Assembly: GCA_020832495.1 (NCBI GenBank)
Contig: JAFIEP010000024.1
Coordinates: 1 to 64,000, forward strand
Direction: 5' to 3'
Origin: Acidimicrobiia bacterium
GTDB taxonomy: Bacteria; Actinomycetota; Acidimicrobiia; Acidimicrobiales; Acidimicrobilacustridaceae
Length of the DNA: 64,000 nucleotides
The notes below the pieces were generated by a model. The model saw only the letters and a program-made list of their open reading frames with translations. It searched no databases and was not told the origin of the DNA. Every line of letters begins with the position of its first letter. Position 1 is the stretch's first letter. The translations under genes and the position numbers were made by a program. Below, piece after piece: positions 1 to 64,000 of the stretch.

Positions 1-70
1 CCCCCCCCCCCCCGCGGTGGGGGGGGGCGCCGACCCGCCGCCCCAAACCCCCCCCTCCCCCCCCCCCCCG
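1..70. other. C/G homopolymer-rich contig edge
   Basis: The first 70 bases consist of runs of 13 C, 9 G, 8 C and 14 C with few interruptions. Nothing else in the window resembles this. It looks like a low-quality or misassembled sequence end rather than biology. Confidence 0.7.
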
Positions 71-423
71 CCCAGCCGCGGTGCGCCCACGACGACGGTG
101 ACGGCAACCCCGGCGTCACGGCCCGCATCGTGGTCTCCCCCGAGGTCACCGGTGAGATCTACCTGGCCCGCCGGGAGATCTTCGCCTACGAGGTGGCCCG
201 CCAGGCCGACGGATCGTTTCTCGGCCACGTGGACGACGAGTCCGAGCAGCTCGTCGTCGGGGCCTCCGACGACGTCTTCCTGACCGAGACCAACTGGGAG
301 CAACACCCGGACCGCACCAAGAGCCCGCTCATCCTGGCGCCGGTGGATGCCGACTGGGACTGCGAACGGCTGCGGACCGAACGTGACGAGTTGTTCCCGC
401 CGACCCCCGAGGTCGACTGGTAG
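1..423 (+). CDS. Hypothetical protein, C-terminal part only
   Basis: An open frame runs from the window edge to the TAG at 421-423. Only the part from about base 91 has normal protein-like composition (acidic, DDGDGNPG then a mixed beta-like stretch ending PPTPEVDW). Upstream of that the frame passes through C/G homopolymers, so its N-terminal residues should not be trusted. A GTG at 130 would give a 97-residue protein, but the continuing frame suggests the true start lies outside. I do not recognise the family. It converges on the P450 gene, with 22 bases between the stops. Confidence 0.45.
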   Translation, partial: PPPPRGGGGRRPAAPNPPLPPPPAQPRCAHDDGDGNPGVTARIVVSPEVTGEIYLARREIFAYEVARQADGSFLGHVDDESEQLVVGASDDVFLTETNWEQHPDRTKSPLILAPVDADWDCERLRTERDELFPPTPEVDW

Positions 424-445
424 CCAGTCACGAGGCGGTCACCGG

Positions 446-1636
446 TCAGAAGCGCACCGGGTAGGTGGCCCAGTAGCCCCGCTCCGAGGCCGGGTCGAGG
501 CGGGCCGGGTCGTCGGGGTCGGGTCGGGCCCCGGCGTCGAGCACGGCGCGCACGGCCACGGCCACAAGCCCGTAGAGGTGCTCGTCACCCGGCGGTTCGT
601 CGCCCACCGCCATGCCCGCCGCCAGCTCCTGGCCGATGCAGGCGTGCATCCCCAGCCCGAAGCTGAGCCCCCAGCGCCCCACACCGGACGCCAGCTCACG
701 GTCGGGGTCGAACCGGTCGGCATCGTCCCCGAAGGCGGCCGGATCCCGGTTGGCAGCCATCAGGTCGATGACCACCAGGTCGCCCGCCGCCACCCGACGA
801 CCGCTCGACAGCTCCACGTCCTCGAGCGCCCAGCGCATGGCCACCGGGCTCGAGGGATGCAACCGCATCGTCTCGTGCACACATCGCTGCAGGAAGGCCA
901 GGTCGCCGGAGTCCTCCGAGCCCAGCGTGAAGATGCTGTGCAGGGTGCGGACGAAGGCGGTGGCCGAGGTGTGGGCGCCGGCCAGCAGGTAGAAGCACGT
1001 CTCGCGCAACACCACGTCCGCCGGCAGGCGGAGGTCGTCGCTGTTGCGCAGCAGCACCGCCAGCACGTCGCGGGGCAGGTCGTCCTCGGTGATCTCGCCT
1101 GCGTCGAGGCGAGCGAGGGCTCGGCGGCGTCGCTCGACGGACGGCTGCAGGAACTCGCCGTCGAACGCCTCGAGCGCGGCGGCCACCTCGGCCGCCTTCG
1201 CCTCCCGGTCGCCGGCGTAGTGGGCCAGCGTGGCCCCCTCGATGAAGCGCATCATGTAGGAGTAGAGCCGGAACGTCTCCTCCGCCGTACCGGCGGGCCG
1301 GTCCACCCCGGCGGTGAAGGCGGCCAGGTTCATCATCATCTGGTGGCTGAGGCCGACCAGCTCGGCCGAGCCCGCAGCCACGTGCGGGGCGAGGGTCTCC
1401 TCCACGATGGGTGGGAACAGCTCGCGCTCGTAGCTGGTGTGGACGGCACGGCGGAACAGACGGTTCTCCAGGCGGCGTCGGGCCCGGTGCTCGTCGCCGT
1501 GGAGGTTGACGAGCACGTCGGCCATGACCACCTCGCCGGCGTCGTAGAGCGCCTGGCGCAGCTCCTTACGGCGGAAGGCGTCACGCGCCTCGGCGTAGGT
1601 GCTGACGGTGACCGTCGGCGGATCGGTGCGGTTCAC
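446..1636 (-). CDS. Cytochrome P450
   Basis: A soluble bacterial P450 of 396 residues, a heme monooxygenase expected to hydroxylate a small hydrophobic substrate with external redox partners. Visible marks are the C-helix (GDEHRARRR near residue 45), the I-helix oxygen-activation motif AGAHTSA (about 220-230), the ExxR motif ETMR (about 256) and the heme-ligand loop FGLGMHACIG with Cys near 333. I chose the GTG at 1636 because it overlaps the TGA of the upstream amidohydrolase as GTGA; a frame extension to 1675 exists but would reach into that gene. It is last of a three-gene minus-strand operon (lipoprotein esterase, amidohydrolase, P450). No ferredoxin or reductase gene is adjacent. Substrate unknown. 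Confidence 0.93.
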   Translation of the reverse strand: MNRTDPPTVTVSTYAEARDAFRRKELRQALYDAGEVVMADVLVNLHGDEHRARRRLENRLFRRAVHTSYERELFPPIVEETLAPHVAAGSAELVGLSHQMMMNLAAFTAGVDRPAGTAEETFRLYSYMMRFIEGATLAHYAGDREAKAAEVAAALEAFDGEFLQPSVERRRRALARLDAGEITEDDLPRDVLAVLLRNSDDLRLPADVVLRETCFYLLAGAHTSATAFVRTLHSIFTLGSEDSGDLAFLQRCVHETMRLHPSSPVAMRWALEDVELSSGRRVAAGDLVVIDLMAANRDPAAFGDDADRFDPDRELASGVGRWGLSFGLGMHACIGQELAAGMAVGDEPPGDEHLYGLVAVAVRAVLDAGARPDPDDPARLDPASERGYWATYPVRF

Positions 1637-2973
1637 GGCTGCACCACCTCCCGGGTGAGGAGTTGGCGGGACCACACACCCACCGCCTCGCCGGCCAGGG
1701 GCGAGCGGGTGGGCCAGGGCCGGTCCAGGTCGACGGGCCGACCTCGGCTGACCACGTGCCGCAGGCGCCGCCGGTCCCCGAGCAGCGAGATGTCGGCGGT
1801 GGGGTCACCGTCCACCACCACCACGTCGGCCGCTGCGCCGGGCACCACCACGCCGATGGAGTCCATCGGCCGTCGCAGGGCCAGCGCGCCGTTGCGGGTA
1901 CCGCACGAGATGGCCTCGAGGGGGGTGAGGCCCAACAGGTCGACGAACAGTTCGAGTTCGCGGGCGTGCCAGTGGCCGTAGGGGGTGAGCGAGAAGCCGC
2001 TCTCCGACCCGCACAACAGCGGCACCCCGGCGTCGTAGGCGGTGCGCACCATGGCGGCGGTGGCCTCGAGCTCCCCGCGGAAGATGTCGACCTGGGTCGT
2101 CATGGCCCCCACCGCCGCCCCGTGGTCCACCAGGTTGGCCAGGAAGGTGAAGGTGGGGGCGATGGCCGAGCCGGCCTCGACCACGGCCTCCACCGCGGCC
2201 TCGTCGAGGTAGCTGGCGTGCAGGATGAGATCCACACCGGCCTCGGCGGCCAGCCGGGTGGACTCGGCGCTGCGGCAGTGGGCGATGGTGGGGGTGTCGA
2301 GGGCGTGGGCGGTGTCGGTCACCGCCCGCAACTCGTCGAGCGACCACACGGTGAGCTCGCCCCGATGGTTGGGCACCGAGCCGGTGACGTGGATCTTGAT
2401 CCAGTCGGCGCCGTACTTGACCTGCTGGCGGGTGGTGCGCACGATCTCGTCCCGGTCGCCCATGACGTGGGCGTAGCCGAGCTGGCCCCCGTCGGGGATC
2501 AGCCGCCCGGCCGTGCCACCCGCAGCGGTGAGCAGCGCGTTCAGCCCCGACGTCATGCGTGGTCCTTCCACCAGGCCGGCCTCGATGCCGTCGCGCAGGG
2601 CCGGACCCAGGTCGTGAATGCAGTCGGCGTCGAGAAAGCCCGTGACCCCGGCCCGCAAGAGCTTGGGCACGTTGAAGGCCGCCACCAGCATGGCCGTCGA
2701 GGCAGGTCGGTGGAAGAACAACTCGTCGTTGCTGGCCGGCTCACCGAAGGTGATGTGGCAGTGGGCATCGATGAGCCCCGGCATGACCGTGCAGCCCCGG
2801 ACGTCGAGGCGCTGGACGTCGGGGGCAGCCGACCCGGCGGCGTCGGGGCCCACGGCCACGATGCGATCGGGTTCGAGGAGGACGTCGGTGTCGTCGCGAC
2901 GGGCGGCGCCGGTGCCGTCGACGAGTGCTCCTCCCTCGAACAGCACCTGGGACGGCGTGGTCGTCTCAGCCAT
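1633..2973 (-). CDS. Amidohydrolase family protein (imidazolonepropionase-like)
   Basis: A 446-residue metal-dependent hydrolase of the amidohydrolase superfamily, predicted cytoplasmic. The fold marks are all in order: HxH (H71, H73) after the MPGLIDAHCH strand, a candidate carboxylated Lys at K193 in WIKIHVTG, metal-binding H232 (TIAHC) and H252 (ILHAS). The usual catalytic Asp in the GTDSG-type strand is replaced by Glu (GSES, E324), which is unusual. The start ATG overlaps the stop of the upstream lipoprotein gene by 8 bases (ATGGCTGA) and its own stop overlaps the P450 start, so the three are probably co-translated. Substrate is likely an amide, lactam or cyclic compound; not determinable from sequence. 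Confidence 0.88.
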   Translation of the reverse strand: MAETTTPSQVLFEGGALVDGTGAARRDDTDVLLEPDRIVAVGPDAAGSAAPDVQRLDVRGCTVMPGLIDAHCHITFGEPASNDELFFHRPASTAMLVAAFNVPKLLRAGVTGFLDADCIHDLGPALRDGIEAGLVEGPRMTSGLNALLTAAGGTAGRLIPDGGQLGYAHVMGDRDEIVRTTRQQVKYGADWIKIHVTGSVPNHRGELTVWSLDELRAVTDTAHALDTPTIAHCRSAESTRLAAEAGVDLILHASYLDEAAVEAVVEAGSAIAPTFTFLANLVDHGAAVGAMTTQVDIFRGELEATAAMVRTAYDAGVPLLCGSESGFSLTPYGHWHARELELFVDLLGLTPLEAISCGTRNGALALRRPMDSIGVVVPGAAADVVVVDGDPTADISLLGDRRRLRHVVSRGRPVDLDRPWPTRSPLAGEAVGVWSRQLLTREVVQP

Positions 2974-4003
2974 CGGTGGTCCCTTCGTCGGCTCGGTGGG
3001 GATGGTCGGAGAAGAACTGCCACACCACCTCGGTGCCGTCGATCTCCTCGGTGGTCGGCCCCAGCAGCGACTCGCTCAGCATCGAGAACTCACTGCCCGG
3101 CCAGGTGTGGCCACCGCCGTCGACCACGACCAGCGTCACCGTGCCGCCGCCGTCGCAGCTGCGGTAGATGGTGGCCTCGACCGAGGGTGCGATCTCGTCG
3201 ACCTCGGGGGTGGTGGCGCAGCCGTTGCGAGTGGACCAGGCGGCGGCCACCCCGCGGACGTCGGCGAAGGGCAACCCGTCGAAGGCCCGGCGGCTCTCGT
3301 CACTCCACTCGAGCGTGTCGAGCGCCGGGTTCGGCCCGCCCTCGAAACTCACGAACTCGTCGTCGGTGCCGTGGACGGCCAGGAAGGGCACCGCCCGCTC
3401 GGGGTCGCAGTCCCGGGGGTCGTGTGCCCCGGCGACGGCCGCCACCGACGCAACCCGGTCGGACAGCTCGCAGGCCACCAGCGACGCCAGGAACGCCCCG
3501 TTGGAGAAGCCGACGACGTGCACCCGGTCGAGGTCCACACACACCTGCGCGCCGACGTCGTCGATGACCGCCGTCAGGAAGGCGATGTCGTCGGGCAGGT
3601 CGTCGTGAGGCACGGCGTTCCAGTAGGGCAGGTCGCTCGAACCCTGCGGGGTGGCCACCACGAAGCCTTCCTCGTCGGCCAGGTCCCCGAAGGCGCTCAT
3701 GGACGTCTGCAGCGCGGCGCCGCTGAGGTACCCGTGCAGGTCGACCACCAGCGGCGCCGGCTCGTCGTCGACGGCGGCCCCGACGTGCAACAGATAGCTG
3801 CGCTCGACGCCGCCCGATGCGAGCGACACCTCGGTCGGCGTCTCCGCTGGCTCGAACGTCGGCTCGGCGCAGCCGGCGCTGTCGCTGGTTGCAGCCTCCT
3901 GGGCCGCTGGCACCTCGTCGGTCGTGGACCCGCACCCGCCGAGCACGGCGACGGCCAGCACCGACACCGCCGGCACGGCCCAGCGCCTCCGTCTCCTCGG
4001 CAT
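2966..4003 (-). CDS. Secreted lipoprotein esterase, LpqC/PHB-depolymerase-like
   Basis: A 345-residue alpha/beta hydrolase exported as a lipoprotein. Arg-rich n-region, hydrophobic core and lipobox LGGC (Cys24) are visible. The catalytic triad is readable: Ser167 in GFSNG, Asp214 in HGTDD and His299 in GGGHTWPG, as in the poly(3-hydroxybutyrate) depolymerase/feruloyl-esterase-like family (COG3509). I chose ATG 4003 because it begins the signal peptide; the frame could extend to 4120 but that would run through the divergent intergenic region. It is first gene of the operon with the amidohydrolase and P450. Release of an extracellular ester, followed by intracellular oxidation, is an inference from this order. 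Confidence 0.88.
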   Translation of the reverse strand: MPRRRRRWAVPAVSVLAVAVLGGCGSTTDEVPAAQEAATSDSAGCAEPTFEPAETPTEVSLASGGVERSYLLHVGAAVDDEPAPLVVDLHGYLSGAALQTSMSAFGDLADEEGFVVATPQGSSDLPYWNAVPHDDLPDDIAFLTAVIDDVGAQVCVDLDRVHVVGFSNGAFLASLVACELSDRVASVAAVAGAHDPRDCDPERAVPFLAVHGTDDEFVSFEGGPNPALDTLEWSDESRRAFDGLPFADVRGVAAAWSTRNGCATTPEVDEIAPSVEATIYRSCDGGGTVTLVVVDGGGHTWPGSEFSMLSESLLGPTTEEIDGTEVVWQFFSDHPHRADEGTTDG

Positions 4004-4095
4004 CCACCACCGTCCCCCACTAATCACTGAACATTGTTTAGCACGGTCGGCCAGGTCATCGACCAGCCTGAACGGCGGCGTGCCACCATGGCGCC
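4004..4095. promoter_or_regulatory. Divergent intergenic region between two esterase genes
   Basis: This 92-base gap separates the lipoprotein esterase (minus) from the HSL-type esterase (plus). An AT-rich core at 4020-4040 holds AACATTGTT, a near-perfect 9-bp dyad, flanked by CTAA and TTAG. It could be a shared repressor site, but no clear -35/-10 pair is visible, so the call is tentative. Confidence 0.35.
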
Positions 4096-5148
4096 ATGCG
4101 CTCCACCGACCGATGGCCACTCACCGCCCGCCTGGCCCGGCTGGCCCTCACCCACCCCGAGCCCCTGCTGCGCCTGCTCGGCCAGCGCACCCCGGTGTGG
4201 AGCGACGGACGCAAGCTGCACCCGTCGATGCAGTTGCTGTGCGCAGCGGCCACCCGGGCGGGCCGCGGTGACCGGCCATTCGAGGTGGCCCGCATGCGGC
4301 GGGAGATGCACGGCCTCGCCCGCCGCTTCTCGCCGCTGCGCCAGGGCGTGCGGGTCCACGACCGGGTCGTGGACGGAACCGACGGGCCGGTCCCGCTGCG
4401 GCTCTACCGCCCCTACGGCGCCGCCGCCCCGCTGCCGGTGGTGCTCTACCTCCACGGCGGCGGGTTCGCCGTCGGGGACCTCGACACCCACGAACCCACC
4501 TGCCGGCTGCTGGCCGACGTGGCCCGCTGCGTGGTGGTGTCGGTGGACTACCGCCTGGCGCCCGAGCACCCGTTCCCCGCAGCAGTGGACGACGCCGTGG
4601 CTGCCTACCGCTGGCTCCTCGACCACGTCGACCACCTCGGAGCCCGCCCCGACCAGGTGGGGGTGATGGGCGACTCGGCCGGCGGCACGCTCGCTGCGGT
4701 GCTCTGCCTCGAGGCGCGCCGGCTCGGCCTCCCCCAGCCTGCTGCGCAGTGCCTCGTCTACCCCCTGTGCGACCTGCACCTGCGGGCGGCGTCGTACCGC
4801 ACGTTCGCCGCAGGGTTCTCCCTCGACCTACGGGCCATCGAGTGGTTCCGGAGCCAGTACGCCCCTGACGACGCCACCTGGGGCGACGAGCGTGTGTCAC
4901 CCCTGGCCGCCACCGACCTCTCCGGGCTGGCCCCGGCGCTGGTGGTGACCGCCGGCTTCGATCCGCTGCGCGACGACGGCGAGCAGTACGCCGCCGCGCT
5001 GGCCGACGCCGGCGTCCCCGTCATCTACCGCTGTTACGACGACTTCATCCATGCCTTCCACGGCATGCTCGTGCACCCCGACACCGCCGCTGCCAGCGAG
5101 GAGATCGACGAGATGTTCGGTCTGCTGCTGCGCGGCGAGCTCCCCTGA
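4096..5148 (+). CDS. Alpha/beta hydrolase, HSL-type esterase/lipase
   Basis: A 350-residue cytoplasmic carboxylesterase of the hormone-sensitive-lipase family. The oxyanion-hole HGGG begins at H120, the nucleophile is Ser194 in GDSAGG, Asp289 lies in GFDPLRDD and His319 in FIHAFHG. An N-terminal helical cap of about 80 residues fits mycobacterial LipN/LipU-like enzymes. No signal peptide is seen. It is divergent from the secreted esterase operon, and both may respond to the same lipid or ester substrates. ATG 4096 is the chosen start; the two in-frame Met codons nearby leave a few residues of doubt. Confidence 0.92.
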   Translation: MRSTDRWPLTARLARLALTHPEPLLRLLGQRTPVWSDGRKLHPSMQLLCAAATRAGRGDRPFEVARMRREMHGLARRFSPLRQGVRVHDRVVDGTDGPVPLRLYRPYGAAAPLPVVLYLHGGGFAVGDLDTHEPTCRLLADVARCVVVSVDYRLAPEHPFPAAVDDAVAAYRWLLDHVDHLGARPDQVGVMGDSAGGTLAAVLCLEARRLGLPQPAAQCLVYPLCDLHLRAASYRTFAAGFSLDLRAIEWFRSQYAPDDATWGDERVSPLAATDLSGLAPALVVTAGFDPLRDDGEQYAAALADAGVPVIYRCYDDFIHAFHGMLVHPDTAAASEEIDEMFGLLLRGELP

Positions 5149-5204
5149 AACCTTCCCCCCGTGCCGCTACCCTGGGGTCAGTACACCCGCCCTGGGGGGC
5201 AGCG

Positions 5205-6008
5205 ATGACACAGGACCCGTGGGATTTCCTACCTGACGACGACCGCGACGACAACGGTCTCGACAACGACGGTCTGGGCGACGCGGAGCCGCCCGACGGG
5301 GGTCCAGAGGCCGCTGCGCTCCACGTCACCGACGATCCCGACGCGGAGCTCGACGAGGGCGAGCCCACACCGCAGCCGCCGACTTCCGACCAGCGGGGGT
5401 ACGACGACGAGGAACCCGACGCCACGCCGCAGCTCTTCGGATTCGACGAGTCCGCGGACGTCGACGGCGACATCGGCGAGGAGCTCGAGGAATCGGACGG
5501 CGCTGCCGAGGACGTCGAGTCGCTCCTCGAACGCCAGCACTACGCCTTCCCCGGCGACGACACCGACGACGCAGCGGCCACGCACCACACCAACGGCAAC
5601 GGCCGTATCGGGAAACGAGCGACCCCGCAGATCACCGCCGATCGTTTGCGGGGCCTGCTCGAGGCCGAGCAGCAACGCCTCCGCCAACTCCACGCGGCCA
5701 TGGAGCGCGATGGCGTCCACGCTGCGGGTGTGAGCGACGACCTCGGGGACCTCTCCCACGCCCACCAGCACGCGGCCGACCTCGGCACCGAGACCTACGA
5801 ACGCGAGGTCGAGCTGTCGCTGGCCCACGAGATCGAGGACGAACTCCGCGAGGTGGATCGGGCGCTCAGTCGACTGGCCGACGGACACTTCGGGCTGTGC
5901 GAGGCCTGTGGTGCTGCCATCGACCCGGCCCGGCTCGAGGCGCTACCGGCCACCCGCTGGTGCGTGGCTCACGCCGCCGACCGGTCGGCGACGGCCGCCC
6001 CCCGCTGA
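5205..6008 (+). CDS. TraR/DksA-family zinc-finger protein with long acidic N-terminus
   Basis: A 267-residue protein in two parts. Residues 1-130 are low complexity and very acidic (Asp/Glu with few basic residues), probably disordered. Residues about 145-260 form the DksA/TraR-like coiled coil plus zinc finger: two helices rich in Glu/Arg, then C232-x2-C235-x17-C253-x2-H256. The fourth ligand is His rather than the usual Cys. DksA-type proteins bind the RNA polymerase secondary channel; whether this one does is unknown. Its TGA abuts the convergent TetR stop (TGATCA at 6006-6011), leaving no spacer. Confidence 0.8.
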   Translation: MTQDPWDFLPDDDRDDNGLDNDGLGDAEPPDGGPEAAALHVTDDPDAELDEGEPTPQPPTSDQRGYDDEEPDATPQLFGFDESADVDGDIGEELEESDGAAEDVESLLERQHYAFPGDDTDDAAATHHTNGNGRIGKRATPQITADRLRGLLEAEQQRLRQLHAAMERDGVHAAGVSDDLGDLSHAHQHAADLGTETYEREVELSLAHEIEDELREVDRALSRLADGHFGLCEACGAAIDPARLEALPATRWCVAHAADRSATAAPR

Positions 6009-6545
6009 TCAGGCTTCGAACGCGGCCACCAACGCCGCCCAGGCAGCGTCGAGGTCGGCGCCGTCGGGGAAACGGTGGCGCAGTTCGAGGTCCACCATGC
6101 CGTGTGCGGCCGCCCACAACGCACGCGAGCGGTGCTCGTCACCGTCGACGGCAGCCACCACCGGCGCAGCGGCACGCTCCTCGATCTCAGGGTCGATGCG
6201 CTCCCGTTCGAGGGGCACGGCGGTGGCCACCCGGTAGAGCGCCGGGTTGGCCAACGCCCACGTGCGGTAGCCGGCAGCCAACTCGGCCAACGTCGGCCCG
6301 GCGTCCGCCAGCGCGTCGCCCATCGACTGCAACGCCCGCTGCTGGAGCGCACCCAGCAACTCCTGCTTGTCGCGCAGGTGCTTGTAGAGCGACGGCGCCT
6401 GCATGCCCACCTCGGTGGCCAGGCGCCGCATGGTGAGACCCTCGATGCCGTCCTCGTCGAGGAGGCGTTCGGCGGCGGTGAGGATCTCCTCGCGGCGGGC
6501 GGCCCGCCGGGTGGCCACCGGCGACGGACGGTCGGCCAGGCTCAC
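6009..6545 (-). CDS. TetR family transcriptional regulator
   Basis: A 178-residue one-component repressor. The N-terminal HTH is clear (AARREEILTAAERLL, then MRRLATEVGMQAPSLYKHL) and the C-terminal half resembles the WHG-type ligand domain (AALWAAAHGMVDLE-like). The GTG start at 6545 overlaps the TGA of the deazaflavin reductase gene (GTGA), giving translational coupling, so the pair is expressed together. Its likely site is the pair of 8-bp direct repeats around the promoter of that operon at 7052-7081, which would make it autoregulatory. Ligand unknown. Confidence 0.9.
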   Translation of the reverse strand: MSLADRPSPVATRRAARREEILTAAERLLDEDGIEGLTMRRLATEVGMQAPSLYKHLRDKQELLGALQQRALQSMGDALADAGPTLAELAAGYRTWALANPALYRVATAVPLERERIDPEIEERAAAPVVAAVDGDEHRSRALWAAAHGMVDLELRHRFPDGADLDAAWAALVAAFEA

Positions 6546-7027
6546 GACTCGACGTCGCCGTTCGTCGGTGTGAGGCGGAAGACCGGGTGACGGGGGGCGA
6601 TGCGGGCCAGGTCGTCGTCGGTGGAGGTGTCGTCGACCCCGTCGAAGAAGGCACCCACCTCGGCCTTCCAACGGGCCAGGTAGGCCCGCAGGACCGGAAC
6701 CTTGTCGGCATCGTCGAGTTCGTGGGCCACCACGTCGGTGTGGCGGCGGCCGACACGCACCGACGCCTCTCCGGCTGCCCGGAGGTTGCGCACCCACTGG
6801 GTGACCCCCCGCGGCGCCACCAGGTAGTCGACCCCGTCGAGGGTGAGCACGTTCACCGGCACCCGGCGGAGTGCACCGCTGCGGCGGCCCCGCACCTCGA
6901 GGATCCGGCTGCCCCACACGCTGATCCCTCGGCGGGTGAGGAAGGCAACGATGGGGTTCATGACCCGCCGGGTGACGAACCCGGGCGGGCGGTAGGTAGG
7001 AATGGTGGTGGACACGGTGGCTGTCAT
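6542..7027 (-). CDS. Deazaflavin (F420)-dependent nitroreductase family protein
   Basis: A 161-residue split-barrel protein of the Ddn-like family (PF04075), which uses coenzyme F420H2 to reduce nitro or enone groups. Recognisable stretches are RGRRSGALRRVPVNVL and the following LVAPRGVTQWVRNLRAAG, the usual cofactor-binding half of the barrel. An N-terminal hydrophobic segment (VMNPIVAFLTRRG) may associate with membrane. It is first gene of a two-gene operon with TetR, behind a good promoter. It supports F420 use by the organism, although no F420 biosynthesis gene is in the window. Confidence 0.88.
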   Translation of the reverse strand: MTATVSTTIPTYRPPGFVTRRVMNPIVAFLTRRGISVWGSRILEVRGRRSGALRRVPVNVLTLDGVDYLVAPRGVTQWVRNLRAAGEASVRVGRRHTDVVAHELDDADKVPVLRAYLARWKAEVGAFFDGVDDTSTDDDLARIAPRHPVFRLTPTNGDVES

Positions 7028-7051
7028 GGCGACTCCTCGATGAGCTATCGG

Positions 7052-7088
7052 TGTTAGCCATTCTGGCGAACGTTGTTAGCCTTGTCAA
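7052..7088 (-). promoter_or_regulatory. Promoter with direct-repeat operator for the F420-reductase/TetR operon
   Basis: On the minus strand a perfect -35 TTGACA (7088-7083), a 17-base spacer and a -10 CAGAAT (7065-7060, 4/6) are visible. Two copies of GGCTAACA (7081-7074 and 7059-7052) lie 22 bases apart, one in the spacer and one just past the -10, where a repressor would block polymerase. The -35 overlaps the stop codon of the upstream CMD gene. Confidence 0.7.
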
Positions 7089-7639
7089 GGTCGGTCGTCA
7101 GGAAACCCAGGCACCCCGTCGTCGAGCGGCACGCCGAAGGTGCGGAGCGCCATCGACACCAGGGTGTACTGCCCCACGGCGAACACCAGGTCCATGAGCT
7201 GCTGGGTGGACCATCGCTCTGCCAACGCAGCCCAGGTGTCGTCGCTCACCACCTTGTCGTCCACCAGTTCGTCGACGGCGCGCAGCAACCAGCGGTCGTC
7301 GTCGGACCAGGCCGGGTCGTCCCGGTCGCCGGTGACGCGCACGATCTCGTCGGGGTGCAGGCCAGCCGCCTCGCCGATGGACGTGTGCTGGCCGAACTCG
7401 TAGGCCGACCCGCACCGCCACCCGGTGCGCAGGATGGCCAGCTCGCGCTCTCGGGCGGGCAACGTGCTCTTGGCCAGCACGTGCCCGCCGAACACCAGCC
7501 AGCGCTTCAGCAGCTTCGGGTGGTGGGCCAAGGTGGCGAAGATGTTGAGCCCGCCGGTGGCTTCCATGATGGCGGCGGTCTCGTCGTCCCAGTCCGCCGC
7601 GGTGGTGGGCGGGAGCCGGGGTCGTTCGTGATCGGGCAT
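7085..7639 (-). CDS. Carboxymuconolactone decarboxylase (CMD/AhpD-like) family protein
   Basis: A 184-residue helical protein. The family signature RCGSAYEFGQH is present in the middle (about residues 76-86), but only one Cys remains where AhpD has CxxC, so a thiol peroxidase cycle like AhpD is unlikely. Flanking helices (ERELAILRTGWR) are typical. The ATG at 7639 has a GGAGG ribosome site about 6 bases upstream and lies 16 bases after the SDR stop, so it belongs to the same operon as the SDR and the metal-dependent hydrolase. Such proteins often sit in catabolic operons without a known reaction. Confidence 0.85.
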   Translation of the reverse strand: MPDHERPRLPPTTAADWDDETAAIMEATGGLNIFATLAHHPKLLKRWLVFGGHVLAKSTLPARERELAILRTGWRCGSAYEFGQHTSIGEAAGLHPDEIVRVTGDRDDPAWSDDDRWLLRAVDELVDDKVVSDDTWAALAERWSTQQLMDLVFAVGQYTLVSMALRTFGVPLDDGVPGFPDDRP

Positions 7640-7655
7640 GGTTCCTCCAGGTGTG

Positions 7656-8477
7656 TCAGCCGACCTTGGCCGACTGGCCGCCGTCGACCGGCAACAACAC
7701 GCCGGTCACGAAGCGGGCCTCGTCAGACGCCAGGTAGGCCACGGCGTGGGCCACGTCCCAGGCGCTGCCCTGCTTGGCGCCGAGGGGCACCAGGGCGTCA
7801 CGCAGCGACCGCAGTTCGTCGGGGTCGATGTCGGTGGCCGCGGCGATGCCCTCGACCGCCATGGGCGTGTCCATGAGTCCCGGCAGCACGGCGTTGACCC
7901 GCACCCCTCGCCGCGCGCTGGACATGGCCAGTTGCTGGGTGAGGGCGTTCACCCCGGCCTTGGAGGTCTTGTAGGCAAGATACGGCGTCGCACACACCGA
8001 GGCGACCGACGAGATGTTGACCACCGACCCCGAGCCCTGCCGGCGCAGATGGGGCAGCACGTGCTTGCAGGTCATCCACATGCCCTTGAGGTTGACGTCG
8101 TGGATGAGGTCCCAGGCGTCCTCTTCGAGCGAGGTGGCCCCGGCATCGCCCGCACCGATGCCGACGTTGTTGACCAACACGTCGATGTGCCCGTAGCGCT
8201 CGAGGGCCACCTCGGCGATGCGAGCACAGTCCGCCTCTGAGGTGATGTCGGCCCGCAGCGTCGAGGCCGTCACCCCGTCGCCGCACTTCGCGAGCGTCTC
8301 GGCCGCCGAGTCCTCGTCGCGGTCCACGGCCAGCAGCGTGGCGCCTTCGGAAGCCAGCAGGATCGAGGTGGCCCGACCGTTGCCGATGGTGGCCCCGGGC
8401 GTCTGGCCGGCGCCGACCACCACCGCCACCTTGCCCTCGAACCTCGGCCCGGACCTCGGTCCGCGGCGGTCGTCCAT
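7656..8477 (-). CDS. Short-chain dehydrogenase/reductase (SDR)
   Basis: A 273-residue NAD(P)-dependent oxidoreductase with a Rossmann fold. The glycine loop is atypical (GAGQTPGATIGNG instead of TGxxxGxG), followed by D at VDRDED for NAD preference, NNVG, the catalytic Ser in NISSVAS, and YKTSK for Tyr/Lys. The C-terminal VTGVLLPVDGGQ is standard. ATG 8477 is chosen because it begins shortly before the first beta strand and leaves 11 bases after the preceding stop; an extension to 8561 would overlap that gene. Middle gene of the operon 9400-7085. Substrate probably a secondary alcohol or 3-hydroxyacyl compound. Confidence 0.92.
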   Translation of the reverse strand: MDDRRGPRSGPRFEGKVAVVVGAGQTPGATIGNGRATSILLASEGATLLAVDRDEDSAAETLAKCGDGVTASTLRADITSEADCARIAEVALERYGHIDVLVNNVGIGAGDAGATSLEEDAWDLIHDVNLKGMWMTCKHVLPHLRRQGSGSVVNISSVASVCATPYLAYKTSKAGVNALTQQLAMSSARRGVRVNAVLPGLMDTPMAVEGIAAATDIDPDELRSLRDALVPLGAKQGSAWDVAHAVAYLASDEARFVTGVLLPVDGGQSAKVG

Positions 8478-8488
8478 GTGTCCCCCGA

Positions 8489-9400
8489 TCAGGCCGCCCG
8501 GGGACCCCCCACCAGGCGCTCGTTGAGCGTACCGTCCTCGCCGAACAGCAGGGTGCGCCACTGCTCGAGGAGTTCCGAGGTGTCGCGGTCGTCGGGGTGG
8601 AAGTCGGGGCGGTTGTAGTCCCGCAACTGGCGCCAGAGGTCACGCTTGAGGAACGCCGAGCGTCGCAGGCGGCCGAGGCTGGCGCCCAACGTGCGCGGCC
8701 GGTAGGTGGCCCGGTCGCCAGCCATGGAAAGGACGATCTGCACGAGCTGGCTTCCGATGAAGCCCACGGTGATGGCGTTCATGGTGATGGTGCGGGTGCG
8801 TTCGCTGCCGCCCACCGCCCGGTAGACGTCGAAGGCCACCGCCTTGTGCTCGTTCTCCTCGAGGGCGTGCCACAACAGGATGTCGAGCACCGCAGCGTCG
8901 CCCACCTGCCGGCGGGCCTCCTCGTTCGACAGCAACCACTCGGCCAAGGTGGCGGTGTAGTGCTCGAGCGCAGCGGTGGCCGCCAGGTTGGCCTTGGGCG
9001 ACATGATCCGCTCACGGGTGGTCAACGCCCAGCGGGTGAATGCCTCGATGCGGCGGGTGGGGTACCCCAGCTCCGCCAACCGTTCGTTGAGCTCGCGGTG
9101 CTCGCGACCATGCACGGCCTCCTGGCCGATGAAGCCCGCCACCTGGCGTCGCAGGGCGGGATCGGTGATCTGGTGGCGGAGGCGGCGGACCGAACGGACG
9201 AAGAAGTCCTCACCGTCGGGGAAGACCGACGACAGGCTGGCCAGCACGTGGCTCATGATGAGGTCCCCGTCGCCGGCATAGTGCTTGGGCAGGTCGGCCA
9301 GGGTCGGCGCGAACGAGATCCGGCGGGTCGGCACGGCCCGCTCCGGGTTGCTGCTCTGCTGCGGCGGGGTGTCGAGCTCGGGCGTGTCGATCAGGGCCAT
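8489..9400 (-). CDS. Ferritin-like metal-dependent hydrolase (PF10118 family)
   Basis: A 303-residue mostly helical protein of the predicted metal-dependent hydrolase family (COG3687). Two carboxylate/His clusters that would bind metal are visible: GQEAVHGREH near residue 91-100 and ALEENEHKAVAFD near 175-187. A central hydrophobic segment (ITVGFIGSQLVQIVLSM) could be membrane associated. The ATG at 9400 has a leaderless promoter, TAGCAT, six bases upstream. It is first gene of a minus-strand operon with SDR and CMD and is divergent from a TetR gene. The reaction is not established for the family. Confidence 0.82.
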   Translation of the reverse strand: MALIDTPELDTPPQQSSNPERAVPTRRISFAPTLADLPKHYAGDGDLIMSHVLASLSSVFPDGEDFFVRSVRRLRHQITDPALRRQVAGFIGQEAVHGREHRELNERLAELGYPTRRIEAFTRWALTTRERIMSPKANLAATAALEHYTATLAEWLLSNEEARRQVGDAAVLDILLWHALEENEHKAVAFDVYRAVGGSERTRTITMNAITVGFIGSQLVQIVLSMAGDRATYRPRTLGASLGRLRRSAFLKRDLWRQLRDYNRPDFHPDDRDTSELLEQWRTLLFGEDGTLNERLVGGPRAA

Positions 9401-9406
9401 GGCGCG

Positions 9407-9446
9407 ATGCTAGGTGAATTGAGTAAATTGCTCAAGTGCTCAATTC
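9407..9446. promoter_or_regulatory. Divergent promoter and TetR operator
   Basis: A dyad TTGAG-N7-CTCAA (9419-9435, 15 of 17 positions symmetric) is followed by a third half-site, CTCAA at 9439-9443, extended as CTCAATTC. The minus-strand -10 TAGCAT (9412-9407) lies six bases before the ATG of the metal-hydrolase gene, and the plus-strand -10 TATCGT (9478-9483) lies seven bases before the TetR ATG. The site is well placed for the adjacent TetR protein to control both directions. Confidence 0.7.
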
Positions 9447-9490
9447 TGTGACCCATGGCTCACCTGTGCCCCGCTGGTATCGTCCGGTCC

Positions 9491-10081
9491 ATGGCGGATG
9501 ACGTCGGCAAGGGTGCGCAGACCCGCCAGGCAATCCTGCGCTCGGCCATCGCCCGCTTCGGCGCCGACGGCTACCGGGCCACCACCGTGGCCAGCATTGC
9601 CCGCGACGCCGAGGTGGGCGCCACCATCACCTACGCCTACTTCCCCAACAAGGAGGCGCTCTTCCGCGCTGCGCTCGACGAGGACGCCGCTGCGGTGATT
9701 CGTGAAGGGGTGTCGGTCATCTTCGCCGAGGACGACCCCGACGTCTGGCGCAAGACCCTCATCTTCACGTTGGTGGTGGCCATCGAACGCCATCCCCTGG
9801 CCCGCCGGGTGCTGGCCGGGCTCGAACCTCACGTCACCGCCCACATGCTCGAACTCCCGGCGCTGGCCGAGCTGCGCAAGGCCCTGACCGAGAAGCTGCG
9901 CAGCGGCCAGGCGGCCGGCACCGTCCGGGGCGACATCGATCCCCATGCGGTGGGCGGTGGCGCCGTGGCCATCGTCATCTCGTTGCTCATGGCCGTGGTG
10001 CAGTTCGGACCCGAGGGCGTCGAGATGTACAACCCCGACGTGCAGGCCGTGTTCGACGCCGTCTTCTCACCCGTCCGATGA
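9491..10081 (+). CDS. TetR family transcriptional regulator
   Basis: A 196-residue repressor. The HTH domain covers about residues 10-55 (TRQAILRSAIARFGADGY, then TVASIARDAEVGATITYAYF). The C-terminal domain is unassigned. ATG 9491 is preferred over an in-frame ATG at 9455 because TATCGT sits seven bases upstream, the layout used by other genes here. Its TGA overlaps the ATG of the serine hydrolase (ATGA). It likely controls both its own plus-strand operon (to 13656) and the divergent metal-hydrolase/SDR/CMD operon through the dyad at 9419-9435. Confidence 0.9.
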   Translation: MADDVGKGAQTRQAILRSAIARFGADGYRATTVASIARDAEVGATITYAYFPNKEALFRAALDEDAAAVIREGVSVIFAEDDPDVWRKTLIFTLVVAIERHPLARRVLAGLEPHVTAHMLELPALAELRKALTEKLRSGQAAGTVRGDIDPHAVGGGAVAIVISLLMAVVQFGPEGVEMYNPDVQAVFDAVFSPVR

Positions 10082-11175
10082 ACGCATCGCTCACCGCCCT
10101 GGTGGAGGCCGCCCGAGCGGACGTGGACGACGGGCCGCTGCCCGGGTGCCAACTGACGCTGGCCCGCCACGGCGAGGTGGTCCTGTCGGTCGCCCTCGGC
10201 GACGCCACCACCGACGACCGCTACCTGCTGTTCTCGTGCACCAAGGCGCTGACCGCAGCGTCGGTGTGGCGACTGCTGGGCGACGGCCGACTCGAACTCG
10301 ACCGCCCGGCAGCCGACCTGCTGGTGGAACTGCGCGACGCCGGCCTGTCGACCGTCACCCCGCGTCACCTGCTCACCCACACCGGTGGCTTCCCCCACGC
10401 TCCCATGGGGCCGCCCGAGTGGTGGACCAGCGCCACCCGCCGCCAGCAGATGGCCCGGTGGCAGCCCGAGTGGCCTCCTGGCGAACGGTTCGAGTACCAC
10501 GCCGGCTCGGGCCACTGGGTGCTGGCCGAGCTGATCCAAGCCCTCACCGGGGTCGACCACCGCCGGTTCTTCGCCGAGGAGGTGGCCGCGCCGCTCGGCT
10601 CGGCGCTCACCCTCGGCACCACCGACCTGGCCGGGCTCCGGCCGCCGGTGCTCGTCGGCCACCCGCCGAGTGCCGAGGACCTGGCCGCGCTCGGGCTCAG
10701 CGACGAGCAGGACCTGGGCGCCGCCAGCGACGACGACATCGCGCTGTGGAACGAGCCCGCCACCATGGCCCTCGGTCGCCCCGGCGGCGGCGGCATCGGC
10801 ACGGCGGCGAGCCTTGCGCTCTTCTACCAGGCGCTGCTCCACAACCCCGGCGGTCTGTGGGACGCCGAGGTGCTGCGAGCGGGCACCGCCGAGGTCGCCT
10901 GCGACCTGCCCGACCCGCTGACGGGCGTGCCGGCGCTGCGCACCCTCGGGCTGTCGCTGGCCGGTGACGACGGGCTCGGTGTGCTGCGCGGCTACGGCGA
11001 GGGCTGTTCGGGGACCACGTTCGGGCATCTCGGCCAGGGCGGGCAGATCGCCTGGGCCGATCCGGTGAGCGGGCTGTCGTTCTGCTACCTCACCAACGGC
11101 ATGGACGCCGAGCTGCCCAACCAGTGGCGTCGCCTGCACGAGCTGTCCACGCTGGCCGCCGCCTGCGCCGACTGA
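10078..11175 (+). CDS. Serine hydrolase, beta-lactamase/CubicO family
   Basis: A 365-residue class-C-like serine hydrolase without a signal peptide, so probably a cytoplasmic esterase (EstB/LipL-like) and not a beta-lactamase. The SxxK pair is Ser53 and Lys56 (FSCTKA), the Tyr of the YxN-equivalent is Y140 in EYHAGSG, and HLLTHTGG follows the usual pattern. The C-terminal GHLGQGGQIAWAD stands in for KTG. It starts inside the TetR stop (ATGA), so the two are coupled. The next gene starts 32 bases downstream. Confidence 0.9.
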   Translation: MNASLTALVEAARADVDDGPLPGCQLTLARHGEVVLSVALGDATTDDRYLLFSCTKALTAASVWRLLGDGRLELDRPAADLLVELRDAGLSTVTPRHLLTHTGGFPHAPMGPPEWWTSATRRQQMARWQPEWPPGERFEYHAGSGHWVLAELIQALTGVDHRRFFAEEVAAPLGSALTLGTTDLAGLRPPVLVGHPPSAEDLAALGLSDEQDLGAASDDDIALWNEPATMALGRPGGGGIGTAASLALFYQALLHNPGGLWDAEVLRAGTAEVACDLPDPLTGVPALRTLGLSLAGDDGLGVLRGYGEGCSGTTFGHLGQGGQIAWADPVSGLSFCYLTNGMDAELPNQWRRLHELSTLAAACAD

Positions 11176-11207
11176 CACGGCCGCACCAGCTCTGCCAACC
11201 TGGGGAC

Positions 11208-11591
11208 GTGCAGGACCCACCCGACGCCGCCCGGCTACTGACCGCCATGGCCGACACCCTCGAGCAGCGGGTGCTCGGCGAGCTGGCCGGCTCGGCGCAA
11301 CACCAGGCCCGGGTGGTGGCCAACCTGTGCCGGGTCCTGGCCCGCGAACACGAGCTGGACCCGGCCCTCGACGCCGCCGCCCGGCAGGGGCTGGCCGACC
11401 TGCTCGCCGCCGACGACCAGCTCGCCACCGATGAGCTGACCACCGACGGGCTGTGGCGCGCCTGCGCCGAGCACATCGATGAGCTCGACGAGGTCGCAAC
11501 CCACCGGGTGCTCACCGAGATCGTGCGCGGCAAGGTGGCCGTGGCCAAACCCGAGTATCTCCGCCCCGACGACCAGCCCGAGGCACCGTGA
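11208..11591 (+). CDS. DUF6285-like protein
   Basis: A 127-residue acidic helical protein. It fits the small proteins (DUF6285) that in actinobacteria and proteobacteria travel with a phosphotransferase and acyl-CoA metabolism genes; the assignment rests on the motif TAMADTLEQRVL, the C-terminal ending (KVAVAKPEYLRP) and the neighbour. GTG 11208 is the best start, being the first in-frame start after the serine-hydrolase stop. The TGA overlaps the next gene as GTGA. No catalytic residues are evident; it may be a partner protein of the kinase-like neighbour. Confidence 0.7.
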   Translation: MQDPPDAARLLTAMADTLEQRVLGELAGSAQHQARVVANLCRVLAREHELDPALDAAARQGLADLLAADDQLATDELTTDGLWRACAEHIDELDEVATHRVLTEIVRGKVAVAKPEYLRPDDQPEAP

Positions 11592-12610
11592 CCGCCGAAC
11601 GTGCTGACCAACTGACCGACGGCCTGGCCGCCGTCCTCGGCGACGCACGGGGCGACGTCGCCGTCCGGGTCGACGGCACCGCCTCGGTGGGCGCCACCCG
11701 GCGCACCCTGTTCGCCACCGTGGAGGGGCCCGACGGCGAGACGCCGGTGGTGGTGCAGCTGGCCGGGCTGTCGCTCGACGGCCTCTCCCCCGCCACCGAG
11801 GCCGCCCTGGTGGCAGCGGCGCGCCGCGCCGGCGTCCCCGCCCCCGAGGTGCTGGCCGCCGACGACGAACCCGAGGCGGTGGGCCAGCCCTTCTCGGTGG
11901 CGCGACAGGTCGAGGGCCTCACCGTCCCCCGCCACGTACTGCGCGCCGTCGCCGCCGACCCTGCGCTCGGTGAGCGACTCACCGAGCAGCTGGGAACAGC
12001 CCTGGCCCGGCTCCACGCCATCGACGTGGCCACCATCGACGACGGGGTGCCTCGCCGGACCGACCCCACCCCCACCGAGGCCGCCATCGCCCACCTACGG
12101 AGCATCGCTGCGGGCCTGCCACCGTCGCCGGTGGTGGCGCTCGGCGTGCGCTGGCTGGCGCACCACCATCCGGCCCCGGCGCCCGCACCGACGGTCGTGC
12201 ACGGCGATCTCCGCAACGGCAACCTGATCGTGGCCGATGCGGCCGCCTCGGAGGGAGGGCTGGCCGCCATCATCGACTGGGAACTGGCCCACGTGGGTGA
12301 CCCCATGGAGGACCTGGCCTGGCTGTGCCTGCGGTGCTGGCGATTCGGCAACGACGACCTGCCCGTCGGCGGGTTCGGTCACCTCGACGACCTCGTCGAC
12401 GCCTACGAGGCGGCCGGCGGCACCTTCCGACCCGACGCCTTCGCGTGGTGGGAAGTGGCCCGCACGGTGTGGTGGTGCCTCGTCCTGGCCCTGCAGGCCA
12501 GCGCCTTCACCCACGGGCTGTCCGACTCGATCGTGCTGGCCGCCAGCGGTCGACGGGTGGCCGAGCTCGAGTACGACCTGCTGCACCTCATCGACCCCTC
12601 CCGGAGCTGA
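11588..12610 (+). CDS. Phosphotransferase family protein (APH/ACAD10-like kinase fold)
   Basis: A 340-residue aminoglycoside-phosphotransferase-fold protein. The catalytic loop HGDLRNGN starts at H205 with the general-base Asp207 and Asn212, and the metal-binding DWE motif is at D230, followed by LAHVGDPMEDLAWL. This subgroup accompanies acyl-CoA dehydrogenase and DUF6285 genes and is thought to phosphorylate hydroxyacyl intermediates rather than antibiotics. GTG 11588 overlaps the previous TGA (GTGA). Antibiotic resistance should not be inferred from the fold name. Confidence 0.88.
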   Translation: MTAERADQLTDGLAAVLGDARGDVAVRVDGTASVGATRRTLFATVEGPDGETPVVVQLAGLSLDGLSPATEAALVAAARRAGVPAPEVLAADDEPEAVGQPFSVARQVEGLTVPRHVLRAVAADPALGERLTEQLGTALARLHAIDVATIDDGVPRRTDPTPTEAAIAHLRSIAAGLPPSPVVALGVRWLAHHHPAPAPAPTVVHGDLRNGNLIVADAAASEGGLAAIIDWELAHVGDPMEDLAWLCLRCWRFGNDDLPVGGFGHLDDLVDAYEAAGGTFRPDAFAWWEVARTVWWCLVLALQASAFTHGLSDSIVLAASGRRVAELEYDLLHLIDPSRS

Positions 12611-12612
12611 CC

Positions 12613-13656
12613 ATGCCCGTCCTCGAAAACCACCACGACCTGGCCCACCCCGTCGAAGGCGACGAGGCGTGGAGCGAGTCGTACTACTTCAACTGCTACG
12701 ACCCCGACACCGACGCCGGCTTCTTCACCCGCATCGGTGTTCGCCCCAACGAAGGCACCATCGACAGCCATTTCGCCCTGTGGTTGCCGTCGGGTGACGT
12801 GGCCCACCTCCGCCAGGTCGACGAGATCACCACCATGGTCGACCGTGACCTGCAGGCCGGGCCGGTGCGCTACGTCATGGACGAGCCCATGCAGCGCTGG
12901 CAGCTGCGCGCCGAGGGGACCGCGCTGCTGCAGCGCCTCGACGGCAGCGGCGAGGTGGGCGAACTCACCATCGCAGCCGACGTGACCTTCGACGCCCTCA
13001 CCCCCGCCATCGGCGTCGACGGCCAGGGCACCGAGCGGAGGTCGACCTCCAGCGCCGCCACCGCAGCCAACGTGGGCAAGGGCCACCTCGAGCAGGCCGG
13101 GCGCTGGTCGGGCTGGGTGGAGGCCGACGGCGTCCGCCACACCCTCGGTGACGCCCGGGGCAACCGGGACAAGTCGTGGGGGCCGCGTCGCTGGGGAGGC
13201 CCCACCATGTGGCGGTGGTTCTCGGTCAACGTCGGCGGTCACGCCCCCGGCGAGGGCACCCACCTCGGAGGCATCCGCATCGGTTCGGCCGAGGCCGAGG
13301 ACCTGCACCGAGGGTGGGTGTGGCGCGACGGCACCCACGCCAGCGTGCGCCAGTGGGACGTGCGCACCGAGGTGGCCGACGACGGCTGGACCCAGCGAGT
13401 AGTGCACCTGGCCGTGTCGGACAAGGCCGACCGCACCACCCACCTGCGCGGCGACCTGCTGCGGGTGGCGCCACTGCCTCGAAAGGCCGGCGGCCAGGTG
13501 ACGGTGGTGAACGAGGGCCTCACCCGCTGGTCGCTCCTCGACGGGCCGAGCTCGCCCGACGGACCCGAGCCCGAGGTGCTCGGCGTGGGCTACGGCATCG
13601 CCGAGTACCTCAACCAGCTCGGGGCCGACAACCTTCCGGTGGTGCCGGTCGAGTGA
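12613..13656 (+). CDS. CrtC/AttH-lipocalin-like protein (DUF7064/DUF7065 type)
   Basis: A 347-residue protein that resembles the two-barrel DUF7064/DUF7065 proteins found in lipid or steroid catabolic clusters. The guide motif is GNRDKSWGPRRWGG (about residues 185-200), typical of the CrtC/AttH lipocalin superfamily. There is no signal peptide or membrane helix. It begins two bases after the kinase stop (TGACCATG) and is the last gene of the TetR operon starting at 9491. A role in binding or hydrating a lipid-like substrate is plausible but not shown. Confidence 0.6.
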   Translation: MPVLENHHDLAHPVEGDEAWSESYYFNCYDPDTDAGFFTRIGVRPNEGTIDSHFALWLPSGDVAHLRQVDEITTMVDRDLQAGPVRYVMDEPMQRWQLRAEGTALLQRLDGSGEVGELTIAADVTFDALTPAIGVDGQGTERRSTSSAATAANVGKGHLEQAGRWSGWVEADGVRHTLGDARGNRDKSWGPRRWGGPTMWRWFSVNVGGHAPGEGTHLGGIRIGSAEAEDLHRGWVWRDGTHASVRQWDVRTEVADDGWTQRVVHLAVSDKADRTTHLRGDLLRVAPLPRKAGGQVTVVNEGLTRWSLLDGPSSPDGPEPEVLGVGYGIAEYLNQLGADNLPVVPVE

Positions 13657-13671
13657 GCGACGGAGGTCGGC

Positions 13672-14370
13672 TCAGCAGAGCGTGAAGCTGAGTTCGTCGG
13701 CGCCGGCGTGGTTGTAGTCGGTGGTGTTGCCTGCGGCCCGTGTGGCGGTGAGCACGAAGCGGACCCGGGTGGCGGTGGTGGGCACAGAACCCGTGATGGA
13801 CTCGAACGACCACGTCAGCCCAGTGGTCGTCGTCGGCCCGATGGTGGCGGTGGCCACCACGGCGTCGGCTGCATCGACCATCACCGCATCGAGCTGCATC
13901 GTGTCGCCCTCTTCGCCGGTGAGGTAGCCCTCGAGGAGATAGCCGGCGCCCTCGCCTTCACACGGGAGCGGGATGTCGAGGGTGGTGGCGGTAGCGGGCG
14001 ACGCCGCCGCGCCGATCGGCCCCGAGAACAGGTTGTCGCCACCCGCGGTCGTCGGTGGGGCCGACGGATAGCTCCCATTCGACGCAGCGGTGGTGTAGCT
14101 GAGGACACGGAATCCATTGGCCGTCGTCCAGAAATCCGGCTCACCCGGTGGCGGTCCTCCGATGCCGGCAACAGGGTCGTAGTCGGGATCAGTACCGATG
14201 ACGACGGTCTCGGCGCTGGGGTTGGGAATCAGGTTCGACCCGTCGGCGCACCCGACACAGCTCTGGGCGGCAGCGGCATGCACGCTGAGCAGCGACGGCG
14301 CAGCCCAGACCCCGACGCCGACGGCCCCGCCGCCGAGCAACACGTTCCGCCGGGACGCTCGCACAGCCAC
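13672..14370 (-). CDS. Tat-exported hypothetical beta-sandwich protein
   Basis: A 232-residue secreted protein. The N-terminus carries a twin-arginine signal (ASRRNVLLGGGAVGVGVWA) with a likely cleavage after AAAAQS. The mature part starts NLIPNPSAET and contains repeated Thr/Ala-rich beta segments, resembling carbohydrate-binding jelly-roll modules that begin NLVxNPSFE. Four Cys in the mature chain could form disulfides. GTG 14370 is supported by TAGCAT (14382-14377) exactly six bases upstream, so the mRNA is probably leaderless. It is divergent from the LPXTG surface protein gene. Confidence 0.75.
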   Translation of the reverse strand: MAVRASRRNVLLGGGAVGVGVWAAPSLLSVHAAAAQSCVGCADGSNLIPNPSAETVVIGTDPDYDPVAGIGGPPPGEPDFWTTANGFRVLSYTTAASNGSYPSAPPTTAGGDNLFSGPIGAAASPATATTLDIPLPCEGEGAGYLLEGYLTGEEGDTMQLDAVMVDAADAVVATATIGPTTTTGLTWSFESITGSVPTTATRVRFVLTATRAAGNTTDYNHAGADELSFTLC

Positions 14371-14382
14371 AGGTGAATGCTA
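14371..14382 (-). promoter_or_regulatory. Leaderless promoter of the Tat-exported protein
   Basis: Minus-strand -10 TAGCAT at 14382-14377 followed by TCACCT and the GTG at 14370. The six-base distance puts transcription start at the start codon. Confidence 0.6.
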
Positions 14383-14454
14383 GCCACCAACGCAGTCCGG
14401 TACGGTGACGACGCGACCCACACGGCGGGTCCCGTGCGACGGAGGGCGGACTCG

Positions 14455-17400
14455 ATGCCGGCGACGACACAACCCCTACGGCAGCGTCGGGTGGCGATCG
14501 CTGCGCTGTTGGCCGTACTGGCCCTCCTCGTCGGCGGCCGTGCCGTCGCCCCGAGCGGGGCCACACCGCTCGACGAGGACACGCTGGTGGTCACCCGGCT
14601 CGCCCAGCAGTCCCACGGGGACGGCAAGGGGCAGGGCTCGGCGGTCGCCGTCGCCGGCGGCGTGGTGGCCGTGTCGAACGGTGGATCGGACCCGGAAGGG
14701 TTCAGCGACGACGCCGCGCAGGTCTACATCTATGCAGAGGACTACCCCGTGCCTGGTGCCTGGGGTCTGGCCACCACCCTCAACCGGCAGTCGGCTGACG
14801 GCAAGGGTTCACACCGTTGGGGGCAGAGCATCGCGCTGTCGGGCACGACGTTGGCAGTCGGCGATCCCGACGAGGACTGCTCCGACGTCACCGGCGACAC
14901 AGCCGACAACTGCAAGGGCCAGGTGGTGTTGTTCACCATGGGCGACGACCCCACCGACTGGACCTATTGGGCGTCGATCAGCCCTGACCAGGCGAACGAG
15001 CGCAACAATCTGGGCAGCTCCGTGGCACTCGACGGCGACTGGTTGGTGATCGGCGCACCCGGCACCCACCTCGGCGATGTCTTCGAAGGTCCCCCCAGCC
15101 TGTGGCCCTCCGCTCCGTACGTGGAGATCTGGGATCTCTCGGCGGGTCCCGGCACGGCGCCGACCAAGGCCTACAAGGAGCGATCGTTCGGGTTCCACCT
15201 CGGTGTGATCGGCGCCACCGGCTCCGAACTGGGCAAGGTCGTGGCCATCGACGGCGACTACGCCTTCTTCGGGGCGCCACACTCGGATCAGAGCAGCCAG
15301 GGCAAGCTGTGCAGCGCCCAGTACTACTCGAAGGGCACGGACTCGTCGGGCAACCCCAACGCACCGGCCTGGCACACCGTGCACCCCTGCATCAGCGGTC
15401 AGGCCGAGACCCCCTGGCCCTTGGCGATAGCGGTGTCCACGGCGGGTGGCCAGGTGGCACTCAGCGCGCCGAACGAGCCCACCAGCCCAGGCGGTGGCGA
15501 CACGACCGGCGTGGTGTTCATGTACGACCTCCAGCCCGGCGCGGCACCGACCTGCGCCAACCCGTTCGCTTCCGACCCGGCGACCTGCCTGGCGCTGCAA
15601 TCGGGCGGTGTCGACTCGGGCGCGCTCCTCGGCACGTCGCTGGCCTTCTCCAACGGCGGCTCCTACTTGTTTGCCGGCGCACCGGGGGCGGCGAGCGGGG
15701 TCGGCGAGGTCGTGGTCTACGACAAGGCGCTCACCTCACCGCCGAACGAGATCAACAGCTACGGGGTGCGCGGCTCGTTCCAGAACTCGGCCGACTATCG
15801 CGCCGCCGGCTCGCAGTTCGCTGCCACCGCTGCGGTGGGGAGCGGCGCCAGCCCCGGGGAGCAGGTCGCCGTGTTCGGGGCGCCCCAGCAGTCGAATCCC
15901 GACCCGCCGAAGAGCACCGGCTTCGCCTACGTCTTCGAGGGCATCCTCCCGGCACAGCTCGGACTCTCGGTGACCGCCGCGCAAGAGGTCATCCCCGCCG
16001 TCGAGGGGCAGACCGGTACGTTCACCGCCGAGCTGAGCAACTCGTCGGGCGCCGACGCGTCCGGCGTGAAGCTCGTCGCCAACCTGACGGGTCCCGGCAT
16101 ACCGGGCCTGCAGTCGATCGTCCCCACCGGCGGCTTCCAGCCGGACGGCTTCTGGGACTGCTTCGCCGACGAGCCTCTGTGCGAGGCAACAGGCGACTTC
16201 CCGACCGGTGAGACCACCACTTTCCAGATCACCGTCGACATGCTGTCGCCGAACCTCACGTTGCCGGGCCTCTACGACATGGTGATCACCGCCACCTGGG
16301 ACAACCCATCGATCGGGGCGACCGTCACCGCCGCCACCGGGGTTCTCGTCGGTGACGCGGCGGGCAAGGCCACGCTGTCGGCCACCTCCGCCGACGACGG
16401 AGTCGTCCCCCCGGGCGGCGCAGCGTCGTTCGACCTTGCGGTGGGCAACGACGGCGCGGTGCCACTCCAGAGCCCCTACGTGACGGCCACCGGCCAGATC
16501 AATGTCCCCTACCAGGGTGACCCGTTGGTGGTGCCGCTCGTCCTCACCACCACCGAGCCGGGCTGGTCGTGCGCCACGACGGCCTGCACGGGCCCTGCCA
16601 CCATGGCGGCCGGGCAGACGGTGCCGATCACCGCCACCGCCGTCGTGCCGTCGCTCGAGCCCGCGCCGGGCCTCCTGTCCATCGACACCTACGACCTCGA
16701 CGTGGACGTCGAGGTGACGTGGCGCAACTCGCCCACCGGTGTGGCCGGCATCGACACCACGACCGGCACCACCGTCGGCAACCCGTGGCGGATCGAGCCG
16801 GCCAGCTCCGGGGAGTTCTACGTGGAGGAGGAGGGCTTCGTGTCGTTGGTCATCACCAACGTGGGAACGACCACCATTGCGGGCGTACAGATCAGCGCCG
16901 ACGTCTACGCCCCCGGCGACCCCGTCGTCGTGGACCCGCGCGTGGCTGGGGCGAGCACCGGCCAGTGCACCGCCGTGTTCCCGACGCCGCAGAGGTTCGA
17001 CGTGCCGGCGTGTCCTGGCGCACCAGGGGCGGTGGTGGCCCCGGGCGAGAACCTCCAGATGGCCATCGACATCGCGATGGGTCCCTTGGCCCCCGGCACG
17101 ACCCCGGAGGTGAACGGATCGTTCGACGTCTCCTGGCTGCAACCGACGGCGGTGGGGATCCCCGGGATTCCCGTCAACGCGCCGGTGTCGGTAACGGCCG
17201 ACACCACCGTCGCCGCCGAGCTCAGCTCGCCACCGCCCGCCCCCGGTGAGGAGGCAACGATCGACGTCGTCGCCACCAACGTGGGCCCGTCCCCGGTGCC
17301 CGCACCGACGGTGCACCTCCGCGCCAGCGACGGCCTGCAGGTCCTGGCCGCTGAGCTGGCCGACGGTACACGTGTCCCGGTGGAGCCCGGCCCCGTCGAC

Positions 17401-17832
17401 CGGAACGAGCCGATTGCCGACGGATGGCGCTGTTCGGTCGTCGACGACGGGGTCGCTTGCACCACGCCTGCGCACCTGCGGGCCGGGGGCACCCACGCCA
17501 TGACCTTGCACCTGGCGACTGCCGCCACTGCCCGGCCGGGCACCGAGGAAACCGTCGTGCTGACCTTCACCGGCGGCCACGACGAGATCGACCCGTCCAC
17601 CAGCACAGTGACCGTGTCGGTGCCCGTGACCGATGGCCCCGAGGCTGCCGGCCCGTCCTCGGCTGGAGCCCCGCCTGCGGGAGCAACTCCCGCACGTGCC
17701 GTCGCCAGCAGCGGTCGCTTGCCGCGCACCGGCCTGGCCGTCGGCGGTGTCGTGATCCTCGGGGCACTGCTCGCTCTCGGTGGCGCCGCCCTGGTGCGCG
17801 GGTCGAGAGAATCCCGCCACCGGGACGGCTGA
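14455..17832 (+). CDS. LPXTG surface protein with FG-GAP-like propeller and CARDB/DUF11-like domains
   Basis: A 1125-residue secreted protein. An N-terminal signal peptide (about residues 10-35) is followed by about 450 residues of FG-GAP-like blades with recurring G(S/Q)SVALxGxxLxxGAP units. Residues about 500-1040 are Thr/Ala/Gly-rich Ig-like repeats (CARDB/DUF11 type). The C-terminus is a sortase sorting signal: LPRTG at 1089-1093, a hydrophobic helix, then RGSRESRHR. ATG 14455 has GGAGGG about 8 bases upstream. It is expected to be covalently anchored to the cell wall. No sortase is in the window. The stop overlaps hrpB by one base (TGATG), which is probably incidental. Confidence 0.85.
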   Translation: MPATTQPLRQRRVAIAALLAVLALLVGGRAVAPSGATPLDEDTLVVTRLAQQSHGDGKGQGSAVAVAGGVVAVSNGGSDPEGFSDDAAQVYIYAEDYPVPGAWGLATTLNRQSADGKGSHRWGQSIALSGTTLAVGDPDEDCSDVTGDTADNCKGQVVLFTMGDDPTDWTYWASISPDQANERNNLGSSVALDGDWLVIGAPGTHLGDVFEGPPSLWPSAPYVEIWDLSAGPGTAPTKAYKERSFGFHLGVIGATGSELGKVVAIDGDYAFFGAPHSDQSSQGKLCSAQYYSKGTDSSGNPNAPAWHTVHPCISGQAETPWPLAIAVSTAGGQVALSAPNEPTSPGGGDTTGVVFMYDLQPGAAPTCANPFASDPATCLALQSGGVDSGALLGTSLAFSNGGSYLFAGAPGAASGVGEVVVYDKALTSPPNEINSYGVRGSFQNSADYRAAGSQFAATAAVGSGASPGEQVAVFGAPQQSNPDPPKSTGFAYVFEGILPAQLGLSVTAAQEVIPAVEGQTGTFTAELSNSSGADASGVKLVANLTGPGIPGLQSIVPTGGFQPDGFWDCFADEPLCEATGDFPTGETTTFQITVDMLSPNLTLPGLYDMVITATWDNPSIGATVTAATGVLVGDAAGKATLSATSADDGVVPPGGAASFDLAVGNDGAVPLQSPYVTATGQINVPYQGDPLVVPLVLTTTEPGWSCATTACTGPATMAAGQTVPITATAVVPSLEPAPGLLSIDTYDLDVDVEVTWRNSPTGVAGIDTTTGTTVGNPWRIEPASSGEFYVEEEGFVSLVITNVGTTTIAGVQISADVYAPGDPVVVDPRVAGASTGQCTAVFPTPQRFDVPACPGAPGAVVAPGENLQMAIDIAMGPLAPGTTPEVNGSFDVSWLQPTAVGIPGIPVNAPVSVTADTTVAAELSSPPPAPGEEATIDVVATNVGPSPVPAPTVHLRASDGLQVLAAELADGTRVPVEPGPVDRNEPIADGWRCSVVDDGVACTTPAHLRAGGTHAMTLHLATAATARPGTEETVVLTFTGGHDEIDPSTSTVTVSVPVTDGPEAAGPSSAGAPPAGATPARAVASSGRLPRTGLAVGGVVILGALLALGGAALVRGSRESRHRDG

Positions 17833-20342
17833 TGCCGGCGGGCCTCCCTGCTCCCACCGGGCTGCCGGTCGAGGAGGCCGTCGACGACGTCCGACGGGCG
17901 CTGGCCACGTCCGGCGCGGCCGTGCTGGTGGCCCAACCCGGCGCCGGCAAGACCACCGTGGTGCCGCTGCGGCTGCTCGACGAGCCCTGGCTGGACGGCG
18001 GTCGCATCGTGGTGCTCGAACCCCGACGGCTGGCAGTGCGCGCCGCTGCGCGGCGGGCCGCACACCTGCTCGGCGAGAAGGTGGGCTCGACCGTCGGATA
18101 CCGCACCCGCGACGAACGGGTGGGCGACGACCCGCGCCTCGAGTTCGTCACCGAGGGCATCCTGACCCGTCGCCTGCAGCGGGATCCCTCGCTCGAGGGC
18201 GTCGGTCTGGTGGTCTTCGACGAGGTGCACGAGCGCAACCTCCACACCGACGTGGCACTGGCCCTGGCCGTCGATGCCCGCAACGTCCTACGCCCCGACC
18301 TGCGCCTGCTGGCCATGTCGGCCACGCTCGATGCCGTGGGGGTGGCGGCAGCCCTCGGTGGCGACGACGGCCACGCCCGAGTGGTGACCGGTGAGGGTCG
18401 CACGTACCCCGTGGAGGTCCGGTGGCGACCCCCGGGCCCGCGGGACCGCCCGGCCGAGTCCATGGCTGGCGCCGTCCGCCATGCTCTCGCCCACCACGAC
18501 GGCGACGTCCTGGCCTTCCTGGCCGGCGCCGCCGACATCGACCGCACCCACCGCCTGCTGGCGACACACCGTCCCGACGACGTCGACGTCCGCCGCCTCT
18601 ACGGGGCACTCCCTCCCGCTGAGCAGGACGCCGCCCTGGCTCCGTCACCGCCGGGTCGACGTCGGGTGGTGCTGGCCACCGACATCGCCGAGACCAGCCT
18701 CACCCCCGAGGGCATCACGGTGGTGGTGGACAGTGGCCTGGTGCGTCGACCCCGGCTGGACGCCCGCAGTGGGCTGAGCCGGCTGCACACCGGCCCCACG
18801 TCGCGGGCGTCGGCCGACCAGCGAGCCGGCCGCGCCGGACGTCTGGGCCCCGGTGTGGTGTACCGCCTGTGGTCCGAAGCCGACCACCGGACCCGCGCCC
18901 AGTTCGCCCCACCGGAGATGCTGGCCGCCGACCTGGCCGGACTGGCACTCGAACTGGCGGCGTGGGGCACCCATGAGGACGCCCTGGCCTTCCTGGACCC
19001 ACCCCCGGCGGCCACCCTGGCCGAGGCCCGCCGACTGCTGCGGGCGCTGGGAGCCCTCGACGACGAGGGTGCGGTCACCCCGATGGGTCGGACCATGATC
19101 GAGCTGCCGCTGCACCCGCGCCTGGCCCACATGCTGGTGGTCGCCGACGCCACCGGTGACGGCAGGCTGGCGGCGGACGTGGCAGCCGTGGTGGACGAGC
19201 GCGACATCCTCCGGGGACGGCCCGAGGAACTCTCGGCCGACATCGGGGACCGTCTCCGTGCCCTGGCCGCCGCCGACCGCGGGCACCCGGTGCGTCGGCG
19301 GGCCGACGAATTCCGCCGACGACTCCGGCGAGGGGGAAGGCGCGGGCGCAGCGACGGCGGGCACCCGGACCGGGTCGGGCGGGTCCTGGCGCTCGCCTAT
19401 CCCGACCGTGTGGCCATGGCCACCGGCGACGGCCGCTACCGCCTGCGCAACGGTCTCGACGGCTGGTTGGGTGACGGCGACCCGTTGCGCGCCGAGAGGT
19501 TCCTGGTAGTGGCCTCCCTCGGTGGTGACGGCCGGATCACACTGGCAGCGCCGCTCGACCCGCCCGACGTCGACGAACTCTTCGCCGACGACATCGAGGA
19601 GCGCCGCAGCCTCGTGTGGGACAGCTCGGCCGACGATCTCCGCCAACGCCAGGAACGACGACTGGGTGCGCTCGTGCTGGGCGAGCGATCCACCCGCCCC
19701 GAGCCCGGTCCCGAGACCGCAGCAGCGCTCGTCGCCCACGCCCGGGCCACCGACCTCCGGGTACTCCGATGGACCCCCGCCGCCCGGACGTTCCAGGCGC
19801 GGGTCGGGTTCGTCCGTCGCAGCGGCGGGTTCGGTCCCGGCGTCGACTCCGACCAGTGGCCCGACCTGTCGGATCCGGCGCTCGCGGCCACCGCCGAGGA
19901 GTGGCTGACGCCGAGGCTGGGTGGCGCCACCGGTCGGGCGGCGCTCGAGCGGCTCGACCTCCGCAACGTGCTGGCCGACCTGGTGGGCCACCACCGGCTG
20001 CACGACCTGGACCGACTCACCCCGCCGACGTTCACCCTGCCGAGCGGTCGCCGGGTGTCCATCGACTACACCGGCGAACAACCCACGGTGGCGGTGCGGG
20101 TCCAGGAGTTGTTCGGCACGACGACCCACCCCGCCGTGGCCGACGGTCGGCTGCCGCTGGTGCTGGAGCTGCTGTCGCCCGCCGGTCGGCCCGTGCAGGT
20201 GACCGCCGACCTGCCCGGCTTCTGGGCCGGGAGCTGGGAACAAGTGCGCAAGGACATGGCCGGCCGCTACCCGAAGCACCCCTGGCCGACCGATCCGGCC
20301 TCGGCCACCCCGCCGTCGGTCAGCCGGCGAAGCGGGCGGTGA
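17832..20342 (+). CDS. hrpB: ATP-dependent helicase HrpB
   Basis: An 836-residue DEAH-box helicase. Motif I AQPGAGKTT has Lys40, motif II is DEVH at D130, motif III SAT follows in LAMSATLD, and motif VI is QRAGRAGR. The HrpB C-terminal domain (WTPAARTFQARV, then LRNVLADLV and the terminal PKHPWPTDP) is intact, matching the full family length of about 820-840. Substrate is an RNA or structured nucleic acid; its cellular role is not firmly established. It starts within the stop of the surface protein gene and ends 15 bases from the convergent GGDEF gene. Confidence 0.95.
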   Translation: MPAGLPAPTGLPVEEAVDDVRRALATSGAAVLVAQPGAGKTTVVPLRLLDEPWLDGGRIVVLEPRRLAVRAAARRAAHLLGEKVGSTVGYRTRDERVGDDPRLEFVTEGILTRRLQRDPSLEGVGLVVFDEVHERNLHTDVALALAVDARNVLRPDLRLLAMSATLDAVGVAAALGGDDGHARVVTGEGRTYPVEVRWRPPGPRDRPAESMAGAVRHALAHHDGDVLAFLAGAADIDRTHRLLATHRPDDVDVRRLYGALPPAEQDAALAPSPPGRRRVVLATDIAETSLTPEGITVVVDSGLVRRPRLDARSGLSRLHTGPTSRASADQRAGRAGRLGPGVVYRLWSEADHRTRAQFAPPEMLAADLAGLALELAAWGTHEDALAFLDPPPAATLAEARRLLRALGALDDEGAVTPMGRTMIELPLHPRLAHMLVVADATGDGRLAADVAAVVDERDILRGRPEELSADIGDRLRALAAADRGHPVRRRADEFRRRLRRGGRRGRSDGGHPDRVGRVLALAYPDRVAMATGDGRYRLRNGLDGWLGDGDPLRAERFLVVASLGGDGRITLAAPLDPPDVDELFADDIEERRSLVWDSSADDLRQRQERRLGALVLGERSTRPEPGPETAAALVAHARATDLRVLRWTPAARTFQARVGFVRRSGGFGPGVDSDQWPDLSDPALAATAEEWLTPRLGGATGRAALERLDLRNVLADLVGHHRLHDLDRLTPPTFTLPSGRRVSIDYTGEQPTVAVRVQELFGTTTHPAVADGRLPLVLELLSPAGRPVQVTADLPGFWAGSWEQVRKDMAGRYPKHPWPTDPASATPPSVSRRSGR

Positions 20343-20357
20343 CCGTCGCCGGAGGGC

Positions 20358-21716
20358 TCAGCGACGCTGGTGCACCCACCGCCCCCGGCCGCTGCGCTTG
20401 GCCTCGTACAGACCAGCGTCGGCGGCGGCCAGCAGGCGGTCAGCATCGTCGCCTGCACCGGGGTGATGGACGGCGACGCCGGCCGAAGCCCCGACCTGCA
20501 CCCGAGCGCTGTCGAGCTCGATGGGATCGTCGAACACCCGCACCAGGCGCTCGGCGATGGCCTCCACCTCCGAGGCATCCTCCACCTGCGGACAGACGAC
20601 GGCGAACTCGTCCCCGCCGAGGCGGGCCACCGTGTCCCCCTCTCGCACGACCGACAGGATCCGCTGGGCCGCCAGCTGCAGCACCGCATCGCCGGCGGCG
20701 TGTCCGTGCAGGTCGTTCACCGGCTTGAACCCGTCGAGATCCACGTAGAGCACGGCCACCTTGGCGTTGCCGGGAGGATCCGAGACGATGGCGTGGAGGA
20801 GGTCGTAGAAGGTGGCCCGGTTGGCGAGGCCGGTCAGGCCGTCGCGACGCGCCGCCATCTCGAGGGTGCGGAGGGCCTCGTCGCGCTCGAGCGCCAGACG
20901 AACGACGTCGGCGATGCGCCGCATCTCGACGCTGACGCTGACCAAGGGGCGGCGTCGAGCCCGTCGCCACACCACCACGCAGCCCTCCACCTCACCGGGG
21001 GCGATGGCCAGGGTCCAGCAGGCGGCGAACCCCTCGGCTCGGGCGGCAGCGGCCAGCGTCGGTTCGAGCTCCTCGACGAAGGCGACCTCCAACTCGCCCG
21101 AGGCGTGGGCGTCCTCCCAGATCTGTGGACGCTCCCGTTCGTCCCCGAAGAGCAGCGCCATTTCCGGGGACACCTCGGCGGGAACACTCCATTCGGCCGG
21201 TGGCGCGCCAATGGCCAGCAGCGCCCGCCCGTCCTCGATGATGCCCTCCACCGCCGGGAGGAGGCGGCTGAGCACGAGGTTGGCGGGCGCCCCGCTGGCC
21301 AGGAAGTGCAGCGCCTCGTCGAGGTGTTCACGACCGAACATGGGTCGCGCCCGGACGATGACCCCCTGCAGGTCGGGGTTGTCCAGCTGGTTGAGCGCGC
21401 CCAACTCGAGAATGACGGTGCTCCCGTCGGCTCGTCGGACGCGCAGCGGGATGGGGACACCGAGATCGTCGAAGGTGCCGTCGCTGTCGAGGCGTTCGGC
21501 CACGGCGGTGGCCGCCAACTGGCGGTCCTCCTCGCTGATGAGCTCGAGACCGTTGGCGCCGACGAGCGCCTCGGGTGTGGTCCCCACCAGTTCGGCCAGC
21601 ATGGGGTTGGCGTACACGATGGTGAAGTCGGCATCGATGACGCAGTAGCCCAGCCGGGTGGTGTCGACGACCGCCGCCCGCAATCGTTCATCACCGCCAC
21701 CGCCACCGCCACCCAC
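20358..21716 (-). CDS. PAS-GGDEF diguanylate cyclase
   Basis: A 452-residue predicted c-di-GMP synthase. The N-terminal PAS domain (about residues 10-120, VIDADFTIVYANPMLAELVG) is followed by a GAF-like region (130-280) and a GGDEF domain with an intact RLGGDEF (about 362-368) and DGLTGLANR at its start. No transmembrane segment is visible, so it is likely cytoplasmic. The GTG at 21716 is chosen because TACACT (21728-21723) lies six bases upstream; the frame continues to 22229 but only by running through the neighbouring gene. A second, similar protein lies at 57330-58724. Confidence 0.9.
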   Translation of the reverse strand: MGGGGGGGDERLRAAVVDTTRLGYCVIDADFTIVYANPMLAELVGTTPEALVGANGLELISEEDRQLAATAVAERLDSDGTFDDLGVPIPLRVRRADGSTVILELGALNQLDNPDLQGVIVRARPMFGREHLDEALHFLASGAPANLVLSRLLPAVEGIIEDGRALLAIGAPPAEWSVPAEVSPEMALLFGDERERPQIWEDAHASGELEVAFVEELEPTLAAAARAEGFAACWTLAIAPGEVEGCVVVWRRARRRPLVSVSVEMRRIADVVRLALERDEALRTLEMAARRDGLTGLANRATFYDLLHAIVSDPPGNAKVAVLYVDLDGFKPVNDLHGHAAGDAVLQLAAQRILSVVREGDTVARLGGDEFAVVCPQVEDASEVEAIAERLVRVFDDPIELDSARVQVGASAGVAVHHPGAGDDADRLLAAADAGLYEAKRSGRGRWVHQRR

Positions 21717-21784
21717 GCAGCGAGTGTACGCAGGCGCCCTCCTGACACCACAGCCGAGCTGACCACGACCGCTAGGGTCCACCA
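21717..21784. promoter_or_regulatory. Divergent pair of leaderless promoters
   Basis: On the minus strand TACACT (21728-21723) precedes the GTG of the GGDEF gene by six bases. On the plus strand TAGGGT (21773-21778) precedes the ATG of the dimethylformamidase-like gene by six bases. No good -35 consensus is seen for either. Confidence 0.6.
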
Positions 21785-23335
21785 ATGGCGTACGAGACCG
21801 TGAGCGGGTACTGCTGGCCACCGTCCACCGTGGCGGGCGGCGAGGTGGCCTGCCACCTGTCATCGGCCGGTGGCCGACCGGTACATCTGGAGGTCGCTCG
21901 CATCGGCGCCGCCCGGGAGGTCGTGGCCGAGGCCCACGATGTGGCGGTGGGCGACCACCCACTCCCCCACGATGCGGTCCGCAACGGGTGCGGGTGGCCC
22001 GAGGCGCATCGCATCGTCGTCGACCCGTCGTGGCGCTCGGGGTTCTACGAGGTACGCCTCGAGATCGACGTGGACGGCCGGCGGCGCCGGGATCATGCCT
22101 TTTTCGTGGTGCGACCGCGGGTGGGCCGTCCCACCGCCCGAGCCCTGCTGGTGCTCTCGACCAACACCTGGCATGCCTACAACGACGTGGGCGGCGCCAA
22201 CCTCTACACGGGGGCCACCTCGGTGTCACTGCAGCGGCCGCTGGCCCGAGGGCTGCTCCACAAGCCGGCCGGACCGGGTCGACGAGTGACCGTGCTGCAT
22301 CCGCCGGATCACCGCATGGCCAGCCACGTGGGCTACCTGATGCTGAACCACCTCACGCCGTGGGCCGGCTCAGCGGGCTGGCCCGACTGGGAGCAACCGT
22401 TCGTCGAGTGGGCCGAAGGCGAGGGGTACGACCTCGATGTGGCCACCAACGCCGACCTCGAGGACCACCCTGCGCTGTTGGCCGACCACGGGGGTGCGGG
22501 CTACCGGCTGGTGCTCTCGGTGGGCCACGACGAGTACTGGTCCGGCCCGATGCGCGACACCGTCGAGGACTTCGTCGCCCGGGGCGGGAACGCGGCGTTC
22601 TTCTCGGGCAACACGTCGTTCTGGCAGGTACGCCTCGAGGAGCCCACGCCTGCGGGTCCGGCTGCCACCATGGTCGGCTACAAGGCCATGCTCAAGCGCG
22701 ACCCGGTGTTCGACACCGACCGGGTGGGTGAGCTGACCAGCATCTGGTCGGACCACCTCATCGGCCGACCCGAGAACGAGATGACCGGGGTGAGCTTCGC
22801 TCGCGGGGGCTACCACCGCATCGGCAAGGTGGTGCCCGAGGGCTCGGGTGGTTACACGGTGCACCGGCCCGACCACTGGTTGTTCGACGGCGCCGAGGTC
22901 AGCTACGGCGACCTGCTCGGCCACGAGGCCACCGTGGTCGGCTACGAGTGTGACGGTTGCGATTTCACCGTGCGCCACGGGCTGCCCCACCCCACCGGCG
23001 AGGACGGCACCCCGTCGGACTTCGAGATCCTGGGCACGGCCCCCGCCGCGCACTTCACGCGCACCACGGCCGTGCGGCCGCCTGCTCCGGGGGAGCCCTC
23101 GGAGTTGGAGTTCATCGCCGCCCGACTGTTCGGCACGCGCGACCCGGCGGCGGCCGAGCGGATCGCCCACGGCCATGCGGTACTGGGCGCCCGGACGACG
23201 CCGGCCGGCGGCGAGGTGGTGACCTCGGGGTCCACCGACTGGGCACACGGCCTGGCGGCGCGGCACCCGAAGATCTGCCAGATCACTCGGAACGTGCTGG
23301 ACCGGCTCTCGGCGGAGGCTCCATCCACGAGCTGA
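21785..23335 (+). CDS. N,N-dimethylformamidase beta-subunit-like protein
   Basis: A 516-residue protein with the C-terminal domain of the large subunit of N,N-dimethylformamidase (PF20254 type). Typical stretches are NTWHAYNDVGGANLY near residue 123 and LVLSVGHDEYWSGPMRD near 240-260, where the family's iron ligands (Tyr, Glu) are expected. It is about 250 residues shorter than the characterised DmfA2 and has no small-subunit gene beside it, so the substrate may differ. ATG 21785 is supported by a leaderless TAGGGT six bases upstream. The 3' end overlaps the convergent HNH gene by 53 bases. Confidence 0.75.
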   Translation: MAYETVSGYCWPPSTVAGGEVACHLSSAGGRPVHLEVARIGAAREVVAEAHDVAVGDHPLPHDAVRNGCGWPEAHRIVVDPSWRSGFYEVRLEIDVDGRRRRDHAFFVVRPRVGRPTARALLVLSTNTWHAYNDVGGANLYTGATSVSLQRPLARGLLHKPAGPGRRVTVLHPPDHRMASHVGYLMLNHLTPWAGSAGWPDWEQPFVEWAEGEGYDLDVATNADLEDHPALLADHGGAGYRLVLSVGHDEYWSGPMRDTVEDFVARGGNAAFFSGNTSFWQVRLEEPTPAGPAATMVGYKAMLKRDPVFDTDRVGELTSIWSDHLIGRPENEMTGVSFARGGYHRIGKVVPEGSGGYTVHRPDHWLFDGAEVSYGDLLGHEATVVGYECDGCDFTVRHGLPHPTGEDGTPSDFEILGTAPAAHFTRTTAVRPPAPGEPSELEFIAARLFGTRDPAAAERIAHGHAVLGARTTPAGGEVVTSGSTDWAHGLAARHPKICQITRNVLDRLSAEAPSTS

Positions 23336-24698
23336 GCACGACGTGAGCGCCGAAGCTGGTGAGCCGGTCGCCCGAGGGCTGCCATCGGGTAGCCGGCTGG
23401 ACACGACCCGGCTCACCGAGGTGGATCTCAGTGGGTGGACGAAGGCCGTCCACGGGGAGCACCCGACCCTCAGGGTCACGGACGCGCACCTGGCGGGTGT
23501 CGGAATCGATGTCGAGCCTCCAGCCGGGCTTGTGGATCAGGGTGTGGTGCGTCTCACAGAGCAGCACGAGGTTCCACAGCACGGTGGGGCCGTTGTCCGC
23601 TCGGTGGAGCAGGTGGTGGGCACGCAGCCGGTGGCTGCGACCACAACCGGGGAAGCGGCAGGTGCCGTCGCGCAGCATGAGTGCGTGACGCTGCTCGGTG
23701 GTGGCCAACGGCTCCGGACTGGTGGCCAGCACCGGCACCCCCTTGGCGTGGAGCAACGCCACGATCGACGACTCCGGCAGCAACGACCAGACGGTGCCGG
23801 GGTCGACGGGGCCGCCGCCGTGGATCCACCCGGAGCCGCCACCCGTGGGGGCGTCGGGGGCGTCGGGGGCATCGGGCCCGAAGAGGTCGTCGGCCTCGAT
23901 GAGGATGTTCACCTGGTAGCGCGCCGGCAGGACACCGGCCGCGGTGGTGTGCTCGGTGAGCGAGCGGCGGGCCATGGCGAGCAAGGCATCGGCCAGCGAG
24001 GGGCGCTGCAGTGCTGGGTCGTCGGCCACCTCCTCGCCCGCTTCTCTGGCGGCCTCCTCGGCGGCTTCAGTGGCCTTGCGGTGGGCGTCGTAGAGATCGT
24101 CGAGTTCCGCTCGCAGGGCGGCGTCCACCTCGGCGCCGTGCTCGGGCGGCAGCACGGCACTCATCCGCCACATGCCGTCGTCGCCGACGTTCGTCCCCAC
24201 CGACGGCGGCACTGGTTCGGAGGTGTCCTCGGCCCGCTGGACCCGTCGCATGGTGCCAACCAGGGACTTGAGCTGGGCGCCGCTGGCGTAGCGGGCGGTC
24301 TCGAGCACCTGCTCCTCGTTGGCCGGGGTGGCCACCGAGGCCAGCAGGTCGGCCACGCCCTCGGACACACAGCCCGCGGTGAAGGCTTCGGTGATGCCGG
24401 GCAGCCGCTCGAGCCGGGTGGCCAGACGGGCACACCGGTTGGCCTCGCCGGGGGTCAGCCCCGCGGAGATGGACAACCACTGACGGACGGTGACGCCTGG
24501 GAGCTCTCGTTCAAGGCGGGCGAGTTCGGCGGTCAGCTCGACCATCTTCGCCTGGCTGCGGGCCACCTCGGAGGCCACTCGCCGCAGTTCGTCGGTGACC
24601 TCGGCAAGGCGGGCCTCGCCCGACGGCTGATTGACGCCACCCCCTGAAACCGACGCACCGTCAGCACCGTCAGCACCGTCAGCACCGTCTACGAACAT
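23283..24698 (-). CDS. DUF222/13E12-type HNH endonuclease
   Basis: A 471-residue protein of the actinobacterial 13E12 repeat family. The N-terminal and central DUF222 helices (VTVRQWLSISAGLTPGEANRCARLA) are followed by a C-terminal HNH module: CRFPGCGRS, the AHHLLHRADNG His pair, NLVLLCETHHTLIH. The zinc-binding Cys pair and catalytic His are present. The N-terminus contains four DGA units from a 9-base tandem repeat, and a linker has three DAP units. ATG 24698 has TAGGGT seven bases upstream. Such genes are multicopy and of unknown role. Confidence 0.88.
   Translation of the reverse strand: MFVDGADGADGADGASVSGGGVNQPSGEARLAEVTDELRRVASEVARSQAKMVELTAELARLERELPGVTVRQWLSISAGLTPGEANRCARLATRLERLPGITEAFTAGCVSEGVADLLASVATPANEEQVLETARYASGAQLKSLVGTMRRVQRAEDTSEPVPPSVGTNVGDDGMWRMSAVLPPEHGAEVDAALRAELDDLYDAHRKATEAAEEAAREAGEEVADDPALQRPSLADALLAMARRSLTEHTTAAGVLPARYQVNILIEADDLFGPDAPDAPDAPTGGGSGWIHGGGPVDPGTVWSLLPESSIVALLHAKGVPVLATSPEPLATTEQRHALMLRDGTCRFPGCGRSHRLRAHHLLHRADNGPTVLWNLVLLCETHHTLIHKPGWRLDIDSDTRQVRVRDPEGRVLPVDGLRPPTEIHLGEPGRVQPATRWQPSGDRLTSFGAHVVLSSWMEPPPRAGPARSE
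24661..24687. repeat. 9-bp tandem repeat inside the HNH gene
   Basis: Three exact copies of TCAGCACCG in a row, with a diverged fourth just upstream. They encode in-frame Asp-Gly-Ala units at the N-terminus of the HNH protein, so copy-number change would alter length without frameshift. Confidence 0.7.
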
Positions 24699-24711
24699 GC
24701 GTTCGACCCTA
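24699..24711 (-). promoter_or_regulatory. Leaderless promoter of the HNH gene
   Basis: Minus-strand TAGGGT (24711-24706), seven bases (CGAACGC) and ATG at 24698. This decides the start codon against an in-frame ATG at 24734. Confidence 0.55.
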
Positions 24712-24801
24712 CCGCCGACCTCCCCGTCCCGCAACTGATTCCACTCTGCGGTGCGCCATCACCACGGTGTGTGGCAGAACGTCCGACAGGACCGACCCAC
24801 C

Positions 24802-25947
24802 TCACCAGCCGTCGACCACCTCCCGAGCCAACCCGAAGCCGCAGGTCATGCCGATCCCGGTGGTGACCGACACCACCGACACCCCCGGTAGCGGCTCGGC
24901 CACCAGGAACTCCTCGGGTGCGGTGGCGTACACCCCCTGCCAACGTTCGATCACCCGGAGATCGTCGAGGCCCAGCAGTCGGGCGCCCTCGGCCAGCAAC
25001 AAGTCGTCCCAGTCGGCCCGGCTGAACGGCGCCACGGTCGGGCCCCGGTCATGGGTGTCGCCCAACAGCAGATCGCCGTCGGGCAACTGGGTACACATGA
25101 GGTTCACGTCCGCGGCCAGCAACGCCGGATGCTCCTCGGCCAGCCGACGGCGCACCGCCTCGAGACTCGGGCACGCGGCGAAACCGCCGTAGCGGAGGAG
25201 CGACGTGCCGCTGAGCACCCCAGGACCGATGCGCACACCGGCGGGCACCGCCACCCGCAGCATCTGAAGCCAACACCGACGAACCGAAGCCGCCCTGGCC
25301 ACCTCGGGGAGCAGCCGGTCGACGTCGTGGTTCACGCACACCACGATCCGCTCGGCGGCGATCGACCCGGCCGTGGTGTGCAGCGCACCGGCCTCCACAC
25401 CCATTGCGTTCGTACCGAAGCTGATGGTCACCCCGTCACGCTCGCCCAGCCAGGTGGCCAACGACGACACCGCCTCACGCGGGTTCACCCGCAGATCCTT
25501 CGGCAGCCAGGCGCCGCCCACCACCTCCGTCGGCGCCGTGGCCAGGTGTTCACGCACCCCGTCCGCATCGAGCAGCACGACGTCGCCCACCGGTCGGGTG
25601 TCGGCGAACTCCTCCAGGACGGCCAGTTCGTCGTCGGCCCGAGCCACCACCAGCGTGCCGGTCTGCGCCGTCCAGAACCCGGCTCGCTCCGCCAACTCCA
25701 GCCACCGCTGTCGGGCGTAGGTCGCCCGCTCGAGCGCCACCCCGACCTGCGCGGTGACACAGGCGTGTCCGAAGTTCCGCACCGACGCCCCGACCGGACG
25801 GGCGTCGCGCTCCACCACCGCCACCCGCAGCCCCCGATCGGCCGCTTCGGCAGCGTGGGCCAGGCCGACCACACCGGCGCCCACCACCGCCACGTCGACC
25901 TCGGTGGGCAGGGATCCGCTGGTCGGGTGCATTCCGCTCGCAGCCAT
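24802..25947 (-). CDS. FAD-dependent oxidoreductase of the phosphonate-associated type (TIGR03364-like)
   Basis: A 381-residue DAO-family flavoenzyme. The FAD Rossmann motif VAVVGAGVVGLAHA is near the N-terminus, the RNFGHACV stretch follows, and the C-terminal GIGMTCGFGLAREVV completes the dinucleotide fold. The RNFGH motif and the divergent phosphonoacetaldehyde-hydrolase-like gene identify the phosphonate-associated subgroup, which oxidises 2-aminoethylphosphonate or its N-methyl form to phosphonoacetaldehyde. ATG 25947 is preferred because GATCGT lies six bases upstream; ATG 25932 is an alternative. Exact substrate is inferred. Confidence 0.82.
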   Translation of the reverse strand: MAASGMHPTSGSLPTEVDVAVVGAGVVGLAHAAEAADRGLRVAVVERDARPVGASVRNFGHACVTAQVGVALERATYARQRWLELAERAGFWTAQTGTLVVARADDELAVLEEFADTRPVGDVVLLDADGVREHLATAPTEVVGGAWLPKDLRVNPREAVSSLATWLGERDGVTISFGTNAMGVEAGALHTTAGSIAAERIVVCVNHDVDRLLPEVARAASVRRCWLQMLRVAVPAGVRIGPGVLSGTSLLRYGGFAACPSLEAVRRRLAEEHPALLAADVNLMCTQLPDGDLLLGDTHDRGPTVAPFSRADWDDLLLAEGARLLGLDDLRVIERWQGVYATAPEEFLVAEPLPGVSVVSVTTGIGMTCGFGLAREVVDGW

Positions 25948-26050
25948 GGCCGCACGATCCCACGACGGTGGTGTCCCGTCCACCCGACGGCGACGTGCTC
26001 CCCACCGTGCGAGACTCACGTCGCAGGCAGCCGAGCAGAAGGCGAACGAC

Positions 26051-26728
26051 GTGATCGAGTTGGTGGCACTGGACATGGCAGGCACGACGGTGAACGAGGG
26101 CGGCGCCGTCTACGTGGCCCTGCGCGAAGCCGTGGTGGCCGGAGGTGGCGAGCTCACGCCCGCACAGGTCGCCCCCTGGATGGGTGCCGACAAACGACAG
26201 GCCATCGCCGCGCTCACCCTCGTGGCCCGCAACCACGAACCCGACGCGGAGGAGGTGGAACGCACCTACGAGGACTTCCTCAGCCGACTTCTCGAGGCCT
26301 ATCGGACCACACCACCGACACCCATCGAGGGCGTGCCCGAAGCGTTCGCCGCCCTGCGGGCCGCCGGCGTGAAGGTGGCCCTGACCACCGGCTTCTCCGC
26401 TGACGTGCACGAGCCCCTGCTGGCCTCGCTCGGCTGGAGCGCCCCCGACACGGTGGACACCATCGTCTGCACCGACGACGTGCCGGCCGGACGACCGGCG
26501 CCCTACATGATCTTCCGGGCCATGGAACGAACCGGCGTCACCGACGTAGCCCGCGTCCTCGTGGCCGGGGACACGCCACGCGACCTCCAGGCAGGGATGA
26601 ATGCCGGGGTCGGCACCGTGGTGGGCGTGGCCACCGGTGAGCTCACCCTCGAGGACCTCGGCACCGAACGCCACACGCACCTGCTGCCCAGCCTGGCCAC
26701 GTTGCCGCTTCTCGTGGCCAGGCTCTGA
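26051..26728 (+). CDS. Phosphonatase-like HAD hydrolase (PhnX-like)
   Basis: A 225-residue HAD-superfamily enzyme. The nucleophile loop is DMAGTT with Asp8 and a small residue two positions later, as in phosphonoacetaldehyde hydrolase. A cap Lys, K48 in MGADKRQAI, is placed like the Schiff-base Lys of PhnX. Later motifs TTGFS, GRPAPYMIF and GDTPRDL are intact. It would split C-P in phosphonoacetaldehyde to acetaldehyde and phosphate. GTG 26051 is the only reasonable start before the nucleophile, with AGAAGG 8 bases upstream. Divergent from the FAD oxidase, forming a compact two-enzyme module. Confidence 0.85.
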   Translation: MIELVALDMAGTTVNEGGAVYVALREAVVAGGGELTPAQVAPWMGADKRQAIAALTLVARNHEPDAEEVERTYEDFLSRLLEAYRTTPPTPIEGVPEAFAALRAAGVKVALTTGFSADVHEPLLASLGWSAPDTVDTIVCTDDVPAGRPAPYMIFRAMERTGVTDVARVLVAGDTPRDLQAGMNAGVGTVVGVATGELTLEDLGTERHTHLLPSLATLPLLVARL

Positions 26729-26807
26729 TCGCTCGCCACCAGCGCGGTGACTGGCCACGTCGCCTGATGTTCACTTGCGCCTGACGGCCGCTCGACTCGT
26801 TGACCTC

Positions 26808-26820
26808 TAGCCTGCCCCCA
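26808..26820 (+). promoter_or_regulatory. Leaderless promoter of the DMT gene
   Basis: TAGCCT at 26808-26813, seven bases, then GTG at 26821. No ribosome-binding site is seen before the GTG. Confidence 0.5.
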
Positions 26821-27783
26821 GTGACGGGCGGAACGATCCTCGCAGCTGGCACGGCGCTCGACAGCGCCGAGGAGTGGCAGTCAGCGGTGCTCTCGGTGGT
26901 GGCGGCTGCGGTGTACGTGGCCGGTATGGCACTGCAGCAGCGCGGCAATCTCCAGGTGATGGAGCGGGCGGCGGCCGCCGGTGAGGACCGCTCGGGCCGC
27001 AAGGTGCTCACGAACCTGGTGTGGTGGGCCGGCATGGCCACCATGGCCGCCGGCTTCGCCCTGCACGCCGTGGCCCTCGGCTTCGGCTCGCTCGTGGTGG
27101 TGCAACCGCTGCAGGTCACCCAGGTGATGTTCATGGTGCCCGCCAGCGCCTGGGTGGCCCACACCGCCATCCGGCGCAACGACTGGCTGGCAGCATCAGC
27201 GGTCGCCGTGGGCCTGGCGCTGTTCCTCCTCGCCGGCCGCCCCGGCGAAGGCGGCTCGGTGGACGTCGGCGAGGGCAGCTGGCTCATCGTCGCCGCCGCC
27301 TCCGCGCTCGGCGCCACGGTACTGGCGGTGGCCAGCCGCTGGGTCCCCACCTACGCCGCCGCGCTGCTCGGCACGGCGACCGGTGTCATCTACGGGCTCC
27401 AGGGAGCCATCCTGAAACAGGCCACCGGCCAGGTCGGTGACGCCTCTCTGGCCGAGGTCGCCACCTGGTGGGCCATCCCCGCCGTGGTGGCAGTCAACCT
27501 CTGCGCGCTCGTCGGACAGAACCTGGCGTTGCGCGCCGGCCGCCTGTCGTCTGCACTCGCCACCATTGCCGTGGCCACCCCGGTGGTGTCGGCGGCCATC
27601 GGTCTGTGGCTGTTCGGCGAGACGCTGCACACCGCGCCGCTCAGCCTGGCGGGCATGGCCGTCGGCATCGCTCTCACCGTCGTCGGAGTCAGCCGGCTGG
27701 CCGCCTCTCCGAGCCTCTTGGCCATCGAGACCGACGTCGAGGAGGACGCCGCAGTCGACGCGACGGGACCGGAAGCGAATTGA
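26821..27783 (+). CDS. DMT-superfamily membrane protein (EamA/NIPA-like)
   Basis: A 320-residue integral membrane protein with about nine hydrophobic segments. The order and the FGSLVVVQPLQVTQVMFMVP segment resemble NIPA-like members of the drug/metabolite transporter superfamily (small solute or Mg2+ transport). Substrate unknown. GTG 26821 is preferred over TTG 26800 because TAGCCT (26808-26813) is seven bases upstream. Its TGA overlaps the TTGACA of the iron operon promoter, so the two are closely packed but separately transcribed. Confidence 0.78.
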   Translation: MTGGTILAAGTALDSAEEWQSAVLSVVAAAVYVAGMALQQRGNLQVMERAAAAGEDRSGRKVLTNLVWWAGMATMAAGFALHAVALGFGSLVVVQPLQVTQVMFMVPASAWVAHTAIRRNDWLAASAVAVGLALFLLAGRPGEGGSVDVGEGSWLIVAAASALGATVLAVASRWVPTYAAALLGTATGVIYGLQGAILKQATGQVGDASLAEVATWWAIPAVVAVNLCALVGQNLALRAGRLSSALATIAVATPVVSAAIGLWLFGETLHTAPLSLAGMAVGIALTVVGVSRLAASPSLLAIETDVEEDAAVDATGPEAN

Positions 27784-27817
27784 CAACACATGGTTAGAAT
27801 GAGAATCATTCTTATCT
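27780..27817 (+). promoter_or_regulatory. Iron-operon promoter with Fur-like operator
   Basis: A consensus -35 TTGACA (27780-27785) is followed after 18 bases by AATCAT (27804-27809), placing transcription start close to the ATG at 27818. A perfect 17-bp dyad AGAATGA-GAA-TCATTCT (27796-27812) covers the -10. Extended to 19 bases it matches the Fur consensus at 14 positions. No Shine-Dalgarno is present, so the mRNA is probably leaderless and repressed by an iron-sensing regulator; Zur is a weaker alternative. Confidence 0.75.
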
Positions 27818-28948
27818 ATGACGCGACTCCGTGTGTTCCTCCCGTTCCTGTTCGCACTCGCACTGCTCGGCGCATCGTGCGCCAGCGACGACACAGGCAC
27901 AGACACCGACACCGACACCGACACCGACAGCGGCGTCGAGGCCGAGGCCACCGCCGGTGAACGTCGATCCGAGACGTTCGTCGACGACGAGGGACGTGAG
28001 CTCGAGATCGCCGTGCCAGTCGAGAGCGTGGCCGTCTTCAATGCCTTCAACGTGGAGTTCATCCGCGCCGTCGGCGCCATGGACACCGTGGTGGGCATCG
28101 ACGAGAACGCGGCCAACGTGCCTGCCTACTGGGACGGCTTCGCCGAGACCATCGGCGCCGGCCAATCCGAGCCGAACTACGAGCGCATCGCCGAACTCTC
28201 CCCCGAACTGGTGATCTTCCCCCGCAACGGTGCCTGGGAGGAAGCCATCGAGGTGCTCGCCCCCTTCGACACCCAGGTCATGGTCATCACTGCGTGGGAT
28301 CAGGACCAGCACGAGCAGAACGTCAGCACCTATGGCCGATTGTTCGACCGCACCGAGGCCGCCGACGAGTTGAACGCCTGGTACCGCCAGTGGCACGACC
28401 TGCTCGAGGACCGACTGGACGGGGTCGAGCCGCTGCCGGTGTACCTCGAGAACGAGAGCGAGTTCACCTCTCCCATCCCCGGGTCCGGCTGGCACCAGAT
28501 GGTGGAGCTGGCCGGTGGCGAGAACATCTTCGCCGACATCGACATCACCGGACAGCCCGAGTCGCTGGGCTCGGTCCACGCCTTCTCCATCGAGCCCGAG
28601 GCCATCGTTGCCCGCCAGCCGCATCTCGTCGTGAAGCTGAACGGCGGGCAGTACGACCCGCCCGAGCCGGGCGAGCTGGAGGAGCTGGCCGCCGAGCTGC
28701 GCCGCCGCGGCGGGTGGTCCACCCTCGATGCGGTCGACGAAGGCCGGATGGTGGTCGTGTCCTCGTTCCCCATGAACGCCAGCTCGAAGATCGTCGGCTC
28801 GCTCTACCTGGCCTCGTGGTTGCACCCCGAACTGTTCGACGACGTCGATCCCGACGCGGTGATGACCGAGTGGATCGAGCGCTTCCAGGGCGTCGACTTC
28901 GACGAACCCGAGCGCTACTACCTGGTCAGCAGCGCAGCCGACGACTGA
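27818..28948 (+). CDS. Iron-siderophore ABC transporter, substrate-binding lipoprotein
   Basis: A 376-residue periplasmic-binding-type protein (class III, FecB/FepB-like) anchored as a lipoprotein (signal peptide to lipobox GASC, Cys about 22). A Thr-Asp tract (residues 27-37) links the anchor to the binding domain. The fold is helical-backboned, with motifs ERIAELSPELVIF and GRMVVVSSFPMNASSKI. First gene of a four-gene operon with permease, ATPase and a FhuF-like reductase, which together indicate ferric-siderophore import. The operator immediately upstream implies iron control. Confidence 0.9.
   Translation: MTRLRVFLPFLFALALLGASCASDDTGTDTDTDTDTDSGVEAEATAGERRSETFVDDEGRELEIAVPVESVAVFNAFNVEFIRAVGAMDTVVGIDENAANVPAYWDGFAETIGAGQSEPNYERIAELSPELVIFPRNGAWEEAIEVLAPFDTQVMVITAWDQDQHEQNVSTYGRLFDRTEAADELNAWYRQWHDLLEDRLDGVEPLPVYLENESEFTSPIPGSGWHQMVELAGGENIFADIDITGQPESLGSVHAFSIEPEAIVARQPHLVVKLNGGQYDPPEPGELEELAAELRRRGGWSTLDAVDEGRMVVVSSFPMNASSKIVGSLYLASWLHPELFDDVDPDAVMTEWIERFQGVDFDEPERYYLVSSAADD
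27902..27931. repeat. 6-bp tandem repeat encoding a Thr-Asp linker
   Basis: Four exact GACACC units plus one GACAGC. The repeat lies in frame in the linker behind the lipid anchor of the substrate-binding protein, so expansion or contraction changes linker length only. Confidence 0.7.
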
Positions 28949-30102
28949 TGCGCACCACCGCCGACTCCTCGGGCTCGACGAGGACGCTGCCCTCGAGCAT
29001 CGACGGATCCGTGTCCATCGACCGGCCGTCGGTACTCGAGGGTCCCGACCACCAACTTCGACGAACCCTTGCTGGGCGGGCTCGGGTGCGAGCGATTGCC
29101 TTGCTGGTAGGCGTCGTCAGCGTGCTCGCCGCCGCCGTGGTGGCCGTGTCGGTCGGAGCGGCAGGACTGAGCGTCAGCGATGCCGCACTGGCCGTGGCGG
29201 ATCGCCTCCCCGGGACCTCGGCGCTGGTGGACGCCAACACGGCGTCGATCGTGTGGGAGTTGCGGCTGCCGCGCATCGCCCTGGCGGTGGTCGGCGGCGC
29301 AGCCCTGGCACTGTCGGGTACGACCATGCAGGCGCTGCTGCGCAATCCGCTGGTCAGCCCCTTCACCCTCGGCATCTCGTCGGCGGCTGCCTTCGGTGCC
29401 TCGGTGGCCATCGTGTTCGGGGCGTCACTGGCCGGCGGCGGGCGCTACGTGGTGGTGGCCAACGCCTTGGCCTGTGCCCTGGCCTGCGCCACGCTGGCCT
29501 TCAGCTTGTCGTGGGCAGGCAAGCTCCGAGCAGAGACGCTCATCTTGGTGGGCATCGCCCTCACCTACCTGTTCGGGGCCCTCACCGCCACGCTGCAGCT
29601 CATTGCCAACGACCAGCAACTCGCCGCCATCGTGCAGTGGACCTTCGGCTCACTGAACGGCGCCTCGTGGGAACAAGCCGTGGTCGTCGGCCTGGTCGTC
29701 GCTGTGGCGTTCCCCGTCTTCCTGCGCAGCTCCCAGCGCTACGACGCCATTGCCTTCCTGGGCGACGACTCAGCTCGCGCCCTCGGCGTCGACGTGCTGC
29801 GCACCCGGGTGGTGACCATGGTCCTCGCCGTCGTCCTGGCGGCGGTCGTGGTGTCGTTCTGCGGGGTCATCGGCTTCGTCGGCCTGGTGGCGCCCCACAT
29901 CGCCCGCCTCCTCGTCGGGGGGAGCCACCGGACGCTCCTGCCTTTTGCGGCCATCTGTGGCGCGGCGCTGCTCCTGGTGGCCGACACCGTCGGACGCACC
30001 ATCGTCGCGCCGGCCATCATCCCCGTGGGCATCGTCGTGTCCTTCCTCGGGGTGCCGCTCTTCTTGCAGCTCGTGGTCAGCCGGGCACGGGCGGCACGGT
30101 GA
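28948..30102 (+). CDS. FecCD-family ABC transporter permease
   Basis: A 384-residue inner-membrane permease with about ten hydrophobic helices. Family features are WELRLPRIALAVVGGAALALSGTTMQALLRNPL and GFVGLVAPHIARLLVGGSHR, the latter containing the coupling helix that contacts the ATPase. About 45 extra N-terminal residues precede the first helix. ATG 28948 overlaps the stop of the binding protein (TGATG), and its TGA overlaps the ATPase GTG. A single permease gene implies a homodimer. Confidence 0.93.
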   Translation: MRTTADSSGSTRTLPSSIDGSVSIDRPSVLEGPDHQLRRTLAGRARVRAIALLVGVVSVLAAAVVAVSVGAAGLSVSDAALAVADRLPGTSALVDANTASIVWELRLPRIALAVVGGAALALSGTTMQALLRNPLVSPFTLGISSAAAFGASVAIVFGASLAGGGRYVVVANALACALACATLAFSLSWAGKLRAETLILVGIALTYLFGALTATLQLIANDQQLAAIVQWTFGSLNGASWEQAVVVGLVVAVAFPVFLRSSQRYDAIAFLGDDSARALGVDVLRTRVVTMVLAVVLAAVVVSFCGVIGFVGLVAPHIARLLVGGSHRTLLPFAAICGAALLLVADTVGRTIVAPAIIPVGIVVSFLGVPLFLQLVVSRARAAR

Positions 30103-30896
30103 CCTCGCGTCTGGTCGTCGACGGCCTGGCCGTGGCCTACGGCAGCACCCGTGTGCTGGACGGGATCGACCTCGAGGTGCGAGGTGGCGAACTGGTCGGG
30201 CTCCTCGGCCCGAACGGCGCCGGGAAGTCGACGCTGATCCGGACCATCGTGGGCCTGCACCGTCCCACCGAGGGACGCATCTCGGTCGACGGTCGCGACG
30301 TGCGGGAACTCCGCCCGCGCCAGCGGGCTCGGCTCGTGGCCTACGTCCCGCAGGACACCGACGATCCGTTCGCCCTCAGCGTGTTCGACCAGGTGCTGCT
30401 CGGTCGGACCCCCCACGTGGGCGTGCGTCCGCGTCACCAGGACCGAGAGATCGTGCTGGAGACGCTCGCCGCCCTGCGCATCTCGCATCTGGCCCTACGA
30501 CCCGTCGGGGAACTGAGCGGCGGCCAACGGCAGAAGGTGGCCATCGCCCGGGCGCTCGCCCAACATGCCGCCGTGCTCCTGCTCGACGAACCGACGAGCG
30601 CCCTCGACCTCCATCACCAGATCGATGCCCTCCAACAGGTGCGGGCCACGCTCGAGCGGACAGGCGCCGCCGCGGTGATGTCCATCCACGACCCCAACCT
30701 GGCCGCCCGCCACTGCGATCGTCTGGTGTTATTGGCCGGCGGCCATCTCGCCGCCTCGGGACGGGCCGAGGAGGTGCTCACGCCGGACAACGTCAGAGAA
30801 GCCTTCGGCGTGGACGCCGACGTGGACCTCAGCCGCGGCCACCCCGTCGTGCTTCCCAACGGCTTGGCCCAGCCGGTGTCGGAGGTGCAACGGTGA
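30099..30896 (+). CDS. Iron-siderophore ABC transporter ATP-binding protein
   Basis: A 265-residue ATPase. Walker A GPNGAGKST, Q-loop YVPQDT, signature LSGGQRQKV, Walker B VLLLDEPTSALD and the switch His in SIHDPN are intact. GTG 30099 overlaps the permease stop (GTGA) and the stop overlaps the following gene in the same way, so all four proteins are probably made at matched levels. FecE/FepC-type by neighbours. Confidence 0.95.
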   Translation: MTSRLVVDGLAVAYGSTRVLDGIDLEVRGGELVGLLGPNGAGKSTLIRTIVGLHRPTEGRISVDGRDVRELRPRQRARLVAYVPQDTDDPFALSVFDQVLLGRTPHVGVRPRHQDREIVLETLAALRISHLALRPVGELSGGQRQKVAIARALAQHAAVLLLDEPTSALDLHHQIDALQQVRATLERTGAAAVMSIHDPNLAARHCDRLVLLAGGHLAASGRAEEVLTPDNVREAFGVDADVDLSRGHPVVLPNGLAQPVSEVQR

Positions 30897-31747
30897 CCGG
30901 CCCTCGCACGCTGCGAACGTTGGGGGAAGCAGAGGCAGCCGCCGTCGGCGCACGTCTGGCCGCCGTCGACGAGCCCTTCGGCTTCACCACCGCCCCACCG
31001 ACGGCGGCGAATTCGAGCACCGGCGGCACGTGGGTCCGCCTCGATCAGGTCAGCGAACCCGGGGTGTCCGCCGAGCCGAGTGTGTTCGAGACCATCGCCA
31101 CGGCGTTGCGCCACCGCACCGGTACCGCGCAGGTCGCCGGGTCGTACCTGTGCGGGCGGCTGCTGGGGAGCGTGGCCGGGCGGGCCACCGCCGCGCTGGT
31201 CCTCGGTGCCGTGGTCCCCACACTGGCGCCCTCGACCGTGCACCTCCACGTCGACGCCGACCAACGAGTGCGCTCGATCTGCTTCACCGGTGACGTCCTC
31301 GGCGGCGTCGACGTCGCCGACACGATCGTGGCGGAGCGTTGGGCCATCGAGATCACCACCGCCCTCGCCCCTGGGGTCGAGGCCATCCGCTCCCGCTTCC
31401 CCTACGGTCGCCGAGGCATGTGGGGCGCCGTGGCCGACCGGGTAGCCGCCACCGCTGTTGCCGCCGACCGGGCCATCGGAGGCGCCGGCGAAGCTGGTTG
31501 GCAGGTGGCCGAGCAACTCCTGGCGACGCTCTCCGAGCACGCGCCGGTCAGCTTCACCCGACCGACAGCGCAGGTCGTCGAGGTCGACGGGCGGGCGCTG
31601 TGGTTCGTCGGCAAAGGCACGTGCTGTCTGGCCTACCGAACGGTCGATGATCCGTGTCCGTCGTCGGGTCGCGGTTACTGCACCAGTTGTCCGCTCACCA
31701 CGCCAGCGTGTCGTCGCCGACGGTTCGCCGCCAGCGCGTCGGGCTGA
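30893..31747 (+). CDS. FhuF-like ferric-siderophore reductase
   Basis: A 284-residue protein with an IucA/FhuF-like body and a C-terminal [2Fe-2S] module. Cys residues are C244, C245, C255, C263 and C266 (GTCCLAYR, then CPSSGRGYCTSCP); the CC pair with a later CxxC is the FhuF hallmark. The enzyme would reduce imported Fe(III)-siderophore and release Fe(II) in the cytoplasm. GTG 30893 overlaps the ATPase stop. Electron donor unknown. The gene ends in a hairpin shared with the convergent hydrolase gene. Confidence 0.85.
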   Translation: MTGPRTLRTLGEAEAAAVGARLAAVDEPFGFTTAPPTAANSSTGGTWVRLDQVSEPGVSAEPSVFETIATALRHRTGTAQVAGSYLCGRLLGSVAGRATAALVLGAVVPTLAPSTVHLHVDADQRVRSICFTGDVLGGVDVADTIVAERWAIEITTALAPGVEAIRSRFPYGRRGMWGAVADRVAATAVAADRAIGGAGEAGWQVAEQLLATLSEHAPVSFTRPTAQVVEVDGRALWFVGKGTCCLAYRTVDDPCPSSGRGYCTSCPLTTPACRRRRFAASASG

Positions 31748-31762
31748 GTTCGTCCACTCAGC
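31743..31762. terminator. Bidirectional hairpin between convergent genes
   Basis: GCTGAGT (31743-31749) and ACTCAGC (31756-31762) form a perfect 7-bp stem with a 6-base loop, overlapping the TGA of the FhuF-like gene and the stop of the hydrolase on the other strand. No U-tract follows. Confidence 0.5.
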
Positions 31763-32963
31763 TGGGCACCACCTCGTCCAGCCAGTCCAGGATCCGCTGG
31801 TTTCGCAGTCCCAGCGCCACCGGTTCGCAGTGCCACGACGCCCCTTCCGCCTCGGTGAACTCGAGGAGGTGACGCTCGTCGGTCGTCAGGGCCTCGAAGA
31901 GGGTCTGGGACTGTCCGGGCCAGAACTGTTCGTGTTCGGGGCTGGTGACCAGGGTCGGGCAGCGAATCTGGCCGATGGTCTCGGCGTCGAGTCGGTAGTC
32001 GCGCAGCGACCGGTAGAGCTCCCAGAAGGAGTCGAGACAGAACGGCCGCGCCCGCACGGTCAGGACGTAGCGGGCATCAGGGTCGGCCTGCATACCGAGC
32101 TCCATGGCCATGTCGAAGCCGCCCTGTGAGGCCGGGTCGTCGAGCAGGTCGATCATCTCCTGGGGGAGGTGGGCCAGCCACGAAGCACCCACGTCCACCA
32201 CCCCCGGGTCGGCCACGATGGCCGCCAGGCGATGCTCGAACGCCGCGGCGCGCGGCACCCAGTAGCCCCCTTGGCTGTTGCCGATCACCGCGAGGCGTCG
32301 GGCGTCGATCTCCGGGCGGGTCTCGCACCAGTCGACCACCGCGGAGATGACCACTTCCCAGTCGGGACGGAACCCGACACCCAGGCGATGCAGCGTGGCG
32401 TTCTGACCCGGTCCGTCGAAGGTGAGCGCGTTCCAGCCACGGGCCAGGGCGTCGGCGGCGCCCATGGCCCACATGTCGGTGACCGGACCGTCGCTGCCGT
32501 TGTTGCACACCAGCGTGCGTCGGGCCACCCCGTCATCGGCGGCGCACCACAGGTAGCCCTCCATCTCGACGTCGCCCATGGGGATACGCACCGGCTGCGC
32601 GGGTGGGTCGAGGCGCACGGCGGCGCGGTCCCACAGGTCCCGGTGCCACGACCACAGCGCACCGAAGGCGTCGGCATCGTCGGTGGCGTCGGCCAGGAAG
32701 GAGGCCTTGTTGGCATAGTTGGCGGCACGCAACCAGAGGTCGCGGGCGCTGCGGCCATGACCGGCGGCGTCGGCGGCATCGCCGGCGTGCTCGAGCCGCT
32801 GGGCCAGGGCCGTCCACGCCGCCACCCAACCCGGCCGGTCGCCTTCGACGATGCCGGCCACGGTGGTGAGCACCTCCCCCACCTCCGACAGACCACTACG
32901 CGCCTGCCCGAGAGCGATGAGCGTCTCGAACTGGAGGCCGTCATCATCGAAGAAGCGCTGCAC
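31758..32963 (-). CDS. Alpha/beta hydrolase, DUF1100/FrsA-like
   Basis: A 401-residue hydrolase. A helical N-terminal region of about 130 residues precedes the hydrolase core, with nucleophile Ser in GNSQGG (about residue 223) and a late Asp/His pair (SPEHEQF, then GASWHCEP). This layout fits the family that includes 2,6-dihydroxypseudooxynicotine hydrolase and C-C bond hydrolases. No signal peptide. GTG 32963 has TACGGT six bases upstream. Substrate unknown. Confidence 0.82.
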   Translation of the reverse strand: MQRFFDDDGLQFETLIALGQARSGLSEVGEVLTTVAGIVEGDRPGWVAAWTALAQRLEHAGDAADAAGHGRSARDLWLRAANYANKASFLADATDDADAFGALWSWHRDLWDRAAVRLDPPAQPVRIPMGDVEMEGYLWCAADDGVARRTLVCNNGSDGPVTDMWAMGAADALARGWNALTFDGPGQNATLHRLGVGFRPDWEVVISAVVDWCETRPEIDARRLAVIGNSQGGYWVPRAAAFEHRLAAIVADPGVVDVGASWLAHLPQEMIDLLDDPASQGGFDMAMELGMQADPDARYVLTVRARPFCLDSFWELYRSLRDYRLDAETIGQIRCPTLVTSPEHEQFWPGQSQTLFEALTTDERHLLEFTEAEGASWHCEPVALGLRNQRILDWLDEVVPS

Positions 32964-32975
32964 GCCCGGACCGTA
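32964..32975 (-). promoter_or_regulatory. Leaderless promoter of the DUF1100-like hydrolase
   Basis: Minus-strand TACGGT (32975-32970), six bases (CCGGGC), then GTG at 32963. Confidence 0.5.
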
Positions 32976-33097
32976 CCCCGCTCGTGGAGGCGGCGCGGGG
33001 CGCGGGAACGCACCAGCAGGTGCGGCGCGTCGCCATGGGCCATGCTGGTGACGGCCGCGTGCGCTCGCCGTGGCCCCGCTGCGATCGGGAGTCTGCT

Positions 33098-33853
33098 GTG
33101 AAGGTCACCGAGTGCTGGTCCTATCCGGTCAAGTCGTTCCAAGGCCACCACGTCGCAGAGGTGACGATCACCGAGGCCGGCGTGGCTGGTGATCGACGGT
33201 GGGCGCTGGTCGACGAGCAGACCGGTTCGCTGGCCTCGGCCAAACGGTTCGCCACCCTGCTGGAGGCCACCGGCGACGACGGCTCGGTCACCCTCCCCAC
33301 CGGCGAGGCGGTGGACCTGCGCGGCGACGGTGCCGCCGCCCACCTGTCGGAGTGGCTGGGGCGACCCGTGCACCCCGTCGAGGTCTCGCCGGAGGTGGCC
33401 CTGAGCTACCAGATGACCTTCGAGCCGACCAACGACGACGCCACCATGGTGGACATCCCCGCGCCGCCCGGAACGTTCCTCGACCTGGCTCCCATCCACC
33501 TGCTCACCGCCGACACCCTCCGGGCCGCCGCCGCAGCACGGCCCGACCTCGACTGGGACGTGCGTCGCTTCCGCCCCAACCTGGTGGTCGACGCCGGCAC
33601 CGACGACCTCTTCGTCGAGCAGACCTGGTGTGGCCGGCACCTGCGCGTCGGCGACGCCGTGCTGGCCGTCACCCAACCGACCGTCCGCTGCGCCATGCCC
33701 CTGCGCGCCCAGCCGGGACTGGACCGCCAACCAGCGCTGTACGAGGCCATGACCGCCATGAACACCGACTTCCCCAGCCACCTGGGGGTGTACGCCGAGG
33801 TGGTCTCCCCCGGGGTGGTTCGAACCGGCGATTCGGCGGCGCTGGAGGCCTGA
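33098..33853 (+). CDS. MOSC domain-containing protein
   Basis: A 251-residue protein with the MOSC N-terminal beta barrel (WSYPVKSFQG, GVAGDRRWALVD) and the MOSC domain proper, with RRFRPNLVVD and the conserved Cys198 in TVRCAMP. MOSC proteins such as mARC and YiiM/YcbX are molybdenum-cofactor enzymes that reduce N-hydroxylated compounds. The Cys needed to bind the cofactor is present. GTG 33098 follows GGGAG by 6 bases. The next gene starts 27 bases downstream. Confidence 0.88.
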   Translation: MKVTECWSYPVKSFQGHHVAEVTITEAGVAGDRRWALVDEQTGSLASAKRFATLLEATGDDGSVTLPTGEAVDLRGDGAAAHLSEWLGRPVHPVEVSPEVALSYQMTFEPTNDDATMVDIPAPPGTFLDLAPIHLLTADTLRAAAAARPDLDWDVRRFRPNLVVDAGTDDLFVEQTWCGRHLRVGDAVLAVTQPTVRCAMPLRAQPGLDRQPALYEAMTAMNTDFPSHLGVYAEVVSPGVVRTGDSAALEA

Positions 33854-33880
33854 ACGGGACAGGTGTGGGAAACTGCGCAG

Positions 33881-34924
33881 GTGACGAACGGCGGCATCCA
33901 TCCGGCACTCCCCGCCGAGTCGGACGGGGACGATGGTCTCGACCCCTGGCTGGTGGGCGTCGGCCTGGTGGCCACCGCGGGCCGTGCCAGTTGGACGGCG
34001 GCGCGCCTGGCCAGCGGCCCGCCGCGCTGGTTCGGACGCCAGGTGGCGTCGAGTGTGACGGCACTCGACCGCCGAGGCCCCCGACTGCTGCCGCGCCTCG
34101 AAGCGGTGGGGGCCCGCGTGGTCAGCGACACCGCCGAGCAGGCCGGCGCAGCCGCGAGCAGCACTGCTGACGCCGTTGCCGTGGCCGCCGTGAGCACCGT
34201 GGATCTCGACTTGGTGCTCACCACCGCCATCGACGGCCTCTCGCCCGAGGCCTTGGGCGGTCTCGTCGAGCAGGTGGTCTCGTCCATCGAACCGAGCCAA
34301 CTCATGGGCCTCGTCGGCGCCATCATGTCCGAGTTGCCCTCCGAGGCCCTCGCTCCCCTCGTCGCCAAGGTCATCGCCGACATTCCCTCCGAGGCGCTGG
34401 CCCCGCTGGTGGCATCGGTCATCGGCGAGATCCCCACCGAGGCGCTCGGACCGCTGGTGAACGGGGTCGTCGGCGAACTCGATCTCGTGGAGGTGGTGAA
34501 CGTGGTGCTCGGCACCACCGACATCGAGGCACTGACCACTGCCGTGTTGCGACAGGTCGACATCGAGGCCGCCGTGGCCAACGGTCTGGACGAGGTCGAC
34601 CTGCAGCGCCTGACGTTGGCCATCATCGGGCGGCTCGACCTCGGCCCGGTGGTTGATGCCGCCCTCGACACCGTCGACGTGGCCGAGTTGGTGCGCAGCC
34701 AGGGTCTGTCGGAGCTGGTGCTGTCCGAGACGGGCGGGATGGCGGCCGACACCCTCGGCTTCGTTCGCGACCAGGCAGCCAGCGGCGACGAACTGGTCAC
34801 CCGGGTGGTGAACCGGCTGCTGCGTCGCCGAGGCGAACGCGCCGAGGTGCAACCGGTGGTGGTGCTACCCCTCGAGCTGGCGCCGGCGGACAAGCGATCC
34901 GGGGACGGCAACGGTGACCGCTGA
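33881..34924 (+). CDS. Uncharacterised protein with ~18-residue helical repeats
   Basis: A 347-residue protein I do not recognise. After a short N-terminal region with a possible amphipathic or membrane-proximal helix (residues 20-55), residues about 115-285 consist of tandem helical units of 16-20 residues. Three are near identical: each begins P(S/T)EAL(A/G)PLV, with a hydrophobic tail ending in I or L. Further diverged units read DIEALTTAVLRQV and DLQRLTLAIIGRL. The pattern predicts a solenoid or coiled hydrophobic surface. No catalytic motif. It overlaps the RDD gene by 11 bases, suggesting joint expression with a membrane protein. Confidence 0.7.
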   Translation: MTNGGIHPALPAESDGDDGLDPWLVGVGLVATAGRASWTAARLASGPPRWFGRQVASSVTALDRRGPRLLPRLEAVGARVVSDTAEQAGAAASSTADAVAVAAVSTVDLDLVLTTAIDGLSPEALGGLVEQVVSSIEPSQLMGLVGAIMSELPSEALAPLVAKVIADIPSEALAPLVASVIGEIPTEALGPLVNGVVGELDLVEVVNVVLGTTDIEALTTAVLRQVDIEAAVANGLDEVDLQRLTLAIIGRLDLGPVVDAALDTVDVAELVRSQGLSELVLSETGGMAADTLGFVRDQAASGDELVTRVVNRLLRRRGERAEVQPVVVLPLELAPADKRSGDGNGDR

Positions 34925-35462
34925 GGTGATCCAACCCGGGGTGGACGCCGCCACTGCAGCGGACATCGCCGGCCGCAACCGGGCCGGGCGCCCGGCCGGT
35001 GTCGTGACCAGGGGCGCCGCCTATCTGGCCGACGTGGCCCTGGTGACGCTGCTCTACAGCGCCGGAGTGGCGGGCGCCGTCTTCGTCCTGGCCACCGTCA
35101 CCGGGGGCGTGGTGGAACCCGAGGAACTGCCGTTCATCGCCGTGACCATCGGCTGGTTCCTGTGGTGGGTGATCTACTTCGGGGCGAGCACCGCCCGGTT
35201 CGGCGCAACCCCGGCCAAGGCGCTCTTCGGGCTGCGCGTGGTGCGGCCCGACGGTCGCCGGGTGGGGGTGCTGCGGGCAGGCATCCGGGCGTTCGCCGTA
35301 CCGCTGACGCTCTCGTTCACGGTTGGAGTGGACGCCCTGGTGGCCGCCGTCTCGTCGCGCCGGCGAGCCCTCCACGACCGACTGTGCGGCACCGTCGTGG
35401 TCTACGACTGGCCTCGCACCGTCCAGGCCCGTCGCATCCAGGTGGTGGACGTCGTCGAGTAG
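34914..35462 (+). CDS. RDD family membrane protein
   Basis: A 182-residue protein with the RDD signature (about residues 25-150): GVVTRGAAYLADVALV, containing the Arg and Asp, then two hydrophobic segments, and the HDRLCGTVVVYD ending. RDD proteins are short integral membrane proteins of mostly unknown function, some acting as Na+(K+)/H+ antiporters. GTG 34914 lies within the end of the repeat-protein gene. Confidence 0.85.
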   Translation: MTAEVIQPGVDAATAADIAGRNRAGRPAGVVTRGAAYLADVALVTLLYSAGVAGAVFVLATVTGGVVEPEELPFIAVTIGWFLWWVIYFGASTARFGATPAKALFGLRVVRPDGRRVGVLRAGIRAFAVPLTLSFTVGVDALVAAVSSRRRALHDRLCGTVVVYDWPRTVQARRIQVVDVVE

Positions 35463-35561
35463 GACCGGCCACCGCCTAGGGCCGAAGGTCCCCACCGGGA
35501 GGTGACCCCCGGCACCGGCACCGGTCGGTCTCGAGGCGCACGATGCAGCGGGGGTACCACC

Positions 35562-35957
35562 GTGATCTCGACACGACGGCTGGAGATACTGGACGAGGAG
35601 GCGTGCCTCACGCTCCTCGCCACCGAGGACATCGGTCGCGTCGCCGTGATGCGTCGACGGTCCGCACCCCTCGTCGTCCCCGTGACCTATGTGCTCGACG
35701 ACCAGGTCATCGTGTTCCGGGCCGGTTTCGGAGCGCTCTACCCGGCGGTGTTGGCCCATCCGGTGAGTTTCCAGGTCGACCGTAGCGACACGCCCAGCCG
35801 CACCGGGTGGAGCGTGCTCGTCGAGGGCTCCGTCTCCGAGCTCCGCCAACGGGAGGTGGCACGGGCGCTCCCCGAGCCGTGGATGCCAGGCGAGCGCCCG
35901 TACCTCCTGGGACTACTCATCAGCGAGGTGTCCGGCCGCCGTATCGCGGCGGGCTGA
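35562..35957 (+). CDS. Pyridoxamine 5'-phosphate oxidase-like flavin/F420-binding protein
   Basis: A 131-residue split-barrel protein. RLEILDEEACLTLLATEDIGRVAV begins the domain and PLVVPVTYVLDDQVIVFR follows, typical of the small PPOX family in actinobacteria (FMN-, heme- or F420-binding). The usual gene function is unknown. GTG 35562 is chosen as the first start before the domain. Convergent with the SLH protein gene, 13 bases apart. Confidence 0.8.
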   Translation: MISTRRLEILDEEACLTLLATEDIGRVAVMRRRSAPLVVPVTYVLDDQVIVFRAGFGALYPAVLAHPVSFQVDRSDTPSRTGWSVLVEGSVSELRQREVARALPEPWMPGERPYLLGLLISEVSGRRIAAG

Positions 35958-35970
35958 ACGGCGGCTTCGC

Positions 35971-37758
35971 TCAGTCAAGGATGTCGCCGGCGAACCGTCG
36001 CACGAAGGCGGCCATGGCCTGGCGGCTGGTGTCGTTCGTCGGGCGGAAGGTGCCGTCGGGGAACCCGGTGGTGATCTCCTCTTGGGCCATCCACGAGATG
36101 GCCGTGAAGAACTGACTCGTCTCGGGAACGTCGGAGAACGTGGGGAACCCAGGCGCGGGTTCGGGCTCGCCGTCGAATCGCCAGAAGAACGCCGCCATGG
36201 CCTGACGGGAGATCGGATCGGCCGGACGGAACGTGCCGTCCTCGAACCCGGTCACCACGCCCTCCTGGGCAAGCCAGGAGATGGCGGCGTGGAAGGGGTT
36301 CGACTCCGGGACATCAGGGAAGGTGGGGAAGCCCGGCTCGGGGTCAGGGCTGTCGGCCAGTCGCCACAGGAAGGCGGCCATGGCCTGGCGGGACTGCGCC
36401 ACCAGCGGCCGGTAGGTGCCGTCGGGCCACCCCGTGGCCACGTTGTTGTCGGCCGCCCACTCGATGTCCCGGCAGAACGGGTTGTCGATCGACACGTCGA
36501 TGAAGGGCTCGCAGACCAGCGGCGGAACCTCGCGCTCCACCGCACCGATGTCGCACGCCGGACCCTGGGGACGCTCGACACCCCGCTGGTCGGTGTTCAC
36601 GTCCTCGACGCAGTCCTCGACAGCGTCGACGAGGGGGCTGTCCTCGTCGGGGAGCATCGTCGGGGTGACGCCCCCGTTGTCGCCCAGGTCGCCCAGGCCG
36701 GGATCGTCGCCGTCCACCACGTTGGTCGGCCCCTCGAACCCGCAGGTGCCGTCGGTGGCCCAGTTGTAGGTGCTCGCCGTCGCGGCCGAGCCGAGGTTGC
36801 AGCCGTTCAGGCCCTCGTAGTCACCGAAGACCGAGCCGGTGCTCACCAACCCGCTGGTGGGCGCCAGGTGTGCCCCCAGGTTGGCTTCGTTGTCGACGAG
36901 CGTGACGTAGGTGAGTTCGAACGAGCCACCGTCGCGCCACAGTGCGCCACCGCTGTTCTTCTCGGCGGTGTTACCCACGAACGTGCTGTTGGTGACCTCC
37001 ACCGGCCCTGCACCGGCGATGGCGCCGCCGTGATCCGCAGCCGTGTTGCCGACGAACGTGCTGTTGGTGACCTCGAAGCGCCCGTCGCTGGCGCTGAACA
37101 GGGCCCCGCCCCGGCCGAGGAGGGCATCGGCGCCGTCCGCCCGGTTGTTCTCGAAGTACGAGTCCGCCACGAAGAACGACGAGGCGAAGATGGCACCGCC
37201 GCTGCGGAAGGAACTGTTGTCGACGAAGGTGGAGCGGAGCACCTCGACGTCCCGAGCGAAGATGGCGCCACCGAGGTTCCCGGCGCCACGGTTGTTCGTG
37301 AAGATGCTGTCGATCACCGTCAGCAGGCCGTCCTGGAAGTTCGTGTCGTGCACCAACGCGCCACCGGCGGCGTTCGACAGCCCGTTGACGAACGTGAGGT
37401 TCATGACGGTCAGTTCGGTGTTGCTCACGTACAGGATGCGCCCGTCCTCCTGTCCGTCGAGGGTGGATCCGCTGCCGTCGATGGTGAGCGGTGCGTCGTT
37501 GTTGTAGGCGATCTCGGCACCCACCTCGATCTCGAAGGGTTCCTCGAAGGTGATGAGCACGGGATCGTCGGCGGAAGAGGCGGTGGCGATGGCCGCTCGG
37601 AAGCTCCCCGGACCGCTGTCGGCGTCGTTGGTGACGAGCACTTCGACCACGGTGGCTCCGGCTGGGACCGGCGCCACCCCACCGAGCGCCAAGAGGCTGA
37701 GCAACAGCGCCAGCGCGGACAACGGGGCAACGGAACGACGAACACTTCTGCGACGCAT
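35971..37758 (-). CDS. Secreted beta-helix protein with three C-terminal SLH repeats
   Basis: A 595-residue exported protein. Signal peptide at residues 1-35 (cleavage near AGA). The mature start VVEVLVTNDADSGPGSFRAAI is a CSLREA-like motif, followed by a right-handed beta-helix (about 70-330) whose coils carry repeated NSTFVGNTA(A/E) and GGAIFA units. Residues about 415-590 hold three S-layer-homology repeats, each with F(x)DV, IxWxAxxxxxTG(F/W)xDGT(F/Y)RP and SRQAMAAFxWR. These should bind a cell-wall polymer non-covalently. ATG 37758 has GGAGGA 8 bases upstream. Confidence 0.88.
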   Translation of the reverse strand: MRRRSVRRSVAPLSALALLLSLLALGGVAPVPAGATVVEVLVTNDADSGPGSFRAAIATASSADDPVLITFEEPFEIEVGAEIAYNNDAPLTIDGSGSTLDGQEDGRILYVSNTELTVMNLTFVNGLSNAAGGALVHDTNFQDGLLTVIDSIFTNNRGAGNLGGAIFARDVEVLRSTFVDNSSFRSGGAIFASSFFVADSYFENNRADGADALLGRGGALFSASDGRFEVTNSTFVGNTAADHGGAIAGAGPVEVTNSTFVGNTAEKNSGGALWRDGGSFELTYVTLVDNEANLGAHLAPTSGLVSTGSVFGDYEGLNGCNLGSAATASTYNWATDGTCGFEGPTNVVDGDDPGLGDLGDNGGVTPTMLPDEDSPLVDAVEDCVEDVNTDQRGVERPQGPACDIGAVEREVPPLVCEPFIDVSIDNPFCRDIEWAADNNVATGWPDGTYRPLVAQSRQAMAAFLWRLADSPDPEPGFPTFPDVPESNPFHAAISWLAQEGVVTGFEDGTFRPADPISRQAMAAFFWRFDGEPEPAPGFPTFSDVPETSQFFTAISWMAQEEITTGFPDGTFRPTNDTSRQAMAAFVRRFAGDILD

Positions 37759-37941
37759 CAGGAACTCCTCCGCGGAACCACCGGGAACCGCACGACGAAC
37801 GTGGGGTCGACCGTAGCCGCCGGGCCACCTGCGTGCGGCCAGCGGCGGCGCCCGCCTTCACACAGCGTTCACGCGCCGAACCTTGTTCGCCAACAGTTGA
37901 CGACGTCTACTAGAGGAGAACACACCCACCCAGGAGATCCG

Positions 37942-39303
37942 ATGCCCACCGACGACCTGGTCGACACACTCCGCGCTCACATCGAGGCCACCGACGTCGA
38001 GTTCGTGATGGCCATGTTCGTCGACCTGCACGGCAAGCCGTGCGCCAAACTGATCCCCGCCGGCGAGGTGGAGGTGCTGGCCGGGGCCGCCGGGTTCGCC
38101 GGGTTCGCCGCCGGCCCACTGGGCCAGACGCCGGCCGACCCCGACATGGTGGCCATCCCCGACCCCGACTCGTTCACCGCCGTGCCCTGGCAGGAGGGCC
38201 TGGCCGTGGTCATGTGCGACCTGACGGTGGAGGGCGAACCGTGGCCCTACGCCCCTCGGGTCATCCTGCGCCGCCAACTCGACCGCCTGGCCCGCCACGA
38301 CCTGCACCTCAAGTGCGGGGTGGAGGCCGAGTACTCGCTGGTGGTGCGCGAGCCCGACGGGCGGCTGCGAGTGGCCGACGAGCGCGACCGCAGCGCACTC
38401 CCGTGCTACGACGCCCGCGGCCTGGTCCGGATGTACGACCACCTCACCGACGTATCGCGCCACCTCAACACCTTGGGGTTCGGCAACTACGCCAACGACC
38501 ACGAGGACGGCAACGGCCAGTTCGAGCAGAACTTCACCTACGACGACGCCATGGTCACCGCCGACCGCCTCGTGCTGTTCCGCTTCATGTTGCACGTGCT
38601 GGCCGAACGGGCCGGCATGGAAGCCACCTTCATGCCGAAGCCCTTCAGCGCCGTGACCGGCAACGGCCTGCACGTCCACACCAGCCTGTGGTCACCGACC
38701 GACGAGCCACTGTTCGAACCCGGACCCGACGACCGCTACGAACTGGGCCTGTCCGAGATGGGCTACCAGTTCGTGGCCGGCATGCTGCGCCACGCCCGGG
38801 CCATGACGGCGATCACCTGTCCCACGGTGAACTCCTACAAGCGCCTGGGTGGGGCCACGCCGACCTCAGGAGCGACGTGGGCCCCGTCGCTGGTGGCCTA
38901 CGGCGGCAACAACCGCACCCACCTGCTGCGGGTGCCCGACGCCGGTCGGGTCGAGTACCGGGGCGTGGACGGCGCTGCGAACCCGTACCTCACCTTCACC
39001 GCCCTGGCTGCCGCCGGCCTCGACGGCATCGAGAACCACCTCGACCCTGGCGTCCCCAACCACGACAACCTCTTCGACGCCGATCCCGACGACCTGCGCG
39101 CCCGCGGTGTCCACCCGCTGCCGCCCACGCTGTTGCACGCCGCCGATCTGCTGGTCGACGACGACGTGCTGCGAGCGGCCTTCGGCAAGGGACCTGCCGG
39201 CGAGTACGTCGACTACTTCGCCGACGTCAAACGGCAGGAGTTCCTCGAGTGGCACGCCCAGGTCACCGACTGGGAGATCGACCGCTACCTCACCCTGGTG
39301 TGA
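37942..39303 (+). CDS. glnT: Type III glutamine synthetase GlnT / gamma-glutamylmethylamide synthetase-like
   Basis: A 453-residue glutamine-synthetase-fold enzyme. The GlnT/GmaS type is indicated by VMAMFVDLHGKPCAKLIP near the N-terminus, the ANDHEDGNGQFEQNF stretch and VTGNGLHVHTSLW in the active site, and the N-x-K/R-x3-P-like NSYKRL loop. It would join glutamate to ammonia or a methylated amine using ATP. Its neighbours (GlxB, GlxC, GlxD and a SoxB-like FAD enzyme) point to methylamine, giving gamma-glutamylmethylamide. ATG 37942 has AGGAGA 7 bases upstream. Confidence 0.85.
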   Translation: MPTDDLVDTLRAHIEATDVEFVMAMFVDLHGKPCAKLIPAGEVEVLAGAAGFAGFAAGPLGQTPADPDMVAIPDPDSFTAVPWQEGLAVVMCDLTVEGEPWPYAPRVILRRQLDRLARHDLHLKCGVEAEYSLVVREPDGRLRVADERDRSALPCYDARGLVRMYDHLTDVSRHLNTLGFGNYANDHEDGNGQFEQNFTYDDAMVTADRLVLFRFMLHVLAERAGMEATFMPKPFSAVTGNGLHVHTSLWSPTDEPLFEPGPDDRYELGLSEMGYQFVAGMLRHARAMTAITCPTVNSYKRLGGATPTSGATWAPSLVAYGGNNRTHLLRVPDAGRVEYRGVDGAANPYLTFTALAAAGLDGIENHLDPGVPNHDNLFDADPDDLRARGVHPLPPTLLHAADLLVDDDVLRAAFGKGPAGEYVDYFADVKRQEFLEWHAQVTDWEIDRYLTLV

Positions 39304-39318
39304 GCGGTGCACCACTCA
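39301..39318. terminator. 18-bp dyad between convergent genes
   Basis: TGAG-c-GGTGCACC-a-CTCA is symmetric except for one pair. It spans from the glnT TGA to the stop of the XRE gene. It could fold as a bidirectional terminator stem, though it has almost no loop and no U-tract. Confidence 0.35.
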
Positions 39319-39945
39319 GCGTTCGTCGTCGACGAACACCTTGATCGACAGGAACTGGATGGGCACCCGCAGCAGGCGACTGGGTCCGTGGGCCACCTGG
39401 CCTCGCAGCAACAGCGTGTCGCCCTTGGACAGCGTGTAGCTGGACGGGCCGTAGGCGTACTGGAGCCGACCTTGGAGCATGTAGAGCATCTCGATGCCCG
39501 GGTGTTGGAACAGCGGGAACACCTCGGACTCGTTCGTCATGGTGACCAGCACCGGCTCGATGGCCTTGAACGGCGCCCGCAGCGCACCGATGAGTTCGTA
39601 GCGGTGGCCCACCCGGGTGCCTTCGCGCGAGATCTCCGCCCCCGTGCCCGCCGGGACGTACACCGCTTCGTCGGCTTCGAGGTCGAGACCCATGAAGAAC
39701 GAGGTGACCGGCACGTCGAGTGCGATGGCCAGCCGGGCCAACGTGCCGGTGCCCGCCGCGCTCTGGGCGTTCTCCACCTTCGACACCATGGCCTTCGACA
39801 GACCGCTCCGCTCGGCCAACTCCGTCACGGTGAGCCCGCGGGCCAAGCGCAGGCTGCGCACCCGAGCGGCCACCGCCCACCCGATGGCCTGCTCGAGTTC
39901 CTCGCTGCGCTTGTCCAGCTCGTCGCCGGTCGGGCCGTTGCTCAC
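39316..39945 (-). CDS. XRE-family regulator with C-terminal cupin domain
   Basis: A 209-residue regulator. The HTH (about residues 28-80) reads ARVRSLRLARGLTVTELAERSGLSKAMVSKVEN. The C-terminal cupin (about 110-205) includes HPGIEMLYMLQGRLQY and PIQFLSIKVFV and probably binds a small ligand. This architecture is common for regulators of amine and polyamine catabolism (PuuR-like). GTG 39945 is chosen because TAGCGT (39958-39953) is seven bases upstream; a GTG at 39954 falls inside that element. It lies between glnT and glxB and probably controls both. Confidence 0.87.
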   Translation of the reverse strand: MSNGPTGDELDKRSEELEQAIGWAVAARVRSLRLARGLTVTELAERSGLSKAMVSKVENAQSAAGTGTLARLAIALDVPVTSFFMGLDLEADEAVYVPAGTGAEISREGTRVGHRYELIGALRAPFKAIEPVLVTMTNESEVFPLFQHPGIEMLYMLQGRLQYAYGPSSYTLSKGDTLLLRGQVAHGPSRLLRVPIQFLSIKVFVDDER

Positions 39946-40017
39946 CTGGGACACGCTACCGGCGACCGACGCATCACCTCTGGACTCTGTTACATTTCAC
40001 GATACAGTGTCCACTGT
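39946..40017. promoter_or_regulatory. Regulatory region between XRE-cupin and glxB genes
   Basis: The minus-strand -10 TAGCGT (39958-39953) lies seven bases before the XRE GTG. A perfect dyad ACAGTG-TC-CACTGT lies at 40004-40017, about 30 bases before glxB, in an AT-richer stretch. It is a reasonable site for the XRE-cupin regulator and would control the glx genes and possibly itself. Confidence 0.6.
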
Positions 40018-40046
40018 GACGAAACTCGCTCCTCTCGGAGGTCGCC

Positions 40047-40724
40047 GTGTGCGGCATCGCCGGTCTGCTGATCACTGACCCTGACCAACGGCCCCAGCTC
40101 GGCGCGCTCCTGGCCCCCATCTTCGAGGCCATGACGCCGCGCGGGCCCGACTCCGCCGGCCTCGCCCTCTACGGCGACGGCGTCGAGGTGCACAAGCAGG
40201 TCGGGCCGGCCACGAAGCTCACCGCCGACATGGCGTTGGCGGACCGAGGAGGCACCTGCGGCATCGCCCACACCCGCATGGCCACCGAGTCGGCCGTCAC
40301 CACCGAGGGCTGTCACCCCTTCATGGCCGGCGACGACGTGGGCCTGGTCCACAACGGGTCGTTCTCCAACTACGCCACCGTGCGACGAGACCTGGCAGCG
40401 ACGGGTGTCTCCTTCGACAGCGACAACGACTCGGAGGTGTGTTGCCGGCTGCTGGCCGAGCAGTTGGCCGCCGGCGCCGGCCTGGCCGAAGCACTGGGGT
40501 CGGTGCCCGACCGCATGGACGGCTTCTACACGCTGCTGGTGGCCACGCCGTCGGAGATGGCCATCCTGCGCGATCCCGCCGGGTGCAAGCCTGCGGTGGT
40601 GGCCGAGGGGTCCGGTTGGGTGGCGGTGGCCAGCGAGTACCACGCCCTGTCGGAGCTGCCGGGCATCGACGAGGCCCACGTATTCGAGCCCGCACCGCTG
40701 GAGGTGCACACGTGGCGTGCGTGA
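40047..40724 (+). CDS. glxB: Class II glutamine amidotransferase, GlxB/MgsA-like
   Basis: A 225-residue Ntn-hydrolase. Cys2 follows the initiator (MCGIAG) and is the nucleophile that releases ammonia or amine from a gamma-glutamyl substrate. Supporting motifs are RGPDSAG, IAHTRMATES and VHNGSFSNY. Homologous to the glutaminase domain of glutamate synthase and to MgsA of N-methylglutamate synthase. GTG 40047 has GGAGG about 6 bases upstream. First gene of a four-gene operon glxB-glxC-glxD-FAD oxidoreductase. Confidence 0.9.
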   Translation: MCGIAGLLITDPDQRPQLGALLAPIFEAMTPRGPDSAGLALYGDGVEVHKQVGPATKLTADMALADRGGTCGIAHTRMATESAVTTEGCHPFMAGDDVGLVHNGSFSNYATVRRDLAATGVSFDSDNDSEVCCRLLAEQLAAGAGLAEALGSVPDRMDGFYTLLVATPSEMAILRDPAGCKPAVVAEGSGWVAVASEYHALSELPGIDEAHVFEPAPLEVHTWRA

Positions 40725-41410
40725 GCACCGACGTGGTGGTGCTCGACGCCGCCGTCGACGACACCCGCACCATCAACCGAGCGCTGCGAGCCCTGCCCGA
40801 CGGGGCACGAGCCCGCATCGAGCACGCCCGCGGTCGCCACAACCTGGCCGTCGGCCTGCACCACCCGGTGACGGTCGACGTGGTGGGCAACGCCGGCTAC
40901 TACTGCGGGGCACTCGGCGAACGGGCCACCGTTCGGGTCGACGGCTCGGTCGGTTGGTGTGCCGGCGAGAACCTGATGTCGGGGTCGGTGACGGTGCGCG
41001 GTCATGCCGGGCAGAGCACCGGCGCCTCGGCCCACGGCGGGCTGGTGGTGGTGCACGGCGACGCCGGTGCTCGCACCGCCATCTCGCTCAAGGGCGGCCG
41101 GGTGGCGGTGGCCGGCTCCATCGGCCACGCCGGCGCCTTCATGGCCCAGGCCGGTGTGCTGTTGGTGGGCGGCGACGCCGGCGACGGGCTGGGCGACTCG
41201 CTGTACGAGGCCACCGTGTTCGTGGCCGGACGCATCGCCTCGCTCGGCGCCGACGCCCGGGTGGAGGACCTCACCGACGACGACGTGGCCGTGGCCGTCG
41301 CGCTGGCCGACGAGGCCGGGTTCGACCACATCGACGCCACGTCGCTCACCAAGGTGACGTCGGCCCGCTCGCTCTACCGCTTCGACGCCCTCGCCGCCCA
41401 GAGGTACTGA
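40712..41410 (+). CDS. glxC: GXGXG-motif glutamate synthase subunit, GlxC/MgsB-like
   Basis: A 232-residue protein made of the right-handed parallel beta-helix of glutamate synthase domain 3. Repeating G-x-x-G units such as VGWCAGENLMSGSVTVRG and AGARTAISLKGGRVAVAG are visible throughout. It is a structural subunit connecting the amidotransferase and FMN-binding subunits. GTG 40712 is supported by GGAGG at 40700-40704, 7 bases upstream; a GTG at 40721 that overlaps the glxB stop as GTGA is the alternative. Confidence 0.87.
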   Translation: MACVSTDVVVLDAAVDDTRTINRALRALPDGARARIEHARGRHNLAVGLHHPVTVDVVGNAGYYCGALGERATVRVDGSVGWCAGENLMSGSVTVRGHAGQSTGASAHGGLVVVHGDAGARTAISLKGGRVAVAGSIGHAGAFMAQAGVLLVGGDAGDGLGDSLYEATVFVAGRIASLGADARVEDLTDDDVAVAVALADEAGFDHIDATSLTKVTSARSLYRFDALAAQRY

Positions 41411-41412
41411 CC

Positions 41413-42765
41413 ATGCCACGCACCCCCCGCCCGAGCGCCACCTTCCCGGCCGCCGTCATCGAGCAGATCCACGAACTGTCCGACGTCGGCCACTACGAGA
41501 TCCGCGGCTGGGGCGCCAAGCGAGCGGTGCCGTCCTTCGACGACCTCACCTTCCTCACCTCGTCGCTGACCCGCTACCCCCTCGAGGGCTACCGCGAGGC
41601 CATCGACACCACCACCGTGCTCGGCGCCGGACGGGCCGAGCGACCGCTGGTGCTCGACGTGCCCATCACCATTGCCGGCATGAGCTTCGGGTCGCTGTCG
41701 GCCGCTGCCAAGGAGGCACTCGGCCGAGCAGCCAGCGCCGTGGGCACCTCCACCACCACCGGCGACGGCGGCATGACCCCCGAGGAGCGCCAGGCCTCCG
41801 CCAAGCTCGTCTACCAGTGCCTGCCGTCGCGCTACGGCTTCACCCCGGCCGACCTGCGGGTGGCCGACGCCGTGGAGGTGGTGGTGGGCCAAGGGGCCAA
41901 GCCCGGCGGCGGCGGGATGCTGTTGGGTCAGAAAGTGGGCGAACGGGTGGCTGCCATGCGCACCCTGCCCGAGGGCGTCGACCAGCGGTCGGCCAGCCGC
42001 CACCCCGACTGGACCGGTCCCGACGACCTGCGCATCAAGATCGACGAACTGCGGGAAGCCACCGACGGCCAGGTGCCCATCTTCGTGAAGATGGGGGCCA
42101 CCCGGGTGCCCTACGACGTGAAGTTGGCGGTGGCCGCCGGCGCCGATGTGGTGGTGGTCGACGGCATGCAGGGCGGCACCGGCGCCACCCAGGACGTCTT
42201 CATCGAGCACACCGGCATCCCCACCCTGCCCGCCGTCCGCCAGGCAGCCGAGGCGCTGCGCGACCTCGACGTCCACCACGACGTGCAGCTCATCGTCTCC
42301 GGTGGCATCCGCAGCGGGGCGGACGTGGCCAAGGCCCTGGCCCTCGGAGCCGACGCCGTGTCCATCGGAGTGGCAGCGCTGGTGGCGCTGGGTTGCAACC
42401 GGTCCACCACCACCGGCGATGACCGCTCGCCCCCCGAGGACGTCACCGACGACTACCTGGCCCTCGGGGCGACGCCCGGCACCTGCCACCACTGCCACAC
42501 CGGCCGCTGCCCGGTGGGGATCACCACCCAGGACCCCGAGCTCGAGGCTCGCCTGGATGTCGAGCGAGCCAGCCGCCGGGTAGAGAACTACCTGCGCTCG
42601 CTCACCATGGAGCTGACCACCCTGGCCCGGGCATGTGGCAAGTCCGACGTACACAACCTCGAACCGGAGGACCTGGTGGCCCTCACGGTGGAGGCGGCTG
42701 CCATGGCCGGGGTTCCTCTGGCCGGCACGTCGTGGGTGCCGGGTGCGGGCGCCGGGCTGCCATGA
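41413..42765 (+). CDS. glxD: FMN-binding glutamate synthase-type subunit, GlxD/MgsC-like
   Basis: A 450-residue enzyme homologous to the synthase domain of glutamate synthase. The FMN barrel contains ITIAGMSFGSLSAAAKEALG, STTTGDGGM, KPGGGGMLLGQKV and VVVDGMQGGTGA, and a C-terminal Cys cluster CHHCHTGRCPVGI would bind a 3Fe-4S centre. With GlxB and GlxC it forms a three-subunit enzyme equivalent to N-methylglutamate synthase or GlxBCD. ATG 41413 lies two bases after the glxC stop. Confidence 0.9.
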   Translation: MPRTPRPSATFPAAVIEQIHELSDVGHYEIRGWGAKRAVPSFDDLTFLTSSLTRYPLEGYREAIDTTTVLGAGRAERPLVLDVPITIAGMSFGSLSAAAKEALGRAASAVGTSTTTGDGGMTPEERQASAKLVYQCLPSRYGFTPADLRVADAVEVVVGQGAKPGGGGMLLGQKVGERVAAMRTLPEGVDQRSASRHPDWTGPDDLRIKIDELREATDGQVPIFVKMGATRVPYDVKLAVAAGADVVVVDGMQGGTGATQDVFIEHTGIPTLPAVRQAAEALRDLDVHHDVQLIVSGGIRSGADVAKALALGADAVSIGVAALVALGCNRSTTTGDDRSPPEDVTDDYLALGATPGTCHHCHTGRCPVGITTQDPELEARLDVERASRRVENYLRSLTMELTTLARACGKSDVHNLEPEDLVALTVEAAAMAGVPLAGTSWVPGAGAGLP

Positions 42766-43964
42766 CCGCCCGGCCGCTCCCCGCCACTGCGTCGGTGGTG
42801 ATCATCGGTGGCGGCATCGAGGGTTTGAGCACGGCCCATGCGCTGACCGCCGCCGGGGTCGGTCCGGTGGTGGTGCTCGAGCGGTCCACCATCGGCTCAG
42901 GGGGCACCGGCCGCTCCAGCGGGGTGGTGCGCTGCCACTACGGGGTGCCGACGTTGGCCGCCATGGCCTGGCGCGGCACCCAGGTCCTCGAAGCGGCCGA
43001 GGAGGTGCTCGGCGGAGACGTGGGTTTCCACCAGGTCGGCTACTTGATCCTCGTCGGCCCCGAGAACGCCGAGGTCCTGCGGGCCAACGTGGCCGATCTG
43101 GCGGCCATGGGCATCCCCACCGAGGAGGTGTCGACCGACGAGGCCGCCGCCCTGGTGCCCTACGTCAGCTTCGAGGGTGTGGCTGCCGTGGGTTACGAAC
43201 CCCGGGGTGGCTACGGCGACGCCGCCCGCACCGCCGGGGCCTTCAGCGACCGGGCCCGCGCCGCCGGTGCCCACGTGGCGCAGGGCACCGCTGCGCTCGA
43301 GGTGCTCACGCATGGCGGCGGCGCGGTGGCCGGCGTGCGCACCACCGCCGGCACGATCAGCTGCGAGGCGGTCGTGGTGGCCGCCGGCGTCTGGTCGGTC
43401 CCGTTGGTGGCCCCGTTGGGGATCACCCTCCCCATCCTCGCCCAACGCGAACAACTGGTGGTGGTGGGCCCGTCACAGCGCTGGTACCCGACGCCGGTGG
43501 TGTCTGACCTGGTGGACCTGCAGTACCTGCGGTGCGAACCCACCTCGGAACTGCTGGTCGGCAACTCCGACCACGCCCACCCCGAGTACGTGGACCCCGA
43601 CCACTACGCACAACGAGCCGACGACGACTTCGTGGAGCGGGCCATCGCCAAGGTGCTGCGCCGGGTGCCGACGCTGGCCGATGCCGTGGTGCGCAGCACC
43701 TACACCGGCTGCTACGACGTCACCCCCGACTACAACCCGCTCATCGGCCCGAGCGAAGTGGACGGCCTGTGGCTGTGCTGCGGCTTCAGCGGGCACGGGT
43801 TCAAGATCGCCCCCGCAGTGGGGGAACTGGTGGCCGACCTGATGCTGCACGGCCGCAGCCGCCACCCCGACGTCGACGGCGCCGTGCTGGCACCCTCACG
43901 CTTCGCCGAGGGTCGGCCGCTGCGCAGCACCCGGCCCTATGTGGGCGCCGGCGAGATGCGCTGA
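42762..43964 (+). CDS. FAD-dependent oxidoreductase, sarcosine oxidase beta/MgdA-like
   Basis: A 400-residue DAO-family flavoprotein. The N-terminal VVIIGGGIEGLSTAHAL binds FAD, GRSSGVVRCHYG fits the SoxB/MgdA subgroup, and GFSGHGFKIAPAVGE completes the C-terminal dinucleotide fold. It would oxidise an N-methyl amino acid such as N-methylglutamate. Unlike canonical NMG dehydrogenase or heterotetrameric sarcosine oxidase, no partner subunit genes follow, so it may act alone. ATG 42762 overlaps the glxD TGA. Confidence 0.85.
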   Translation: MTARPLPATASVVIIGGGIEGLSTAHALTAAGVGPVVVLERSTIGSGGTGRSSGVVRCHYGVPTLAAMAWRGTQVLEAAEEVLGGDVGFHQVGYLILVGPENAEVLRANVADLAAMGIPTEEVSTDEAAALVPYVSFEGVAAVGYEPRGGYGDAARTAGAFSDRARAAGAHVAQGTAALEVLTHGGGAVAGVRTTAGTISCEAVVVAAGVWSVPLVAPLGITLPILAQREQLVVVGPSQRWYPTPVVSDLVDLQYLRCEPTSELLVGNSDHAHPEYVDPDHYAQRADDDFVERAIAKVLRRVPTLADAVVRSTYTGCYDVTPDYNPLIGPSEVDGLWLCCGFSGHGFKIAPAVGELVADLMLHGRSRHPDVDGAVLAPSRFAEGRPLRSTRPYVGAGEMR

Positions 43965-43986
43965 TCAGGACGCCCTCGATCGACCG

Positions 43987-45372
43987 TCACAACCCCAGGT
44001 CGACCAGATCGAAGTCTTCACGCACTCGCTCGCCCGTGGCCACCGGGATGACCGCGCTCGTGGCCACGTCGCCGGTGCCTTCCCACCAGGGGCCGTCGGG
44101 GTTCGATCCACCCTCCACGCCGATCACGTGACCATCGACCGGCACGCGGAAGCGGTACCAGCCGGAGCTGTCGGTCACCACCGCGGTGTGCGGATCGGCG
44201 GCCGTGTCACCACCCAGGTACAGGTGCACGGTCAGACCGCTCAATGGCTCGCCGTCGGCGGTGATCCGTCCGCTGATCGACCCACCCCCGGCGAACAGCC
44301 GGGCCACCCGATGGTGGTTCCGATCGGCGATATAGAGCTCGTCTCCGTCAGCGACGGCCACCCCGGCCGGAAAGTTGAGGAACGTGTCGGTCCCCAACTG
44401 GTCGTTCATGTCCAGACAGTCGCTCCCGCAGCCCGCAATCGTGGTGATGACCCCGCCGACCACCATCCGCACCCGGTCGTTGCCACTGTCGCCGACGACG
44501 AGCAACCCGCTCGAGGTGAAGGCCACGCCGATCGGACCGCTCAACTCGGCCTCGGTAGCCAGCCCTCCGTCGCCGGAGAATCCGGCCGTGCCGGTCCCCG
44601 CCACCGTGCTGATCGTGCCGTCGGTGTCCACCACCCGGACCCGGTTGTTGCCCGTGTCGGCGATGTACACCCGACCGGCAGCGTCGACAGCCACTCCTTG
44701 GGGCATGCCCAACTCGGCATCGACAGCAGGGCCACCATCACCAGAGGATCCCGTGTCGCCGGTCCCTGCCACAGTGACGAGCACGCCGTCAGCGCCCACC
44801 CGGTGCACTTGGTTGTTGAGGAAGTCGGCGATGTAGAACGAGTCATCGGGGCCGACAGCCACGTCGCTGGGGAACGACAGGGTGGAGTCGGTCGCCGGGC
44901 CACCTGAGGTGGCCGGACCCAACGAGCCGGTACCGGCAACCGTGGTGATCGTGCCCGACGAATCGACCTTGCGGATGCGGTGGTTGGTGACATCCGCGAT
45001 GTACAGCGCGCCCGACGAATCGACCGCCAGTCCAACAGGCCGACTCAACTGGGCGTCGACTGCTGGACCGCCGTCACCGGAGAATCCTCCACTTCCCGTG
45101 CCGGCAAAGGTACCGATGGTGCCGTCGGTGGCCACCCGCCGCACCCGATCGGCGTCGATGTCGGAGATGTACACGTTGCCGGCTTCGTCCACCGCCACCC
45201 CCACCGGGGCGCCCAACAGGGCGTCGACCGCCTGCCCCCCGTCGCCACTGTCGCCTGCCTCGATGTCGGGTGAACCGGCGAACGTGTCGACAATGTGGCC
45301 AGGTGATGCCAGACAGGCACTCACCAGCACCACCACCAATGTGGTCAGCACCGCAACTTTCAGCCGCGCCAT
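43987..45372 (-). CDS. NHL-repeat lipoprotein
   Basis: A 461-residue exported lipoprotein (lipobox VSAC, Cys20). Residues about 30-350 form five or six NHL blades, each with GVAVDxxGxxYI(A/S)D and NxRVRxV, and interblade loops reading AGTGxxGxSGDGGPA. This makes a beta-propeller. A carboxypeptidase-regulatory-like Ig module (about 355-450) closes the chain with ITADGEPLSGLTVHLYLGG. Probably a surface binding or scaffold protein; no enzyme motif. ATG 45372 has AGGAGGG 5 bases upstream, one of the strongest ribosome sites in the window. Confidence 0.88.
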   Translation of the reverse strand: MARLKVAVLTTLVVVLVSACLASPGHIVDTFAGSPDIEAGDSGDGGQAVDALLGAPVGVAVDEAGNVYISDIDADRVRRVATDGTIGTFAGTGSGGFSGDGGPAVDAQLSRPVGLAVDSSGALYIADVTNHRIRKVDSSGTITTVAGTGSLGPATSGGPATDSTLSFPSDVAVGPDDSFYIADFLNNQVHRVGADGVLVTVAGTGDTGSSGDGGPAVDAELGMPQGVAVDAAGRVYIADTGNNRVRVVDTDGTISTVAGTGTAGFSGDGGLATEAELSGPIGVAFTSSGLLVVGDSGNDRVRMVVGGVITTIAGCGSDCLDMNDQLGTDTFLNFPAGVAVADGDELYIADRNHHRVARLFAGGGSISGRITADGEPLSGLTVHLYLGGDTAADPHTAVVTDSSGWYRFRVPVDGHVIGVEGGSNPDGPWWEGTGDVATSAVIPVATGERVREDFDLVDLGL

Positions 45373-45441
45373 CGTGCCCTCCTTTCCCGCTGCGTCGGCG
45401 CAACACTATCGAAGCCCTCAGGACGCCGCCGGGGCAGTTGC

Positions 45442-45831
45442 TCACCCCAGGGCCACAAGCGCCGCCACCTGGGCTTCGGTGCGCGACAGGATCCATCCGT
45501 CGAGCGACACCACGTTGCCGCCGGCGAAATCCGCGGCGATGGCCTCGGCCAACTCGGCCAGCACGTCTGCGCCCCAGGTCGCCGACCGGCCCTCGGCCGA
45601 CACCACGCCGGCGGAGCGCAGGGCGGCCCGCAACGAGGTGGCGTCGGCGGCGGGATGCTCGGCCAGGTACACCGCACCGATGCGCTCGAGCCCCGCCGCC
45701 TCAGCGGCGTCGCTCGTGTCGTCGCTGGCGTCGTCGGCCACGAGGCGCACGCCGGCCACGGCCGCCACGGCCACGACCGTCGCCCCACCGAGCACGCCCA
45801 GTGCTCCTCGTCGGCTGATGCGGCCGGTCAC
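45442..45831 (-). CDS. Small Tat-signal protein, putative partner of the GMC oxidoreductase
   Basis: A 129-residue protein with a twin-arginine signal (ISRRGALGVLGGATVVAVAAVAG). The mature part is short and helical (YLAEHPAADATSLRAALRS, WGADVLAELAEAIAADFAGGNVVSLDGWILS) with no cofactor motif. Its GTG overlaps the stop of the GMC oxidoreductase gene (GTGA). Flavin dehydrogenases of this type are often exported by hitchhiking on a small Tat subunit, and the GMC protein lacks its own signal, so a subunit or chaperone role is inferred. I do not recognise the exact family. Confidence 0.75.
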   Translation of the reverse strand: MTGRISRRGALGVLGGATVVAVAAVAGVRLVADDASDDTSDAAEAAGLERIGAVYLAEHPAADATSLRAALRSAGVVSAEGRSATWGADVLAELAEAIAADFAGGNVVSLDGWILSRTEAQVAALVALG

Positions 45832-47504
45832 GGGCCGGACTCCGACGGGCCGGACTCGAGGTGATCGGCTAGGCGCAGGGCCAGGGCCACGATGGTGAGT
45901 GTGGGTGGCGCCGTGCCGGAGGTGGGGAACACCGAGCTGCCGGCCACATAGAGGTTCTCGACGCCGTGCACCCGGCAGTCGGCGTCGACCACGCCCTCGG
46001 CCGGGTCGTCGGCCATGCGGGTGGTGCCCATGTGGTGGAACCCGATGCCCAGCGGGAACGCGTCCCCGACAGCGGCAGGGTCGACCACGAAGTTGGCGAG
46101 CAACCCGCCGGGCGGTGCCTCCTCGTCGACCGCCATCCCGCCGGGCACCGCCTGCAGCCGTCCGACCCCGGCCGCCCCCAGGTCCTCGCCCAGGATCTCG
46201 AGCGCCCGGACGATGCTGCGCCGGTCCACCTCGGTGGTGCGCCAGTCGAGCACCACGGTCGGCATACCCAGGGCGTCGACGGTGTCACCCAGGCGCACCC
46301 GACTCTCGGGGTTGGGAAGCTGCTCACCGGTCACCTGCACCAGCACCACCGGGGCGTCGCCGATCTCGCCGCCGGTCTCGCCGCCGGCAGCGTCGACCAG
46401 CACGGCCACGTCGGCGGCGGTCAGCGAGTCGGCGAACACCGGACGATCGTCGGGCTCGGCCGGCACCGGCTGCAGCTGCACCCCGAGGAGGTCCTCGGCG
46501 GCTCGCACCTCAGGGGTCAACTCCAACGCCGCCCGCACCGTCACCTCGGCGCCGTCGGCGGCCCGAGCCACCGGTCGACCGCCGTGCAGGGCCAAGTCAC
46601 CCACCTCGGGGTCGAGCACCGCCACCCCGGCGGGCACCCGCAGGTGCTCGTTGAACCAGCGCCCCACCTGGTCGCCGTCGTTGCCCAACCCCTCGGGGTT
46701 GGCGTCGGTGGAGGCCAACAGCAGCCGGGCGTTGTCGATCCCACCCACGGCCAGCACGTAGCGGTCGGCCACCGCGGTGAGTTCGTTGCCGTCGAGGGTG
46801 CGCACCACTGCCTCGGTCACGCGCTGGCCGTCACCGCCGGTGCGCAGCTCGGTGACGTTGGCCCACAGACACACCTCCACGCCGTCCGCAGCGGCCACCT
46901 CGTCGCCGTAGAGCTCCCCGAACGGCACCGGGAAGCGCACGAGGAACAGCTGCCCGTCGAGGCGTTCGCTCACCACCAAAGGCGGACCCAGGTCCGGCTC
47001 GTCCGCCCACAGGCGCCAGTCGAAGCGAGGGTCGCCCACCTGACACAGTGCCGCCGCATCGGGGTACCAGCGGGCCAACTCGTCGTAGGCGATGGGCCAA
47101 CCGCTCACGTCGCTGCCCGGTGGCGACGCCAGGTCCGCGGGGTACAGCGGCGCGCAGGCGCCGGCCCAGTGGTTGGTGCTGCCCCCCAGGTAGCGCAGCC
47201 GGGTGTCGACCAGGTCGACAGCCCGCAGCCCGTGGGCCAGCAGCGGCTCCCCCACCACCTCGCCGGCGGCCAACGCCTGGGTGGCCTCGTCGATCTCCCG
47301 GCCTCCGCTCTCGAGCAGCAGCACCGACGACGGCCCACCCGCCAGGGCGCGGGCGATGGTGATCCCGGCGGCACCCCCGCCGATGACGCACACGTCCGCG
47401 GTGAGCACACTCCCGAACGGCAGCTCCCGGGCGTCCAGCACCTCGCTGAGGGTACCCGGGCCGACGCTTCCCCAGGGGTCACGGGCCGACGCCCGAGGCG
47501 TCAC
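45828..47504 (-). CDS. GMC-type FAD oxidoreductase
   Basis: A 558-residue glucose-methanol-choline oxidoreductase. The FAD motif DVCVIGGGAAGITIA is at about residue 35-50, YLGGSTNHWAGAC at about 105, and the C-terminal GFHHMGTTRMADDP, then LYVAGSSVFPTSGTAPPTLTIVALALR, carries the catalytic His. Large-subunit fructose/gluconate/glucoside dehydrogenases look alike. GTG 47504 is the preferred start: earlier in-frame Met codons (47570, 47585) would abut the divergent acylase ATG at 47573 and give an extension unlike the family. Operon with the small Tat protein. Confidence 0.85.
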   Translation of the reverse strand: MTPRASARDPWGSVGPGTLSEVLDARELPFGSVLTADVCVIGGGAAGITIARALAGGPSSVLLLESGGREIDEATQALAAGEVVGEPLLAHGLRAVDLVDTRLRYLGGSTNHWAGACAPLYPADLASPPGSDVSGWPIAYDELARWYPDAAALCQVGDPRFDWRLWADEPDLGPPLVVSERLDGQLFLVRFPVPFGELYGDEVAAADGVEVCLWANVTELRTGGDGQRVTEAVVRTLDGNELTAVADRYVLAVGGIDNARLLLASTDANPEGLGNDGDQVGRWFNEHLRVPAGVAVLDPEVGDLALHGGRPVARAADGAEVTVRAALELTPEVRAAEDLLGVQLQPVPAEPDDRPVFADSLTAADVAVLVDAAGGETGGEIGDAPVVLVQVTGEQLPNPESRVRLGDTVDALGMPTVVLDWRTTEVDRRSIVRALEILGEDLGAAGVGRLQAVPGGMAVDEEAPPGGLLANFVVDPAAVGDAFPLGIGFHHMGTTRMADDPAEGVVDADCRVHGVENLYVAGSSVFPTSGTAPPTLTIVALALRLADHLESGPSESGP

Positions 47505-47572
47505 AGTGGGGCGGTAGCCTGCGGCAAGGCGCCAGCAGGCGTCACGAGACACCACCGGGGGCAGGTTCATCC
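47505..47572. promoter_or_regulatory. Divergent intergenic region GMC oxidoreductase / acylase
   Basis: The plus-strand TAGCCT at 47515-47520 may be the -10 of the acylase gene, giving a leader of about 45 bases. On the minus strand TACCGC (47516-47511) sits six bases before the GMC GTG. No -35 consensus or operator dyad is clear. Confidence 0.4.
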
Positions 47573-50143
47573 ATGACGAATCCATTGGCGCGTCGACGCA
47601 GCACTCGCACACTGGTCGCCCTGGCCGCAGTGGCCCTCCTGGCCGCGGCCTGCACCACCGACGACGGCGGCGCCACCGACGACACCGCCGACGGCCCCGA
47701 TGGAACGACCGGCACCCAGCCGACGAGCGACGTCACCGAACTGGGCGAGGGCGACACCTACGAGGCCACCATCCGCCGCGACAGTGACGGTGTGCCCCAC
47801 ATCGTGGCGGCCGACGAGGCCAGCCTGGCCTTCGGACAGGGGTGGGCGTCGGCGGAGGACCGCAGCTGCGACCTGGCCGACCAGGTGGTCAAGATCCGCG
47901 GCGAGCGCGCCTCGGTGCTCGGCGCCGGCGAGGACGACGAACACATCACGAGCGACCTGGCCTGGCGGACCATCGGCATCTTCGACATCGCCAGCGACGA
48001 CTGGGAGGACGCCTCGGACGACGTACGGCAACTGTTCGAGGCCTACACCGACGGGTGGAACGGACACCTCGAGGCAGTCGGGGCCGACGGCATCGAGGGC
48101 TGGTGCGCCGGTGCCGACTGGGTACGTCCGGTCGAGCCGGTCGAGGTCTACGCCTACTCCCGAGCGATCGCCCTGCAGGCGTCGAGCGCCCAGCTCACCG
48201 GGTTCCTGGGCGCGCAGCCCCCTGAAGTAACCGACGATGACGCGGACGCCGACACGGATGGCGACGGCGAACAAGCGGCAGGGTTGACGTTGGATGCGCC
48301 CGTGGCTTCCAACGGCTGGGCGGTCGGCGCGGAGCGCTCGGCCGACGGCGGCGGGATGCTGGTGGCCAACCCCCACTTCCCCTGGGAGGGCGAGCTGCGC
48401 TTCTGGGAGGTGCACCTCACGGTCCCCGGCGAGATCGACATCTACGGCGCTCAGCTGTCGGGCCTGCCCGGTATCGGCATCGGCTTCACCGAGACGTTCG
48501 GATGGACCCACACCGTCTCCGCCGGCACCCGCTTCACCGCCTACCGCCTGAACCTCATCCCCGGTGACCCCACCAGCTACCGCTACCTCGACGAGGAGCG
48601 ACCCATGGAGTCACGCGACATCACCATCTCGGTGCTCGACGACGACGGCACCCTCGACGAGGTGACCGAGACCGCCTGGTACAGCCACTACGGCCCGATC
48701 ATCGACTTCCCCGGGTTCGGGTGGACCGAGGAAGCCACCATCTCGTTCCGCGACGCCAACATCGACAACGACGAGTTCGCCGAGCAGTACCTGGCCATGA
48801 TGCGCGCTGGTGACCTCGACGAGTTCATTGCCGCCCACGAGGAGTACAACGGCGTGCCGCTGTTCAACACCGTTGCGACCTCGGCCGACGGACGGGCCTG
48901 GTACGCCGACACCTCGGCCACCCCCAACCTGTCCCCCGCAGCGATCGAGGCCTACGAGCGTTCCATCGAAGAGGATCCCATCGTGGCCATCGCGGCGGAG
49001 AGTCGGGCCATTCTGCTCAACGGCTCCGATCCACTGTTCGAGTGGGTGGAGGACCCCGACGCCCGCGACCCCGGACTGGTGCCGTTCGCCGACCAACCAC
49101 AACTGTTGCGCGACGACTACGTGTTCAACGCCAACGACTCGTTCTGGATGGCCCACGCCACCGAGATGATCGAAGGCGACTACTCGCCGCTGCACGGTGC
49201 ACAACGGACGGCCCGGTCGCCACGCACCCGCGAGAACGCCGTGCTGCTCGACGAGGTGGGCGCCGACGCCGCCTCCGGCCCCGACGGGCTGTTCACCTTG
49301 CAGTCGTTGGCCGACGCCGCGCTGGCCAACACCGGGTTCACCTCCCGGGTCCTGCGCGCCGACGTGGTGCAGCGCTGCGAAGCCGAACCGGTGGGTAGCA
49401 CCGAGGCCGTCACCAGTCCCGACGGTGACGAGCTGGCCCCCGCCGGCACGGTCGACCTCAGCGAGGCCTGCGAGGTGCTCGACGCCTGGGACGGCACCTA
49501 CGACCTCGACTCGCGCGGCGCCGTGTTGTGGCGCGAGTTCATCTCCGGGTTCGACACGTCGGATCTGGCCAGCCCCGGCGAGCTGTGGGCCACGGCCTTC
49601 GACCCGAACGACCCGGTGGGCACACCCGGAGGGCTGGCGCCGCCGCTGGACGGCAACCGCACCCCGGTGCTCGACCGGCTGGCCCGAGCGGTCACCATCC
49701 TCGAGGTGGCCGAGATCGACCTCGACGCCCCGCTCGGCGACGTGCAGTTCGCCCTGCGCGGCGACACGGTCGTGCCCATCCACGGCGGCGACGGACGCGA
49801 CGGGGTGGCCAACATCGTCGGCTACGGCGGGGGCGGGTCCACGCTCGAGGACATCCCCACCCGGGGCGATCGCATCGTCGACGGCTCGTCGCTGGCCACC
49901 ACCGACGGGACGACCGGCTACCTCATCAACAACGGCACGTCGTTCCTGTTGGCGTTGGCCTACACCGACGACGGCCCCGAAGCGCTGGTGCTGCACACCT
50001 ACGGCAACACCCAGGACCGCACGTCGGAGGCCTTCGTGGCCGGCACCGAACGGTTCTCGAACAAGGACTGGCGCAGCGTGCGTTTCACCGAGGACGACGT
50101 CACCGCCGACCCGGGCCTCACCGAGACGATCGTGCGGGGCTGA
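47573..50143 (+). CDS. Penicillin acylase family lipoprotein (N-acyl amidase)
   Basis: An 856-residue Ntn-hydrolase precursor. Signal peptide with lipobox AAAC (Cys27), an Asp/Thr-rich linker, then the alpha-subunit region (residues about 55-220), an acidic spacer peptide (about 220-240) and the predicted autocleavage point before Ser246 in VA/SNGWAVG. Ser246 becomes the N-terminal nucleophile of the beta subunit. Motifs HFPWEGELRFWEVHL and FGWTHTVSAGTRF are family typical. Substrates may include acyl-homoserine lactones, acyl amino acids or beta-lactams. Extracytoplasmic and lipid anchored. Confidence 0.9.
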   Translation: MTNPLARRRSTRTLVALAAVALLAAACTTDDGGATDDTADGPDGTTGTQPTSDVTELGEGDTYEATIRRDSDGVPHIVAADEASLAFGQGWASAEDRSCDLADQVVKIRGERASVLGAGEDDEHITSDLAWRTIGIFDIASDDWEDASDDVRQLFEAYTDGWNGHLEAVGADGIEGWCAGADWVRPVEPVEVYAYSRAIALQASSAQLTGFLGAQPPEVTDDDADADTDGDGEQAAGLTLDAPVASNGWAVGAERSADGGGMLVANPHFPWEGELRFWEVHLTVPGEIDIYGAQLSGLPGIGIGFTETFGWTHTVSAGTRFTAYRLNLIPGDPTSYRYLDEERPMESRDITISVLDDDGTLDEVTETAWYSHYGPIIDFPGFGWTEEATISFRDANIDNDEFAEQYLAMMRAGDLDEFIAAHEEYNGVPLFNTVATSADGRAWYADTSATPNLSPAAIEAYERSIEEDPIVAIAAESRAILLNGSDPLFEWVEDPDARDPGLVPFADQPQLLRDDYVFNANDSFWMAHATEMIEGDYSPLHGAQRTARSPRTRENAVLLDEVGADAASGPDGLFTLQSLADAALANTGFTSRVLRADVVQRCEAEPVGSTEAVTSPDGDELAPAGTVDLSEACEVLDAWDGTYDLDSRGAVLWREFISGFDTSDLASPGELWATAFDPNDPVGTPGGLAPPLDGNRTPVLDRLARAVTILEVAEIDLDAPLGDVQFALRGDTVVPIHGGDGRDGVANIVGYGGGGSTLEDIPTRGDRIVDGSSLATTDGTTGYLINNGTSFLLALAYTDDGPEALVLHTYGNTQDRTSEAFVAGTERFSNKDWRSVRFTEDDVTADPGLTETIVRG

Positions 50144-50304
50144 GCGATCCGCCCGTCGAGGATCTGAGCCGGACACGACGAAGGCGTCAGCCGTGGGGTG
50201 ATCACGCCACCACTAGGACCCGAGGGTTCCACGAAGTTGCGGCTCGTCCATGTGCCGCCCAACTCCCGGCGATCGAAGGCACGTGCGCCGGGCGTCAGCA
50301 TATG

Positions 50305-50339
50305 TTGACGATCGGGTGTGTTCTCGATACCGTGCACAG
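50305..50339 (+). promoter_or_regulatory. Leaderless promoter of the toxin-antitoxin-like pair
   Basis: TTGACG (50305-50310), a 17-base spacer, TACCGT (50328-50333) and six bases to the GTG at 50340. This is the most complete promoter in the window. Confidence 0.75.
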
Positions 50340-50579
50340 GTGGTGGACATCGAGGCGAGCGCCCGCAAACACGGTGTCACCGAGGACGACATGCTGCACG
50401 CACTGCGCAATCACTGGCGAGCGTTCGAGACCGACGATCCGGCCGTCACCATGTTCATCGGTCCAGCGACAACGGCAGAGCCCCTCGAGGTTGGTGTGGT
50501 CACCGACGAAGAGGGGACGGCCGTGATCCACGCGATGCCAGCACGACCCAAGTTCCTGAAGGGATGGTGGACACCATGA
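50340..50579 (+). CDS. Small protein, possible toxin of a two-gene TA-like module
   Basis: A 79-residue protein. It begins VVDIEASARKHGVTEDDMLHALRNH, a helical segment, then a small beta part (MFIGPATTAEPLEVGVVTDEEGTAVIHAMPAR). This resembles a widespread small-protein family that is often annotated as BrnT/DUF4258-like or as a toxin candidate, but residue identity cannot be confirmed here. The stop overlaps the next start (ATGA). A GTG at 50340 is chosen because of the promoter six bases upstream. The gene order, small size and HTH partner favour a type II TA module. Confidence 0.65.
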   Translation: MVDIEASARKHGVTEDDMLHALRNHWRAFETDDPAVTMFIGPATTAEPLEVGVVTDEEGTAVIHAMPARPKFLKGWWTP

Positions 50580-50839
50580 GCAAGAGCCGCGCAGAACGAG
50601 CCGCCGCACTCGAAGCATGGGCAGAGACTGTGGACCCTGAGGACCTCCACCAGGCCGACACCGACGCGCTCCGCCAGATCGCCGAACTCGCTCAGCAGCG
50701 GGAACACCTGGATGCCGAACTGGCGGAATCCGTCAGAGCTGCCCGCGCCGCTCACAAGTCGTGGTCTGAGATCGGTGCCATGCTCGGCGTCTCGAAGCAG
50801 GCAGCACAACGCAAGTACCGCGCCGAGGCGTCAGCCTGA
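50576..50839 (+). CDS. HTH-containing small protein, possible antitoxin
   Basis: An 87-residue acidic helical protein. The C-terminal third is a helix-turn-helix, KSWSEIGAMLGVSKQAAQRKY, preceded by a long charged helix (LRQIAELAQQREHLDAELAESVRAA). It starts inside the stop of the preceding gene. In TA modules a DNA-binding antitoxin downstream of the toxin is less usual but known. No operator is evident beyond the promoter at 50305-50333. Confidence 0.65.
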   Translation: MSKSRAERAAALEAWAETVDPEDLHQADTDALRQIAELAQQREHLDAELAESVRAARAAHKSWSEIGAMLGVSKQAAQRKYRAEASA

Positions 50840-50925
50840 GGTTTCCTGCCGTTCCGAGCGCGGGCCAGCAATGAGTCGCAACCCTCCGTGCCTCCAGCCA
50901 GTTTCACAGGGGGCCACCGGGCGTA

Positions 50926-51285
50926 GTGGCCGTCCATGTGCCGAGCTACGGGCCGGGCCATGCATCGACGCAGCTAGAGATCGTCGGCCCTGAAGGTGAG
51001 CCACCGCTTCAACACATTCGCGCCCTCGCGACTCACGCTGAGTACGGCCGCTGGGGCTGGTACGAATCCGGCGAACGACAGCCGCTCGAGGATCTTGATG
51101 GGTGCAAGTGACGCCGCATTCGGGAGCGTCAGGACGGCCCCCTGCTCGTCGAGTACCTGGGGCACCTCACGATCCAAGTGGACAGTCCCGAGTTCTTCGA
51201 CCTGGCAGTGGTGGTCCAGCAGCGGATCGACTTCGAGCCTCGACGGGAGACAGCGGGAGAGTTTCGAGCCGAGCACGGCTGGTAG
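50926..51285 (+). pseudogene. ORF interrupted by an in-frame TGA
   Basis: From GTG 50926 one frame reads protein-like sequence (LEIVGPEGEPPLQHIRALA, YGRWGWYESGERQPLEDL) to a TGA at 51109-51111. It then continues in the same frame with no shift (DGPLLVEYLGHLTIQVDSPE, FDLAVVVQQRIDFEPRR) to TAG 51283-51285. Both halves have normal composition and complement each other, so a single nonsense mutation in a small gene is the simplest reading. A frame on the other strand over the same bases is less protein-like. Family not recognised. Together with the region around it, 50840-51328 holds no intact gene. Confidence 0.5.
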
Positions 51286-51293
51286 TGGGTAGC

Positions 51294-51328
51294 CTCGACC
51301 TATCTCGATATCGCGATAGCATGAGGTC
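51294..51328 (+). promoter_or_regulatory. Leaderless promoter and palindromic operator of the RHH antitoxin
   Basis: A 20-bp near-perfect palindrome CTATCTCGATATCGCGATAG (51300-51319, 18 of 20 symmetric) centres on the promoter. The -10 TAGCAT (51317-51322) lies six bases before ATG 51329, and a weak -35 TCGACC (51295-51300) is 16 bases upstream. It fits autorepression by the ribbon-helix-helix protein. Confidence 0.75.
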
Positions 51329-51538
51329 ATGGCGAAGCAGACGACCGTACGGCTGCCGGAGGACCTTGCCGAGGACGCCGAGGCGGTCGCTCGGATCAAG
51401 GGCACCAGCGTGAACCAGCTCATCGTGGACTCGCTCGCGGCTGAAATCGACCGGGTCCGCGCTGACGAGGACTTCACCAATCGAGCGAAACGCCTTCTCG
51501 AGCGGGACAAGGAGCTCCTCGAGCGGCTCGCTCGGTGA
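51329..51538 (+). CDS. Ribbon-helix-helix (CopG-like) antitoxin
   Basis: A 69-residue DNA-binding protein. The N-terminal RHH motif, KQTTVRLPEDLAEDAEAVARIKGTSV, occupies residues 3-28 with a typical TVRLP strand, and the C-terminal charged helix (ERDKELLERLAR) would bind a toxin. The TGA overlaps the Doc-like GTG (GTGA). The partner toxin is truncated, so this antitoxin may be an orphan that has kept its operator. Confidence 0.88.
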   Translation: MAKQTTVRLPEDLAEDAEAVARIKGTSVNQLIVDSLAAEIDRVRADEDFTNRAKRLLERDKELLERLAR

Positions 51539-51780
51539 TCCGCTACCTCGGTCTCGGGGAGTACTTCTGGCTGGCCGAGCAGGTCACCGGCGTCGAAGCA
51601 GCCGTGCTCGCCAAGGCACGTCGCGTCGACCTCGCCGACAGCGCGCTGCACGCGCCGGCCGCTGGCTTCGAGGACGACGACCCAGGATCAGATCCGACAC
51701 GCGCCTCAGCAAGGTCGAAGTCGAGCGGGCTGGTGAGAGTGCACACCATCACGTCCAATGACGGCCGCCAAAGCAGTTGA
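51535..51780 (+). pseudogene. Truncated Doc/Fic toxin
   Basis: Residues 1-47 match the N-terminus of Doc-type toxins (IRYLGLGEYFWLAEQVTG, then DLADSALHAPAAGF). In intact Doc the motif HxFxDGNKR follows; it is absent here. After residue about 49 (near base 51681) the sequence changes to unrelated DPTRASARSKSSG and stops at 51780. Lacking the Fic catalytic His and the rest of the fold, it cannot be an active kinase toxin. The likely cause is insertion or recombination next to the direct-repeat-bounded element. Confidence 0.8.
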
Positions 51781-51985
51781 CCCCAGATCGGGTTCCCCGC
51801 CGCAACAAGAGCGTCGACGGGGCTCAGCATGTGGGCGGGATCAGCCGGATCGTCGACCGGGTGTGCAGCGCGACCATCGTAGGATGGTGAGTCGCCTACC
51901 AGCCTCCGCGCTGCCCTCACCGTTGAGTGACCGAGATCCGGGAACCCCATCGTCGCTGACCCGGCGTTTCGGGGCAGTCCGCCAG
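51681..51985. other. Remnant region between truncated Doc and PIN toxin
   Basis: About 300 bases without an intact gene. On the minus strand about 51690-51828 reads MLSPVDALVAAGNPIWGQLL, then a beta-like stretch (DVMVCTLTSPLDFDLAEARV), with good codon composition, but no plausible full gene can be assembled. It is probably the broken end of another gene brought in by rearrangement. The left 17-bp repeat (51961-51977) lies at its right end. Confidence 0.45.
51961..51977. repeat. Left copy of a 17-bp direct repeat (candidate att site)
   Basis: CCGGCGTTTCGGGGCAG, identical to 53583-53599. Between the copies lie the PIN toxin, its antitoxin and a tyrosine recombinase. The flanking bases differ at both ends, so the identity is exactly 17 bases. 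Confidence 0.55.
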
Positions 51986-52390
51986 CTACTGGTGGAGGGT
52001 CAGTCCTGGGGTGTTCTCGAAGACGCCGTCGGCGGCGAGCAGCGGTGCGCCGATGTGTAGTGCCGAGGCGGCGATCCAGAGGTCGTTGGCGTGGGTGCGG
52101 TCGTGAAGTGGGTGACCGGCCAGCCGACAGGCGTAGCGAAGCTCGGCGATGGCACCGAGTAGTGCATCGCTGAGGGGGATCACTGTGGTTGCCTGGATCG
52201 ACTCCTCGAGTCGGTGGCGTCGAGGCTCGCCCCACTGCGCTACGAGCGCCCCATAGCGGAGCTCACTGACGGTGACTCCGGCCAGGAATACCTGATGTCC
52301 GGCCATGCGCCGGACATGCGGTTCGAGGTGGGCGCGACGACGACGGCTCAGCGAGGCGCTGAAGATGCCGGTGTCGACGACGAGCCTCAC
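51986..52390 (-). CDS. PIN-domain (VapC-like) toxin
   Basis: A 134-residue ribonuclease-type toxin. PIN motifs are RLVVDTGIFSA (first Asp), TVSELRYGA (Glu) and the C-terminal ANDLWIAASAL (Asp), which together bind Mg2+. The GTG start overlaps the antitoxin stop (GTGA). It would cleave RNA in the cytoplasm when unbound. The gene lies within the segment bounded by the 17-bp repeat. Confidence 0.88.
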   Translation of the reverse strand: MRLVVDTGIFSASLSRRRRAHLEPHVRRMAGHQVFLAGVTVSELRYGALVAQWGEPRRHRLEESIQATTVIPLSDALLGAIAELRYACRLAGHPLHDRTHANDLWIAASALHIGAPLLAADGVFENTPGLTLHQ

Positions 52391-52563
52391 GCGTCGAGCG
52401 CAGCAGCGAAGGCGTCGTCTTCGTCGTCGGTGAGATCGTCGATCAGCAAAGAGTCCAGCGAGGTCATCACCGGGGCTGACGCAAGCTGGTCCTGGGTCAG
52501 GTCGACGGGCAGCAGCGAGGTGCCCCTCGCAGGTTCACCGTGATGGTGTGCGGCGTCACTCAT
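52387..52563 (-). CDS. Antitoxin partner of the PIN toxin
   Basis: A 58-residue acidic protein. Its C-terminal segment (TSLDSLLIDDLTDDEDDAF) is the type that wraps PIN toxins. No clear DNA-binding motif is visible in the N-terminus. ATG 52563 is chosen for its TACGCT seven bases upstream; the longer frame that begins at 52947 would overlap the recombinase. Expressed with the toxin through a GTGA overlap. Confidence 0.75.
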   Translation of the reverse strand: MSDAAHHHGEPARGTSLLPVDLTQDQLASAPVMTSLDSLLIDDLTDDEDDAFAAALDA

Positions 52564-52576
52564 GACCTCCAGCGTA
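52564..52576 (-). promoter_or_regulatory. Leaderless promoter of the PIN toxin-antitoxin pair
   Basis: Minus-strand TACGCT (52576-52571), seven bases (GGAGGTC) and ATG 52563. The GGAGG inside the spacer lies too close to serve as a typical ribosome site. Confidence 0.45.
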
Positions 52577-52586
52577 TGCCCCAGCG

Positions 52587-53498
52587 TCAACCACCTGCCA
52601 CGAAGGCGACGACGACGTACGCGGCGTGGCGGTCGAAGTTCTGTCGCCGCCGGTCGTAGATCGTCGTCGTGCGCGGATCTGCGTGTCGGGCAGCGGTCTG
52701 GACGTCGCGAAGCGGGACACCTGCGTCGAGTGCAGCCATGATGAAGGCTGCCCTGAGCATGTGCGGGTGGACGTGGCCGAGCCCGCCGCGTTTGCCGATC
52801 GAGCGAACCCATCGGTGCGCGGTTCGCCGGTCGAGCCTCTGGCCGTCCTTCCGGCGCAGGATTGGGCCTTCGTGGCGTTCGCCGAATGCCAGATCGATCG
52901 TGCGGGCGGTCCGGGGGACGAGCGGAATCGTGGCGGGTTTGTTGCACTTGCCCATGATGCGCAGCGTGCGGCGGCCTCGCTCGAAGCCCAGGTCCTCAAC
53001 GTTGGTTTCGCACGCCTCACTCACACGCAGCCCGTTGAGCCCGAGCAGGACGGCCAGCGCAGCGTGGTCACGGTCGTAGTGCTCGGCGGAGAACAGGAAC
53101 ACGCCGAGCTCTGACCGGTCGAGTCCCCTCGAGTCGGGAGGGTAGACCTGTGGTCGACGCACGTACTGGGCGGGGGTCGAGCCGATCCGTCCGTCAATGT
53201 GGGCGAACCGGTAGAAGCCGCACACCGTCGAGAGTCGACGATCGATGGTCGATGCCGCCAGGCCGCGCTCCTCCATCCAGGCTCGGAACAACTCGATGTG
53301 CGGCCGAGTTGCACCGAGCACATCAACGCCGTTGTCAGCCGACCACTGAAAGAACCCGTGCAGGTCATGTCGGTGTGCCTCCAGGGTGCGACCGCTGTAG
53401 CGGGCCAGGAAGGACGCTGCCGCCAATTGCGCTTGGTCGAACGCCTCGCTGTCGAACGGCGACTGCACCGTCGTGGTCGCGGGATTCATCGTGCTCAT
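52587..53498 (-). CDS. Tyrosine recombinase/integrase
   Basis: A 303-residue XerC/D-like recombinase. The N-terminal SAM-like core-binding domain (about 20-110) precedes the catalytic domain with Arg in GLRVSEACE, Lys in MGKCNKPA, HxxR in HPHMLRAAF, a His in ARHADPRTT and Tyr in TTIYDRR. All six catalytic residues are present, so it should be active. ATG 53498 has AGGAGG about 8 bases upstream. It lies in the segment between the two 17-bp repeats and is the only mobility gene in the window. Confidence 0.92.
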   Translation of the reverse strand: MSTMNPATTTVQSPFDSEAFDQAQLAAASFLARYSGRTLEAHRHDLHGFFQWSADNGVDVLGATRPHIELFRAWMEERGLAASTIDRRLSTVCGFYRFAHIDGRIGSTPAQYVRRPQVYPPDSRGLDRSELGVFLFSAEHYDRDHAALAVLLGLNGLRVSEACETNVEDLGFERGRRTLRIMGKCNKPATIPLVPRTARTIDLAFGERHEGPILRRKDGQRLDRRTAHRWVRSIGKRGGLGHVHPHMLRAAFIMAALDAGVPLRDVQTAARHADPRTTTIYDRRRQNFDRHAAYVVVAFVAGG

Positions 53499-53582
53499 AG
53501 GTGAACCTCCTCATCGTCTTGGGAGGTCCATCCCACCGCTGTTTCACACCAAGGTCGAGGAGCGGGCCACGATCCCCGCCAG

Positions 53583-53599
53583 CCGGCGTTTCGGGGCAG
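53583..53599. repeat. Right copy of a 17-bp direct repeat (candidate att site)
   Basis: Identical to 51961-51977. It lies 85 bases upstream of the recombinase start. The 53499-53765 gap around it holds no gene that I can support. Confidence 0.55.
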
Positions 53600-53765
53600 G
53601 GTGGCGGCCGGCTGGAGCCGATCTGGGCACCGAGCCCTGGGTTTCTGGCGTGCGTCTCGCCGGCCCTGACCCGTGTTTCGTACGCACGAATCCCGGTGGC
53701 GCCGCCATGCCCGCAAGTGCCGTTCGGGGCGGTCGGCTGCCGCAGGCCGCCGGCCAGCGGGCCGC

Positions 53766-56180
53766 TCAGCTCACGCTGGTCGGCGCCGACTCCGAGCCCG
53801 CCATCGCCGGCTGACGCTGGTCGGCCTCGGGCACGGCGGTGTCCCGTCGCTCGTGGTCGAGCAGGTCGACCACCTCGCCCCGAGCGGCCCGGTGGCGGGC
53901 CCACAGGATGAGACACGCCGGCTGGATGAACACCGCAGCGATGAACGAGTAGACGATGGTGATGGCCACGATGAGGCCGAACTGTTGGATGGGCACCAGC
54001 GAGGCCAACATCAGCACCCCGAACCCGGCGGCGGTGGTGGCCGCCGAGCCGGCCATGGCCCCGCCGGTGTGGGTGACGGTGCGCCGGATGGCCTCTTCGA
54101 CGGTGTCGTAACGACGGCGGTCCTCGAGGAACCGGTGGGTGATGTGGATGCCGTAGGGCACGCCGATGCCGATGCCCAAGCTGGCCACCATGGCGGTGAG
54201 CACATTGAAGCTGATGCCGAGCACCCACATGGTGCCGAGCACCCAGCTCACCACGGCCAGCGACGGGATCATGGTGATGAGCCCCAGCAACGGCGTGCGT
54301 TCGCGGACCCCGAAGTACACCATCAGCAGTGCCAGCGCGGCCAGCAACGTGATGAGGATGCCCCTGGCCTGGCTCGAGGTGAGGGCGTCGAGCGACTCGT
54401 CGAGTACCAGCGGTTCGGAGGTGATGGTGGTGGTGACACCGAGGACCCCGAGCGGCCCGAGCAGTTCCTGCAGATCGGCCTCGAGGGCCCGGGCGCCGTC
54501 CTGGCCGGCGGTGGTGGAGACAGCCAGCACCGCGGCGCCGTCGTCGGAGGCCAGGACCCGCGCCGCCCGCTCGGGCGCCGTCTGGCGGACCAGGTCCCAC
54601 ACAGCGGCCGCTTCCGCGTCGGGGCCGAGGACCCCTCCCAGGCCGTACCCGAGCTCCGATGCGGCCTGTGCGAACGACTCGTCGGTCAGCATGAGGGTGT
54701 CGGCGAGCACCACCGGCGAGTTGGCCTGCACGACGCCGTCCACCACCCGCACGCCATCCACTTCGGCCAGCGCGCCGCCCACACGGGCAACCTCCCGCAC
54801 GACATCGGGGTCGGCCAGGTCGCCGTCGGCCACCACGTAGGTGAGTTCGGTGAGCCCACCACCGAACAGTTCGTCGATCCGGTCGACGAGATCGGCGGCG
54901 TCGGAGTCGTCGGGGATGAACTCGTCCTGGTCGAAGGTGGTCCCCACCTGCGTGGCGGCGCCGGCGGCGGCCAGGCTGACGACCAGCGCCACCCCCAGCG
55001 CCAGCCGAGGGGTCCGCTCGGCAACGACCGCCACCCGTCCCACGAACCCGGCGAGCGCGCCTGTGCCGGATGCCGACCGGCGAGGTGACGTCGGCCGACC
55101 GGCCCGGGCCCTGCGGGCGTCGAGCAGGTGCCGGGCCGAGGGAACGAGCGCCACCATGATGATGAACGCCGAGAGCACGCCGACGGCGGTGAAGATGCCG
55201 AAGTCGGCCATGGGCGGCAGCGGGGACACCACGTTGGTGAGGAACCCCACGATGGTGGTGACCGTGGCCAGCACGAGGGCCCCGCCCACGGTGCGCACCG
55301 CCATGGCCGAGGCGTGGGCCGGCATCAGCCCGAGGGATCGCTCCTCGCGGTAGCGCGAGGTCAGGTGGATGGCGTAGTCGACGCCGAGGCCCACGAGCAG
55401 CACCGGCACGATCATGGAGATCTGGGTGAACGGTCCCACCCACCCCAGGTAGGAGGGGCCGAGCAGCACCGCCACCCCGGTCATCCAGGTGATGGTGGCC
55501 ACCAACCCGACGAGGCCGATGATCACGTCGCTGACCGAACGGAACTGCAAAGCCAGGATCACCAGGATCAGCAGCATCGACAGCCCCAGCAGGCGGGGCA
55601 TCTCGCGGGTCGACTCCTCCTCGAGCGCCGCACCGAGGATGGCGTTGTTGAACCCGTCCACCCGCACGCCGTCGAACTCGACCTCGCCGAGCAGCCCGTC
55701 GAGTTCGACCGAGGCGCGCGCCACTTCGTCCTCGGTCAGCGCCGAGGAGAAGCGCACCACCACCAGCCCGGCGCGTGGGGGTTCGCCGGGCGCCCCGGTC
55801 GACAACAGCTGCGCCGCCATGGCGTCGAGGTCGGCGAAGGACGTGACGGCATCGGGGCGGTCGCTGACGGCCACGTCGCTCGAGGCGACCACGTCGCGCA
55901 CCGTCTCCACCGCGACCAGCCCAGCCGGTCCGGTGACGTCGCCGCCCGGGCCGGCGTCAACCACCACCTGCAGGGTGGCACCGTCGGCGCCGAACTCGGT
56001 ACGCACCCGGTCGAGGGCGGCCGCCAGTTCCGAGTCGGGGGCGAAAGCGGTGAGTTCGGTGTCGGTGGACTGCTCGGACGCCACGATGCCGAAGGCGACG
56101 GTGATGGCGGCGAGCGCCACGAGGACGCGCCCCGGATGGCGGCTGGCCAGGTGAGCAAGGGGTGCGAGCAGTCGGTGCAC
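53766..56180 (-). CDS. MMPL/RND-family exporter
   Basis: An 804-residue inner-membrane protein with two repeats, each of one helix, a large extracytoplasmic domain and five helices. The first repeat has the RND Asp signature GLGVDYAIHL; the second has GIGVPYGIHI with Pro in place of Asp, so the proton path may use only one half. Probably exports a hydrophobic lipid or drug (COG1033-like). GTG 56180 is chosen. The gene is divergent from a TetR regulator with a palindromic operator between them. Confidence 0.92.
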   Translation of the reverse strand: MHRLLAPLAHLASRHPGRVLVALAAITVAFGIVASEQSTDTELTAFAPDSELAAALDRVRTEFGADGATLQVVVDAGPGGDVTGPAGLVAVETVRDVVASSDVAVSDRPDAVTSFADLDAMAAQLLSTGAPGEPPRAGLVVVRFSSALTEDEVARASVELDGLLGEVEFDGVRVDGFNNAILGAALEEESTREMPRLLGLSMLLILVILALQFRSVSDVIIGLVGLVATITWMTGVAVLLGPSYLGWVGPFTQISMIVPVLLVGLGVDYAIHLTSRYREERSLGLMPAHASAMAVRTVGGALVLATVTTIVGFLTNVVSPLPPMADFGIFTAVGVLSAFIIMVALVPSARHLLDARRARAGRPTSPRRSASGTGALAGFVGRVAVVAERTPRLALGVALVVSLAAAGAATQVGTTFDQDEFIPDDSDAADLVDRIDELFGGGLTELTYVVADGDLADPDVVREVARVGGALAEVDGVRVVDGVVQANSPVVLADTLMLTDESFAQAASELGYGLGGVLGPDAEAAAVWDLVRQTAPERAARVLASDDGAAVLAVSTTAGQDGARALEADLQELLGPLGVLGVTTTITSEPLVLDESLDALTSSQARGILITLLAALALLMVYFGVRERTPLLGLITMIPSLAVVSWVLGTMWVLGISFNVLTAMVASLGIGIGVPYGIHITHRFLEDRRRYDTVEEAIRRTVTHTGGAMAGSAATTAAGFGVLMLASLVPIQQFGLIVAITIVYSFIAAVFIQPACLILWARHRAARGEVVDLLDHERRDTAVPEADQRQPAMAGSESAPTSVS

Positions 56181-56236
56181 GAGGACCTACCGGTGGGGGG
56201 AGCCGGAGCGAGGAAAGATCTGCATCAGGTGACTTC

Positions 56237-56274
56237 GTGGCACTCGGTGCCACACCACACGGTAGGCTATCGAC
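56237..56274. promoter_or_regulatory. TetR operator and leaderless promoter
   Basis: A perfect dyad GTGGCAC-TCG-GTGCCAC (56237-56253) lies between the MMPL gene and the TetR gene. The plus-strand -10 TAGGCT (56263-56268) is six bases before the TetR ATG. The dyad occupies the -35 area, where binding would block transcription of the TetR gene and probably of the MMPL gene. Confidence 0.72.
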
Positions 56275-56904
56275 ATGTCCGGGGGATCACGACTCGATGA
56301 CGGCGCTGATTCCCTCCGCGCCCGGAACATGTCGCGCAACCGGCGCGAGGTGGCCGACGTGGCCGTGGCACTGTTCACCGAGCGCGGGTTCGATGCCGTC
56401 ACCGTCGACGACATCGCCGAGGCGGCCGGCGTCTCCCGGCGCACCTTCTTCCGCTACTTCGCCTCGAAGGAGGACGCCGCCCTCCCCTACGAGGACGAAC
56501 GACTCGAACAGCTTCGTGTCGGGCTGGCCGAACGCCCACCGGAGGAACCGGTCCTGGCCAGCGTACGAGCCGTGGCCCGGGCCGTGGCCGCCACCATCAG
56601 CCAGAACGACCGCTCGGGCACCCTGGCTCGCCTGCGCATCGTCCAGCAAGAACCCGCCGTGCACGCCCGCTCGTTGGAACTGCAGGCCCGCTGGGAGGAC
56701 GAGGTGCGCCACCTGGTGGCCGAGCACCTCGGCGAGGACCCCGAGACCTCGCTCCACGCCCGTGTGGTGGCCGCCGCCAGCGTGGCCACCGTGCGGGCCA
56801 CCATCGAACAGTGGGCCGGTGACGACGGGCAACCCGACCTGGTAGCGCTCATCGACGAGGCCTTCGACGTGCTCACCAGCGGTCTGGCGCTCGCCGCCGA
56901 GTAG
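56275..56904 (+). CDS. TetR family transcriptional regulator
   Basis: A 209-residue repressor. The HTH (about residues 22-68) reads REVADVAVALFTERGF, then TVDDIAEAAGVSRRTFFRYF, the MftR/AcrR-like TetR pattern that ends FFRYFASKED. ATG 56275 has a leaderless -10 six bases upstream. It most likely represses the divergent MMPL exporter through the dyad at 56237-56253. Its stop lies 20 bases before the VOC gene. Confidence 0.9.
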   Translation: MSGGSRLDDGADSLRARNMSRNRREVADVAVALFTERGFDAVTVDDIAEAAGVSRRTFFRYFASKEDAALPYEDERLEQLRVGLAERPPEEPVLASVRAVARAVAATISQNDRSGTLARLRIVQQEPAVHARSLELQARWEDEVRHLVAEHLGEDPETSLHARVVAAASVATVRATIEQWAGDDGQPDLVALIDEAFDVLTSGLALAAE

Positions 56905-56912
56905 GAGCGACC

Positions 56913-56924
56913 TATCCTTGGCCC
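56913..56924 (+). promoter_or_regulatory. Leaderless promoter of the VOC gene
   Basis: TATCCT (56913-56918), six bases (TGGCCC), then ATG 56925. Confidence 0.5.
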
Positions 56925-57299
56925 ATGCGGGTGACCGGCATGGACCACGTCGTGCTGTGCGTCGCCGACACGGCGCGGTCGGTGGCCTGGTACCGCGACC
57001 GGCTGGGGCTGGCACCCGAACGGTTCGACGAGTGGCAGCGGGGCGAGGTGCTGTTCACGTCGCTGCGCATCGACGAGCACACCATCATCGACCTGCTCGA
57101 GACCGAGCCGACGGGCGTGAACGTCGACCACCTGTGCCTGGTGGTGGACGACTTCGACCCCGAGGCCGAGGCCGCGTCGGGACGCTGGGACGTCCACGGC
57201 GGCCCGGCTGAGGTGTGGGGAGCACAGGGGATGGGCGTCAGCCTCTACGTGCGTGATCCCGACGGCCATATCGTCGAACTGCGTAGCTACCCGAGCTGA
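56925..57299 (+). CDS. Glyoxalase/VOC-superfamily protein
   Basis: A 124-residue protein of the vicinal oxygen chelate fold. MDHVVLCVADTARSVAWYRDRLGL begins the first beta-alpha-beta-beta module, HLCLVVDDF the second, and the C-terminal VRDPDGHIVELRSYP supplies a metal-binding Glu. First-module His at MDH is also present. It may be a dioxygenase, lyase or resistance-type protein. Substrate unknown. Confidence 0.88.
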   Translation: MRVTGMDHVVLCVADTARSVAWYRDRLGLAPERFDEWQRGEVLFTSLRIDEHTIIDLLETEPTGVNVDHLCLVVDDFDPEAEAASGRWDVHGGPAEVWGAQGMGVSLYVRDPDGHIVELRSYPS

Positions 57300-57310
57300 C
57301 CTTGCAGAAC

Positions 57311-57328
57311 CCGGCCGACCGAGGCCGG
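57311..57328. terminator. Hairpin between convergent VOC and GGDEF genes
   Basis: CCGGCC (57311-57316) and GGCCGG (57323-57328) form a 6-bp all-GC stem with a 6-base loop, between the VOC stop (57299) and the GGDEF stop (57330). No U-tract is present. Confidence 0.5.
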
Positions 57329-57329
57329 C

Positions 57330-58724
57330 TCAGGCGGGCGTGGCGTCGGCGGCGAGTTCGACGATGTGGTGGCGGTTCGTCCCGGCCCGCTTGGCCTGGT
57401 ACATGGCGGCATCAGCCGCCACGAGCAACTCCTTGGGCGTCACGGTGCCGCCCGGGCCAGGGATGGCAATGCCGATGCTGGCGCCGACGCGCACCTCGAC
57501 GACCCCGCCATCGGTGCGGCAACCGATCGGCTCGGCGAGCGCTGACAGGACCCGATCGGCCAGGGTTGTGGCCACCTCGGGGTCGCCGCCGTCGGTGAGC
57601 ACGACGGCGAACTCGTCCCCACCCAGCCGAGCGGTCACGTCGGTACCACGGGTGGCGGCCACCAGACGGTCGGCCACTGCGGCCAGCACCTGGTCGCCAG
57701 CGGCATGGCCGTAGGTGTCGTTGACCTCCTTGAACCCGTCGAGGTCGCAGAACAGCAGCGTGGGGCACTCGCCCGCCTCGTGCATCGCCGCCAGACGGTC
57801 GAGCAACTCACGCCGGTTGTGCAACCCGGTGAGCGCGTCGCGCGTAGCGGCCTGGGTGAGTCGCCGCAGGTGGTGACGCCGTTCGAGCGCCAGAGTCAGC
57901 AGCGGCACCATGCTCCGCTGCACCCGCACGAGGACCGTGGACGCGGTGTGCTCGGTCGGTGCCCACCCGATGATGCACGCCGGGTCACCACCGCCGGGAT
58001 CGGGCACCGCCACGGCCACGCACACCGCCACACCCGCGCCTTCGGCCACCGGCCGCAGCTCCGGGCGCAGGTCGTCGAACCGCACGAGGATCGGCTCGCC
58101 GGTCGCCGCGGCCCGGTTCCATGGATCGTCGGGGTGGTCGCTCTCCGCTAGTTCGCCGGGCACCAGGCCGAGCTCAGTCCGACGGGCGCCGTCGTCGTCG
58201 GTCCAGGTGACCGCGGCCAGACGCACCGGCTGTTCGCTGGTGTTGGCCGCCACCAAGGTGGCCACCGTGCGCGCCGAGGGGTCGCCGGCGGCGATGTGGC
58301 CGATGATGGTGGTGACGCTCTCGAGGCGGCTGGCGTTGTTGACCGCTGTGACGGTCAGGACGGCATCGGGATCGGCAGGGTTCAGGCCCCTGGCCAGCCT
58401 CCCGTCGATCTCGAAGGTGCCGTAGGAGCCGTCGCCCGTCCGCAGGCGATAGACGGCGGGGATGGTGCCCTCCTGCTCGAAGCGGTCGGGGTCGATCGAC
58501 GCCAACAGTTCGGTGGCCGCCACGGCCAGCCCCAGGTCGTCAGGATGCACGTAGTCGATGGCCGAGGTGCCGACGACGGTGCCGCCTGGTGGGGCGAAGG
58601 TGCTCTCGGCCGACCGATTCGCCCACAGGATGCGGGTGGCATCGTCCATGACCAGCACGGCGGTTGCCAGCACGGAGGTGGCCCGCACGATCGCTGCGTC
58701 GTCCAGTTCCGTCGCCTCCACCAC
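57330..58724 (-). CDS. PAS-GGDEF diguanylate cyclase
   Basis: A 464-residue predicted diguanylate cyclase. An N-terminal PAS domain (about residues 8-120, VLVMDDATRILWANRSAEST) leads to a GAF-like middle and the GGDEF domain with TRDALTGLHNRREL and intact RLGGDEFAVV. No membrane segment. GTG 58724 is chosen because TAGTCT (58736-58731) is six bases upstream. It resembles the protein at 20358-21716 in layout, so the organism has at least two such enzymes with different sensors. Confidence 0.9.
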   Translation of the reverse strand: MVEATELDDAAIVRATSVLATAVLVMDDATRILWANRSAESTFAPPGGTVVGTSAIDYVHPDDLGLAVAATELLASIDPDRFEQEGTIPAVYRLRTGDGSYGTFEIDGRLARGLNPADPDAVLTVTAVNNASRLESVTTIIGHIAAGDPSARTVATLVAANTSEQPVRLAAVTWTDDDGARRTELGLVPGELAESDHPDDPWNRAAATGEPILVRFDDLRPELRPVAEGAGVAVCVAVAVPDPGGGDPACIIGWAPTEHTASTVLVRVQRSMVPLLTLALERRHHLRRLTQAATRDALTGLHNRRELLDRLAAMHEAGECPTLLFCDLDGFKEVNDTYGHAAGDQVLAAVADRLVAATRGTDVTARLGGDEFAVVLTDGGDPEVATTLADRVLSALAEPIGCRTDGGVVEVRVGASIGIAIPGPGGTVTPKELLVAADAAMYQAKRAGTNRHHIVELAADATPA

Positions 58725-58780
58725 GGCTGGAGACTACCGGCCCGCCGAACTCGTCACAGGGGGTCGGTACTGTTGCCGTC
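58725..58780. promoter_or_regulatory. Divergent pair of leaderless promoters (GGDEF/recC)
   Basis: Minus-strand TAGTCT (58736-58731) precedes the GGDEF GTG by six bases. Plus-strand TACTGT (58768-58773) precedes the recC GTG by seven bases. Confidence 0.55.
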
Positions 58781-61700
58781 GTGGTGCAGTTCACGGCTTC
58801 GAGCCGCCTCGACCAACTGGCGAACGCCCTGGCCTCCCGTCTGGCCACCCCGATGGCCGACCCCTTCACCCCCGAGTGGGTGGTGGTGGTCAACGCCGGG
58901 GTGGGCCGCTGGCTGCGGCTGCGGCTGGCCCGCTCCCTCGGGGCGTCGGATCCGACGACAGCCACCGACGGTGTCGCTGCGAACATCGAGGTGCTCTACC
59001 CCGGCGGCCTCACTCGCCGGCTCCTCACCCCCGACCTCGACGCCGACGACGACCCCTGGTCACTCGACCGCCTGCCCTGGGCCGTCCTCGACGTGCTGTG
59101 TGCCCCATCGGTGGCCGACGAACTGGCGCCGCTCGGCACCCTGCCGCCCGGGGGCACCTGGTGGGGTCGGGCGCGCCGTCTGGCCGACCTGCTCGACCGC
59201 TACCACCTGCACCGACCCGCCATGGTGCGGGCCTGGGCCGAGGGACACGACGTCGACGGCAACGGGATCGACCTCCCCGCCGGTGACCGCTGGCAGCCGG
59301 CCCTGTGGCGGGCGGTGCGGGCCCGCATCGACGCTCCGAGCCCCGCCGAGCTGGCACCCGAGCGCCTGGCTGCGGTCCGCAACGGTGGCTGTCCCGATGT
59401 CGTGCCCGAGCGGGTGTCCATCTTCGGCCTGAGCGCCATCCCGGGTGGGGCGTCGTTCCTCGGCCTGCTCGATGCGCTCGCCACCCAGCGCCAGGTCGAC
59501 GTGTTCCTCCACCGGCCCAGCCCCGCCATGGCCGCCCACCTGCGCAACGAGCTCGGCTCCGTGCCCTCGCCACTGCCGCGGGCGGACGATCACAGCGCGG
59601 AGCTCGTCCGCCACCCGCTGCTGCGCTCCTGGGCTCGCCCGGCCCGCGACGCCGAGCTCCTGCTCGCCGACCACCCCCTCCCCGATGTCGATCCCGCTCA
59701 TGACGAGACCACCGACACCGGCGCCACCCTGTTGGCCCGACTGCAGGCCGACCTGCGGGCCGACCGCGCCCCTACCGGCGACCTCCGGGTGCCCGACGAC
59801 GACCGATCCATCCGCTTCCACTCCTGTCACGGCACCACCCGCCAGGTCGAGGTCCTGCGCGACGAGATCCTCCACCTCCTCGCCTCCGACGACTCCCTCA
59901 CCGAGGACGATGTCGTTGTGCTCTGCCCCGCCATCGAGGAGTTCGCCCCCCACATCGAGGCGGTCTTCGGACCCAGTGCCCCCGCAGGCACAGCGGCCGG
60001 ACGCTCCCCCCACACCGAACCCCCCACCGAAGGATGCCCGGCGCTGGCCTACCGGCTCGTCGACCGCTCCCTGAGCGACGTGTCGCCGCTCTTTCGGGCG
60101 CTGTCCGCCTTGTTGGACCTCTTGGGTAGCCGCCTGGCGGCAAGCACCCTGGCCGACTTCGTGGCGCTGCAACCAGTGCGCGAACAGTTCGGGTTCGACG
60201 ACGCCGCCTTGGCCACCATCGACGACTGGCTGGAGGCCAGCGGCGTCCGGTGGGGCCTCGACGGCGACCATCGTCGAGCCTGGGACATCCCCGAGACGTA
60301 CACCGACGGCACCTGGCAGGCGGCCCTCGACCGCTTACTCGTCGGGATCACCACCAGCGACGGCCCCGAGCTCCCCTTGGCCACCGGTGGGCTGCTCCCG
60401 CTCGGGGTCGAGGGCAGTGACGTGGCCCTCGCCGGACGCTTCGCCGACCTGCTGGCCCGCCTGCGGCGACTGGTGGCCGACACCCAGGTGCCTCACGATG
60501 CCGCGGGATGGTCGGCGCTCCTGGCCGACGCCACGTCCCAACTGTTCGCCACCGATGCCGCCACCCGCTGGTCGACGAACCGCCTCCAAGCGGCGTTGGC
60601 CGATCTCGCCCGCCATGCCGAGGTGGCCGGCGCCCCGGTCGCCGTGCCGCTCACGCTCGCCGACGTCCGCCGGCTGGTGGTCGACGTGGCCGATCCCGGC
60701 GGCGGCCGAGCCAGCCTCTTCCGGGGAGGTGTCACGGTGGCCTCGCTCGCCCCGCTGCGCGCTGTGCCCCACCGGGTGGTGTGCCTGCTCGGCATGGACG
60801 ACCAGGCATTCGGTGCGGGCCGGCTCGACGGCGACGACCTGGTGGCCGCCTCGCCAGTGGTCGGCGATCGCGACCGCCGGGCCGACGTCCGCCAGGCGCT
60901 GCTCGAGTCGGTGTTGGCCGCCGGCGACCACCTCGTGGTCATCCGCACCGGCCACAGCGTCGTCACCAACCAGCCCGTCCCACCGTCGGTGCCCGTGGCC
61001 GAGCTGCGCGACACCGTGGCCGGCACGCTCCATCCCGACGTCCGCGCCGACGTGCTCGCCCGCATCGACCTCGTCCACCCCCGACAACCGTTCGACGAAC
61101 GGAACTTCTGCACCGACCCCGACGATCCGCTGACCGCCGCCGGACCGTGGAGCTTCGACCCGGTGGCCTGCGACGGCGCCCGAGCCAGGGTGGCCGAACG
61201 TCAGCCTCACCGGCCGCTGGTGGCCGGAGCCCTCCCGGCGCGCCCGGACGGGGACGAGGTAATCGACCTGGCCGACATCCACGACTTCCTGGCCAACCCG
61301 GTGCGCCACTTCCTGCGCCGGCGCCTCGGGCTCACCGTGCCGCAGCTTCCCGACCGTGGCAACGGTCGCCGAGTGCAGGCCACCACGAGTGGTGGCGGTG
61401 GGCCGACACCCGTGGAGTACCCGGACCTACGCCTCGAGCTCGACGCACTCGAGTCATGGAAAGTGAAGGACCGCCTCCTCACCCACCTCCGCGCCGGTTA
61501 CTCACCGGAGTCCTTCGTCCTGCGCGAACGCGCCCGCGGCTGCCTCCCGGCGGGCCGGTTGGCCGACGCCGTGCTGAGCTCGGCGTTGGAAGCCATGGAG
61601 CCCGTCGTTGGTGCGGTCGACGAGTTGGGGGTACCCCGCCAGCTCGAGAGCTACGTCCTCGTCGACCTCGTCCTCGGCGACGGCACTCGCGTGGTGGGCT

Positions 61701-62269
61701 CGGTGGCCGACGCCGGCGGCGCAACTCCGGGGCCGGTGCGCATCACCTGCTCCGAGCCTGCACCCAAGCGACGTCTCCCACCGTGGCTCGACCTGCTGGC
61801 ACTCACCGCACACCAGCCCGAGACCGTGTGGTGGTCGGTCGGCGTCACGACGAGGAAGCGGAAAAAGAACCCCGCCGATATCGAGATCATGGAGATCCCC
61901 TCCGATGATCCAGCACAACGGCGACGCCAGGCGACCGATGCGTTGGCGGTGGTCGTCGATCTCTACCGACGTGGGCGCTGCGAGCCGGTCCCGCTGTTCA
62001 CCACCCTTTCGCCCGCCATCGTGGCAGACACACCGCTGGCCAAGTGCTGGCGAGACTTTGACGGCCGAGGCGACGCAGGCGATCGCTGGGTCGGCATGGT
62101 CTACGGCGAGCTCGAACTCCGAGAGATCCTTGCCCTGCCCGTCCGGCCCGACGATCCCGAGTTCGACGACCGAGGCAAGGGCCGCACCGGTCGATATGCC
62201 GCAGCACTGTGGGACACGCTCGGCAGCACCCTGGTCGGCGACGACGCCAACGCAGAGACCACATCATGA
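58781..62269 (+). CDS. recC: Exodeoxyribonuclease V gamma subunit (RecC)
   Basis: An 1162-residue RecC. It recognises Chi-like sites and forms RecBCD with RecB and RecD, the helicase-nuclease that processes double-strand breaks. The N-terminal ASSRLDQLANAL with VVNAGVGRWLRL, the central IRFHSCHGTTRQVEVL and EDDVVVLCPAIEEFAPHIEAVF motifs, and the PAR-like VCLLGMDDQAFGA match the family. RecC's helicase motifs are degenerate, as is normal. GTG 58781 is chosen for its leaderless -10. It overlaps recB (ATGA). Confidence 0.93.
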   Translation: MVQFTASSRLDQLANALASRLATPMADPFTPEWVVVVNAGVGRWLRLRLARSLGASDPTTATDGVAANIEVLYPGGLTRRLLTPDLDADDDPWSLDRLPWAVLDVLCAPSVADELAPLGTLPPGGTWWGRARRLADLLDRYHLHRPAMVRAWAEGHDVDGNGIDLPAGDRWQPALWRAVRARIDAPSPAELAPERLAAVRNGGCPDVVPERVSIFGLSAIPGGASFLGLLDALATQRQVDVFLHRPSPAMAAHLRNELGSVPSPLPRADDHSAELVRHPLLRSWARPARDAELLLADHPLPDVDPAHDETTDTGATLLARLQADLRADRAPTGDLRVPDDDRSIRFHSCHGTTRQVEVLRDEILHLLASDDSLTEDDVVVLCPAIEEFAPHIEAVFGPSAPAGTAAGRSPHTEPPTEGCPALAYRLVDRSLSDVSPLFRALSALLDLLGSRLAASTLADFVALQPVREQFGFDDAALATIDDWLEASGVRWGLDGDHRRAWDIPETYTDGTWQAALDRLLVGITTSDGPELPLATGGLLPLGVEGSDVALAGRFADLLARLRRLVADTQVPHDAAGWSALLADATSQLFATDAATRWSTNRLQAALADLARHAEVAGAPVAVPLTLADVRRLVVDVADPGGGRASLFRGGVTVASLAPLRAVPHRVVCLLGMDDQAFGAGRLDGDDLVAASPVVGDRDRRADVRQALLESVLAAGDHLVVIRTGHSVVTNQPVPPSVPVAELRDTVAGTLHPDVRADVLARIDLVHPRQPFDERNFCTDPDDPLTAAGPWSFDPVACDGARARVAERQPHRPLVAGALPARPDGDEVIDLADIHDFLANPVRHFLRRRLGLTVPQLPDRGNGRRVQATTSGGGGPTPVEYPDLRLELDALESWKVKDRLLTHLRAGYSPESFVLRERARGCLPAGRLADAVLSSALEAMEPVVGAVDELGVPRQLESYVLVDLVLGDGTRVVGSVADAGGATPGPVRITCSEPAPKRRLPPWLDLLALTAHQPETVWWSVGVTTRKRKKNPADIEIMEIPSDDPAQRRRQATDALAVVVDLYRRGRCEPVPLFTTLSPAIVADTPLAKCWRDFDGRGDAGDRWVGMVYGELELREILALPVRPDDPEFDDRGKGRTGRYAAALWDTLGSTLVGDDANAETTS

Positions 62270-64000
62270 CGGCACATCCCACGTTCGACCTCACCGACAC
62301 CCTGCCGAAGGGTCGGCTGGCCATCGAGGCCAGCGCCGGCACCGGCAAGACCTTCACCCTGGCCACCCTCGCCGCCCGCTACGTGGCGGAGGCGGGCCTC
62401 CCCATCTCCGATCTGCTCGTCGTCACGTTCACCCGTGCTGCTGCCGCCGAGTTGAAGGACCGCATCCGGGCTCGGCTGGTGGAGGTGGCCGACGTGATCG
62501 AGCAGGGCACCACCCCGAGCGACCCTGCCCTGGCGGCGCTGGTCGGCACTCACCCAGACCTTCGCCTACAGCGCGTCACCACCGCTATCGGCGACTTCGA
62601 CAGCGCCACCATCACCACCATCCACGGGTTCGCCCAACAAGTGATCGGGTCGCTGGGGAGTGCGGTTGGCGTCGATCCCGATGCAGTCCTGGTCGACGAC
62701 ACCAAGGACCTGCTCGGTCAAGTTGCCACCGACCTACTCGCCCGGGAGGCAGTGCTGGCCCGACACGAGTCCGACCTGCTGCCCAAGCTCAAGGACCTGC
62801 TCGACATCGGCCAACAGGTCGCCAACAACCCAACCGCGTTGCTGGTTCCCGAACCAGACGACGATGTGGCCGGCCCCGAGGCGACACTGCGCCGTCGCCT
62901 TGTCGACGAGGTTCGCAGCGGGATGACCGACCGGCGACGGCGCAACGGTTCAATGTCATTCGACGACCTACTCGTGGGACTGCGCGACGCGCTGTGTGAT
63001 CCGACCACCGGCCCCAGCGCTCGGCGCGTCCTACAGCGCCGGTTCGCCGTGGCGCTCATCGACGAGTTCCAGGACACCGATCCCGTGCAGTGGGCCATCT
63101 TCGACGCGCTGTTCGGCTGCGCCGACGCCCCCGACGAGCATGCCCATCCGAGCACGCTGGTGCTGGTGGGCGACCCCAAGCAGGCCATCTACGGCTTCCG
63201 GGGGGCGAGCGTGCACACCTACTTGGAGGCGGCCCGGGCCCCGGGCACCATCCAGACCAGCCTCGACACCAACTGGCGCTCCGACGGACCGACTCTCGCC
63301 GCCCTCGAAGGTCTACTCGAGGGAACGACCTTCGGCGACGACGCCATTGCGTTCCAACCAGTGCAGGCATCAGGGGGCAAGGCGACCCAGCGCATCGCCA
63401 CCGCCGACGGCACCCCGCTCCCCACGCTCTCGGTCCGCAGCGCCGACCATCCCGACCTGCCACGCAGCAAGAAGACTGGCTACCTCAACAAGACCGACGC
63501 CGAGTCGGCCATTCACGCCGACCTCGCTGATCATGTGCGACGCCTGCTCGAGACCGCCCACATCCCCGACGGCGACACCTACCGCCCCCTCGAGCCCCGA
63601 GACGTCGCCGTGCTCATCAGCGCCGGGCACGAGGGCCCCCCCATTCGCGCCGCTTTCGAGCACGCCGGCATCCCGGCTGTGATCTCCCGGGGCGACAACG
63701 TCCTCGACTCACCTGCCGCCCAGCAGTGGCACTTGCTGCTCACCGCGCTGGCCCGCCCGACCGACCCCACCCGGGCGAGGGCCTACGCCGTGTCGTGGTT
63801 CGAGGGTTGGGACGCCACTGACCTCGACGAGGCCCCCGACGCCGAGGTGACGATACTCCAGGAGCGTCTGCACGACTGGGCCTCGGTGCTGGCCGACGAC
63901 GGGATCGGCGCCTTCGTGGGGACAGTCCGGGCCGACAGCGGGGTCGCCGCCCGGGTGCTCGGGCGCCCCGACGGCGACCGCTGCCTCACCGACCTCGACC
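62266..64000 (+). CDS. recB: Exodeoxyribonuclease V beta subunit (RecB), N-terminal part
   Basis: The first 578 residues of RecB; the gene runs off the window. Motif I EASAGTGKTFTLA has Lys28, motif Ia VTFTRAAAAELKDRI, motif II DEFQDTDPVQW, motif III GDPKQAIYGFRGA and motif IV NWRSD are intact, so the 3'-5' helicase is functional so far. The nuclease domain and any recD lie beyond base 64000. ATG 62266 overlaps the recC TGA. Confidence 0.94.
   Translation, partial: MTAHPTFDLTDTLPKGRLAIEASAGTGKTFTLATLAARYVAEAGLPISDLLVVTFTRAAAAELKDRIRARLVEVADVIEQGTTPSDPALAALVGTHPDLRLQRVTTAIGDFDSATITTIHGFAQQVIGSLGSAVGVDPDAVLVDDTKDLLGQVATDLLAREAVLARHESDLLPKLKDLLDIGQQVANNPTALLVPEPDDDVAGPEATLRRRLVDEVRSGMTDRRRRNGSMSFDDLLVGLRDALCDPTTGPSARRVLQRRFAVALIDEFQDTDPVQWAIFDALFGCADAPDEHAHPSTLVLVGDPKQAIYGFRGASVHTYLEAARAPGTIQTSLDTNWRSDGPTLAALEGLLEGTTFGDDAIAFQPVQASGGKATQRIATADGTPLPTLSVRSADHPDLPRSKKTGYLNKTDAESAIHADLADHVRRLLETAHIPDGDTYRPLEPRDVAVLISAGHEGPPIRAAFEHAGIPAVISRGDNVLDSPAAQQWHLLLTALARPTDPTRARAYAVSWFEGWDATDLDEAPDAEVTILQERLHDWASVLADDGIGAFVGTVRADSGVAARVLGRPDGDRCLTDLD

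Follow-up and report, generated by a model that had tools for sequence, protein, structure and literature searches.

A repeat protein of short predicted helices encoded beside, or fused to, one branch of RDD membrane proteins in Acidimicrobiia and other Actinomycetota

Results

The gene pair and its repeat array

The window is the whole 64,000-nucleotide stretch of DNA that was analysed, from an Acidimicrobiia bacterium (assembly GCA_020832495.1, contig JAFIEP010000024.1). It contains two adjacent genes on the forward strand, one for a repeat protein and one for a membrane protein of the RDD family (PF06271). Their features are as follows.

33881-34924, forward strand: open reading frame of the repeat protein, 347 aa, GTG start (ORF and translation)
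33881-34201, forward strand: N-terminal region, residues 1-107, Ala-rich, partly helical in the model (translation, AF2)
34202-34240, forward strand: 13-residue unit DLDLVLTTAIDGL (unit parse; AF2 helix 109-117)
34241-34480, forward strand: five 16-residue units, residues 121-200 (lag-16 z 10.9; 48-bp DNA repeats; one predicted helix per unit)
34481-34675, forward strand: five 13-residue units, residues 201-265, each opened by Asp (z 4.7-5.4 at lags 13, 26 and 39; one predicted helix per unit)
34676-34702, forward strand: 9-residue unit DVAELVRSQ, of the length typical of the family (unit parse; family lag-9 signal)
34703-34846, forward strand: conserved cap, comprising a short strap (GLSELVLSETGG) and one long helix with an LLRRR end (profile A1; AF2 helix 277-318)
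34847-34924, forward strand: C-terminal tail and stop codon, with an 11-base overlap with the RDD start if this is at 34914 (ORF list, translation)
34914-35462, forward strand: RDD membrane protein, 182 aa, putative partner subunit (PF06271, E 2.6e-21; module-linked subfamily, 153.5 bits to profile A5)

Started from the GTG further upstream at 33863, the repeat protein would have 353 aa. The 11-base overlap reported in a preliminary description of this DNA is borne out provided that the RDD gene starts at GTG 34914; with the in-frame GTG at 34926 as start, the two genes would lie 1 base apart. The RDD protein matched PF06271 with 76.8 bits (E 2.6e-21), above the curated cut-off of 24.1 bits. 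Hydropathy over 19 residues peaks at 1.8 in the repeat protein, which gives no clear transmembrane helix. No known family was assigned to its N-terminal residues 1-107, which scored 15.6 bits against the N-terminal regions of split relatives, 14.4 bits of this being composition bias.

The array was parsed by eye, and the resulting string and lengths were checked by script. Its order is 13, 16x5, 13x5, 9, cap, comprising five 16-residue, six 13-residue and one 9-residue units. Pro-Ser/Thr opens three of the five 16-residue units and Asp opens the other units. Protein autocorrelation relative to 500 shuffles gave period 16 over residues 119-200 (z 10.9) and period 13 over residues 199-275 (z 4.7, 5.4 and 4.8 at lags 13, 26 and 39). 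At the DNA level a 48-bp tandem repeat is present in three copies, of which the other two are 73% and 65% identical to the reference copy, and TRF reported 78% matches. The preliminary description noted at least three near-identical units of 16-18 residues, which correspond to the 16-mers PSEALAPLVAKVIADI, PSEALAPLVASVIGEI and PTEALGPLVNGVVGEL, and advised repeat detection. The DNA repeats and the autocorrelation confirmed the repeat itself but not the range of lengths: the long units number five, each of exactly 16 residues.

Two further genes of the window were recorded. On the minus strand, 35971-37758 encodes a 595-aa protein with three C-terminal FxDVPxxxxFxxAIxWxAxxxxTGFxDGTFRPxxxxSRQAMAAFxxR-like units, which we take to resemble S-layer-homology repeats; similar units are encoded at another locus of the same genome (L182). 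Also on the minus strand, 31758-32963 encodes a 401-aa alpha/beta hydrolase weakly like UilS-type N-acyl-homoserine lactonases (36 bits, cut-off 400).

Comparison with known families

Pfam, NCBIfam, PHROGs and PDB sequences were searched with the repeat protein and gave nothing convincing. The best library matches were phrog_17570, a family label without a function (E 0.02), and the ALTTAQ repeat (PF20080; 11.7 bits, E 0.22), which was rejected as being below its curated cut-off of 26.4. DUF3618 (PF12277) was not matched by the window protein at E up to 1. Among the relatives, DUF3618 was weakly matched by 6 of 26 A3 members (best E 2.9e-4), with weak matches to some other families besides, and by 0 of 8 re-scanned at E 0.01; the new scan of these eight against Pfam at E 0.01 matched no family, and DUF3618 stays a weak candidate for the relatives. 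A solenoid of the TPR, HEAT or ARM type was also considered, and Pfam lists none at E up to 1 for the window protein or the 26 A3 members. The earlier statement that no family is recognisable thus holds in full for Pfam and NCBIfam, and almost in full for PHROGs, where the weak phrog_17570 match stands; no profile in these three libraries assigned a known repeat family.

TPR, HEAT and ARM units contain two or more helices in about 30-45 residues. The present array resembles these alpha-solenoids in its predicted tandem helical units and as a possible protein-binding arm, but differs in having a single predicted helix per 9-, 13- or 16-residue unit. The module is undescribed among the matches listed from the open-access PMC literature. 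A plasmid search gave no match.

Predicted structure

Structure prediction, also advised in the preliminary description, was carried out with AlphaFold (AF2). The model of the window protein had a mean pLDDT of 69.5 and a pTM of 0.33, with ten-residue means of 60-85 across the array. One helix is predicted in each of the 12 units, separated by breaks of two to four residues (once seven), and the cap is predicted as one long helix (277-318). In the N-terminal region helices were placed at 22-44, 49-65, 69-88 and 95-106, with pLDDT <50 at 1-16 and 89-106. A fused relative from Phytoactinopolyspora limicola (L104) gave a pLDDT of 76.2 and a pTM of 0.60. Its array (residues 30-116) was modelled as ten 6- or 7-residue helices joined by two-residue turns, followed by a short helix, the cap helix (129-166), a linker and an RDD domain with long helices at 209-242 and 253-274. 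The RDD part of this model is confident and the array of 9-mers lower (ten-residue means of about 60-71). Because confidence is middling in both cases (pTM 0.33 and 0.60), the stacking of the helices stays a proposal.

Foldseek with the window model returned 325 matches at E up to 10 and none at 0.001 or better. The best VIA match had a Z of 9.6 (midnolin-proteasome, 97 residues, rmsd 2.9), in a range common for helical models, for which Z under about 13 may mean little. With a model this weak, similarity to a known fold could have escaped detection.

A separate lead came from the RDD part of the fused relative (L104:3932-5041, model residues 202-345), which in this one model resembles the membrane domain of Pex2/Pex10/Pex12 (PDB 7t92). 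Foldseek gave probabilities of 0.96, 0.93 and 0.47, E of 0.04 to 0.92, TM-scores of 0.21-0.32 and rmsd of 10-12; VIA gave a Z of 9.0 to 7t92_A (rmsd 3.5, 131 residues). Z 2 was reached in VIA by 3 of 68 compared chains, and 7t92 was the sole entry listed. The sequence of this RDD gave no match in the PDB. Human FAM8A1, a component of the HRD1 ERAD ligase, contains an RDD domain. In the parts seen of a review of the Pex2/Pex10/Pex12 peroxisomal ubiquitin ligase, RDD is not mentioned.

Distribution of the module and of its unit lengths

A first contig scan with the window protein alone as query gave no match, and as sole query against 41 related genomes it matched seven, its own included. A cap-only profile (A1) was built from six aligned cap segments, one of them the window's own. 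It matched 44 of 197 genomes of the class and 14 of 246 genomes of a phylum sample (six of these already in the class sample); with this profile the module was not found in the other 153 and 232. The relatives include Acidimicrobiia, Nocardioides, Kribbella, Phytoactinopolyspora, Streptomyces, Nocardia, Gordonia and Nitriliruptoraceae. The few MAGs labelled Myxococcales, Acidobacteria or Chloroflexi that carry the module may be binning errors.

Most relatives have 9-residue units (VDVDALLDR and similar). Among 113 module proteins, z exceeded 4 at lag 9 in 101, at lag 13 in three and at lag 16 in the window's protein only. Family-wide anchor spacings were 531 at 9 (17.4 in shuffles) and 17 at 13 (13.2 in shuffles). 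By a crude parse the unit number has a median of 7 in fused and 6 in split proteins and reaches 20. Two relatives from the window's taxonomic family show longer units: the array of L094, a longer stretch of the L002 locus, reads 9x7, 13x3, 9, 13, 9, cap, and that of L039, the same locus as L003, reads 13x4, cap. Lengthened units, 13 then 16, are thus seen in this taxonomic family, with the order of events inferred. Because 13 is rare family-wide and 16 is confined to the window protein, the 9-13-16 series is claimed for this taxonomic family only. The word "novel" in the preliminary description therefore holds in part: the module is unnamed and its longer units (13, 16) are special here, but it is widespread in Actinomycetota, mostly with 9-residue units.

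Array and RDD can each occur apart from the other component. In the window's taxonomic family, L097:6045-6686 encodes mostly 13-residue units on a 12-kb contig in which no RDD was found. L158:2154-2786 and L159:3794-4411, from Acidimicrobiia MAGs, encode 9-residue arrays whose match to the cap is weak (19 bits), and no RDD was found at either locus; the L159 contig stops just past the array, so that of these two only L158 can be judged. From L097 and L158, the repeat can exist without an RDD in reach. Conversely, six cap proteins with an unlike N-terminal region and no visible repeats (L086, L087 and L089-L092) are encoded directly upstream of an RDD, and the array is therefore not essential to the pairing.

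Coupling of the module to RDD

At 45 of the 46 cap loci in the class sample, the window included, an RDD domain lies directly downstream on the same strand, fused to the module in 14 and encoded by the next gene in 31. In 25 of the 31 split pairs a candidate RDD start (ATG or GTG) forms an ATGA/GTGA start-stop overlap with the module gene, and in 24 of these no other candidate start lies nearer. The window pair differs from this type in its 11-base overlap or 1-base gap. At eight further loci from the phylum sample RDD was present at seven (three fused, four split) and one cap match was not recovered. Two cap matches, L093 (G149, E 3.6e-4) and L076 (G408, E 3e-4), were lost with the rebuilt profile and were counted as misses. 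A second cap row of G005 shares the reading frame of the first, and the two were counted as one.

Among loci from the window-protein search, module and RDD are separate genes at L002 and L004, and no RDD lies within reach at L005. Of the 102 loci that passed in a search with an RDD-containing query, 80 were tallied as 51 fused, 26 split and three without RDD in reach; this tally is biased, as the query contained RDD, and of the last three L140 and L159 end at a contig edge and only L158 can be judged.

The reverse search was made with an RDD-only profile (A5), with at most 20 first-pass candidates scored per genome and matches at E 1e-12 or better listed. It gave 46 matches in the class, from 185.3 to 82.7 bits, and a next best of 67.6 bits. 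Pairing by eye identified 45 of the 46 as module loci of the cap search; directly upstream of the 46th (G101:C272) the contig ends. As A5 was built from module-linked RDDs, it is the gap in score, not the threshold alone, that carries the argument. The earlier guess that the repeat protein is an RDD partner is supported from both directions, with RDD adjoining or fused at 45 of 46 cap loci and the module at 45 of 46 subfamily RDDs; the first of these counts also answers its call to examine neighbour conservation in acidimicrobia.

The pairing has no regular third member among the genes compared. With ORFs of at least 130 aa passing a codon-position filter, no neighbour cluster occurred in more than 8 of 84 loci. 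The larger clusters came mostly from close kin, for example Acidimicrobiia or Kribbella, and one 8-locus cluster was an artefact made up of frames that run antisense to the repeat. The window's upstream MOSC gene and downstream pyridoxamine-oxidase-like gene were absent among the 20 neighbour clusters listed. Four other RDD genes of the same genome had no cap match.

The RDD subfamily and its history

An RDD domain was found in 154 of the 197 class genomes. After removal of 32 duplicate, 8 short and 7 upstream-truncated rows, a tree was made from 176 RDD domains over 142 columns by a quick method that left many forks unresolved. A single branch (SH-aLRT 90) separates the 114 module-linked rows from the 62 rows without the module. 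These 62 are a non-random set, comprising top PF06271 matches, own-genome paralogues and 40 stretches without an adjoining module match. Within the 114, switching between the fused and split states takes 14 changes, and starred branches force at least 7 of these. A single coupling followed by repeated fusion or fission is the pattern expected of a stable protein complex.

The window's RDD is placed in this subfamily by its 153.5 bits to A5 (at least 82.7 being taken) and by the module directly upstream (33881-34924); its A5 and A1 scores are partly high by construction, because its RDD and cap are seeds of the profiles. Its neighbour in the tree is L002, from the same taxonomic family (support 74), whose repeat partner combines units of 9 and 13 residues. 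L003, also of that family, joins next with support 0 and is only sixth nearest by branch distance.

Residues R9, D16 and D131 of the RDD domain are present in the window and in about 100% (rounded) of both groups, and R101 in 97%; the window partner thus keeps the four Arg/Asp positions conserved in PF06271 on both sides of the branch. Unlike the other PF06271 members compared, its subfamily has the upstream or fused repeat module together with Pro106 (73% versus 0%), Ser108 (89% versus 19%; Thr in the window) and Arg127 (82% versus 15%). In 96 of the 114 module-linked RDDs, the 30-residue stretch that follows TM2 contains more Lys and Arg than the loop between TM1 and TM2, from which the N-terminus, and hence the module, is probably cytoplasmic.

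Discussion

The function of RDD proteins is unsettled in the literature. An RDD protein of Halobacillus andaensis was reported as a Na+(Li+,K+)/H+ antiporter (PMC5996927). According to PMC7568657, the RDD protein SppI of Bacillus subtilis binds and inhibits the protease SppA, its loss or excess left salt and alkali resistance unchanged, and it was purified at an apparent octamer size. PMC12419801 treats RDD as a domain without an assigned role and with a predicted cytoplasm-facing binding site within the membrane. SppI is a parallel in that an RDD protein there also acts with a gene neighbour as a membrane complex, but its partner is a membrane protease and that of the window RDD is a helical-repeat protein. 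RDD is likewise joined to extra modules in VanZ-RDD and further fusions (PMC12419801), and the portion of that account seen does not mention the repeat module.

RDD domains and helical repeats were both known already; within the scope of these searches, what is new is how tightly the two are paired and that the one-helix units come in graded lengths. Genome comparison establishes the pairing, its persistence through fused and split states, the repeat anatomy and the conserved cap, while one helix per unit is a model prediction. Module and RDD branch very probably function as a single complex. Taken as a whole, the data are best explained, and with somewhat better than even confidence, by a membrane complex of two proteins, RDD and the repeat protein, in which the latter is the cytoplasmic arm, with a putative scaffold role. 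The two proteins would be made together and would bind each other by way of the cap; in the fused relatives a short linker connects the cap to the first RDD transmembrane helix. The units would stack as a solenoid rod of one helix per unit on the inner face of the membrane, its length (unit number) and width (helices of about 7, 11 and 14 residues) differing between lineages. Such an arm would most likely recruit or space a cytoplasmic partner, so gating RDD activity at the membrane; candidate activities are cation exchange, membrane-ligand binding and control of a different membrane protein. In the window's taxonomic family the units would have grown from 9 to 13 to 16 residues, about one helical turn per step.

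Four other readings were weighed. The strongest, to which we give about one chance in five, is that the module is an oligomerisation tail through which RDD proteins self-assemble, recruiting nothing else. The apparent octamer of SppI (PMC7568657) and the persistence of the repeat-less cap in L086, L087 and L089-L092 are consistent with it, but it leaves the strongly variable unit numbers (medians of 7 fused and 6 split, up to 20) unexplained.

The units could instead be amphipathic helices coating the inner leaflet beside RDD, in the manner of apolipoproteins or phasins, with no solenoid. Hydrophobic helices (GRAVY 0.91 for the 16-mers, 0.64 for the 13-mers) next to a membrane protein, and a weak match of one of 26 relatives to the Pfam phasin model (E 0.039), speak for this; the charges, with K/R to D/E of 1 to 11 in the 16-mers and 4 to 15 in the 13-mers, would be unfavourable at an acidic inner leaflet. 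Unlike continuous 11-residue helices, the units of 9, 13 or 16 residues here, with an initial Asp or Pro-Ser/Thr, interrupt the helix every time, and the AF2 models break it at each unit. We consider this reading improbable, a little more so than the oligomerisation tail.

Less probable again, and in our view distinctly so, is that the Asp-rich array (DxD in many 9-mers) buffers or senses cations for an RDD antiporter. VDVDALL is common among the 9-mers and the Halobacillus andaensis protein was reported as such an antiporter (PMC5996927). In the window protein, however, only the first 13-mer has a second Asp, and both Asp are missing from the 16-mers, yet the RDD pairing persists; the first Asp would fit a helix N-cap, replaced by Ser/Thr in the 16-mers.

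That the repeat gene is part of a fused protein whose frame has been broken, or a functionless repeat grown by slippage, is very unlikely: the 48-bp repeats do point to fairly recent tandem duplication, but the split arrangement accounts for 31 of the 45 paired loci in the class, and in 25 of these start and stop overlap by 4 bases, cap and RDD are conserved, and the amino-acid period is kept at 65-73% DNA identity to the reference copy.

Returning to the cytoplasmic arm, a stronger form of it is that the module is a new repeat class, a single-short-helix solenoid with short turns and a basic unit of 9 residues, widened by turns from 9 to 13 to 16 in one family and serving as an obligate, length-tunable arm of RDD. 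We regard this as possible but hold it tentatively, at about one chance in three.

A partner fused or gene-coupled to one RDD branch, and seen from both directions, is a handle on the role of RDD. With the module as handle and the partners of the arm identifiable, the role of the module-linked RDD branch becomes testable. The graded units are, in addition, a natural experiment in which a helical repeat changes its width while the array is kept.
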